Positions 1-35,775 of a DNA stretch of 35,775 nucleotides are shown piece by piece. How positions within the stretch are numbered: the stretch's first letter is position 1; every line of letters starts with the position of its first letter. The stretch spans positions 1-35,775 of the IMG/VR virus record IMGVR_UViG_3300027759_000226, one strand, 5' to 3'. The stretch comes from a virus. Made by a program: the position numbers and the translations under genes. The notes beneath the pieces are model-generated. The model searched no databases, was not told the DNA's origin, and saw only the letters and a program-made list of their open reading frames with translations.

Positions 1-1
1 G

Positions 2-271
2 GAAAGCCAAGAGCCTGTAACGTGGCGCAATGCGGCGATTCGTGTTGGTGAAGATTTATGTTCTGTTGGGCCTATTGGCTATTACGACATGACCGCAAAT
101 CAATGGCTTGATTGGGCGCTTAGTGTTGTGACAGTTCATTCAGCACCACAGCGCACATGGGTAGGGCTGACGGATGACCAAATAGACGAATGTGATTGGG
201 GTCAATCTGAGCGTGACCATGCCCGAGCCATTGAAGCCAAACTCAAGGAACGCAATGACAACAGCATTTGA
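2..271 (+). CDS. C-terminal part of junction-spanning phage protein of unknown function
   Basis: The reading frame is open from the left edge and ends at TGA 269-271. It is the continuation of the gene that begins at 35440: the ATG at 89 falls in the same frame as its copy at 35731. Joined across the ends, the protein would be 157 residues. This part holds a Trp/Asp-rich tail (motifs WRNAAIRVGED and YYDMTANQWLDWAL) and a charged C-terminus. No function is recognised. The next gene begins inside its last 17 bases, so the two are probably co-translated. The upstream edge reads Glu-Ser where the right-hand copy reads Ile-Glu, so a second related copy cannot be excluded. Confidence 0.7.
   Translation, partial: ESQEPVTWRNAAIRVGEDLCSVGPIGYYDMTANQWLDWALSVVTVHSAPQRTWVGLTDDQIDECDWGQSERDHARAIEAKLKERNDNSI
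8..133. repeat. Left copy of terminal direct repeat
   Basis: These 126 bases are identical to 35650-35775 at the other end. The simplest reading is that the window is a circular map cut once, with the overlap kept at both ends. This suits a headful-packaged, circularly permuted P22-like phage. The seven bases before the repeat do not match the other end: the left side codes Glu-Ser before the shared Gln-Glu-Pro, while the right side codes Ile-Glu. The junction is therefore not a perfect assembly overlap. Confidence 0.9.
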
Positions 272-425
272 CTACAAAGGCGCAAGCATTTGGCTACGCG
301 ATGAAAAGATGAAACGCTTTAAACAGGGTGAAGAATACGCCAAACGCAAACAAGATAAGCACGGTATCCACGAAAAAAACCAAGTGTTTATTTATTCAAA
401 AGCCCTATCAAAGAAAACAAAATGA
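255..425 (+). CDS. Small basic hypothetical protein, 56 aa
   Basis: The start chosen is ATG 255, preceded by an AAGGAA Shine-Dalgarno within the end of the previous gene. An upstream in-frame start at 192 would give 77 residues but lies deep in the neighbour. The product is Lys/Arg-rich and hydrophilic, with no membrane segment or metal motif. It ends in an ATGA overlap with the next gene, typical of a tightly packed early operon. Function unknown. Confidence 0.6.
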   Translation: MTTAFDYKGASIWLRDEKMKRFKQGEEYAKRKQDKHGIHEKNQVFIYSKALSKKTK

Positions 426-610
426 TTTTTGATAGATTGATTTTGGCATTAATATTAAGTGTCACGGGCTGGTATGGTTTACTGCCACCAGAACCATTAA
501 CCAGTAGTCAATTGCGACAATTGGCAAAACAAAAGTCTGTCAGCAAAGTCTGCGACAAACCCCGCAAAACCAAAGCAGTCAAGGAGTTATGCAAAAAATG
601 GGAGAAATAA
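422..610 (+). CDS. Small membrane-anchored or secreted protein, 62 aa
   Basis: The start ATG overlaps the previous stop (ATGA). Residues about 5-21 form a hydrophobic stretch that is either a signal peptide or a membrane anchor. The rest is Lys/Arg-rich with two cysteines that could form a disulfide in the periplasm. It sits near the end of the rightward unit. Its distance from the lysis genes on the other strand gives no direct hint of a role. No family recognised. Confidence 0.6.
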   Translation: MIFDRLILALILSVTGWYGLLPPEPLTSSQLRQLAKQKSVSKVCDKPRKTKAVKELCKKWEK

Positions 611-693
611 TCGTCACTATTTCTGTTATGTTCATTGGCGCAATCATTGGCATTGTTGTTGTTGTTGCCTTACTGCACTTTTTTGCAGATTAA
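589..693 (+). CDS. Very small single-pass membrane protein, 34 aa
   Basis: An ORF too short for usual cut-offs. AAGGAG lies just before ATG 589 (only 2 nt spacing). A second in-frame ATG at 598 has 11 nt spacing, so the exact start is uncertain. Residues about 6-31 are almost entirely Ile/Val/Gly/Ala, a clear transmembrane helix. It is the last gene of the rightward unit, and its TAA overlaps the stop of the convergent endolysin gene by a few bases. Possible roles are a minor holin-like or host-membrane factor; this is a guess. Confidence 0.5.
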   Translation: MQKMGEIIVTISVMFIGAIIGIVVVVALLHFFAD

Positions 694-1028
694 ACGTTGC
701 GTTCAAAATGTGGGCAATCCACCAGATTGGAAAAATTACCGCCCCAGCGATTCTTAGGATGCAGGCTTTCCCAATAAGCACCCAAAGGCGCAATGGTGGC
801 TTTGTCCCAGATGATCTTTCCATCTTTGAAAAAGTTCAAATCAATGGCGCACCGTTTTAGGTGAATGCTGTTCATGGTCTTGGATCGACCTGTTTTTAAG
901 TAAATAGCCTGCTGTTCTGGTGTTCTAGCCAATTCCCCACCAGTGACCATAAAACCCTGTTCTGTGGCGTATTGAACCAGTTTGCAGGCATCAAGTAAGA
1001 ATGCGGCTTGTTCGGTGTTTAAACTCAT
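690..1028 (-). CDS. Endolysin, M15-family peptidase (L-Ala-D-Glu / D-Ala-D-Ala peptidase type)
   Basis: Cleaves peptide cross-bridges of peptidoglycan at the end of infection. The 112 residues carry the full M15/VanY-like zinc signature: SIHLKRCAIDL with H56 and D63, the WGGNF segment at 95-99, catalytic-type D104, and H107 in CPHFE. The N-terminal helix and the ARTPEQQ segment (34-40) match the small phage endolysins of this class. There is no signal peptide, so it should need a holin for release. It is the last gene of the long leftward unit and overlaps the preceding membrane protein gene by 4 bases. Function is well supported by motifs; the exact bond cut is not known. Confidence 0.88.
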   Translation of the reverse strand: MSLNTEQAAFLLDACKLVQYATEQGFMVTGGELARTPEQQAIYLKTGRSKTMNSIHLKRCAIDLNFFKDGKIIWDKATIAPLGAYWESLHPKNRWGGNFSNLVDCPHFERNV

Positions 1029-1255
1029 TTTTCCTCCGTATCTTTTTCGCCGTGCGACAGTTTCACACCAGCCAGTAAGCCAATAAAGCCACCAACAATG
1101 GTTTGAAACGCCGGTGATATGAGTTTAAAGATTTCAGCGTTGTCAACAATAGGGTCAAACAAACCAGCCATCAGTACGGCTACCATGCCAATAATCACAA
1201 CGCATAGAGTGAAGCTGACCATCAATGTCACAAAAAAGGTTAGCTTTGCTTTCAT
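1025..1255 (-). CDS. Small two-helix membrane protein, possible holin partner
   Basis: 76 residues with two predicted membrane helices (about 7-31 and 45-64) and a short charged C-terminal tail rich in Lys, Asp and Glu. It is translationally coupled on both sides by ATGA overlaps, to the 3TM-type holin upstream and the endolysin downstream. This position suggests a role in lysis, such as a second holin or antiholin. Nothing in the sequence separates these options. Confidence 0.65.
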   Translation of the reverse strand: MKAKLTFFVTLMVSFTLCVVIIGMVAVLMAGLFDPIVDNAEIFKLISPAFQTIVGGFIGLLAGVKLSHGEKDTEEK

Positions 1256-1761
1256 TTCTTCCTCATTTCTGCAAGTTTTTCCACAGTCCTGCCGCCAAAG
1301 TAAGCGCCCATGATCAGCATTCCCCAGTTACCCAACAAAGTCACATAGCTTTCATTTGCGTTGTAGCCATACGCTGACATCATGGCAAACAAAAAGTAAC
1401 CCAAGAAGATGGCTATAAGGCTCATAGGGCGTATGTTTTTGGACAGCCATGAATCGCTAGACATATCTGCTTGCCAGCGGTCGGTTACGTTGTCTGCGTC
1501 ACTTTGCGCGGCCTTTGCCAACAGGTCAAGCTCGGCTAGTTCCATCTTGGCTTTTTCAATGCCCAGCTCGAGCAATCGTTCCTCATGTGCGTATTGCAGC
1601 TCTCTTAGCTTGCTAACGTCCTCTGGTGTAGGGTTGTCAGGAATCTTTACGCCCAACGTGTTTTCGACCACTTCTTTGCCTTTGGCTTGGATGGCGCTAG
1701 ATAGCAAGCCAAGGCCGTTTTGGGCAAGTGTGCCAAGTAATGATGCGACTATGGGGATCAT
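1252..1761 (-). CDS. Holin, 3TM-type family
   Basis: 169 residues. The middle is a helical, Glu/Lys-rich region (about 45-95). It is followed by the motif DSWLSKNIRPM at about 103-113, typical of the 3TM phage holin family. Two membrane helices follow (about 112-131 and 138-156), and a weak hydrophobic N-terminus (about 2-21) may be the third. In this family the protein forms membrane lesions that let the endolysin out. The start ATG overlaps the stop of the upstream membrane protein gene. Assignment rests on the motif and on its place in the lysis block. Confidence 0.75.
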   Translation of the reverse strand: MIPIVASLLGTLAQNGLGLLSSAIQAKGKEVVENTLGVKIPDNPTPEDVSKLRELQYAHEERLLELGIEKAKMELAELDLLAKAAQSDADNVTDRWQADMSSDSWLSKNIRPMSLIAIFLGYFLFAMMSAYGYNANESYVTLLGNWGMLIMGAYFGGRTVEKLAEMRKK

Positions 1762-2042
1762 TTTTTTTCCTCAAGTTGGGTAATAAGGCGGCGAATAATT
1801 GCCTGCTGTTGTTTGTTTTCTTGCTGCAATACAAGCATATCAAAATACATTGAAGCCATCAAATACAGGAACAGCGGCAAAATTAAAATCACCACAATCA
1901 GGCAAAGCAGAAAAACTATCTGCCCGTGGTCATCTGTTTTATCGACCATAACAGGAGGTGGAGGTATATAAAAACTGTCAGAACCGCCCCGATTATTAGC
2001 GCCTTGTCTTGCAGATTGTTGATTTTTTTTCTGCGTAGCCAT
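1758..2042 (-). CDS. Membrane protein in lysis block, starts inside previous gene
   Basis: 94 residues: a polar N-terminus with a Pro run at 27-30, one membrane helix at about 41-63, and a Gln/Glu-rich coiled-coil C-terminus. With the N-terminus inside, the coil would lie in the periplasm, the general shape of an inner-membrane spanin. No lipobox protein partner is seen nearby. The gene starts 127 bases inside the 3-prime end of the preceding gene in another frame, and ends in an ATGA overlap with the holin gene. The spanin idea is inference only. Confidence 0.6.
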   Translation of the reverse strand: MATQKKNQQSARQGANNRGGSDSFYIPPPPVMVDKTDDHGQIVFLLCLIVVILILPLFLYLMASMYFDMLVLQQENKQQQAIIRRLITQLEEKK

Positions 2043-2431
2043 TTGCGTTGAATCTCCAGTTGGCGTTCCATTTCAATCTGCTTTTCGTTTTCCTCATTCA
2101 GCTTTTTATATTCTTCTTCAAACCTTGACCAAACCGCACCAAGTGCTGGGTCTGTGTGGTAAATCAAAAACTCACGCAATTCTACTGATTGCCTTTCTAA
2201 TTCAATCTGGTGAAACACATTCTCAAGCGCCTGTGCTTTCAGTGATTTGGTTTTGGGAGGGTCAAGTTCTTGCCGCTTGACTTCTTTTTTGATTTCTTCG
2301 TGCGAGTCAAATAATTGACCAATGAACCCTGTGATTTCCTTGGTTATCTTGTAAACGTCTGTGCCTGCGGCTTTTGCATCTTTATATAAAGCTACACCTT
2401 GCTTAATTCCAGCAATTGCAGCCAGTGCCAA
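1916..2431 (-). CDS. Coiled-coil protein with C-terminal membrane anchor
   Basis: 171 residues, probably starting at a TTG codon. No ATG lies in frame near the previous stop, and the N-terminus MALAAIAGIKQG looks natural for this kind of phage protein. A Gly/Ala-rich amphipathic N-terminus leads to a long charged helical region (about 45-135, rich in Glu, Lys and Gln) and one membrane helix at about 144-164. It lies between a coil-plus-TM protein and the holin. Function unknown; a virion- or lysis-associated membrane protein is possible. Confidence 0.6.
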   Translation of the reverse strand: MALAAIAGIKQGVALYKDAKAAGTDVYKITKEITGFIGQLFDSHEEIKKEVKRQELDPPKTKSLKAQALENVFHQIELERQSVELREFLIYHTDPALGAVWSRFEEEYKKLNEENEKQIEMERQLEIQRKWLRRKKINNLQDKALIIGAVLTVFIYLHLLLWSIKQMTTGR

Positions 2432-2441
2432 TGTGATAGGT

Positions 2442-2666
2442 TCAATTCTTACCCATCCAGTGGCTTATATAGCCCACAGCAGACGACAAAGCTGATACCA
2501 ATGCCATACCTACCCAAAACCCGCCACGCCCCTGATTTGCCAGTGCCACCAACTTTTCAATAGATGCTTCCATCTTGTCAATCTTGGTTTCCATCTGGTC
2601 AAATCGGCGTTCATAGTCTTGAACCTTTTGCCAAAGTACCCCGTATTTAACTGGATCAATTTCCAT
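2442..2666 (-). CDS. Small coiled-coil plus TM protein, holin-like
   Basis: 74 residues from ATG 2666. A TTG two codons upstream is possible but would overlap the tail fibre stop. A heptad-like helix (about 15-45, alternating Met/Ile/Leu with Asp/Lys/Glu) is followed by one membrane helix (about 50-69) and a short basic tail. Proteins with this plan are frequent in phage lysis regions. No specific function can be assigned. Confidence 0.6.
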   Translation of the reverse strand: MEIDPVKYGVLWQKVQDYERRFDQMETKIDKMEASIEKLVALANQGRGGFWVGMALVSALSSAVGYISHWMGKN

Positions 2667-2668
2667 GA

Positions 2669-3394
2669 TCAAGACTTCATGACATACGCCAATGCGTAAT
2701 ATGGTGGCAGATTTGCATTTGTAGCTGACACGCCCTCAGTGGTGTTAGCCACTGTGATGCCAGTAGTTGCTGTGCTGGTATCTGTTGTAGTGTTATTAAC
2801 AAAACACTGGGTGGTACTCCCTGCCTGCGGGGATGTAGCTGTTGCTTTTAAATATGTGTGTTTGTGACCGGGGTCAGTAACCGTTGCCGTGTGCGTGTGG
2901 CTTACTAACACCGCATCTTTTGATCCACCAGTAGCCGCCACAGAATAAGTCGATCCTGCGCCAACCACAAATCTGTCACGCAAATCAGGTGTGCCATTTG
3001 TACCATCGCACAAATACCAGCCTGTTGGAACGCTACCAATTGAGCCATACCACAGCGAAATCATGCCTGTGGGAATGGTCGTGCCTGTGCTTGTACCAGC
3101 AACACCAATGATTCCATAAAGATTGTCATATGTGCCAAGGGTTGTGCCAGTAGATGTTTTGACCACAAACTTATAGTTATAGCCATAGGTCAACCAGACT
3201 TCATTGGGCAAACGACCAGATGAATCCAAAACAATAGGATTTGCATTTGCTACTGTGGCATTAATGTCTGTATAGGTTGCCAGCGCGGTGCTTGAACCAG
3301 CTTGGTATGTGTAAATCAAGCCGCCATTTAATGGCAAACCATTATTGTCAAAGAATTGCTGGGCATTGCCAACAGGTGAAAGATTAACTGCCAT
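2669..3394 (-). CDS. Tail fibre protein with phage tail-collar domain
   Basis: 241 residues. The N-terminal part (about 1-100) has a Gly-rich segment (LPLNGGLIYTYQAGS) often seen at the virion-proximal end of podovirus fibres. At about 110-150 is a tail-collar type motif (MISLWYGSIGSVPTGWYLCDG, then TPDLRDRFVVGAG). A His-rich patch (SHTHTATVTDPGHKHT, about 165-180) resembles metal-coordinating fibre tips. It probably forms part of the host-binding apparatus. It is far from the main fibre cluster (12.2-17.2 kb), so the phage may carry two receptor-binding systems. Confidence 0.8.
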   Translation of the reverse strand: MAVNLSPVGNAQQFFDNNGLPLNGGLIYTYQAGSSTALATYTDINATVANANPIVLDSSGRLPNEVWLTYGYNYKFVVKTSTGTTLGTYDNLYGIIGVAGTSTGTTIPTGMISLWYGSIGSVPTGWYLCDGTNGTPDLRDRFVVGAGSTYSVAATGGSKDAVLVSHTHTATVTDPGHKHTYLKATATSPQAGSTTQCFVNNTTTDTSTATTGITVANTTEGVSATNANLPPYYALAYVMKS

Positions 3395-3403
3395 GATGCG
3401 TCC

Positions 3404-6115
3404 TTATTTGTTCAAATCGTTGAGTTTATTTTGCCCTGATTGTTTACCAAGCGCCTTGGCTTTTTCCATTTCTTTTTCCATTTTTTTCACGGCTTTGGCT
3501 TCTTCTTTTGCGGCTTTTTTAGTTTGCAAATATGCGCCAGCTTCTCTACCTAAAAATCCACCTAATGCAGCTTCTTTAGATAAAGGAGTTTCACCAATAA
3601 CTGCGCCAAGACCTGATCCAATAGTAGCGCCAACAGCAGGATAATTTTTTTCTAGCAAGCTGATACGTCTTGCTTGTTGACCAGCGCCCTCGTATTTCAA
3701 ACCGGGTGTGAATTGCCCCACATAATTTAAAGCATTAAATTTGCGAATTTCGCTGGGCGGGAATGTTTCTAAAATCTTTTCTCCAACAACAGAAGTCAAC
3801 ATATTGTTGACAGCATTTGAATTCCATTCACCCACATTTTTAGCGCCTGCTTTATAAACTTCACGGGCTAATGCGCCATCCATTTCAGCAACAGCAGCGG
3901 CAGCGGCTTGACGTAACTCAGGTGGTACTGGTGGCAAACCCTCTGGCGCACCTCTAACCCGACCATTTGCTAATTCACTAAATGTATCTCGAATGTGTCG
4001 CCATTCATCTTTACGCAAATTATTTAATGATGACAACATTTTTTCTGGGGCAACTTTTGATGTGACATTGCCATTTGCATCCACTTCGCCAAACAATCTT
4101 TTAAATCCAGTTGAACCCAAAATGGTTTTTTCAACTTGATGTATTTTGTCGCCAAGTTTATACATTGCAGGATCAGCCACCGCAGCAATGTCTTTATCAA
4201 TTGCTTGATTAATTGTACGAATTGATTCTGCTTTTTCGGGTGTCCAAACTCTTGGGCTATTAAAAATTTTACGCACTCTATCGTAAGCGGCAACAGAACC
4301 CGGCGCGGCAACTTCGCCATTAGGTAATTTAAAACCAGCAGTTTTTGCTTCATTAATTAAATCTTTAGCCGCATCTAAAAGTTGTGATGTTCCAGCAGCT
4401 TTAAATGTTGCAACTTCTTGAGGATTTACAAATAAATCATCAATGTGGGCTGTATTAATTTTGTTATTTCCCGCATTTTTAAAAGCAGAATTATATGTAT
4501 CTTGTTTAACTTGATTCAAATATCCCGTCAAACTTGATGATGCCAAATCATCAGGATTTTTTCCATACGCTACATCATTTAAAAAATTACCACGTTGTTC
4601 GTCATTGGTAAAAGTTTTTCTTGCGCCAGTAGCGTTTACGCGTTCTTGAGCATAATTGGAAAATCCAACTTGCTCATTGGCAATTTGTTCTTTAAGTTTT
4701 AGACCTAATGGCGATGGTTCAGCCATATTTGCCAAACCATGTTCATTACGCAATAAATTATCATTACCCGTCACAACGCCAGGTCTTGGTTTTAAATCAG
4801 GTAAAACTTCTTGAAAAAGCTGTGACCGTAATTTTTGTTCTTCAATTGGCACATCTTTTGGAATTTTTGTAAGTTTGACTTGTGGAAAAACTGCACCAAT
4901 TCCATTTCCTCTTGCTGTTTCTTCGCCAGTAATCTTTCCAGCAAATGGATTTTGTTCAACGGCGGCAGCGCCTGCACTGCCTGCTGGCGCTTGACGGGCT
5001 TCAAACTGGGCTTGGGCTTGGGCTTTGCTCAGTTCGCCGGGGCGCACAATTTCTAATTCTTTTGCCATTTCGCGCAAAGGTTGAGTAACTTTCGAAACAA
5101 CAGGCGCAACTTCTTTGACAGCTTGCGGTAAGGCAGCAGAACCAATGACAACCATGTTTCTAATGTCAGGCGCAGGAATTCCAGTTTTTTCTGAAATCTG
5201 CTCTGGGGTCATGCCCAACACATTAAACATTTTGTTGATCTGTTCGGCAATAGGTTGAGTAATGCCCCCCAATGGTTGTTTATATGTTTCTTTTTGAGTA
5301 ATGCCTGCGGCTTTGCCAACAGGTTGACTAACTGCGGCGGCGGCAGTTTGTCCTGTTTGTTCTGCTTGTTCTGGGGTTTGGGCGGTTCTTGCAAATGCTT
5401 GCGTCACTGCGCCATAGGTTGCAGGCACAACACCATAAAGAGTATCAACAGCGCCAGCAGCCCTTTCGCCCAATTCTTTACGGGCTTCAAAACCTTGTTT
5501 CAATACATTACCAACAATCTGGCGCACTTTGCTAACAGGTTGTCGTCTAGGAACATAAGCCCCCATTGTTCCCTCTTGGGTGCTTGTGGTGCTTTCAACT
5601 TGTGGCGCTTCGGCTGGTGCTTGGCTTACAGTTTGACTTGGCGCTGGTTTGCCAGACAAGAATGCTTCCAAAGGATCAGCAGCAGTTTCAACAGGCGCTG
5701 TTGGCGTAGCTGGTTGCGTAGTTGGTGCGGCAACAGACGCTTGACCTTGTTTGACTTTGTTTATATAGCCTGATGGGTCTTTAGTAACAAACCCACCATA
5801 TTGCGCCAACGCTTTATTTACATCGCCTTTATTGCGATCAACCAATTGACCAAGGTATGTTCTAGCCGCTTCACGGGCTTGTTTTTCATTGAACGGATTA
5901 AATTCAATACCTTGCTTATGCAGCATTTGCACAGTCTCTGGCATGAATTGATACGGCCCCATAGCCTTGGTATCTTTGTTCAGTGCAAACTTATCTTTGC
6001 CGCTTTCGACCTTACGCAGACTGTCCAACAATTCATCAGTGACCACTGACACATTCTTTGGTTGCGGTGGAGATGCAACCGCACTGCCACCCAAAAATTG
6101 TTCTAAGGCATCCAT
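3404..6115 (-). CDS. Large ejection (internal virion) protein with N-terminal lytic transglycosylase domain
   Basis: 903 residues. The N-terminal region (about 26-110) reads as an SLT-type transglycosylase: E37 in KVESG is the likely catalytic acid, then AMGPYQFMPET (51-61) and an AQYGG segment near 104-108. Such domains open the peptidoglycan locally during DNA entry. A Pro/Ala/Thr/Gln-rich linker follows (about 115-200), then a long, mostly helical body and a very Lys/Ala-rich C-terminus (about 870-903). It adjoins two other probable ejection proteins, as in P22-like gene order. The middle is AT-richer than most of the genome. Confidence 0.8.
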   Translation of the reverse strand: MDALEQFLGGSAVASPPQPKNVSVVTDELLDSLRKVESGKDKFALNKDTKAMGPYQFMPETVQMLHKQGIEFNPFNEKQAREAARTYLGQLVDRNKGDVNKALAQYGGFVTKDPSGYINKVKQGQASVAAPTTQPATPTAPVETAADPLEAFLSGKPAPSQTVSQAPAEAPQVESTTSTQEGTMGAYVPRRQPVSKVRQIVGNVLKQGFEARKELGERAAGAVDTLYGVVPATYGAVTQAFARTAQTPEQAEQTGQTAAAAVSQPVGKAAGITQKETYKQPLGGITQPIAEQINKMFNVLGMTPEQISEKTGIPAPDIRNMVVIGSAALPQAVKEVAPVVSKVTQPLREMAKELEIVRPGELSKAQAQAQFEARQAPAGSAGAAAVEQNPFAGKITGEETARGNGIGAVFPQVKLTKIPKDVPIEEQKLRSQLFQEVLPDLKPRPGVVTGNDNLLRNEHGLANMAEPSPLGLKLKEQIANEQVGFSNYAQERVNATGARKTFTNDEQRGNFLNDVAYGKNPDDLASSSLTGYLNQVKQDTYNSAFKNAGNNKINTAHIDDLFVNPQEVATFKAAGTSQLLDAAKDLINEAKTAGFKLPNGEVAAPGSVAAYDRVRKIFNSPRVWTPEKAESIRTINQAIDKDIAAVADPAMYKLGDKIHQVEKTILGSTGFKRLFGEVDANGNVTSKVAPEKMLSSLNNLRKDEWRHIRDTFSELANGRVRGAPEGLPPVPPELRQAAAAAVAEMDGALAREVYKAGAKNVGEWNSNAVNNMLTSVVGEKILETFPPSEIRKFNALNYVGQFTPGLKYEGAGQQARRISLLEKNYPAVGATIGSGLGAVIGETPLSKEAALGGFLGREAGAYLQTKKAAKEEAKAVKKMEKEMEKAKALGKQSGQNKLNDLNK

Positions 6116-7693
6116 TTAGAAATCCTCGGAAGTAAGTGGTTCTGCTGGCACACCTGTTGCCGCCATGCTTTTCAAATTTTTGTATTGTTTAAGAATAGTC
6201 TTGCGTTTCTTTTCTGATGGAAAAAGTTCTTTAAATTTGTTTTGCATTTTGGTTGGATCAGATTCTGTTTCCAAAATGTTCATGGCTTCAAAAATTTTGG
6301 TATCTCTGGCGTTTGCGTTCCATGCTTGCTGGAATGCTTTCATGTTGTTGTCGCCATATTGTTGACCAAACTTTTGTGCGCCGCTGGCTTGCATATCAAG
6401 GTTTCTTTGATCTGCTTGCACTCTACGAGCAATTTTGACCAACACATCAGGCGGCACTTTAATTGTGCCATTTGCCACCGCAGCCATATCCAAGCCTGCA
6501 ACAGTACCGCCAACAGAACCCATTGCTTTGGAATTTGTAATAGCCATATTTGCCAAGTCTTTGGCAAGCATATCGTATTGATCGCTTCCAATTGCCATGC
6601 GAATTTTTTGTTCAACTTTGCCAGCAACGCCACCCTTTTCAAAATATAACTGATCGCCAATTTTGTTGGCTTGGTTGATAACTTCATCAACATTTCGGCG
6701 ACCTTGGGCTAAGTTAGCTTGGGCATTAACCAAATTGTTTCTGTATTCAAAACCAGAATTTTGGTCTTTTTCTTCAGTAGGTTGTGGTGTGTAGGGTTGG
6801 TCTGCTCGTCTGGTGGGATAGGGCAAACGCACACCGGGCGCGACCTCCGACCCTGCCCCTCCAGTTGTAGTGCCAACGGCTGGGGTTTGTGGTTGCAAAC
6901 CTTGTGGCACACCAACCTCAACAATTGGTTTTCCACCAGTAACACTAGGCGTAGTTGTTATGACGCGCCCTTGGGCATCCAATGCAGCTTTAGTGCCAAA
7001 TTGAGTTTGTTGTTGCTCTGGGGTCATCAAAGTTGCCGCGCCTGCAATTGCCTGTTTAGGCAAGTCAGGGCCTGACTGCATTGAGTTAGTCCAAGTGGTT
7101 TTGTAAGCATCAAGAAGTCTATGTAAATCAGAATTTTCTGGATTTTCTTGCTTCATCAAATCCATTTCAGCAATGTAAGCATTTTTGTCTTGAACGCCCA
7201 ATCTTCCCAAAACAGCAAATCTTTGCCCGATCATTGCTCGTTGATCTCTAGTCAGGTTTTGTTTGGCATCAATAGCTTGCGTTTGTGCTTGTCCTAATGT
7301 GGTGTATTTGTTTATATATTCAGAACCAGTTAAAGGCGCAATTTTCGGAACTTGGGCATTAATCTTGTCTAAATCAATTCGACCATTGGTTTGAAAGTTG
7401 TTTGGATCAGCAAAGAACGTTTGCATATTTTTACGTTCAATGTCTTTTTGTTCATCAACGCCTAAAGCAATTTGACCTGTTCGCGCTTCTTGCCCTGCTT
7501 TTTGCAACAACACAGGATTCATCTGCCGTGCTTGTTCAACAGCTTGTTGGTACTGTTGAACTTGCAAAGGATTGATTTGTTGTGCTTGCTGATATGCTTG
7601 TGCGCTATTTGCAAGGTTAACCATGTCACCAAGTGACATAGCTTGTGGCGGCTTTATGTTTTGTGCAACAGGGGTGACTGAGAAATCTGCCAT
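6116..7693 (-). CDS. Probable ejection / internal virion protein
   Basis: 525 residues, Gln- and Ala-rich, largely helical, with no membrane segment. The N-terminal 60 residues are unusually rich in Gln (QAYQQAQQINPLQVQQYQQA). A Pro/Gly/Thr-rich linker lies around 265-315, and the C-terminal half is helical and basic near the end. It lies between the 903-residue transglycosylase ejection protein and the 242-residue protein, one base from the former. Position and composition fit an internal protein delivered with the DNA. Direct homology to a P22 protein cannot be stated from sequence alone. Confidence 0.65.
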   Translation of the reverse strand: MADFSVTPVAQNIKPPQAMSLGDMVNLANSAQAYQQAQQINPLQVQQYQQAVEQARQMNPVLLQKAGQEARTGQIALGVDEQKDIERKNMQTFFADPNNFQTNGRIDLDKINAQVPKIAPLTGSEYINKYTTLGQAQTQAIDAKQNLTRDQRAMIGQRFAVLGRLGVQDKNAYIAEMDLMKQENPENSDLHRLLDAYKTTWTNSMQSGPDLPKQAIAGAATLMTPEQQQTQFGTKAALDAQGRVITTTPSVTGGKPIVEVGVPQGLQPQTPAVGTTTGGAGSEVAPGVRLPYPTRRADQPYTPQPTEEKDQNSGFEYRNNLVNAQANLAQGRRNVDEVINQANKIGDQLYFEKGGVAGKVEQKIRMAIGSDQYDMLAKDLANMAITNSKAMGSVGGTVAGLDMAAVANGTIKVPPDVLVKIARRVQADQRNLDMQASGAQKFGQQYGDNNMKAFQQAWNANARDTKIFEAMNILETESDPTKMQNKFKELFPSEKKRKTILKQYKNLKSMAATGVPAEPLTSEDF

Positions 7694-7702
7694 TTTTTTT
7701 CC

Positions 7703-8431
7703 TTATGCCACGTTGTAAGGAATATTACCCATTGGCACAGGTGTTCCATATCCCGCAGGGGTTTGCATTCCAGTTTGTGGGCGTAATAAATTACTCATCA
7801 TATATGCGTTACCAGCGCCTTGAAAACCGCCAGACAAAGCATTTGCCGCACCAATTTGACCGCCTGCCATTGCATTTCCTGCACCAATTGTTGCTTGACC
7901 AATGTTGCCAGCAGTGTTTTGTGCAAGATTTGAAACTTGTCCTTGGGCAGTTTGACCAATGCCAGCAATGCCTGCCAATGTGTTGTAGATACGTGTTTTT
8001 TGAGATTGGTCGCGACTAAAAGCATTTCCAAATTCTTGGCTTGCTGCACCCTGACCATAATTTATTAAACCTTGCAAAGCATTACCGCCAATCAATCCAC
8101 CAGACTGATTCGCCAGATTTGTGGTTGCTAGATTACCTTGGGCAAGTCTGAAGTTGTAACTAGGATCAATGTTTGCTTGAAAATCTTCCTGACCAAATTG
8201 TTTGGTCAAATAAGGTTGCATTTTGGAAATGTCGCTTAACGCACTGTAACCAGCTTCTCGATATGGTGCTTGTTGTGCATTTTGAATGTCAAACATTCTT
8301 TGCTGCTGGGCAATAGCTTCTCTTGCGGATGCGGCTTGTGTGTTTGCGGCGCTTTTGGCGGCATTTGCGCCCATAACACCGCCAAGAATACTGCCGCCAG
8401 CCATAATTGCTGATGCTGCAATCCAAGTCAT
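7703..8431 (-). CDS. Probable DNA-transfer / ejection protein
   Basis: 242 residues. The N-terminus (about 5-28) is hydrophobic and Gly/Ala-rich, followed by an Ala/Gln-rich helix (AANTQAASAREAIAQQQRMF) ending near PYREAG. This arrangement is common in podovirus DNA-transfer proteins encoded next to the ejection proteins. The rest is rich in Gly, Ala, Asn and Gln with repeated GN/GA pairs. It is the first of three adjacent genes in the same direction that probably form the injected protein set. Confidence 0.65.
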   Translation of the reverse strand: MTWIAASAIMAGGSILGGVMGANAAKSAANTQAASAREAIAQQQRMFDIQNAQQAPYREAGYSALSDISKMQPYLTKQFGQEDFQANIDPSYNFRLAQGNLATTNLANQSGGLIGGNALQGLINYGQGAASQEFGNAFSRDQSQKTRIYNTLAGIAGIGQTAQGQVSNLAQNTAGNIGQATIGAGNAMAGGQIGAANALSGGFQGAGNAYMMSNLLRPQTGMQTPAGYGTPVPMGNIPYNVA

Positions 8432-8432
8432 A

Positions 8433-8876
8433 TTATTCCCCTTTAATTTCCAGCGTTTTCAATTTATTTGAAGAATCAAACAACGCAAGTTCATCTGGTT
8501 CAATCAATTCTTTTTCCAATTTGTCCAAGTCGGTTTCACTGCTGTTGTGGAACGTGATACCAATGGCATCAGTTACCGCCAGCGTCACCCGCTTTGTGCC
8601 GGGCTTGCTCTGCACAATATCCCCCGCATACAGGTGTTTCATGCCGCCCTCAGTCCATGCGATTATTTCACCTTTGGCGCATAAAAAGAAGTGGTCTTTC
8701 TTATGTACCTTGCCAACAATCAGCGCCCCAGCGGGTCTGTAAACCTTTCTGGCATACATCCCAGCATGGAAATAGTGTTCTGTCTCCAACTCAGCCTGCG
8801 GCATCTTTGCCACTTCCGTTTGCAATCTTTCAATCTGCTCACGGGTTGGCACACCAGTTGGAATTAAATCATTCAT
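8433..8876 (-). CDS. Cupin-like virion-associated protein
   Basis: 147 residues with a central beta-rich segment (HFFLCAKGEIIAWTEGG, then YAGDIVQSKPGTKR, ending AIGITFHNSS). This matches the small cupin-like proteins often found between tail accessory and ejection genes in podoviruses. It lacks the full His-rich metal motif of enzymatic cupins, so a structural or chaperone role is more likely. The start overlaps the stop of the upstream gene. Confidence 0.6.
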   Translation of the reverse strand: MNDLIPTGVPTREQIERLQTEVAKMPQAELETEHYFHAGMYARKVYRPAGALIVGKVHKKDHFFLCAKGEIIAWTEGGMKHLYAGDIVQSKPGTKRVTLAVTDAIGITFHNSSETDLDKLEKELIEPDELALFDSSNKLKTLEIKGE

Positions 8877-9100
8877 TGGTTGTAATATGGCACTTTGTAA
8901 GCCACGCCGTTGACGGTCACGTTCATAAAGCCCACAGGGTTTGCTGGCAAGGTTGCTGACCCTGCTGTGGCAGTTGTGGCGCTGGTGAAGTTCAACAAAT
9001 TAATGAAGAACTGTTGCCATGTGCGTGTCGGTCTTTTGGTGTTTGCGTCCAAAAATTCCGATTGCGGATATGGTTGACTTTGTGGTGTAGGTAATGCCAT
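8873..9100 (-). CDS. Small hypothetical virion-region protein, 75 aa
   Basis: 75 residues. The Pro/Gln-rich N-terminus leads to a short helix (RTWQQFFINLLNF) and a Gly/Thr-rich, beta-like C-terminus ending in Tyr-Asn-Gln. It is coupled to both neighbours by short overlaps and sits directly after the gp10-like gene. In P22 this position holds the tail needle, but this protein is far too short and lacks a long coiled coil. Role unknown. Confidence 0.6.
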   Translation of the reverse strand: MALPTPQSQPYPQSEFLDANTKRPTRTWQQFFINLLNFTSATTATAGSATLPANPVGFMNVTVNGVAYKVPYYNQ

Positions 9101-10962
9101 CAGTTTTCTCCAACAGAAGTTTTTAAGTTTGCTGAAACAATAACCGCCTTGACAGGATCGGTCAAAGAAATTTCAAATACCCTGTCCCGCGCTGTCCCCA
9201 AACGCCGCCAGATTGCACGGTTTTTATATCTGCCAATCAAACCGATGGAAGTCCAATGTTCGGTTGACCAAGTTGAACCGCCATCATCTGACCATCTCAG
9301 CATGGCTTGTGGGTTTTCGCCTTGCCCTGTGGAGTTACCAACGCCGGGCTGGAACTGAATCTGCAATTCGTCAAAATATTCCCGCTGGAAGTCTGCCACT
9401 AGATGCGGCGCACGGCGCAAACGCCTGACTTGCTGACCATCATCTGTGTAATTCATTGGATCAAGTTTGTATATTTTGCCGTTGGAATAATCCCCAACCA
9501 TGACCAAACCTTGAAATTGAACGCAACAATTACCCCTTGCGCGTTCATATTGACCTAAATTGTTTGTATATAACCACTTATGCCACATTCCTGATGCAAC
9601 GTCATAACACCAAGTTAGGTTAATTGTGGGAAAGTTGATCACATAAACTTCGTGTCCCTCAAGCTGGTAAGTCCAGCCAATCGCATCACTTACCACCTGA
9701 TTTGTCAAAGAATTTTCAACCGCATGGGTAGAAATCCTTGTGGGTACATAGCCATTCATTTGCACAATTTGGGCTTGACCACGAATGTTGCGGCTTAAAT
9801 ATGCAAATGAATTGCCAAGTCGCGCCACGCTGAATTTGGCGGCAATGCCGTGCTGGGTTGATGTGCCGGGGATGCGTTGGAAAGGAAATGGGCTTGTCCC
9901 CGCATCAATCCAAACCTCGCTGGAAACTTCGCCCAACAAATAGATTTCACGGTGGTCAACAATCAGGGAAACCAAATCATCAGGCGCACCGTCTTTGCTG
10001 CCAAAACTCAAAGCCGCTGAAATTGGCGACAAAGCCGCAGATGCACCAAATTGCTGGGTATCTGGGCGGTTGTAAACAAAATAGTTGTCCACAATGTCCA
10101 CTGAACTGCCGCTGGTGAATGCGCCATCAGTGCTGGGCAAAACCGACCAATTCAAGCCATACAGCGTTCTTGAAGTCACTGTTTGGGAATTGTTGACCGT
10201 GTATGTTCCAGCGCCGCCTGTGCCTGTTCCAAGGGCTGTAATGATGGTTTGCGCGGTAACGGTTGACCCTTGGATAGTCTGCCCAACGTACAAAGTTCCG
10301 CTAGTCACCGCTGTAACTGTCAGAGTTGTTCCTGCAATTGAACCTGTAACCACTGCGCCAGCCGTCGCGCTGTTCATCAATGTTGATGCTACGGTTTGAG
10401 TTAAATTAACGGTATAAGTTCCGATCCCGCCCGTACCTGTACCCAGTGCGGTTATCACGGTTTCTTGGTTTACATTCACACCAAATAAAGCCTGATTGAT
10501 TGCAATTGTTCCATTGGTGATTGCGGTGACCGTCAAGGTTGTGCCACTAATTACGCCAGTAAAAACCGCAGCAGATGGGCTTGAAATGCGCCATGTGTAG
10601 CGATTTTGACCGTCCACAATGTACACATTCACGCCGTTGTCAGTAATTCCAACAATTCCAGATGATGTGTTTAATTGACCAACCATTGTGGTTGTATAGG
10701 TGGAAGTCAACGCATATACATACGGGCCACAAACCGCTACCAAAATGTCGCCACCTGACAAGGTACGCATTCCCCTGATTTCTTGCTGATTCTGAAAAAG
10801 CACCAAAGAAGTGAGACCCGGCGTTGGGTACAGCGCCACTACCCCGCGTTCACCCTGCTGTTTTAATGGATCAACTTCTGGGCGGAAATTAATGCACTCT
10901 TGGGCATCTTGGTAAATGCTGGGCGCTTCGTAAGATGGGCCGACAAAGCCAAAATCAGGCAT
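9100..10962 (-). CDS. P22 gp10-like tail accessory / packaged DNA stabilization protein
   Basis: 620 residues. The N-terminus ([20 protein letters not shown]) and the beta-rich body ([44 protein letters not shown]) are typical of gp10-family neck proteins that plug the portal after packaging. It follows the gp4-like gene with a TAATG overlap, as the P22-type order predicts. Residues about 133-195 and 203-267 are two copies of a Gly/Thr/Val-rich domain ending in GTGTGG-GTYTVN-TQTV style motifs. These copies look inserted into the family fold, and a third copy lies in the gp4-like protein. Confidence 0.85.
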
Positions 10963-11936
10963 TATCTAAACCCTCCATCCATGATAAATCCAGCGTCTTT
11001 GGCTTTTCCAACCATCAGGGCATCAGGGTATCTAGCCACCTGTGCGGGGCGCATATTGGTGCGTTTGATTGTTGCCTTGGCTTGACCAGCAAATGCGTTA
11101 ATCATCTGAATCTGGGTGGGTGAAACTTTGCCAAACATAGGCATCAGGCGTTCAGCCAAGCACCACCGCAATGCCATGTTGTAGCCTTGTGGCAGCGTGA
11201 TCGTGTCGTACAGTGAACCAAATGTGCGGAAAATGGTATTTGCAAACAAGTGCAATTCACCAGATGACGGATTTGGAAACACATACAGCGTTCCCAAAGT
11301 CTCGCTAGGTTGGTAGTAAACCATTTTTGCCCACGGGCCGTTTAATTGCTTGATGCCAAGGGATTCGTATTCTTCAAGACTTAGGATTGCCACAGGGTAA
11401 TCCAAATAGCCGCCTGCCACACTTGATCCACCTTGCTGGGTTGCAACACGAACAAACGCTGATTCAATAGTCAGGGGGCGTTCATAGTAGGCAGAAATTG
11501 TGGTGCTTGCCACGGTCTGGGATTGGCTGACAGTGTATGTGCCGCCCTCATTGACGTTACCGCCTGCGCCAGTACCAAATCCCACAATGGTTGTGCCTGC
11601 GGTGACCCCTGTGCCGCTGATGGTCATGCCCATTGTGATAGCGCCAGAAATTACGCCATCCACAGGAACGGTTAAGGTTGTGCCAGAAATTGAACCCGTA
11701 AAAGACGCACCGACTGACCCAGATGGGCCAAGTGTGTATTGCACGGTATTTTGAACAGTCTGGAAAATAATTTCGGTCTTATAGAAAACCATCATGTTTT
11801 CGTTTGACCACTGGGCGCACATATCGTTCAGCATGTCGAATGCGTCTTGGGCATCATCTGCTGTCGGCGATTCGCCAGATGCCAATGCACCTATGTCTTT
11901 CAGCGCCCTGCTAATAATGTCGTAAGGAGTCGTCAT
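10962..11936 (-). CDS. P22 gp4-like tail accessory (head-tail adaptor) protein
   Basis: 324 residues. The N-terminus ([18 protein letters not shown], then [16 protein letters not shown]) is the hallmark of gp4-like adaptors that bind beneath the portal. The C-terminal half ([24 protein letters not shown], then helical to the end) continues the family. P22 gp4 is roughly half this length. Much of the excess is a beta-rich insertion at about 78-147 that matches the repeats in the gp10-like neighbour. It directly precedes that gene, with overlapping stop and start. Confidence 0.82.
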
Positions 11937-11939
11937 TTA

Positions 11940-12260
11940 TTACACCTTTGGCACAAATTTCTGTGGTAACCAAGGGGCAACAACAACTCCATTCCCTTGC
12001 AGGGACGCTAGTTGTTCCTCTAAACGGGATTTTATAAGATTTATTCCGTCTTTGGTAGTCTCATTTTCAATCCATGATGCCACATCAGCTTCAGTCACTT
12101 CATGGAATGGTTTTTTGAGGATTTTGTCACTAAACCACCAATTTCCCTCAGTTTCCACTTTTTCGCCTGTGTCAGCTTCTGCGGTCACAAAATATTTGGC
12201 GTGGGTAATTAAATCACCATCAGCAGAAATTTCTAAAATTTTCCAGTTAAATGTTGTCAT
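11940..12260 (-). CDS. Hypothetical fibre-region protein, 106 aa
   Basis: The start chosen is ATG 12260, one base after the upstream stop. A longer in-frame version would run back into the fibre gene and has an unlikely N-terminus. The product begins MTTFNWKILEISADGDL and has a beta-rich first half (KYFVTAEADTGEKVETEGNWWF). A helical, acidic second half follows (FHEVTEADVASWIENETTKDGINL), ending in a Pro-rich tail. Similar short proteins lie among fibre genes of aquatic phages. Function unknown, possibly fibre assembly. Confidence 0.65.
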   Translation of the reverse strand: MTTFNWKILEISADGDLITHAKYFVTAEADTGEKVETEGNWWFSDKILKKPFHEVTEADVASWIENETTKDGINLIKSRLEEQLASLQGNGVVVAPWLPQKFVPKV

Positions 12261-12261
12261 A

Positions 12262-12582
12262 TTAACCCACAATCCAATTTGTACCATTATCAAAAACAGG
12301 CACTGTAACAAGTCCTCCACCAACCACAGTTGACAATGCAACTGGTGTCAAAGCATTGGTTACATAAGCTCTGCGCCCCGCAGTTCCTGCCGCTGGTAAA
12401 TTTGCGACCAAATAACCAATTGTTTTGGTTGTACCCGCAAATGTTGCATTTTGACTGGTGTCCAATGTCAAAGCAGTCGTGCCGTTTGTTTGAAACGCAA
12501 GTACGCCAGTGGAATCTGCGGTTTGTTTTAACCCCGCACTTCCAGAAGATACGCCGTTGTCAGCATTGATCGTGACTGCCAT
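12262..12582 (-). CDS. Short tail fibre / fibre tip protein
   Basis: 106 residues with a fibre-like N-terminus (STGVLAFQTNGTTALTLDTSQNATFAG) and a C-terminal cap (AGTAGRRAYVTNALTPVALS, then VPVFDNGTNWIVG). This cap is often seen at the ends of aquatic phage fibres. The N-terminal pattern is shared with the two larger fibre genes upstream. It probably forms a trimeric tip or accessory fibre. It is coupled by a 1-base overlap to the preceding small gene. Confidence 0.65.
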   Translation of the reverse strand: MAVTINADNGVSSGSAGLKQTADSTGVLAFQTNGTTALTLDTSQNATFAGTTKTIGYLVANLPAAGTAGRRAYVTNALTPVALSTVVGGGLVTVPVFDNGTNWIVG

Positions 12583-12815
12583 TATTTGTTCTCCAGTGCC
12601 GCCTTGATTTCATCAACTGTTGAAGCCGCGTCAATCTGTGTTTGCATGGTTGCATACTTGGTTCTGATAGACGCTCTTGCAACTTCTGCGCCTTCCGCCT
12701 GACCGGGGATTTGTTTGGCAATTGCATTGTCGTATGGCTCAAACTCAACAGCCCTAGCCGCACGGCGCAAGTTGTGAGCAACATTTTTAGCTTTATCAAT
12801 ATTGATGACAATCAT
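12582..12815 (-). CDS. Small helical fibre-associated protein, 77 aa
   Basis: The start is ATG 12815, overlapping the upstream stop (ATGA). It begins MIVINIDKAKNVAHNLRRAARA and is helical and charged throughout, ending in a segment rich in Ala and Glu. Proteins with this N-terminus are common beside tail fibre genes of proteobacterial phages, where they are thought to help fibre assembly. That role is inferred from context only. Confidence 0.65.
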   Translation of the reverse strand: MIVINIDKAKNVAHNLRRAARAVEFEPYDNAIAKQIPGQAEGAEVARASIRTKYATMQTQIDAASTVDEIKAALENK

Positions 12816-13003
12816 TCTGAATACTCCCATGCGTTGCGGAATGTGCGGTCTGTTGGCACATCTGCTGTGTCAATGATTTTGAATGGCTTGCTAGCAGGGA
12901 CATCCTTGGCGGCAATTTCTTCAATTGTTAAACCGCACTCAGCGGCTGGAATGATGACTGCAACACCGCCATCGTCTGTTGGGTAAATGATTCGTTTTGT
13001 CAT
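12812..13003 (-). CDS. Small fibre-associated protein, 63 aa
   Basis: 63 residues with a Pro/Asp-rich middle and the C-terminal motif VPTDRTFRNAWEYSE. This DRTFRNAWE ending is a recurrent signature of small phage proteins located at tail fibre loci. It is coupled by ATGA to the following small helical protein. Its role is probably in fibre assembly or attachment, but that is unproven. Confidence 0.65.
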   Translation of the reverse strand: MTKRIIYPTDDGGVAVIIPAAECGLTIEEIAAKDVPASKPFKIIDTADVPTDRTFRNAWEYSE

Positions 13004-13012
13004 GGTTACTCC

Positions 13013-13819
13013 TTATCTGAAAATCATTACATTGTTATAAGTGCTATCTGTAACAGTTCCACCATAACGACCAACTAAAAACCTAAATGCAGAAGTTGTG
13101 TAAGTGGTTGCTGTTCCACCAATCGCATCTGTTTTAACAACAATTACCTGTGAACCTGAGTCTGTACTAGCAAAACCATTAGTTCCTCCAGAAAAAGAAT
13201 AATTTGTATCAGGCATTGCAGTCGAAAAGTTTAGTGTGTAATCACCAACACCATTGTCCGTAATACTAGAAACATTTCCGCTGGCACGAATAGCTGGAGT
13301 ACCTGTGCCGTTGAAGTTAATCCAAGCACGACAGCCATATGCTGTAGCAACAGAGCCGTAACCTGAGTTGAATTTAAACAGGCCAGCCGAATCAAAACGA
13401 CCCACTTCTGTAGCATTTGTTCCAAAAATAAGTGGAGTGGCTGTGTCTGTTTTTAAGGTTGTAGATGTTCCAATTTGAGTTTCAAGAACAGCATATCTTG
13501 TGGCTAAACTAAGGTCTGAATAAAATCCAAGGCCGCAGTAATTTCCTGCGGAATTAAAAAGGTATGAATTAGTGCCACGGGCATCTGAGTATGACAAAGA
13601 GCCATTTACTGACAATTTGTAACTTGGAGAAGCAGTACCAATCCCCACATTACCAGAGCTATCAACACGCATCCTTTCACTGCCACCTGTGGACACGCCA
13701 ACAGTATCAGCGGCTGGGTAAAACACTCCAGTGTTGGTATCGCTTCCTTGAACAGCAGGAGTTCCAGCAGAGCCGTCTACCCCTGAAATTCCTGTTGTGC
13801 CGTTGATGATTACAGTCAT
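13013..13819 (-). CDS. Tail fibre protein with duplicated-type C-terminal domain
   Basis: 268 residues. An N-terminal fibre repeat region includes SSGNVGIGTASPSYKLSVNG, a motif widespread in aquatic phage fibres. The C-terminal domain (about 155-268) contains RAWINFNGTGTPAIRASGNV, SITDNGVGDYTLNF and TAMPDTNYS. The same domain closes the next fibre gene (13828-14484), so the two are paralogous at their distal, probably receptor-binding, ends. Gly/Ser/Thr-rich throughout, no signal peptide. Confidence 0.75.
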   Translation of the reverse strand: MTVIINGTTGISGVDGSAGTPAVQGSDTNTGVFYPAADTVGVSTGGSERMRVDSSGNVGIGTASPSYKLSVNGSLSYSDARGTNSYLFNSAGNYCGLGFYSDLSLATRYAVLETQIGTSTTLKTDTATPLIFGTNATEVGRFDSAGLFKFNSGYGSVATAYGCRAWINFNGTGTPAIRASGNVSSITDNGVGDYTLNFSTAMPDTNYSFSGGTNGFASTDSGSQVIVVKTDAIGGTATTYTTSAFRFLVGRYGGTVTDSTYNNVMIFR

Positions 13820-13827
13820 GGTTGTCC

Positions 13828-14484
13828 TTATCTAAAAACTGCTATGTAGGCGTATGTTGGATCAAACTGGGTTGAACCAAAAACTTTACAATTAGTTCTC
13901 CATGCAGATGTTGTTGGCGCAGTTGAAGAATTAACCATAGAAGTTCCATCACCTGTTCCATTTGTTCCAACCCCAACAGGAGAATAAGATGTATCAGACA
14001 TTGCGGTTGTAAAGTTGACTGTGTAATCACCTGTACCATTATCAGTAATGCTTGTTACATTGCCACTTGAGCGAATTGCCACAGTACCTGTGCCGTTAAA
14101 GTTAACCCAAGCTCTAGCCATATAAAGAGGTGCAGAGCCTGACACAGTTGCAACTTGTGCTGAATTAATCGTTGGTGTTGTTAGTGTTGGTGAAGTACCT
14201 AAAACATTTGCACCAGAACCAGTAGAAGTTGTTACACCAGTACCACCATTAGCAACAGGAAGTGTTCCAGTGACATTGGTTGTTAAATTTGCAAAAGTGG
14301 TTGATGTAGTGCCAGTTCCACCAGACGCAATAGGCAAAGCATTTGCCAAAGTAACAACTTGAGCAGAGCTAATTGTCACCGCAGTCGTAGGAGTAGCACC
14401 TGTTTGAAGAACAAGTGCGCCTGTTGTGTCCGCAGTAACTGTGTATGCGGTAGTGCTTGTGGTTGATGCGCTGATCGTACTCAT
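13828..14484 (-). CDS. Tail fibre protein, paralogue of the adjacent fibre
   Basis: 218 residues. A Thr/Ala-rich N-terminus (TTGALVLQTGATPTTAVTISS) is followed by a Gly/Thr fibre shaft. The C-terminal domain (about 117-218) reads RAWVNFNGTGTVAIRSSGNV, SITDNGTGDYTVNF, TAMSDTSYS and ends in AYIAVFR. The neighbour ends in VMIFR with the same internal motifs. The start overlaps the stop of the 774-residue fibre gene. The pair suggests duplication and divergence of a receptor-binding tip. Confidence 0.75.
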   Translation of the reverse strand: MSTISASTTSTTAYTVTADTTGALVLQTGATPTTAVTISSAQVVTLANALPIASGGTGTTSTTFANLTTNVTGTLPVANGGTGVTTSTGSGANVLGTSPTLTTPTINSAQVATVSGSAPLYMARAWVNFNGTGTVAIRSSGNVTSITDNGTGDYTVNFTTAMSDTSYSPVGVGTNGTGDGTSMVNSSTAPTTSAWRTNCKVFGSTQFDPTYAYIAVFR

Positions 14485-16805
14485 ATAACAATATGCCTTT
14501 GTCCAGATGCCACAGTTAAAACAACACCGCTATTAATGGTCAGCGGACCAACAGAAAAGCCATTTGTTCCCGTTGCTATGGTGTAGCTTGATGAAACTGA
14601 ATCAGCGTTAATGGTGATGCCGTTGCTACTAATGTGTTCTGGCGCGGTTAATTCGCCCGTGCTTGGGTTGTATTTCAGCTTAGTAGATGACACATATTCT
14701 GTGCTAACCGTTCCTGATGTGGCGTTGGCAAACAATGGATAACGTGTGGCATTGGTGGTCGTATCGTCCGATATGGTGACCGCCGTGCCTGCTGTTGCCC
14801 ATGTAAACGCTGATCCACTCCATGTTAATGCTGTGCTTGCCACGGTTGGCGCAACAACAAATGAAGTCGCGCCTGCGCCTGTTTGATAAGGAATCTGATT
14901 GGCTACACCGCCAGCAATGTTTGTTGCCGTGGTTGCACTTGTTGCACTTGTCGCTGTGGCTGCATTACCGCCAATCGACAACCCAGACGCTGTTCCTGTT
15001 AAACCTGTACCCGCACCAGTGAATGATGTGGATGTAAACACGCCAGTAGAGGGGTTGTATTGCAGTTTGGTGGAACTGACATACTCAGTTGTCAGGTTGC
15101 CCGTGGTTTGATTTGCAAAAAGCGGGTATCGAGTCGCCGCTGTGGATGTGTCGTCAGTGACGGTGGCGTAACTGCTTGGCGTTGACCATGTGGGCGCTGA
15201 TGTGCCATTAGAAGTCAAAACCTGACCAATTGTGCCTGATGCCAAAAACGCAGTTGCGCCAGCCCCAGACTGATAAGGGATATATCCAGCGCCACCGCCT
15301 GCCAGATTGGTTGCTGTCGTTGCGGTAGTTGCTGACCCAACCGACAAAGTGGATTGCGCCACATATTGCGGGGCAGATGCGCCAGCGGTCAGAACATAGT
15401 TTGTCGTTCCCAACGCCAATGTGGTGGTGGTTGATGCCCCAGATTGATACACCAGCGAACCAGCCGCACCGCCTGCCACGTTTGTTGCTGTGGTAGCCGT
15501 AGCCACCGCACCAGACACAATCGACCCCAAAATTGAAGTCAACCATGTGGGATTTGAGTAAGAACCTGTGGAATAAAGCCCGTTTGTAACCGTGTCTGCA
15601 TTGCCCGTAATGCTGATGCCCCATGTACCAGAAGCATTTGTGCCTGTGGTGGATGGTGCGCCGACAGTGTTGTAGCTGATGGTGACCGCAGTGCCGCCGT
15701 TGTAGGTTTGTGGCGATGTGCCGCCAGACCCACCAGAATTGATTGTTAGGCTGTTTGTAACGCTTCCTGCGGTGGTCGCCGTAGCTGCATTGCCGCCAAT
15801 GGATAAGCCGCTTGCAGTGCCTGTTAAATTCGTTCCTGCACCGCTGAAATAAGTGTTCGCAGTGACTATTGTTCCAGTAACCGCCGCCGCCGTGGTAGCG
15901 CCAACAGTTGTGCCATTGATTGACCCGCCTGTAATTGCCACCGCATTTGCGTTTTGGGTGGACATTGTGCCAAGCCCAGAAACTTGCGTGTTAGCAATAG
16001 CAATAGCAGTGTTGGTGACAGATGTAACCTGACCTGATGCGTTGGTTACAAATACAGGTACAGCAGACGCTGATCCATACGTTCCAGCAGTACCCACAGG
16101 GGTGATGCTGAACTGATATGACGACAGGGTTAGCCCTGTGCCGGCGGTGTAAACCGCTGTATTTGAGAATCGCACAAAGGTGATGGGGGTTACGCCCAAA
16201 GTGCCACCCGGCAAATTGGTATCCACCCACGCAGACCCTGCCAATGTCACGCCATCCAAAACAAACAAGTAGGCAGACAGCAATTCGTCATAGGTGTTGG
16301 CATCAAGGGATCGAGTCCATGCGCCAGCCGCCGCCACATAAATGCCGTTATTTGCACCTGTGGTTTGATCTTTCACCAAGATGCGGTTTCCCGCCGTCAA
16401 AGTCACATTCCAATCGCCACCACCTTGCACCGCCAATCCAGACAATGTGATATTGCTTGTGGTTGTGTAGTTTGCTGGCGCTTTAAACGCCAAACCTTGG
16501 GCAATTGCATCCACATAGGCTTGATTGACAATCGAATCAGGCGAACTTGGGGCGCTTGAAATTGTGCCTGTGGTTGTAGCAATATTAGTAAAAACCCCAG
16601 TAGATGGGGTAGTTGCGCCAATTGTGGTGCTGTTTATCGTGCTGTTGGTTATATTTAAACCAGACTGATTTGGGTCAATCTTGGCATAAAACGGCGTTCC
16701 CGCTGGCCCAATCAGCGTAATTAAATCAAATGTCGGCTCAGGCTGAAAAATGCCTTGAACTGGGACAATGTTTATGGTTTGGGTTTTGGCGGCTTCATTT
16801 GCCAT
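14481..16805 (-). CDS. Large tail fibre protein with internal repeats
   Basis: 774 residues, strongly Gly/Thr/Ala/Ser-rich. Residues about 90-235 form a recognisable fibre domain (KAPANYTTTSNITLSG, then ILVKDQTTGANNGIYVAAAGAWTR, then SAYLFVLDG). The rest carries imperfect repeats. GTASGLSIGGNAATAT occurs twice, YPLFAN-EYVSSTKL-YNPSTG occurs twice, and ATTATN-AGG occurs several times. The C-terminus (LTINSGVVLTVASGQRHIVI) is a typical fibre cap. It is the largest fibre gene and probably the main shaft. Confidence 0.8.
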   Translation of the reverse strand: MANEAAKTQTINIVPVQGIFQPEPTFDLITLIGPAGTPFYAKIDPNQSGLNITNSTINSTTIGATTPSTGVFTNIATTTGTISSAPSSPDSIVNQAYVDAIAQGLAFKAPANYTTTSNITLSGLAVQGGGDWNVTLTAGNRILVKDQTTGANNGIYVAAAGAWTRSLDANTYDELLSAYLFVLDGVTLAGSAWVDTNLPGGTLGVTPITFVRFSNTAVYTAGTGLTLSSYQFSITPVGTAGTYGSASAVPVFVTNASGQVTSVTNTAIAIANTQVSGLGTMSTQNANAVAITGGSINGTTVGATTAAAVTGTIVTANTYFSGAGTNLTGTASGLSIGGNAATATTAGSVTNSLTINSGGSGGTSPQTYNGGTAVTISYNTVGAPSTTGTNASGTWGISITGNADTVTNGLYSTGSYSNPTWLTSILGSIVSGAVATATTATNVAGGAAGSLVYQSGASTTTTLALGTTNYVLTAGASAPQYVAQSTLSVGSATTATTATNLAGGGAGYIPYQSGAGATAFLASGTIGQVLTSNGTSAPTWSTPSSYATVTDDTSTAATRYPLFANQTTGNLTTEYVSSTKLQYNPSTGVFTSTSFTGAGTGLTGTASGLSIGGNAATATSATSATTATNIAGGVANQIPYQTGAGATSFVVAPTVASTALTWSGSAFTWATAGTAVTISDDTTTNATRYPLFANATSGTVSTEYVSSTKLKYNPSTGELTAPEHISSNGITINADSVSSSYTIATGTNGFSVGPLTINSGVVLTVASGQRHIVI

Positions 16806-16814
16806 ATCAAAACC

Positions 16815-17153
16815 TTAACCCGCTTGTGCAGCAGTGATGTACAGCGTGTTTGTGCTTGAACTGATTGCTTTGATGTAAAAAGGCGCTTTAGGGGCGGCAA
16901 TAATCAAAGGGTAATTCATTGCGGCTGGCAACACAAAAGAACCGCTATTGCCAGTGGATGCCACTGTGGGGGTTGTTACTGTGCTGGAATTAGACAATTC
17001 AACCGCTGCCACACCAGAACCAGTGTTTAACAATGCAACATAAGTGGCTTGATCATTGGTAGTGGCTTCGATTTGCAACGCAGAACTGGCTGAAGTTGTC
17101 AAATTAAGGGCATAAGTGCGACCTGATAGGCGCATAACTTGGACATTGACCAT
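16815..17153 (-). CDS. Probable structural protein, 112 aa
   Basis: The start is ATG 17153 with a GAGGA Shine-Dalgarno. A longer frame would run back into the terminator hairpin and is rejected. The product is beta-rich, Ser/Thr/Ala-rich and lacks cysteine, with repeated short hydrophobic strands. It is the first gene after the terminator at 17198-17224 and probably the first gene of the fibre module. No family is recognised; a small virion protein is likely. Confidence 0.65.
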   Translation of the reverse strand: MVNVQVMRLSGRTYALNLTTSASSALQIEATTNDQATYVALLNTGSGVAAVELSNSSTVTTPTVASTGNSGSFVLPAAMNYPLIIAAPKAPFYIKAISSSTNTLYITAAQAG

Positions 17154-17178
17154 TTTCAGTTCCTCAAAAGTTTGTTGA

Positions 17179-17207
17179 ATTATAGGCGTACAAATAGAAA
17201 AAGCCAC
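17179..17207 (-). promoter_or_regulatory. Candidate promoter for the tail fibre module
   Basis: On the minus strand a perfect TATAAT lies at 17179-17184. Seventeen bases upstream is GTGGCT (17202-17207), a weak -35 match that is part of the terminator stem. It would start transcription just before the Shine-Dalgarno of the 112-residue gene. The poor -35 keeps confidence modest. Confidence 0.4.
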
Positions 17208-17224
17208 CCCTTTTGAGGATGGCT
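17198..17224 (-). terminator. Rho-independent terminator after the coat operon
   Basis: On the minus strand AGCCATCC pairs with GGGTGGCT (one G-U pair) across a short loop, followed by a run of five T. The G-U pair works only in RNA from the minus strand, which supports the direction. It separates the capsid genes from the fibre genes. Confidence 0.75.
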
Positions 17225-17243
17225 TCTCCTAACTCATTTTCGA

Positions 17244-17675
17244 TTAAAACTCGGAGAAATCGTAACCGTAAACAAAAATGTCCACAGTGCCGCTAGTGAC
17301 TGCTGTGCCAACTTTGACATACAGAGTTTGCGCTGTCAGTCGAGTTGCCTTAGTACCAGCAACCACGGTTGCGTTGGTGACATAAGTTGAAGAAGTGTTG
17401 CTGGTCAAAGATGCGTTTGTAACGATCTCAGTGCCTGTTCCTGCTGGTGCTGTCCAAATAGCCAATGCACCGCCGCTAACGTCTGTGTTTGCGTTGGTGA
17501 TAGCTACAAACTGCACGTTGTAGGATGAAGTGTTAAACACTGGGAGGGTAACAATTGAATCACCTGTTGCAGAAATTGGCACATTGTTAGCGTAAGCCAA
17601 AAGGCGAACTGCTTGGTTGGTTGCCAAATTGCTGGGGTGAATTGTTTGACTTGATGCTGGGCCGGGATTTGCCAT
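17244..17675 (-). CDS. Probable head decoration or structural protein
   Basis: 143 residues directly after the coat gene, with a good Shine-Dalgarno (AAGGAAAA). The sequence is beta-rich, Thr/Val/Ala-rich and without cysteine. It contains strands such as DSIVTLPVFNTSSYNVQFVAI and TLYVKVGTAV and ends in YGYDFSEF. Its size, composition and place next to the coat gene suggest a capsid-surface or stabilising protein. No family match is recognised. Confidence 0.65.
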   Translation of the reverse strand: MANPGPASSQTIHPSNLATNQAVRLLAYANNVPISATGDSIVTLPVFNTSSYNVQFVAITNANTDVSGGALAIWTAPAGTGTEIVTNASLTSNTSSTYVTNATVVAGTKATRLTAQTLYVKVGTAVTSGTVDIFVYGYDFSEF

Positions 17676-17705
17676 GATATTTTCCTTAAAAATGTTTGAT
17701 GAAAC

Positions 17706-17724
17706 GGGGGTGTTTTAAGCCCCC
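17706..17724 (-). terminator. Weak terminator-like hairpin after coat gene
   Basis: On the minus strand GGGGG and CCCCC flank a 9-base loop just after the coat stop codon. Only GTTTC follows rather than a full T run. It may reduce readthrough or protect the 3-prime end of the abundant coat message. Confidence 0.4.
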
Positions 17725-17732
17725 ATTAACCT

Positions 17733-18980
17733 TTAGGCTGCTACGCGGCAGGCAAGTTCTGGGTACAGCGGCGCCCAGCCATACAGCACATCAACGCGAG
17801 TCGGAATTGAGTCGTTGTTGATAGTGTATTGACGAACCACACGCATTGACAGACCCAATTCCTTGTCGCTTGCACGACCAGCAAAGTGAACGCCATCAGG
17901 CAATTCCAAATCAGCACAAGCCAAAGTGAAAGCATTTTTGTGCATCACGATATTTTGTGGAGAAACAGTGCCTGTGTTGTTGAATGGAGTCACAACAGCA
18001 GATGCGCTGGTGGAAGCCAAGTTAACGTTCTGGAACTGACCAGCAGTAATCACGGCAGGGCTAACGGTCACAGAAGTTGTGCCAGAAGTTGAAACGGTCA
18101 CAGGGGCGGTCACCACAAAGTTACGCAGGCGGTTGCTGCCGTAGGCTTGACGGTTTTGTGGGTTGACTGCGTAAATGCCAGCAATCGTAATCACGTCACC
18201 TTGTTTCAAGCCAGCAGTAGCTGTGGCGGCGGTCAGTGCAATGGTAGAAGTTGATGCCCATCCGCTGGTCAAGAAACCAGTTGCTGTGGTGGTGGCGCAA
18301 GACAAAGTAGCGGTGCTGTAAGAACCGAATGTTTGCGCCACAACGTTTTGATCCATCTTCCAGTTCATGCCTGCTGAGTCACGACCCATCATGCCTTTGG
18401 TGTACTGGCTTGCGATTTTGTCTGAGGGAACAAACAAACCTTTCAAGCTGTCAACAATGGTTGCGCCTGTGAACGGCTCAACGATACATGAACGGCGACC
18501 GTCACGGGGTGCGCCCTCGCTGTCCAGATATGCACCAGCGGTCAGGTAAGTGATCAAACCTGTGGGTGGTGTGCCAGCAGTACCAACAATGTTAGCGGTG
18601 TTGTTTTTAGCCATTGTCAGACCGTCAAAGTCAATCTTGTTGGCAATAGCTGCAACAGCAGGCTTCAACACGCGATCGCTGAACATATCCAAAGACAAAG
18701 CCAAGTCTTGGCTGGTAAATTGGGTATCAACGTGGAACTGTGTGGACAAAGTGACAGGCACTGATGTTTCGTTGAAATCTTCAACGTTCAAAGCAGGGCC
18801 AGTTGTGCCAATGAAACGACCGGGTTTACGGACGTTCAAAGTTGCACCGATCTTTGCGCCAGTAACGGCGAATTGATCGTCATAGTTTCTTTCGACTTCG
18901 CTTGAGAAAGTCAATTCGTTTTCTAAGACCATCAACGCTTCGTTGGTGATCATGCTGATGGTAAGCAGATTATTGCTCAT
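17733..18980 (-). CDS. Major capsid (coat) protein, P22 gp5-like
   Basis: 415 residues. The N-terminus MSNNLLTISMITNEALMVLE, the region EVERNYDDQFAVTGAKIGATLNV and the segment VDTQFTSQDLAL fit the P22 coat family (HK97 fold with an inserted domain). The beta-rich stretch GLKQGDVITIAGIYAVNPQ and the C-terminal SMRVVRQYTINNDSIPTRVDVLYGWA resemble the corresponding P22 parts. Translation starts after AAGGAAAC. It lies between the scaffold gene and a small structural gene, the expected place. It assembles the procapsid shell with scaffold and portal. Confidence 0.87.
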   Translation of the reverse strand: MSNNLLTISMITNEALMVLENELTFSSEVERNYDDQFAVTGAKIGATLNVRKPGRFIGTTGPALNVEDFNETSVPVTLSTQFHVDTQFTSQDLALSLDMFSDRVLKPAVAAIANKIDFDGLTMAKNNTANIVGTAGTPPTGLITYLTAGAYLDSEGAPRDGRRSCIVEPFTGATIVDSLKGLFVPSDKIASQYTKGMMGRDSAGMNWKMDQNVVAQTFGSYSTATLSCATTTATGFLTSGWASTSTIALTAATATAGLKQGDVITIAGIYAVNPQNRQAYGSNRLRNFVVTAPVTVSTSGTTSVTVSPAVITAGQFQNVNLASTSASAVVTPFNNTGTVSPQNIVMHKNAFTLACADLELPDGVHFAGRASDKELGLSMRVVRQYTINNDSIPTRVDVLYGWAPLYPELACRVAA

Positions 18981-19003
18981 TTTGTTTCCTTAAAAGAATG
19001 GGT

Positions 19004-19909
19004 TTAGCGAATCTTTCCAGCCAATCGTGCTGCTCTCCAAGCCTGATATGAACCATGAAATTGACCATCACTGGTCAGGTTTACATCACGCCCGTTAGCT
19101 GCTGATCGGATTGGATTGATCGGCGCGGGTGCTTTACTTTTCCCAACAACAGGCTTTGTCTGATTCTCAGCCTTATCGTACTGAGCTTCCAATCTCCCAA
19201 TTGCTCTCAAGGCGGCTGTCACGGTCATGCCTTGCAGTTTCACAGCAAAGTCAGGGTTTTCAGCAAGGTGGTACAGAATGCGTGGGCCAACATCTGATTC
19301 AAAGATCGCGTCCCGCACTTCGTTACTAACCGTAACGTCTGTGGAATTGACCATATCGTCAAAGTCTGGCATTTCAGCTTTGGCTGCCTTTACCCGTTGA
19401 CCCCATGCGTCTATTAGCTTGGAATGTTCGGCGGCGGCTTTAGCCTGCACTTCCTTTTGCTTTTCTTCCTGCAATCGCTGTTCTACACGATAGTCTGTCA
19501 ACGCCTTGGCGTATTCGTACATATCGCTGAACTGCTCTGGCAAAGGTTCTGATTCGACTACTGGGTCAGCTTTGGGCTGTGTTTTCGCCTCCAGTTCCCT
19601 AACCTTTGCTTCCAGACTTTCCCTTTGCTCGCGTTCCCTACGGGCTTCTTCCCGTGCTGCTTCGCGTTGCTTAGTTATCTCTGAAAACCGTCTTTCTAGC
19701 TTCGGATTTTGTTTTCGATCCTCTGTTGCTGTCGCTTCGTTCTCTACCTCAGTTGGTTCACTCTGTCCTAAATCAACCTCTTGCGGCTCTGTCGGTTCGA
19801 CAGCCTCGCTTGGCGTTGGATCAGCTAAACCCATTCTCTTGGCATTAAATTCAGCTAAATTTTCACTTGTCACCACATTGGCGGCAAGTCTTTCTGCTAC
19901 TTCTGACAT
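19004..19909 (-). CDS. Scaffolding protein, P22 gp8-like role
   Basis: 301 residues, highly charged. The N-terminal third is acidic (TPSEAVEPTEPQEVDLGQSEP), the centre is a long coiled coil of Arg/Glu repeats (about 75-115), and the C-terminus is basic (about 285-301, YQAWRAARLAGKIR). In scaffolds of this class a short basic C-terminal helix pair binds coat. Its place between portal and coat genes agrees. It directs procapsid assembly and is normally released before packaging. The identity is by position and composition, not by a diagnostic motif. Confidence 0.8.
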   Translation of the reverse strand: MSEVAERLAANVVTSENLAEFNAKRMGLADPTPSEAVEPTEPQEVDLGQSEPTEVENEATATEDRKQNPKLERRFSEITKQREAAREEARREREQRESLEAKVRELEAKTQPKADPVVESEPLPEQFSDMYEYAKALTDYRVEQRLQEEKQKEVQAKAAAEHSKLIDAWGQRVKAAKAEMPDFDDMVNSTDVTVSNEVRDAIFESDVGPRILYHLAENPDFAVKLQGMTVTAALRAIGRLEAQYDKAENQTKPVVGKSKAPAPINPIRSAANGRDVNLTSDGQFHGSYQAWRAARLAGKIR

Positions 19910-19931
19910 TGAGTTTCCTCAAAGAATTCAC

Positions 19932-19948
19932 CCAGTTGACCCAACTGG
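19932..19948 (-). other. Hairpin near the predicted 5-prime end of the scaffold-coat mRNA
   Basis: CCAGTTG and CAACTGG form a perfect 7-bp stem with a 3-base loop, and no T run follows. It lies just downstream of the predicted start site of the promoter at 19962-19990, so it would form close to the mRNA 5-prime end and could protect the message. The protective role is inference. Confidence 0.5.
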
Positions 19949-19961
19949 TAAGGTTTTGCGG

Positions 19962-19990
19962 TTTTTACCACGAAATCATTTTACTGTCAA
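19962..19990 (-). promoter_or_regulatory. Candidate promoter for scaffold and coat genes
   Basis: On the minus strand a perfect TTGACA (19985-19990) is followed by a 17-base spacer and TAAAAA (19962-19967, 4 of 6 to consensus). It lies in the 81-base gap between portal and scaffold genes. It would allow extra transcription of the two most abundant assembly proteins. Confidence 0.5.
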
Positions 19991-22186
19991 TTACTGCATG
20001 GGCTGCTCAAATGTTTGTTGCATTGGCGGCTGCATTTCTTCCTGCATCGGTTGGGGTTGCATTTGTTGTTGCGGGTTAACCAATGGATTTGCCCCATGTG
20101 AAATGTCTTGGGCGGCAATCATTGCATATTGTTGCTGTTCAGCGTTAAGGCGTTCAATTTCCATCAACAATTGATTAGGCGACATTCTTGCAATAAGCAT
20201 TTTGACCAACGCATCAATTTCGGTTTTGTTCTGGCTAGTAATGGCGCGGGTATTCTGGTCATTGACCTTAACTTCAGCCATTGTTTCAGTGTTGTGCGCC
20301 TTGGCAGTGACTTCCATAAGTTTGCGTTTGGTAGCGCCCTCCTCCTTGATTTGGGCGACCTGACCACGGTTGTTAATCTCCAACTGGGCGGCTTGCAATT
20401 GCTGTTGCATATCTTGCACTTGTTTTTGTGCTTGTGCCAAACGCATCTGAACTTCTGGCGGTATGTCTGACTTTTCGTCAATGTTTGCCATCGGATTCAT
20501 GGCGGCAAGGCGGTCGGCAATCACATCTGCGCCGGGAAAATCCATGTTTCTAAACACCAAATCACCCGCAATATTGAACAACTGCTCATTGCCAGTTAAC
20601 AGCGGCATCATGGCTTCAACGGCTTGCTGGCGCTTGGTCTGGAAGCCGGGGCCTGTGTCCATCACCACGTCATATTCACCCACCGTCACGTCATTCAAAA
20701 CCTCACCAACTTCATTCTTTTCGTTGATTTTGGTCATGTCTGGCTGACCGTCTGAACCAATAATCCGCATCACTCGTTCTGTGTCGTAGATGTGCGGTAT
20801 CAAGTCCAACAGGATTTTGCCTGTATGCCTGATTGATCGAGTCATGTTGTCGTAGAAATGGAAATTGCTCAAATCCACCTGATTTTGTTGACCAGCCAAG
20901 GCTTTGCCTGAGATGTTTCCAGTTGGCAATTGATTGGGGTCAAGAATGCCTAGCACCATCTGCAAGTCTGCGGAAATAGCGCCAGCGGCTTCCATGATGC
21001 CTTGGGGCGGTGGTTCTGGTTGCAGTCTGGTTGGCACTGGGGCTGGTGTTCCCTCAATGTCTTTTTGCTTGTAACGCAAAACAGGGCTTGACTTGATGTT
21101 TGCCAATGCCCATTCGTTTTCGTGTCCCTCGTCTTGACCCTCTGCCAGCAGCCACTTTGCCTTTGGTGCAAGGGCAACCGATTCGGTCATGCTGGTGCGC
21201 CAGAAGTTATACATACGCTGGGGGTCTTTTGCAAACCTGACCAAGCCGTATTTCTTGCGCTTGTCGTCAACGATAACCTGTGCGCCATAGCAAGGAACGA
21301 CAGGGATATATTTGCCTGCCCATGTCTTTTCTTCCAAGACTTCCAAGGCTGTCATCTTGCACCATTTCACCGCCTTGCGGAAGCTGTCGCGTTCATCAAC
21401 CACGGTTAAGCCTGATGCTTCGACACGCTCAAAGAATCGGTCAGAATCAGCAAAATGGCGGCTTCCGTCACTAAGCAAATACAGCTTGGCTCGTTCACGT
21501 TCAATCCAAAAGTATTCAGCAATGCGAATATCTTCCTTGGTGATCCAGCTTGCAGTGTCGTCACCTGTTGACCGCTGGGTAAAATTTGCACCATCATCAG
21601 CGTCAGGGTAGTAATCCTTGAAAACCTTTTTATCCAGCACTGTGGTAATCAAACAGCGTTCAGCGTCTGACCCATCAGGCAGGATTGAATTGGGGTCAAA
21701 ATACACGGTGAACGGGTTGTCAATCGTGTCAATGTAGATTTCTTGGTCGAATGAATCTTCACTCACATAGCGAGTATTAATACGCCAGTAGCCCCAACCC
21801 ATACGCACGGCGTAATCAAAGGCAGTGTCATAGGCAGTGTCAGCGTTTGAATTGACCTCAATGTGGCGTGTCATGCCCTCAATCACTTGGGCAATCTTGT
21901 AATCAGCCAAGTTATTCACAGGGTGAACCTTGATGCGTGGGCGCTGCATCCGCTGTTGGTTGGTCACCTGACGCACATAGGCATCAATCTTGTTGATGGT
22001 TAGGCAGGGTCTGGCTTCCACGTTCCTGCTATTCTGAATCTCGACAGGCCATTGGTCGCCAGCGGCAAACTTAATGTCCTGCAATGCTTCAGCGCGGTTC
22101 GTTGAATCTGCGTCATTGACCAACCGCCAAAACTCAATGGCTTTGTTGATTCTGGTATCTTTTCCTGATGCGTCTTGGTATGCCAT
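19991..22186 (-). CDS. Portal protein, P22-like
   Basis: 731 residues, close to P22 gp1 in size. The N-terminal FAAGDQWPVEIQNSR followed by RPCLTINKIDAYVRQVTNQQRM is a signature of P22-type portals. The centre holds the wing and stem segments (for example EYFWIERERAKLY and VVPCYGAQVIVDDKRKKYGLVR). The C-terminus is a long coiled coil (about 605-700) ending in a Gln/Met/Pro-rich tail, like the barrel of P22. It forms the dodecameric DNA entry ring. It follows the large terminase gene by 18 bases. Confidence 0.88.
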   Translation of the reverse strand: MAYQDASGKDTRINKAIEFWRLVNDADSTNRAEALQDIKFAAGDQWPVEIQNSRNVEARPCLTINKIDAYVRQVTNQQRMQRPRIKVHPVNNLADYKIAQVIEGMTRHIEVNSNADTAYDTAFDYAVRMGWGYWRINTRYVSEDSFDQEIYIDTIDNPFTVYFDPNSILPDGSDAERCLITTVLDKKVFKDYYPDADDGANFTQRSTGDDTASWITKEDIRIAEYFWIERERAKLYLLSDGSRHFADSDRFFERVEASGLTVVDERDSFRKAVKWCKMTALEVLEEKTWAGKYIPVVPCYGAQVIVDDKRKKYGLVRFAKDPQRMYNFWRTSMTESVALAPKAKWLLAEGQDEGHENEWALANIKSSPVLRYKQKDIEGTPAPVPTRLQPEPPPQGIMEAAGAISADLQMVLGILDPNQLPTGNISGKALAGQQNQVDLSNFHFYDNMTRSIRHTGKILLDLIPHIYDTERVMRIIGSDGQPDMTKINEKNEVGEVLNDVTVGEYDVVMDTGPGFQTKRQQAVEAMMPLLTGNEQLFNIAGDLVFRNMDFPGADVIADRLAAMNPMANIDEKSDIPPEVQMRLAQAQKQVQDMQQQLQAAQLEINNRGQVAQIKEEGATKRKLMEVTAKAHNTETMAEVKVNDQNTRAITSQNKTEIDALVKMLIARMSPNQLLMEIERLNAEQQQYAMIAAQDISHGANPLVNPQQQMQPQPMQEEMQPPMQQTFEQPMQ

Positions 22187-22204
22187 ATTTGCCCCTTTTG
22201 GAAA

Positions 22205-23479
22205 TTATCCCATCCAACCGCCAGCCATTGCAACCTGTGCCTTGGGTTTGCGCTTTGGTGTGTCTTTAATCATCAGGGCAATGTAGCGGAATGCGTCAGC
22301 CCCGTGCGAATAGTGATCATGTAATGGGTTGCGACTGAATTGCCCTGTGTCTGGGTCAACCTCATATCGGTAGTGGCGCAGGCAATTAATGCCCTCTGCC
22401 GCGTGTTCACGGTCAAACCAGCAGTTCGGGAATATCGTTCTTGCCGCGTTAATCGAGTCCAGAATTGGCACTCTGGGCAGAATCTGCGTCTTGTACCCTG
22501 CTGCCCTCACAATGTCGTTGATTGACCGCCCTGCCGCTGCCAGTGTCTGGTTTTCAGCGTCATGGGGTAGCCAAACCGTGTCGTACACATAGCCAAATGT
22601 CTGCATGGTCGCTAAGTAATGCGTCATGGTTTTCTGGCTATCCTCAATGTACCGAATTAAGCGGGTTTCCATGCCCACAAACTGCAAGAACCAGATAGAT
22701 GTGCTGTCAGACCAGCCAAGGTCAAACACCGCGTGGACGGGCTTTGTTGCGTCATATGCCACACGGGTTAGCCTGCCCTCAAGTTCTGCCTGCTGAAGTT
22801 CCTTGGCAAAGATAGCGCCATCGACTGATTGGCGGCATAAGCCCTCCCAGACTTGGTTATAGGCTTCAATGTCGCGGTTCTTCAGTGCATCTTTTTCTAG
22901 CTTTAGGGTTTCTGGAAACCACGGGTTATCTGACCAGTTAATATTGATCTGGATGCAGTCATCAGGTGGATTCAACACAAACCGCTGATAGGTTTCGTCA
23001 GTTTCCAACTCAGGATTGAACGAAATCCATATTTCGCTGCCCTGCTTTCGAATGGTAGGTATCAGCACATTCCAACTAAGGCGGCTTGTGGTCTGGGCTT
23101 CTTCCACCCAGCAAATATCTACGCCCTCATAAGATTTGATGTTGGCAATGTTGTTCTTTAAGCCAGCAAAGGCGAATTCTGTGCCGTTCTTGCCCCTGAT
23201 GCTGTTTTGGGTGATTTCATAGAAACCCAGCAAGCCAAGGGATTCGATCTGGTCGCACAGTAACTTGTGGACAGAATCCTTAATACTGGTCTGGAATTCC
23301 CGCGCACAAAGGATTCGCAGGGTATTTTTTGCGCCAAGGATAAGCAATGCCCTAGCGATGCCCCATGACTTAGCGCCACCCCTGCCGCCATAGGCTACCT
23401 TGTAGCGTGATGGCTTAAACAAGCCTTGCAGCTTGATCGGGAATTCAGCATTGGCAATGGCGCTGGCTACTTCAGACAA
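22205..23479 (-). CDS. terL: Terminase large subunit
   Basis: 424 residues. Packaging motor with ATPase and nuclease parts. Walker A is GGRGGAKS at 31-38. Walker B with the catalytic acid is about 120-127 (GVDICWVEEA). In the nuclease half, acidic residues appear in HAVFDLGWSDSTS, TVWLPHDAENQT and HYSHGADAFRYI, as expected for the RNase H-like fold. The start is a TTG codon at 23479, preceded by AAGGAA with 5 nt spacing; no ATG fits. The weak start codon may limit synthesis of this low-copy protein. It is followed by the portal gene. Confidence 0.9.
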   Translation of the reverse strand: MSEVASAIANAEFPIKLQGLFKPSRYKVAYGGRGGAKSWGIARALLILGAKNTLRILCAREFQTSIKDSVHKLLCDQIESLGLLGFYEITQNSIRGKNGTEFAFAGLKNNIANIKSYEGVDICWVEEAQTTSRLSWNVLIPTIRKQGSEIWISFNPELETDETYQRFVLNPPDDCIQININWSDNPWFPETLKLEKDALKNRDIEAYNQVWEGLCRQSVDGAIFAKELQQAELEGRLTRVAYDATKPVHAVFDLGWSDSTSIWFLQFVGMETRLIRYIEDSQKTMTHYLATMQTFGYVYDTVWLPHDAENQTLAAAGRSINDIVRAAGYKTQILPRVPILDSINAARTIFPNCWFDREHAAEGINCLRHYRYEVDPDTGQFSRNPLHDHYSHGADAFRYIALMIKDTPKRKPKAQVAMAGGWMG

Positions 23480-23612
23480 ATCGTTTCCTTATAGGTTGTT
23501 GGCTAATCGCTACGTCTGCGTCCACACGACCGATAGATTCCACAGCATCCGCTTTCACCAACACGACTGGGAACTGGTTGGCCTCATCAGCTTAAAAATG
23601 AGCAATTCCCAT
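23472..23612 (-). pseudogene. Nonsense-interrupted small ORF between the terminase genes
   Basis: From ATG 23612 the frame reads MGIAHF, then TAA (23592-23594). It continues open in the same frame for 39 codons (ADEANQFPVVLVKADAVESI, then a Val/Asp-rich end) to TGA 23472-23474, overlapping the terL start by 8 bases. The second part looks like real protein. A single change (for example AAA to TAA) would explain the stop. The ATG has only a weak Shine-Dalgarno. It may be a decayed gene or, less likely, translated from an internal GTG/TTG. Confidence 0.4.
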
Positions 23613-23623
23613 GCGTCTTGGCG

Positions 23624-24040
23624 CTACTCAGGCTTCACAAATGTCACTTGAATCCCAGTAAGCAAAGGCGCACCATCTGCACCCGTGATTTCTTGCTTTG
23701 TGCTTTCCCTGTACTTCTTTGGAAACCTTGCCGCCATTGATCTTGACCATAGGCTGGCATTCAATCGGTCACTTTCTTTGTTCTCAACCATATAAGCGGC
23801 GGCTTGTTCTTCCCACCATGCCTGCTCGTAAGTCTTGGCATCGTCCAAGGCGTGCAAAAATTCTTCATGTGCATCACGCCATGAGTACATTGTTCTTAAT
23901 GACACATTCAACAGCGCCGCAATTTGCTCGACAGATTTGCCAATGCGCCCCAGTTCAATGACCTTTTCGCAATATGCTGGGTCATATAGAGTTGGACGAC
24001 CTACTGGGCGCTTTTCAACAGCGGGAACAGTGTCTGTCAT
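23624..24040 (-). CDS. terS: Terminase small subunit
   Basis: 138 residues. The N-terminal part reads RPVGRPTLYDPAYCEKVIEL, then a helix-turn-helix (about 35-55, SVEQIAALLNVSLRTMYSW), typical of small terminases and of proteins that bind the packaging site. The middle is a helical oligomerisation region (DDAKTYEQAWWEEQAAAYM) and the C-terminus is beta-like. It lies 144 bases before the large subunit gene. The gap holds an interrupted ORF. It probably recognises the pac site for headful packaging. Confidence 0.85.
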   Translation of the reverse strand: MTDTVPAVEKRPVGRPTLYDPAYCEKVIELGRIGKSVEQIAALLNVSLRTMYSWRDAHEEFLHALDDAKTYEQAWWEEQAAAYMVENKESDRLNASLWSRSMAARFPKKYRESTKQEITGADGAPLLTGIQVTFVKPE

Positions 24041-24192
24041 TTCTTTTTGGGCGCGGCTTTTTTAGCCTTTTCAGCTTCACGTTTGACCGAATAGCCAATG
24101 GCAACAGCCTGCTTAACAGGCTTACCAGCTTCAATTTCTGCCTTGATGTTAGCTTTCAGCGCCTTGGGGGTCATTGACTTGATCAGTGGCAT
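24037..24192 (-). CDS. Small Lys-rich phage protein, 51 aa
   Basis: A gene too short for common cut-offs. ATG 24192 gives MPLIKSMTPKALKANIKAEI, then EAGKPVKQAVAIGYSVKREA and a Lys/Ala tail. A second in-frame ATG lies at 24174. The core NI-EIEAGKP-KQAVAI-YS is a widespread motif of tiny phage proteins near packaging genes. It is highly basic and probably binds nucleic acid, though its function is unknown. It overlaps the 3-prime end of the 58-residue gene and its stop overlaps the terS start. Confidence 0.65.
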   Translation of the reverse strand: MPLIKSMTPKALKANIKAEIEAGKPVKQAVAIGYSVKREAEKAKKAAPKKK

Positions 24193-24325
24193 CTTTGCTT
24201 TCCAGTTGGGTTAACCAATACTGACAATCTTGAATCGCCCCGCCAATCGCGTGGATGTTCATTTCCATTTGTTTGGCTTGGGCGGTCAGAAACTCAATTC
24301 TGCTTTTCAATGATTCAGCGTTCAT
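24149..24325 (-). CDS. Small helical hypothetical protein, 58 aa
   Basis: ATG 24325 overlaps the stop of the upstream gene (ATGA). The product starts MNAESLKSRIEFLTAQAKQM and is a continuous amphipathic helix through residue 45. An acidic, polar tail follows. The coiled-coil character suggests an oligomeric adaptor or chaperone. It overlaps the next small gene by 44 bases in another frame. No family is recognised. Confidence 0.6.
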   Translation of the reverse strand: MNAESLKSRIEFLTAQAKQMEMNIHAIGGAIQDCQYWLTQLESKDATDQVNDPQGAES

Positions 24326-24726
24326 GCGCCAGCGTGAATGATTGAATAGTTGATTGTCACGGCTTCACTTAATGAACCAGCAGTGTTGTTATACAAACCA
24401 ATTGTTGCTGTGCCTGCGGCTAAGTTGGCAACATAAGGCCAATAAGCGCCAGCAGTGCCGCCTGAGCCAATATTGACAATCAAAGTATCTTTTGCGGAAA
24501 TAATGCTATTAGTCAAAACAAATTGTGCGGTTGCACCAGCGCCCAAAGCAGCGTTGTGAGTGGTGATTTGACCAGTGGAAGTGTTTAAAGTCACGCCAGT
24601 TGTTTTGCTGGTGGCTTGGGTCACAGTTCCATTGGCTGCGTTTGTGTAGCCAAGCTGTGAGCTGGCATAGCAAGTTGTAAATTCTGGGTCTTGGTAGGCT
24701 ACGCCTGTTGCTATTGAATTTGACAT
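24322..24726 (-). CDS. Probable small structural protein
   Basis: 134 residues, Thr/Ala/Gly-rich and beta-like, with no charge clusters and few lysines. Segments such as VTLNTSTGQITTHNAALGAG and TATIGLYNNTAGSLSEAVTI resemble small head-surface or fibre proteins of aquatic phages. It has a good Shine-Dalgarno (AAGGAAAA). It lies between the GroES-like gene and the small helical gene. A virion role is likely from composition only. Confidence 0.6.
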   Translation of the reverse strand: MSNSIATGVAYQDPEFTTCYASSQLGYTNAANGTVTQATSKTTGVTLNTSTGQITTHNAALGAGATAQFVLTNSIISAKDTLIVNIGSGGTAGAYWPYVANLAAGTATIGLYNNTAGSLSEAVTINYSIIHAGA

Positions 24727-24751
24727 GATTTTTCCTTATGAAATGTGTTGA

Positions 24752-25009
24752 TTATGCTTCTACTACGGCACAAATATCAGCTTCTTGGATGATCTGGTAA
24801 TCCTGCCCATCAATGTTGTGGACAGGCCAATTCAGATAATCCCCGTTGCCGTACTTGATGAAATCGCCCACTTGGGTCTGATCCACCGATGGGCCGACCG
24901 CCACGACAGTTCCCTCGTTGAATGATTCTTTGTTGTTGACATAAATAATGTCGGACAACTTGCGAACATTGGGGCGAACTACTACACGGTCACGCAGGGG
25001 TTTGATCAT
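24752..25009 (-). CDS. Phage-encoded GroES-like co-chaperonin
   Basis: 85 residues matching the Cpn10 fold: N-terminal MIKPLRDRVVVRP, a short mobile loop (about 17-31) containing the hydrophobic IIYV segment that would dock on GroEL, then GTVVAVG (33-39), VGDFIKYG (47-54) and a final strand EADICAVVEA. It is a little shorter than bacterial GroES (about 95 residues). In T4, gp31 replaces GroES so that host GroEL can fold the capsid protein. A similar role for this coat protein is the natural inference. It lies in the head assembly region and overlaps the upstream gene by 20 bases. Confidence 0.85.
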   Translation of the reverse strand: MIKPLRDRVVVRPNVRKLSDIIYVNNKESFNEGTVVAVGPSVDQTQVGDFIKYGNGDYLNWPVHNIDGQDYQIIQEADICAVVEA

Positions 25010-25241
25010 ATTTTGGCTTTCTTCCGGGCTTTTTTCTCAACGGCGGTTCAACCACCGTGTCGGTCAAAATGTCGTAAACAGGCAATTTCACCATTTCTGG
25101 TTCTTCTGACTTTGTTTGTTGCGGTGCAATATGCTCTCCGCACCAATCATTCATGTGCCTGTTTATCGTCTGAGGATAGCGGCGGCAACTGCCCATGATC
25201 TGGGCATTCAAAAAGAATTTACAGTTGGCGCAGCTTGCCAT
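24990..25241 (-). CDS. Small Cys-rich metal-binding protein
   Basis: 83 residues from ATG 25241, which overlaps the upstream stop by one base. C4, C7, C19 and C34 (with H37) form a CXXC-C-C arrangement in a compact N-terminal domain (ASCANCKFF, GSCRRYP, NDWCGEH). This suggests a zinc or iron-sulfur site. The C-terminus is Pro/Lys-rich and disordered, ending KKPGRKPKYD, an AT-hook-like stretch. It precedes the GroES-like gene. Function unknown. Confidence 0.65.
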   Translation of the reverse strand: MASCANCKFFLNAQIMGSCRRYPQTINRHMNDWCGEHIAPQQTKSEEPEMVKLPVYDILTDTVVEPPLRKKPGRKPKYDQTPA

Positions 25242-25453
25242 CACTGACTACATTTGCGGTCGTAAGTGTAGCAAACGCCGCTAGAACGTCCACCGTCAAA
25301 TGCTTTGTCAGCACCTGTGGCATTGGTTTTGGCGGCTGGAATGCCCTTTTTGGCGCTTCCATGCTCACCTGTTTTGTCAGATGCGGCTGGGTTGCCAGAC
25401 ATTGTGGCGTGTGTGCCGTAACCCTTGGGTTGGTTTTTCATAATTTGAGCCAT
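25241..25453 (-). CDS. Small low-complexity hypothetical protein, 70 aa
   Basis: 70 residues rich in Gly, Ala, Lys and Ser, with no obvious secondary structure and two cysteines near the C-terminus (GVCYTYDRKCSQ). A clear Shine-Dalgarno (AAGGAAAA) precedes ATG 25453. Co-transcribed with the Cys-rich and GroES-like genes. The composition suggests a disordered protein. No family is recognised. Confidence 0.6.
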   Translation of the reverse strand: MAQIMKNQPKGYGTHATMSGNPAASDKTGEHGSAKKGIPAAKTNATGADKAFDGGRSSGVCYTYDRKCSQ

Positions 25454-25462
25454 GATTTTTCC

Positions 25463-25822
25463 TTATTTAAGAAAACGCAGTTTGTACAGGGTTGAATTGA
25501 TCAAGTCGGCGATTTCATCCACCAAATTTTGCAATTCAGAGTCTTGCGGTAGTTCCTTGCGGGATTCTTCCACAAAATCTTTCATGTTTTCCAGATATTT
25601 CACAGGGTCTTTTTCTGTATGAAATTCATCAGGAAATTTTTCAAGCTGATCATATTTGCCCATGTACGCTTCGGCAAATTCGTCAACCAAGTCAATAATT
25701 TGAACATAGTATTCCCCTAATGCAACGTGCTTTGCATAGCTGGTAGTTGACCAGTGCATGAAATGCGTCACCGTACTGCTGTGCAATAAGTGCGCTACGA
25801 ATTCGGCTACTTCTTCATTCAT
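25463..25822 (-). CDS. Helical phage protein of unknown function, possible ferritin-like fold
   Basis: 119 residues from ATG 25822. A longer frame would start inside the terminator and is rejected. The sequence is all-helical (MNEEVAEFVAHLLHSSTVTH, WSTTSYAKHVALGEYY, then IIDLVDEFAEAYM) with His and Glu residues spaced as in Dps or ferritin-like proteins. It may belong to the phage family DUF5856. There is no Shine-Dalgarno. The -10 promoter element ends 6 bases before the ATG, so translation may be leaderless. It is the first gene after the terminator at 25837-25863. Confidence 0.65.
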   Translation of the reverse strand: MNEEVAEFVAHLLHSSTVTHFMHWSTTSYAKHVALGEYYVQIIDLVDEFAEAYMGKYDQLEKFPDEFHTEKDPVKYLENMKDFVEESRKELPQDSELQNLVDEIADLINSTLYKLRFLK

Positions 25823-25828
25823 GGCTGG

Positions 25829-25837
25829 AATATACCA
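25829..25837 (-). promoter_or_regulatory. Extended -10 promoter at the start of the morphogenesis region
   Basis: On the minus strand TGG-TATATT forms an extended -10 element directly after the terminator T run. There is no good -35, as is usual for extended -10 promoters. The expected start site falls on or next to the ATG at 25822, which would make the message leaderless. Confidence 0.45.
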
Positions 25838-25863
25838 AAAAAAAGGGGGGCGCAACACCCCCC
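25837..25863 (-). terminator. Strong Rho-independent terminator
   Basis: On the minus strand six G and six C flank a 7-base loop and are followed by eight T. It ends the leftward early/modification unit just after the DUF1364-like gene and before the head assembly genes. Transcription beyond it needs readthrough, antitermination or the extended -10 promoter next to it. Confidence 0.9.
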
Positions 25864-25873
25864 ATAAAGGCAA

Positions 25874-26200
25874 CTAAGCCCCAATTATAGGCAAAGGCAC
25901 ATCAGCAGGCCATAGCCCTGCGCCAGATAACGCATGAACCGTCCCCATGTGTGCCGCCAACCATTTTTCCTGTCGTTCTTCTTTGCTCAAAGAATTCCCT
26001 TGGTCGATTTCAAAATGGCACTTTAAGCACAATGCCGCCACTAGATTGTCGTCAGCCTTGATTCCTCGACCTTTGCCACCGCCCCAGTTTGTGTGTGCCG
26101 CCTGCACCATGTGACCTGACCCACAGGCTTGGCAGTCAAGCCCTGCGACCAGCTTCAATAGCTTTTTGCTTCTGATGTATTGATGTTTTTGAAAACTCAT
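25874..26200 (-). CDS. DUF1364-like HNH-type zinc nuclease
   Basis: 108 residues. C23 and C26 (DCQACG), C58 and C61 (CLKCH), and the conserved AAHTNWGGGKGRGIKADD segment with H36 match the DUF1364 phage family, which has an HNH-like treble-clef fold. D66 in EIDQG and the KEERQEKWLAAH helix also fit. Such proteins lie in recombination and replication regions of lambdoid and burkholderial phages. Nuclease activity is predicted, not shown for this protein. It is coupled to the upstream gene by ATGA and is followed by a strong terminator. Confidence 0.8.
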   Translation of the reverse strand: MSFQKHQYIRSKKLLKLVAGLDCQACGSGHMVQAAHTNWGGGKGRGIKADDNLVAALCLKCHFEIDQGNSLSKEERQEKWLAAHMGTVHALSGAGLWPADVPLPIIGA

Positions 26201-26655
26201 GTCAAATGCACAACCCTATGATTGTTTGATCTTATGTAATCGCTGGTCTTTTGCAGCATTCGTTCATATTCTGACCGACTGATGCTTGTTCGCTGTAAGT
26301 CATGGAGTTGGTAAAGTTCCTTAACAAACCTGATGCCAGTGCCTGTTAAGCCCATTTTGCGGGTTTTTTCATAGCGATGGGCGGCGGCTTCCATTTCTTT
26401 TTGGACTATTTCGCAGATTTCCAGCACTTCCACGCCAATTCCGTTGGATGCCATAGTTTCCGCAATGTTCATCATGTCCACAATTGAACGCCAATCAGCA
26501 ACCGTTCCATTACCCTTGACAAGGCTTTCAATGGCACTTAACTCAATCAGGCGCAATCTGTCCAACAGGTTATCTTGCGTAACCGCCGCACCAACTATGG
26601 CGTGTTCTATGGGGTTGACCTTTGACCAAATCTTTCTGCGGCACTGTTTTCTCAT
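26197..26655 (-). CDS. Conserved-type phage hypothetical protein, 152 aa
   Basis: Begins MRKQCRRKIWSKVNPIEHAI and is almost fully helical. The segment RLIELSAIESLVKGNGTVAD and WRSIVDMMNIAETMASNGIG resembles a protein often seen in proteobacterial phages next to recombination and DUF1364 genes. Its biochemical role is not known. ATGA overlaps on both sides place it in the same message as the transporter and nuclease genes. Confidence 0.65.
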   Translation of the reverse strand: MRKQCRRKIWSKVNPIEHAIVGAAVTQDNLLDRLRLIELSAIESLVKGNGTVADWRSIVDMMNIAETMASNGIGVEVLEICEIVQKEMEAAAHRYEKTRKMGLTGTGIRFVKELYQLHDLQRTSISRSEYERMLQKTSDYIRSNNHRVVHLT

Positions 26656-27146
26656 TGGTGCGCCCTATGTGGAATTTTGGTTAAAAGAAATGACCAAATA
26701 CCACCGCCAAACATTTTGGCAACAAACTGCAACGCAACAATCTCAAGCATTAATCCACCAAATGCTATGGTGGGAAATGTAATGGAATCAACCGCAGCGC
26801 CAGCAATATTTGACCCATTTGATCGAATCATCCACGATTTATTCCGCAAATAATGATAAACAATGGTATCGGCAGTCATTGCAAGGGCAAATGCCACCAA
26901 TGATGCCAAAGCAATTGACCCCGCTGCTGGGTTTAGCAAATAAGAAACAACACTAGCCACAACAATCAATCCACCCATTTTCGGCAAAAGTTTATCGTTT
27001 TGCCATTGTTCATGCAATTTATCCCGCAATGACAAATCCAACCCTATCAACACAAAGGCGTTTATTGGGCTAAACCAAGGGCCAAGCCATGCCACCAATA
27101 AATTGGCAATAACAAGGGCGGCAATGTAAATAATTGGATAAATCAT
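26652..27146 (-). CDS. VUT/YhhQ-type transporter, probably for preQ0 or a related 7-deazaguanine
   Basis: 164 residues from ATG 27146, with AGGAAG at good spacing. The ATG overlaps the stop of the DpdA-like gene. Five or six hydrophobic helices are visible (about 2-19, 22-37, 58-80, 83-103, 130-155). Polar landmarks include GLDLSLRDKLHEQWQ and SMIRSNGSNIAGAAVDS, fitting the VUT family whose member YhhQ imports preQ0/preQ1. It should sit in the host inner membrane and raise the pool of modified-base precursor. The pairing with a DpdA-like enzyme supports this substrate; that part is inference. Confidence 0.75.
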   Translation of the reverse strand: MIYPIIYIAALVIANLLVAWLGPWFSPINAFVLIGLDLSLRDKLHEQWQNDKLLPKMGGLIVVASVVSYLLNPAAGSIALASLVAFALAMTADTIVYHYLRNKSWMIRSNGSNIAGAAVDSITFPTIAFGGLMLEIVALQFVAKMFGGGIWSFLLTKIPHRAHQ

Positions 27147-27823
27147 ATTAAAACTTCCTGTAATGGTTTTGTTTCCCAAAGTGGGGGTGGGTTGGTTGAA
27201 TCAATTCGTTTTGCCATACATCCAGCACATTGCAATTGCCCGGAATGATTGACAGCTACATTTGTTGAATCGGCGCTGGCTAAAGGCCAAGGGCCAGCAG
27301 ATTGACCCAACATTCTCATGCCATGCACCCAAGGAATTTGCCGCCCATAAGTTTTTACAAGGGCATTAAAGGCTTCGTCCATGCGTCCACACCATTTGGA
27401 TGTGCCAATTTGCCAATATTCACCGGCTGACCCAAAACATACTCGTCCCCATTGGTCACATAATTCAATTAAATAACTGATAGGTAAACCTAAATGCCAA
27501 ACTGGTATGCCTAATTCTTTGCGAAAAGGCCATGTTTTGGTCATTTCACGCTGTTGATCTATTGTTCCGTCAATTACATCTGGCACAACCGCCCAGTGCG
27601 GATGCCTCAGCAAAGGTTCAATCCATTCATAAAACCCGTCAATGTCAAACACCAAGCCACGGGTTTTGGCACTGAATGCCCCGTTATCCAACATCAAAGA
27701 TTGCCCTATCCGCAAACATCTTTGCAAATCATCTGGTCTAGCATAGGAAACGCAAAAATGTTTGCCACCCATTGTTTCTATAGCTTTCATGGGTGATATT
27801 GGTGTGCCGTGGTAATGAATCAC
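27143..27823 (-). CDS. DpdA-like DNA guanine transglycosylase (7-deazaguanine insertion)
   Basis: 226 residues related to queuine tRNA-guanine transglycosylases. LMLDNGAFS (43-51) resembles the TGT DSGGY/F motif with D46 as the acid/base. VPDVID (80-85), VWHLGLP (108-114) and FGSAGEY (130-136) fit the barrel and base-binding motifs. ASADSTNVA (182-190) places D185 as the candidate nucleophile. QCAGC (198-202) could be part of a zinc site. DpdA enzymes exchange guanine in phage DNA for preQ0-type bases and protect against restriction. It overlaps the transporter gene downstream and the coiled-coil gene upstream. The subfamily (DpdA2-like by size) is uncertain. Confidence 0.72.
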   Translation of the reverse strand: MIHYHGTPISPMKAIETMGGKHFCVSYARPDDLQRCLRIGQSLMLDNGAFSAKTRGLVFDIDGFYEWIEPLLRHPHWAVVPDVIDGTIDQQREMTKTWPFRKELGIPVWHLGLPISYLIELCDQWGRVCFGSAGEYWQIGTSKWCGRMDEAFNALVKTYGRQIPWVHGMRMLGQSAGPWPLASADSTNVAVNHSGQLQCAGCMAKRIDSTNPPPLWETKPLQEVLI

Positions 27824-28149
27824 TGGTGCGCCCTGTCTTGCATTCTGTTAGTGGCTTCACGGGTACGCCAAATTTCCACTTCCAATCGGTAGCTTTCCAG
27901 TTCCCACCGCAAAGTTTCTTCTTTTTCCACCGCAACGGCTAACCCTTGAATCAGTTTTTGATACTCAGGGCTTGAATATGCTTCCCGTTCTTGGTGGCTG
28001 GCGGCATCAATCCCGTTAAGCAGTGCGTCCCGCATCAGTATGGCTTTCTTAGATTTGCGGAATTCCTCAAGGTAAACCCGCTGGGCTTTGGCTTCGCCAT
28101 ATTGGGGCGCTTTATCCCTGATGGCTTGTGTAGCTTTTTCTGGTTTCAT
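27820..28149 (-). CDS. Helical phage protein, 109 aa, unknown function
   Basis: Starts MKPEKATQAIRDKAPQYGEA, with AAGGTG upstream. The segments AKAQRVYLEEFRKSKKAILM and SHQEREAYSSPEYQKLIQGL recur in a group of phage proteins lying in recombination loci. It is wholly helical and charged. It lies between the PP-loop gene and the DpdA-like gene and is coupled to the latter by ATGA. It may be a DNA-binding or adaptor protein; no motif shows this. Confidence 0.65.
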   Translation of the reverse strand: MKPEKATQAIRDKAPQYGEAKAQRVYLEEFRKSKKAILMRDALLNGIDAASHQEREAYSSPEYQKLIQGLAVAVEKEETLRWELESYRLEVEIWRTREATNRMQDRAHQ

Positions 28150-28158
28150 TTTTGCACC

Positions 28159-28974
28159 TTAAATTTGACACCAAGAACATTCGGAATTGCTTTCTTCTTC
28201 TTCTAAGGTAAACAAATCATCATCTAACAAAGCACGGACATTTCTTGTTGGGTGAATCTTTATCATCTTTCTTGGATTTTTGTCAGCAATAAATTTTTCT
28301 TCAATCTCAATTAATTTTTTTATGTTTTCCCGACCGATAGGGTCTTTGGCAGCCCTTTCCCATTCTGAATTTGCCGCAAGTAGACATGGATAACACCCAA
28401 CCCGTTTATGACCTTTGCTATAAAGAGGATTTATAGGTGCGCCAACTTTGTTTAAATCGTCAAAAACTTCTTTTTCAAGATAATCAACTATTGGCAAACG
28501 AATTTTCACATTGGCAAAAATTTTGTTTTTGTATTCAGTAGAAAAATCTTGCAAAGTTATTTCAATATCTTCATTCCAACCACCGTACTTAGTGCCTCTG
28601 GCGCGACTTTCGTCTTTACGCATACCCATCCAAATAATGTGTGTCCCGTCACAATAATTGTTGTCAATTAACCATTTTGCAAAAGGTTGTTGTTTAAGTC
28701 TGCTTGTGCAAGACTTAGCCACACTGCTTGGAAAATAACCAACTTTTTCAACAAAATCAAAAACATCTTTGTATTTTTCTGATTTAGTCATATGAATTTT
28801 GATGCCATAAAAATTTTCTATGTCAATCAAATGTTTGTCGGTTAAAGGATGGTCATATCCTGTGCTTTGGTGAACAGCAACAACTTTTTCTGCACCATGT
28901 TCTTCAAGTGCCATTTGCAAACAAAGTTGACTATCTTTGCCACCACTTACTGGAACAATAATTTTTCCACTCAT
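28159..28974 (-). CDS. PP-loop ATP pyrophosphatase, PAPS reductase (CysH)/DndC-like
   Basis: 271 residues. The ATP-binding SGGKDS loop is at 10-15. SCTSRLKQQP (88-97), GMRKDESRAR (117-126) and GCYPC (193-197) are the usual landmarks of phage PAPS-reductase-like proteins. The final CSWC (266-269) adds two cysteines that, with GCYPC, could hold an iron-sulfur cluster. Family members activate substrates by adenylation for reduction or sulfur transfer. The substrate here is unknown and could be a nucleobase. The gene is visibly AT-richer than its neighbours, which suggests separate acquisition. It overlaps the VRR-NUC gene by ATGA. Confidence 0.8.
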   Translation of the reverse strand: MSGKIIVPVSGGKDSQLCLQMALEEHGAEKVVAVHQSTGYDHPLTDKHLIDIENFYGIKIHMTKSEKYKDVFDFVEKVGYFPSSVAKSCTSRLKQQPFAKWLIDNNYCDGTHIIWMGMRKDESRARGTKYGGWNEDIEITLQDFSTEYKNKIFANVKIRLPIVDYLEKEVFDDLNKVGAPINPLYSKGHKRVGCYPCLLAANSEWERAAKDPIGRENIKKLIEIEEKFIADKNPRKMIKIHPTRNVRALLDDDLFTLEEEESNSECSWCQI

Positions 28975-29258
28975 TTCAATACTCCAATCATTCGTAATGC
29001 CGCATCAGGACTGTCTACAACCGCCAATGCGCCCCCTTTCCAGCTTCCATGCCACTTCAGTTGATCTTCGGTTAAAAGTCGCGCAGACGGCGGTTTATGC
29101 CCGTCTTTAACCTCCATAAGCAGGGTCTTGCCTTGATAGCCCACCAACAGATCAGGGACACCTTTGCCAACACCAGCCAAAGACTGAACCGAAGCGCCAG
29201 CCGCCCGTAACGCAATGACAACTTGCATTTGGTTTGCATCAATTTTTGCTGCTCTCAT
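28971..29258 (-). CDS. VRR-NUC domain nuclease
   Basis: 95 residues. The stand-alone VRR-NUC fold shows GVPDLLVGYQG with D36 and LMEVKDG with E49 and K51, the PD-(D/E)XK active site. Q66 in LTEDQLKWH is the conserved glutamine. These small enzymes cut branched DNA and probably help resolve recombination intermediates before packaging. Together with the ERF and YqaJ genes it completes a recombination set. The start ATG overlaps the stop of the upstream gene. Confidence 0.85.
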   Translation of the reverse strand: MRAAKIDANQMQVVIALRAAGASVQSLAGVGKGVPDLLVGYQGKTLLMEVKDGHKPPSARLLTEDQLKWHGSWKGGALAVVDSPDAALRMIGVLK

Positions 29259-29520
29259 CGTTCATCCGCTTTCGCAAATCGTCCACAATTTTCTGCCCAC
29301 GCTTTTTCACTAAGTCGGATAAGGTTTTCTGCCACCATGCGTAGGCTTCCGATTTCCCCTCCTCCTTGACTTTCTTCCTGTATCTCCGCAACCAATCCCG
29401 CGCTTCCGATTGGCGCAAGGTCTCCTGTAATTTCAAGCGATCTTCGGACGGTAGCAAGGCTAAATTCTTCACCGTCTTTAAGTCTGGCAAGGATTGAGTT
29501 GGCGATTTTTCTGTGTTCAT
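29239..29520 (-). CDS. Alternative-frame ORF, 93 aa, possibly a true overlapping gene
   Basis: ATG 29520 is 7 bases downstream of the start of the overlapping 90-residue gene, in a different frame. The product reads like a natural helical protein: NLALLPSEDRLKLQETLRQ, then ARDWLRRYRKKVKEEGKSEA, AWWQKTL and RGQKIVDDLRKRMNDE. It overlaps the VRR-NUC start by 20 bases. Its Shine-Dalgarno (GAGGAA) is 12 bases away, longer than ideal. Both frames may be translated. If only one is real, sequence quality favours this one while gene junctions favour the other. Confidence 0.5.
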   Translation of the reverse strand: MNTEKSPTQSLPDLKTVKNLALLPSEDRLKLQETLRQSEARDWLRRYRKKVKEEGKSEAYAWWQKTLSDLVKKRGQKIVDDLRKRMNDESSKN

Positions 29521-29527
29521 GGTTCAT
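29255..29527 (-). CDS. Small hypothetical protein, 90 aa, in overlapping frame
   Basis: ATG 29527 overlaps the methyltransferase stop (ATGA), with GAGGAA 5 bases upstream. Its TGA overlaps the VRR-NUC start (ATGA). These junctions are what translational coupling would give. The first part (RKIANSILARLKDGEEFSLA, then TVRRSLEITGD) looks like a helical domain. The second part is Gly-rich and less convincing, and it uses many GGA, CGA and AGA codons. A second frame covers almost the same bases. Confidence 0.5.
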   Translation of the reverse strand: MNHEHRKIANSILARLKDGEEFSLATVRRSLEITGDLAPIGSAGLVAEIQEESQGGGEIGSLRMVAENLIRLSEKAWAENCGRFAKADER

Positions 29528-30903
29528 GCCATTTCCTCAAATTTTTGGATTCTTTCACCAATCCAACGCATCACAGGCACTGCCATGCTATTGCCAAGGG
29601 CTTTGTATCGAGGGCCATCAGGTGTTGGTTTGCCTTTTGATTGAATGTCAGTGTAATTATCAGGAAAACCTTGTAAGCGTTCGCATTCAATTGGAGTTAA
29701 TCTACGCACCGCCATAGCCTGCATAACTGTTGGGCCACTTGCATTGACTGAACTGCCGGGCGTTCCCATAGTAGCCGCCACATCACCAGTAATGTTGCCG
29801 TTATATAAGTCTGTGCCTATTGGCTGCACTAATACATTTTCGCCACCATTGTTTCTGCCTTGTGCAAATGCAATATCTGATACGCATGGGTCTTGTGTGC
29901 CATGAACAATTTTTGGTTGTGCCACTTGCTGGTCTTGGATTGTGCTGAGGGTGAATGCCACATCATCTGATCCAAGGTAACCTTTGCCGCCACCTTTACA
30001 CCCACCGCGCACTTTGAATGCATGCGCTACTGCGTGTTGATCACCTTTGGTTAAAGTGAATGAAACATCTTCAGTTACACCTATTCCATTTGGCCCAGCA
30101 TTGTCAGAACGACCAATCATGTTGCCTTGAATTCCATAAGATGGTTGCGTTAAAAAAGTTTCACTACCGCCACCTAAAACGCCACCAGATGCCTTAATTG
30201 TTCCACCTACATTTGCTTGTTGATATTGGGCAAAACCAGATTCGTAAAAACCTTTTGCTCTTGATGTTACGCATTCTTCGTGGTTGTTACGACTGATGCC
30301 AAAGCGTGCTGCAATTGTTCCGGCAACTTCTTCCCTCTTTTCTCTGCGCGGCGCAGGATTCCCTGACAAGCTGTGGCGCTCAAAAAGAACCGCTGCGGCA
30401 GGTCGCCAATCTCCAAGGTATCCGACAACGAACACACGGCGGCGGCGCTGTGCCACTCCAAAGTATTGAGCGTCAAGAACTCGGTAGGCAAACCCATACC
30501 CGAGTTCGCCCATCCCTCGAAGTAATGAGGCAAAGTCGAGTCCTCCGTTACTGGATAACACGCCGGGGACGTTCTCCCAGACCAACCATCTGGGCCTATG
30601 TTCGCGAGCAATGGCAAGATAGGTAAGCATGAGGTTGCCACGTGGGTCATCCAATCCCTTTCTGAGTCCTGCGACTGAGAATGATTGGCAGGGAGTTCCT
30701 CCAACAAGAAGATCGACATTTGTTCCAAGATTCCACTCCTTAAATTTTGTCATGTCGCCAACATTTGGCGTGTTTGGGTAATGATGTGCAAGCACCTCAG
30801 ATGGAAATTTTTCAATTTCAGAATATGCCACAGCTTCCCAACCAAGCGGATGCCATGCAACTGTTGCGGCTTCAATGCCAGAACAGACACTGAGATATTT
30901 CAT
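29524..30903 (-). CDS. C5-cytosine DNA methyltransferase
   Basis: 459 residues with all main motifs in order: I (YLSVCSGIEAAT), IV (GGTPCQSFS, catalytic C72), VI (WENVPG), VIII (VAQRRRRVFVVG), IX (RRLTPIECERLQGFPDNY) and X (ALGNSMAVP). The stretch between VIII and IX is long (about 180-395), Gly/Gln-rich, and must hold the target recognition domain. No cognate endonuclease is next to it, so it is an orphan phage methylase. It probably masks host restriction sites. It is coupled to the DUF1376 gene upstream. The recognised site cannot be read from sequence. Confidence 0.9.
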   Translation of the reverse strand: MKYLSVCSGIEAATVAWHPLGWEAVAYSEIEKFPSEVLAHHYPNTPNVGDMTKFKEWNLGTNVDLLVGGTPCQSFSVAGLRKGLDDPRGNLMLTYLAIAREHRPRWLVWENVPGVLSSNGGLDFASLLRGMGELGYGFAYRVLDAQYFGVAQRRRRVFVVGYLGDWRPAAAVLFERHSLSGNPAPRREKREEVAGTIAARFGISRNNHEECVTSRAKGFYESGFAQYQQANVGGTIKASGGVLGGGSETFLTQPSYGIQGNMIGRSDNAGPNGIGVTEDVSFTLTKGDQHAVAHAFKVRGGCKGGGKGYLGSDDVAFTLSTIQDQQVAQPKIVHGTQDPCVSDIAFAQGRNNGGENVLVQPIGTDLYNGNITGDVAATMGTPGSSVNASGPTVMQAMAVRRLTPIECERLQGFPDNYTDIQSKGKPTPDGPRYKALGNSMAVPVMRWIGERIQKFEEMA

Positions 30904-31670
30904 TTTTGACCTTTCAACAATTTAAACCTTGCCAACACTTCAGCACTTGGCGGCACAACCTTTTTGCTGTCCTCGTCTAGCTTAACCAATGCTGGGTCAC
31001 GTTCAGCCCGTGATGGCACTGTGGTGGTGGCAACATCAAACCTGTTGACCAGCTTGGGTTTGTCAGCAACCCATTCAGCCTTAAATGCCTGCCATCCGCG
31101 CACACAACATTCAGTCAATGCTTGTTCCAATGTCCAGCCAGCTTTATTTGCTTCCGCAATCAGTCCATCTAGGGCGCGTTGGGTGATTGGGGCTTTCTTG
31201 GCTTTACGCAAGGTTTTGAAGTCGTCCCAAACAGATTGTGAAACGCCGTCAGGCGTAGCCACGACAGTGGCTTTCTCTTTTATTGGTTTATGGTTTATCG
31301 TTATTGGTTTATCGTTTATAGTTGCCTTAGCGATGGGTTGCGAGTCGGAAGCCACTGGGTTCTTTTTGCGACCACCAAGCCGACCATTTGCCCTATTTTT
31401 CTCAGCCATAGCATGATATTGCTCAATAACATCGGCGCATCTTTGATGAAACCAGCCATCTTCCTGCTTTACAAACATATCGTTTAGAACATCCCTAATA
31501 ACAACTGCTTCCATTCGGATGCGTCTGGCAACCCATTGGGTATCCAGTGGGATTTTTTGTTCAGTGTCGTAATACATATCCAAAAGTCGGCGATATGCCA
31601 AATCTTCTTCATTGGATAAATGTGCAGTGGCGGCTCGGTAGTCGCCAATATTGAATTGGTAATAATGCAT
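30900..31670 (-). CDS. DUF1376-type replication protein
   Basis: 256 residues from ATG 31670; an upstream in-frame GTG is less likely. The N-terminal domain (MHYYQFNIGDYRAATAHLSN, then DLAYRRLLDMYYDTEQKIPL) is the DUF1376 domain found in phage replication-initiation-type proteins. A Lys/Pro-rich linker (about 95-135) leads to a C-terminal helical domain (WDDFKTLRKAKKAPITQRAL, WTLEQALTECCVRGWQAFKA) often seen in such proteins. It is the only replication candidate in the genome, so host polymerases must do most of the work. No helicase motif is seen. Confidence 0.75.
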   Translation of the reverse strand: MHYYQFNIGDYRAATAHLSNEEDLAYRRLLDMYYDTEQKIPLDTQWVARRIRMEAVVIRDVLNDMFVKQEDGWFHQRCADVIEQYHAMAEKNRANGRLGGRKKNPVASDSQPIAKATINDKPITINHKPIKEKATVVATPDGVSQSVWDDFKTLRKAKKAPITQRALDGLIAEANKAGWTLEQALTECCVRGWQAFKAEWVADKPKLVNRFDVATTTVPSRAERDPALVKLDEDSKKVVPPSAEVLARFKLLKGQK

Positions 31671-31733
31671 TTCCCACACCTTAAAATTCCACCCTAAAAA
31701 GAAACCTCGGCAGGAGGGGTGGGTACTCTTTTC

Positions 31734-31755
31734 GGCAAGGGGATCAATCCTTGCC
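31734..31755. other. Stable hairpin in the gap before the replication gene
   Basis: GGCAAGG and CCTTGCC form a perfect 7-bp stem with an 8-base loop. No T run follows on either strand, so it is not a standard terminator. It lies in the 110-base gap between the Cys-rich peptide gene and the DUF1376 gene. An RNA processing or attenuation role is possible. The rest of the gap shows nothing certain. Confidence 0.4.
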
Positions 31756-31780
31756 TAGCCGTGTTTCAAACAATGTTACA

Positions 31781-31930
31781 TCAATAACAATTTGTGTTGC
31801 AAGAATTACCGTAGCAGCAAGTGGTGCAAGTAATCATGCGACCACCAGAACTGTATGTGCTGTAAGTGCAAGATGCCCAAACCATTGTGGTGGATGCTGC
31901 AAACCAAACTGCCAAAAGTGCTTTTTTCAT
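31781..31930 (-). CDS. Secreted Cys-rich peptide, 49 aa
   Basis: A gene too short for usual cut-offs. It has an ideal AGGAG Shine-Dalgarno and a start that overlaps the Cro-like stop (ATGA). Residues 1-20 (MKKALLAVWFAASTTMVWAS) are a textbook signal peptide. The mature part of about 29 residues has six cysteines (C21, C35, C38, C39, C44, C48) and many Thr, Tyr, Ser and Asn, ending CNTNCY. It would be exported and disulfide- or metal-bound in the periplasm. Similar tiny Cys-rich peptides occur in other proteobacterial phages, with unknown role. Confidence 0.7.
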   Translation of the reverse strand: MKKALLAVWFAASTTMVWASCTYSTYSSGGRMITCTTCCYGNSCNTNCY

Positions 31931-32091
31931 GTTTTCTCCTGTGTAAACCATTGTGGACGCAAATCTTTTAACTGGCGCAATCTCAACTCAGGCACAGTTT
32001 TCCATTGGCAAACCGCTGGACGTTTAATGCCAAGAATCCTTGCAAGCTCAGCCTGTGAGCCTGCCAACTGAATTAATTGTTGTTTTGTCAT
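31927..32091 (-). CDS. Cro-like DNA-binding regulator, 54 aa
   Basis: The start ATG 32091 gives MTKQQLIQLAGSQAELARIL, then GIKRPAVCQW: a helix-turn-helix at about 12-31 of the Cro/YdaS kind. The longer frame would run through the promoter and is rejected. There is no Shine-Dalgarno. TACAAT ends 6 bases before the ATG, so the message is probably leaderless. It faces the early rightward genes, and a palindrome in the opposite promoter is a likely operator. No CI-type partner or integrase is seen, so it may simply time early transcription. Confidence 0.78.
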   Translation of the reverse strand: MTKQQLIQLAGSQAELARILGIKRPAVCQWKTVPELRLRQLKDLRPQWFTQEKT

Positions 32092-32097
32092 GGGTGA

Positions 32098-32126
32098 ATT
32101 GTAAAGCCAGATTAACAAAATAACAA
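32098..32126 (-). promoter_or_regulatory. Leftward promoter for the Cro-like gene
   Basis: On the minus strand TTGTTA (32121-32126) and TACAAT (32098-32103) are spaced by 17 bases. The match is 4 of 6 and 5 of 6 to consensus. The predicted start falls at about the ATG (32091), which implies a leaderless transcript. Confidence 0.6.
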
Positions 32127-32165
32127 CATTAGGGTTTGTCCCTAGAAAATAATTGAAAAAAGTGC

Positions 32166-32194
32166 TTGACCTGTGGTTAAGTTTGCTTAACAAT
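32166..32194 (+). promoter_or_regulatory. Rightward early promoter
   Basis: TTGACC (32166-32171), a 17-base spacer and AACAAT (32189-32194) form a promoter directed at the gene starting at 32240. A 16-base palindrome sits inside the spacer and overlaps the -10. A strong AGGAGGT Shine-Dalgarno follows before ATG 32240. Confidence 0.55.
32176..32191. promoter_or_regulatory. Operator palindrome
   Basis: GTTAAG-TTTG-CTTAAC is a perfect inverted repeat placed between the -35 and -10 of the rightward promoter. A dimeric helix-turn-helix protein bound here would block RNA polymerase. The adjacent Cro-like protein is the obvious candidate. No second perfect copy was seen in the control region. Confidence 0.6.
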
Positions 32195-32239
32195 ACATTC
32201 ATTCCCCAGCACAACGCATAGGGTCTTTTAGGAGGTCAC

Positions 32240-32428
32240 ATGACCGATTTCACTTTCTCTCCCACTGATTTCAATGCCACCACTATTCTTGTGGTTGCCA
32301 ACACCCCAGACGCTAAACAGTACTTAGCAGAACGCTTTGGTCTTGGCTGTGTGTCTCTTGAAATTCGCAAATCTGCTGCGCCAGAGTTTGCGGATTCTTT
32401 TGAGTTCCAAGGCTTGTCTTACGCTTAA
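32240..32428 (+). CDS. First early protein, 62 aa, unknown function
   Basis: ATG 32240 with a near-perfect AGGAGGT Shine-Dalgarno. It begins MTDFTFSPTDFNATTILVVA and has a beta-alpha look (LVVANTPDAKQYLAERFGLG, then EIRKSAAPEFADSFEF). No signal peptide or metal motif. As the first gene after the regulated promoter it would be made early and strongly, and could be a host-takeover or anti-defence protein. That is inference from position only. Confidence 0.65.
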   Translation: MTDFTFSPTDFNATTILVVANTPDAKQYLAERFGLGCVSLEIRKSAAPEFADSFEFQGLSYA

Positions 32429-32434
32429 CTTAAC

Positions 32435-32448
32435 GGGGCGCAAGCCCC
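32435..32448 (+). other. Hairpin with GNRA tetraloop
   Basis: GGGGC-GCAA-GCCCC forms a 5-bp stem with a GNRA loop, just after the stop of the first early gene and before the Shine-Dalgarno of the next. No T run follows. It may stabilise or process the early message. Confidence 0.4.
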
Positions 32449-32463
32449 TACAAAGGAACAACC

Positions 32464-32586
32464 ATGTTTGACATTGAAACCTATAAAAAACCAACCGATT
32501 GGGCGCAAGTCGCCCTATATGTTGTCTCCGTTGCCGCCATTGTGGTGGTTGCCCTTGACCTTTTTGTTTGGAGAGCATCATGCTGA
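32464..32586 (+). CDS. Small single-pass membrane protein, 40 aa
   Basis: A gene below usual length cut-offs. AAGGA precedes ATG 32464. A hydrophilic N-terminus (MFDIETYKKPTDWAQ) is followed by one clear membrane helix (about 16-36, VALYVVSVAAIVVVALDLFV) and a short basic end. The last bases overlap the next gene. It is made in the early period. The role could be membrane exclusion or host modulation, but nothing proves this. Confidence 0.6.
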   Translation: MFDIETYKKPTDWAQVALYVVSVAAIVVVALDLFVWRASC

Positions 32587-32855
32587 ATGATGGCGAACAA
32601 GGCACTTTTGTTGAATATCTTGACCAGTACGGTGAAGTCAAAGTCGATTGGACTTGGTATGACGGCGATGATTGGGAAATGGACGGTCATTTTGATGTGT
32701 TCATTTCCTGCGGTGATCTGGATATTACTTATGACATTCCAAAAGAATCATTCAACTACATTTATCGGTGCGTTAAGGAACGCGCTGGTTATGAGTCACC
32801 CAACATCAAACGTGTCGGGTTTGTGATCAACGGTTTAGCCAACAACATTTTTTGA
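32580..32855 (+). CDS. Acidic early hypothetical protein, 91 aa
   Basis: The start chosen is ATG 32580 with GGAGAG upstream; a TTG further upstream is less likely. The product begins MLNDGEQGTFVEYLDQYGEV and is strongly acidic with many aromatic residues (VDWTWYDGDDWEMDGHFDVF). It then becomes mixed and ends NGLANNIF. The acidic surface resembles DNA-mimic or anti-restriction proteins, but no specific motif supports this. Confidence 0.6.
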   Translation: MLNDGEQGTFVEYLDQYGEVKVDWTWYDGDDWEMDGHFDVFISCGDLDITYDIPKESFNYIYRCVKERAGYESPNIKRVGFVINGLANNIF

Positions 32856-32863
32856 GGATCAAA

Positions 32864-33145
32864 ATGAAATATGCACTTTTACTTTTGGCAATGGTTGGAT
32901 GCGCCAGCCAGCAGCCAGCACCTGTTTACACAATGCGCCCAGAACCAGTTCCGCAAAACACCACGCAGGAATTGATCATGGATAAACAAATCCAGCCAAT
33001 GGGCAGGAATGAAGTAATTGACGGGGTTAAGCAATGCGAGTCGTCAGGGCTTCGCGCTATCCCTATCTACGCCAAACGCAAGATCAATGGCTACACGGTG
33101 GAAACCGTTGTTGAAGTTACTTGTGGCCCACGTTACACATACTAA
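32864..33145 (+). CDS. Putative lipoprotein, 93 aa
   Basis: The start ATG 32864 gives MKYALLLLAMVGCASQQPAP: a short signal peptide and lipobox with C13 as the lipidated residue. A Pro/Gln-rich linker follows, then a compact domain (VIDGVKQCESSGLRAIPIYA, KRKINGYTVETVVEVTCGP) with two cysteines. It would be anchored in a host membrane. A place in the early unit suggests superinfection exclusion or envelope modification rather than lysis. The lipobox is clear; the role is inferred. Confidence 0.7.
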   Translation: MKYALLLLAMVGCASQQPAPVYTMRPEPVPQNTTQELIMDKQIQPMGRNEVIDGVKQCESSGLRAIPIYAKRKINGYTVETVVEVTCGPRYTY

Positions 33146-33154
33146 GGAGAAACC

Positions 33155-33721
33155 ATGAAACAGATTGCAACCGCATTGGTCAAAGCACAAAAGGCATTTG
33201 GGCCTGCTTTAAAGTCATCTACAAACCCGCATTTCAAGTCGCGCTATGCTGACCTGTCTGCCTGCGTGGAAGCTGTTATTACAGGCTTAAACGACAATGG
33301 CATAGCATTGATTCAGAAATGCTATGACTGCGCCACAGGCGTGATGGTGGAAACCATGTTTGTGCATGAAAGTGGCGAAATGCTGGAATGCGGCATTCTC
33401 CATGTGCCTGCCAGCAAACAAGACCCACAGGGCTACGGATCAGCACTGACCTATGCTAGACGCTATTCCCTGATGGCTGCTTGCGGTATTGCACCAGAAG
33501 ATGATGACGGTAACAGCGCCAGCCGCAAAACTGAAATTAAATCAAACGTCAACGAAAGCCAAGTAGCTGACCTGATGGCGGCAATGGATGAAACCACCAC
33601 GCTGGAAGAACTTCAGAAAACCTACAAAGCCGCTTATGCCGCAGCCAACGGCGACCCAGCTTGGCAAAAGAAAGTCATTGCGCGTAAAGATGAAAAGAAA
33701 ACACAGTTGGAGGTTAAATAA
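33155..33721 (+). CDS. ERF-family single-strand annealing protein
   Basis: 188 residues. The N-terminal domain (about 1-125) reads as ERF: MKQIATALVKAQKAFGPALK, NPHFKSRYADLSACVEAV, GIALIQKCY, and SALTYARRYSLMAACGIAPEDDDGN. ERF anneals complementary single strands in phage recombination and genome circularisation. The C-terminal helix (about 140-188) is variable in the family. Its TAA is directly followed by the exonuclease ATG, the typical annealase-exonuclease pairing. Good Shine-Dalgarno (AAGGAG). Confidence 0.87.
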   Translation: MKQIATALVKAQKAFGPALKSSTNPHFKSRYADLSACVEAVITGLNDNGIALIQKCYDCATGVMVETMFVHESGEMLECGILHVPASKQDPQGYGSALTYARRYSLMAACGIAPEDDDGNSASRKTEIKSNVNESQVADLMAAMDETTTLEELQKTYKAAYAAANGDPAWQKKVIARKDEKKTQLEVK

Positions 33722-34332
33722 TGGAACAGCGTTCAGAAGATTGGTTTGCTGCTCGATGCGGCAAAGTCACCGCCAGCCGCGTAGCAGACATTATTGCCAA
33801 GACCAAAACAGGTTACAGCACCAGCAGGGAAAACTACCTAGCCCAGATTGTGTGTGAACGCATGACAGGCAAACCCGCAGAATCTTATTCAAACAGCGCC
33901 ATGCAATGGGGTACTGACCAAGAACCCTTTGCCCGTGCCGCTTATGAGTTGATTAAAGACGTTTTAGTGGAAGAAGTGGGGTTTGTATTGCACCCCAACA
34001 TTTCAGAAGCTGGTGCGTCCCCTGACGGGCTTGTGGGGTTGTTTGGATTGGTAGAAATCAAATGCCCTAACACTGCCACGCATATCAGCACATTGCTGGA
34101 TCAAAAAGTGCCAGAAAAATACAACACACAAATGCAATGGCAAATGGCTTGTACTCAGCGCCAATGGTGCGACTTTGTAAGTTTTGACCCACGCATGGCA
34201 GAGGGTTTGCAATTGTTCATCAAACGGGTTGAATTTGACCCACTCTATGTAGCCAACCTTGAAAAAGAAGTTTTGAATTTCTTATTTGATGTTGAATACA
34301 AAATTAATCAACTTAACAAACTAAAGGACTGA
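33721..34332 (+). CDS. YqaJ-like recombination exonuclease
   Basis: 203 residues. The PD-(D/E)XK fold of lambda-exonuclease type shows E68 in WGTDQEPFAR, D102 in GASPDG, and E112 and K114 in LVEIKCPN. Q137 to W140 (QMQW) is the conserved fourth motif, and an N-terminal RSEDWFAARCGKVTAS segment is also typical. It degrades one strand to give 3-prime tails for the ERF annealase. The start overlaps the ERF stop by one base. The full domain is present and looks active. Confidence 0.9.
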   Translation: MEQRSEDWFAARCGKVTASRVADIIAKTKTGYSTSRENYLAQIVCERMTGKPAESYSNSAMQWGTDQEPFARAAYELIKDVLVEEVGFVLHPNISEAGASPDGLVGLFGLVEIKCPNTATHISTLLDQKVPEKYNTQMQWQMACTQRQWCDFVSFDPRMAEGLQLFIKRVEFDPLYVANLEKEVLNFLFDVEYKINQLNKLKD

Positions 34333-34333
34333 A

Positions 34334-34582
34334 ATGAAAAAGATTAAAAACATTGTTGTCATCACTGGCACTTACACAAACAAAGACGGTCAGGAAAAGA
34401 AACGCTACCAGACCATTGGCAGTTTGTTTGAAGATGGTGAAAACTTAAAGATCAAGCTGGACACAATCCCATTGGTGGATGGTGGCTGGACGGGTTGGGC
34501 AAACTGCTATGAATTGGAAGATCGAGCAGAAAAGCCACGCAAATCCAGCTTTGACGATATGCCCAGCGACATACCGTTTTAA
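34334..34582 (+). CDS. Small protein with SSB-like acidic C-terminal tip
   Basis: 82 residues. The body is beta-rich (NIVVITGTYTNKDGQEKKRY, then TIGSLFEDGENLKIKLDTIP), compatible with a small OB-like fold. The C-terminus DDMPSDIPF resembles the acidic DDIPF tail by which SSB proteins recruit repair and replication enzymes. It lies right after the annealase and exonuclease genes. A single-strand DNA-binding role is likely, though not proven by a known family match. The gene starts two bases after the exonuclease stop. Confidence 0.7.
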   Translation: MKKIKNIVVITGTYTNKDGQEKKRYQTIGSLFEDGENLKIKLDTIPLVDGGWTGWANCYELEDRAEKPRKSSFDDMPSDIPF

Positions 34583-34591
34583 GGAGTAACC

Positions 34592-34891
34592 ATGCTGCAT
34601 CCAAGAGTCAGAAACACCGACCCTTTGACCAGTTGGCAGGCGGCAGGGTCTGCAAAAGACCTTGCCAGCCGCCATGCTCGTTTGATTGTGGATTGCTTAG
34701 AAAAATATGGCGCACTGGGTAAAGATGGCATTGCTGCCCAGACGGGTCTGGAATCCATGCAAGTCGCCAGACGCTTGCATGAACTGGAACGCGATGGCGA
34801 AATCTGCTTGACAGGTAAAGTGGTTAAATCAAAATCAGGACGCATGGAACGCGAATGGAAAATCACACCGATGCAAAGGGAATTAATATGA
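34592..34891 (+). CDS. Winged-helix DNA-binding protein
   Basis: 99 residues, with AAGGAG before ATG 34592. The N-terminus RNTDPLTSWQAAGSAKDL is a recurring motif of phage proteins that carry a winged helix. The domain (about 30-92) shows RLIVDCLEKYGALGKDGIAA, QTGLESMQVARRLHELERDG and a wing (EICLTGKVVKSKSGRMEREW). It may regulate early genes or help recombination. The stop overlaps the next start. Confidence 0.72.
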   Translation: MLHPRVRNTDPLTSWQAAGSAKDLASRHARLIVDCLEKYGALGKDGIAAQTGLESMQVARRLHELERDGEICLTGKVVKSKSGRMEREWKITPMQRELI

Positions 34892-35070
34892 CCGAACCTG
34901 ATAAATCCACTACGCCAGAATTTCAAAAAACACTTGGTGACTTGTACGATTCTGGCTGGAATGCTGCGCTAGAAATGGCTGCGTTTAGGGTTGAACATGA
35001 ATTCATTAAGGCGTTTGGCAAAGATACGCTGTCAAGCATGGCTATTTATATTCGGAGTCTTAAGAAATGA
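34888..35070 (+). CDS. Small helical hypothetical protein, 60 aa
   Basis: The start is ATG 34888 in an ATGA overlap with the winged-helix gene. The product is MTEPDKSTTPEFQKTLGDLY followed by SGWNAALEMAAFRVEHEFIK and ends LKK. The sequence SGWNAALEMA is common in small phage proteins of mixed location. Probably one helical domain. Its stop overlaps the next tiny gene. Confidence 0.6.
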   Translation: MTEPDKSTTPEFQKTLGDLYDSGWNAALEMAAFRVEHEFIKAFGKDTLSSMAIYIRSLKK

Positions 35071-35147
35071 CACAAGATGAAATCATTGAGATGGCTAGAC
35101 GGGCTGGCTTTGATTGGTCTGGTAAATATAAGAAAGGTGAAAAATGA
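35067..35147 (+). CDS. Tiny ORF, 26 aa, truncated copy of the junction-spanning gene
   Basis: The start overlaps the previous stop (ATGA) and its own stop overlaps the next start (ATGA). It reads MTQDEIIEMARRAGFDWSGK plus six residues. The gene starting at 35440 begins MTQNEIYEMANQAGIESDWS, so this is the N-terminus of the same family cut short. It may be a decayed duplicate kept for translational coupling, or a real mini-protein. Confidence 0.5.
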   Translation: MTQDEIIEMARRAGFDWSGKYKKGEK

Positions 35148-35443
35148 GAGAAATTATTGAATACGAATGTGAAATCTGTGGTTGTATATACAGAGACAAA
35201 GAAGACGCAGCTAAGTGCGAATCCATACCAATCCAGCACGACAAAGGTGTAAAGGTTGGTGACGTTGTTCGCATCACTAGGGGCGATAATGTTGAACAGC
35301 TTGCAAAGGTCACGGCAATTTCCATAAATAAGCGTGGTTGGGGGCCAGCCATTTATGACCACAGTGTTTCGCTGGTAGCAGATGTGATTGACTCTTGGGG
35401 GTCATGTTTACTTACTTTTGATTCGTATGAGGTGGTGACATGA
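35144..35443 (+). CDS. Zinc-ribbon-like hypothetical protein, 99 aa
   Basis: C9, C12 and C14 (YECEICGCIY) with C25 form a small metal-binding N-terminus. The rest is beta-rich (GVKVGDVVRITRGDNVEQLA, KVTAISINKRGWGPAIYDHS), resembling an SH3-like or KOW-like barrel. It could bind nucleic acid. It lies between two members of the MTQ-EI family and overlaps both by ATGA. Confidence 0.6.
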   Translation: MREIIEYECEICGCIYRDKEDAAKCESIPIQHDKGVKVGDVVRITRGDNVEQLAKVTAISINKRGWGPAIYDHSVSLVADVIDSWGSCLLTFDSYEVVT

Positions 35444-35775
35444 CACAAAATGAAATCTATGAGATGGCTAACCAAGCAGGGATTGAAAGTGACTGGAGTT
35501 TTGATTTTAAATTGCGTCTTGAAGCCTTTGCCAAACTGGTAGCCGCCAAAGCCATTGCAGAGTTGGAAAACCAAGAACGTAACTTTTGCCCACGATGCGG
35601 CAAACGCACAAAATACATTCACACTTGCACACCACCACAGCGCATAGAGCAAGAGCCTGTAACGTGGCGCAATGCGGCGATTCGTGTTGGTGAAGATTTA
35701 TGTTCTGTTGGGCCTATTGGCTATTACGACATGACCGCAAATCAATGGCTTGATTGGGCGCTTAGTGTTGTGACA
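35440..35775 (+). CDS. N-terminal part of junction-spanning phage protein
   Basis: ATG 35440 overlaps the previous stop. The N-terminus is MTQNEIYEMANQAGIESDWS, followed by a helix (EAFAKLVAAKAIAELENQ) and a Cys motif: CPRCG then HTC, which could hold zinc. The frame runs off the window, but because the last 126 bases equal 8-133 it continues to TGA 269-271, giving 157 residues in all. Many proteobacterial phages carry proteins with this beginning, often in several copies. Function unknown. Confidence 0.75.
   Translation, partial: MTQNEIYEMANQAGIESDWSFDFKLRLEAFAKLVAAKAIAELENQERNFCPRCGKRTKYIHTCTPPQRIEQEPVTWRNAAIRVGEDLCSVGPIGYYDMTANQWLDWALSVVT
35650..35775. repeat. Right copy of terminal direct repeat
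   Basis: Identical over 126 bases to 8-133. It ends exactly at the window edge. The unique circular length implied is 35642 bases. Confidence 0.9.

Follow-up and report, generated by a model that had tools for sequence, protein, structure and literature searches.

A pair of overlapping genes in the virus record IMGVR_UViG_3300027759_000226 is best explained as a two-gene salvage cassette, in which a VUT/YhhQ-family membrane protein would import a 7-deazaguanine and a DpdA-like transglycosylase would insert it, a reading to which we assign a probability of roughly 0.72. The whole record, 35,775 bases, was analyzed and is referred to here as the window. A direct repeat of 126 bp at its ends (8-133 = 35650-35775) closes the record, which carries a large terminase gene together with P22-like portal and coat genes, in line with the P22-like assignment made in an earlier, sequence-only reading of this DNA. 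Among named phages, Xanthomonas phage PBR31 and Rhodoferax phage P26218, the latter from freshwater, are some of the nearest portal relatives, from which it may be guessed that the host is a freshwater beta- or gammaproteobacterium.

The sequence-only reading had described a 226-aa TGT-like protein with DNGAFS and ASADST motifs, encoded on the minus strand by a gene whose stop overlaps the start of a VUT gene, and both open reading frames were recovered with these features and at the same positions (Table 1). The pair is real and not a product of chance, given its matches to PHROG 887 and PF02592, the approximately 80 close homologues in viral contigs, and purifying selection on both genes. 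In sequence pairs with unsaturated dS, dN/dS is about 0.05-0.1 (DpdA) and 0.08-0.25 (VUT).

Table 1. Coordinates of the gene pair, its overlap, and the adjoining upstream gene
Feature	Coordinates	Strand	Description
dpdA-like gene	27143..27823	-	GTG start, 226 aa; short TGT-fold form, without C-terminal zinc domain; predicted guanine/7-deazaguanine DNA transglycosylase
VUT/YhhQ-family putative transporter gene	26652..27146	-	ATG start, 164 aa; six helices predicted; ECF S-component-like fold
ATGA start/stop overlap, dpdA stop and transporter gene start	27143..27146	-	read from sequence
109-aa gene, no assigned function	27820..28149	-	stop overlaps dpdA start; no PHROGs family match

An alternative VUT start, the TTG at 27179, would give a protein of 175 aa (26652-27179) and a 37-base overlap with dpdA. 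The ATG at 27146 appears the likelier start because it overlaps the TGA stop of dpdA, and translation of the two genes is probably coupled through the resulting ATGA. The same kind of overlap joins the GTG start of dpdA to the stop of the 109-aa gene and, at the other end, VUT to the gene downstream of it. As the 109-aa gene adjoins DpdA in about ten close relatives, it is a possible but not a constant DpdA neighbor. A gene for a DUF5856 / PHROG 858 'starvation-inducible transcriptional regulator' (25463-25873, minus strand) also recurs near DpdA in related contigs. Elsewhere in the window, a direct repeat of 132 nt is present twice (13196-13327 and 13981-14112, 79% identity), in the neighboring genes 13013-13819 and 13828-14484, a pattern suggestive of domain duplication.

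Structure prediction supports a TGT/DpdA fold for the DpdA-like protein, as the sequence-only reading had proposed. The protein matches PHROG 887, 'queuine tRNA-ribosyltransferase' (E=5.5e-50), and its AlphaFold model (mean pLDDT 95) retains a (beta/alpha)8 barrel of eight strands. When the model was re-aligned to solved structures with VIA, the best 50 matches listed were all of the TGT fold, with Z-scores of 13.6-14.5 over about 200 aligned residues, among them Cap10 (9ntn; 14.5), an archaeosine TGT (1iq8; 14.1), and Zymomonas TGT (about 13.7). Foldseek alone was not decisive against solved structures, placing other TIM barrels on top with weak E-values; among predicted viral structures, the protein matches phage queuine transferases. 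A sequence search of solved structures returned nothing for it, and no Pfam or NCBIfam family was matched at E up to 1, PF01702, the canonical bacterial TGT family, included.

In an alignment of 75 sequences, G6, D46, D82, H110, and G131 are invariant and D185 is kept in more than 90%, with D46 lying within DNGAFS and D185 within ASADST. By strand order, D46, D82, and D185 would be equivalent to TGT residues D102, D156, and D280; strand order is used here because a profile comparison with host TGTs in hhalign gave no alignment, for which thin profiles were probably limiting. Judged by its sequence, the protein is not a canonical TGT, because the C-terminal CxCxxC...H zinc site present in most host TGTs examined is missing; it ends at 226 aa and has a single CxxC near residue 200, which is unconserved in relatives. 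Identity to the DpdA proteins of phages with measured DNA is 38% for MED16 (over the alignment), 33% for 7-11, and 21% for CAjan, the last of which shares D46, H110, and D185 with the window protein.

The transporter gene product is assigned from profile matches to the VUT/YhhQ family (COG1738, PF02592) and not to the curated precursor-transporter equivalog. It scores 53.2 bits against PF02592 (Vut_1), above the cut-off of 27.2, whereas TIGR00697, 'queuosine precursor transporter', gives E=1.3e-9 and 38.2 bits, under the curated cut-off of 50.95, and PRK11212 gives 26.9 bits, under a cut-off of 252. CAjan encodes a putative preQ0 transporter to which it is also homologous (E=9e-8). Its AlphaFold model has six helices over 164 aa (pLDDT 94) and supersedes a hydropathy count, which gave four helices for this protein and five to six for relatives. 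Each of the best twelve structure matches is to a membrane component from an ECF transporter for vitamins or metals. The first is the ECF S-component 5edl at Z 12.0, a match that is supportive of the fold and not proof of it, as middling Z-scores arise by chance among helical bundles. A sequence search of solved structures gave only noise for this protein. The call of a VUT/YhhQ-like membrane protein, previously made from the letters alone, is borne out by these family and fold matches.

Genes for making the precursor are missing from the record, as had also been claimed for queC, queD, queE, and folE. HMM searches of the whole record found no QueD, FolE type I, QueF, or radical SAM protein/QueE, and the QueC model produced only a sub-threshold, 59-residue match inside a PAPS-reductase-like gene (28159-28974, minus strand). 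This gene was considered as a hidden QueC and rejected, its match to PF01507 having E=7.8e-20 and its QueC match being below the cut-off; from sequence its product is best described as an N-type pyrophosphatase/PAPS-reductase relative that weakly resembles SspD, BrxP, and DndC. Near-identical copies of it stand beside DpdA in only one contig, of the same virus. No Rfam match to a PreQ1 riboswitch was found within the window.

When these assignments are placed into the context of infection, it can be hypothesized that the VUT/YhhQ-family protein would be placed in the host inner membrane and would bring in a 7-deazaguanine as the free base, with preQ0 the likeliest candidate and preQ1 or a close relative possible, and that the DpdA-family enzyme would swap guanine in phage DNA for the imported base through a TGT-type base exchange. 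Having no precursor synthesis of its own, the phage would draw on the host pool and add to that pool by import, and the benefit would probably be evasion of some host nucleases, with a level of modification that may be low. In favor of this reading, YhhQ of Escherichia coli is required for salvage of both preQ0 and preQ1 (PMC5372724), and deletion of dpdA in CAjan abolishes dPreQ0. Of the salvage proposal in the sequence-only reading, the two families, the missing synthesis genes, and the link between the genes (90 of 110 relatives, the tree, and reciprocal linkage, all described below) stand, and import, the identity of the base, DNA in place of RNA as the substrate, and the benefit are what we infer from them. 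Several observations count against salvage. The transporter scores under the cut-offs of the curated precursor-transporter models, phage Orion, which encodes DpdA alone and whose host is unable to make the precursor, shows zero modification (PMC6884629), and some relatives of the window pair (the L069, L078, and L104 records) have neither VUT nor synthesis genes, which implies that import is dispensable.

It had further been proposed that the imported base masks guanines, and here the nearest measured relatives do not support the claim. In Pantoea phage MED16, which has a DpdA of the window protein's family and no synthesis genes, dADG makes up about 0.13% of G, and most tested enzymes still cut the phage DNA (PMC8306585); in Salmonella phage 7-11, dADG amounts to about 0.02% of G (PMC6884629). 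By analogy with these phages, heavy masking of guanine is not supported. A large C5-cytosine DNA methyltransferase gene is also present in the window (29524-30903, minus strand; PF00145, E=4.9e-57), and the phage may thus carry a second DNA modification.

A few relatives without VUT have synthesis genes in the corresponding position beside DpdA. Locus L152 has the order QueD-DpdA-QueE, with QueE above the TIGR04508 cut-off; L156 has DpdA-QueD, above the TIGR03367 cut-off; and Caulobacter phage DMCA has QueD-DpdA, by a weak match. In L149 (6942-8684), VUT, QueC, and DpdA follow in a row, the QueC match (TIGR00364, E=1.9e-39) being slightly under the cut-off. With four loci, the alternation between making and importing the precursor is a pattern and not a rule. 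QueC is missing in 3 of 6 bacterial genomes with VUT-linked loci compared with 2 of 38 others (Fisher p=0.013), in a comparison of 44 bacterial genomes with a relative on a contig that involves few loci and partly draft MAGs and is limited by contig assignment and MAG completeness.

It is also conceivable, although rather unlikely, that the genes cooperate but that the imported base is one other than preQ0, with preQ1, queuine, CDG, or ADG being inserted directly or after further change. YhhQ relatives can prefer other bases (PMC11570991), substrates differ among members of the VUT family (PMC11570991; PMC5372724), and the phage transporter scores below the YhhQ cut-off. It is dADG and not dPreQ0 that is present in MED16 and 7-11, and the placement in L149 of QueC, an enzyme acting on CDG, between the VUT and DpdA genes raises the question of whether the QueC substrate could be the imported base there. 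L149 is, however, a single case, and dPreQ0 or its products are found in most measured DpdA phages (PMC6884629).

A second alternative, which we regard as improbable, would have the TGT-like enzyme act on RNA, such that the pair raises queuosine-type tRNA modification of host or phage during infection and aids translation. This would agree with the TGT fold of the enzyme and with the presence of tgt in the bacterial genomes tested, by which the precursor would feed tRNA too, and the same has been proposed by Hutinet et al. (2019) for phages with synthesis genes and without DpdA (PMC6884629). Yet the enzyme is without both the zinc motif and the C-terminal part of host TGTs, phages carrying its relatives have dADG in their DNA, and no tRNA genes were found in the window.

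The salvage reading draws further strength from the distribution of the two genes across relatives. In 90 of 110 distinct IMG/VR relatives, a VUT gene lies within 1 kb of DpdA and on the same strand, with a negative gap in 81; as this viral census was seeded with the window DpdA-like protein, near relatives are over-sampled in the linkage rates. Because the iterated VUT profile in its initial round gave weak overlapping hits in other frames, the count is limited to E below 1e-20. Linkage was likewise seen in 6 of 9 named phage records, but of the 63 loci on bacterial contigs only 5 show it. Terminase, portal, and other neighbors vary widely around the pair while VUT remains adjacent to DpdA. 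On the DpdA tree, the presence of VUT switches at least 16 times, its type 24 times, and its position upstream or downstream of DpdA 5 times, numbers to be read with the many weak branches of this tree in mind, since fewer changes are forced by the well-supported branches alone. As VUT presence, type, and side change repeatedly on this tree, the DpdA-VUT link was re-formed. On one 12.7-kb viral contig (IMGVR_UViG_3300020044_005604), two DpdA-VUT pairs are found on opposite strands (7332-8524, plus; 2968-4193, minus), and their DpdA copies seem to belong to different clades of the family.

The reciprocal search, starting from VUT, gave a similar picture, with a DpdA-type gene or Q genes adjoining VUT in every annotated phage lineage inspected except the mEp013 group. 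VUT adjoins DpdA in AB3P2, Opt-719, LHE71, Lg3, RCIP0319, ECO111, PEAT2, Flyfo, Phc, RHph_N3_2, RHph_X2_30, and Pam5, is paired with a different DpdA family in phiLM21, and adjoins Q genes in Vibrio 2.275. In Escherichia phage mEp013 (2408-3681), VUT has no recognized DpdA within 2.5 kb on either side and overlaps a DNA methyltransferase gene (PHROG 757). Taken together, gene order supports a functional link between dpdA and VUT. That two functionally untied accessory genes merely share a common cargo region is very improbable: the phage is gene dense, overlapping genes are its rule, other neighbors overlap too, and VUT is missing in some relatives, but VUT stays beside DpdA across unrelated phage backbones while other neighbors change, its side and type have changed repeatedly on the tree, and the link is reciprocal and, in phiLM21, extends to a different DpdA family.

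Related phages commonly carry the pair, which is of a general kind already known, and the suggestion in the sequence-only reading that it is unusual in a small P22-like phage without synthesis genes is not supported. Phages with DpdA and without synthesis genes were already the largest class in 2019, with 76 members for which host supply or uptake was suggested, and YhhQ was found in some phages, uncorrelated with any phage group (PMC6884629); the same pair occurs in Pam5, with a 39.5-kb genome, and in many viral contigs. In the literature examined, we found no earlier quantification of the near-constant coupling of DpdA and VUT in phages unable to make the base. The source of the base in DpdA phages without synthesis genes was left open by Hutinet et al., and the clade of short DpdA proteins does show a correlation with YhhQ-type genes, the transporter being the usual partner and the link being re-formed repeatedly.

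It could be speculated, tentatively, that the pair is a mobile cassette for import and insertion that has been re-assembled many times, through which freshwater phages would place a base taken up from their surroundings into their own DNA. Modification would then depend on release by neighboring microbes, and related phages would switch between importing the precursor (VUT) and making it in part (QueD, QueE, QueC). If so, protection of a phage against some host nucleases could hinge on a scavenged community metabolite. Salvage-fed DNA modification is now directly testable in cultured phages that have the pair, namely PEAT2, Phc, AB3P2, RHph_N3_2, and Pam5.

Among known systems, about 9% of bacterial dpd islands have a YhhQ transporter in addition to DpdA (GATOR-GC, PMC11888242), and the islands carry dpdB, often dpdC, and restriction genes, of which none was noticed in the window. 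The Seuratvirus-type phages CAjan (Escherichia) and EC151 (Enterobacter; PMC8310023) resemble the window in that a single gene region holds both DpdA and a putative preQ0 transporter; they differ in encoding the full folE-queD-queE-queC pathway, and the CAjan DpdA is longer and 21% identical. The singleton-DpdA phages (group 3 of Hutinet et al. 2019, PMC6884629; 7-11 and MED16) have the same short DpdA family, at 33-38% identity, and no preQ0 synthesis genes. Both 7-11 and MED16 have dADG in their DNA and no VUT beside DpdA, whereas in the window the transporter gene overlaps dpdA. No QueC, QueD, FolE-I, or QueF was found in Pectobacterium phage PEAT2, Pseudanabaena phage Pam5, Rhizobium phage RHph_N3_2, or Enterobacter phage Phc. 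In these four and in Acinetobacter phage AB3P2, a DpdA-family gene adjoins VUT as it does in the window, although the five belong to other phage lineages, their DpdA proteins are 32-45% identical to the window protein where aligned, and in PEAT2 and Phc, unlike the window, VUT lies upstream of DpdA.
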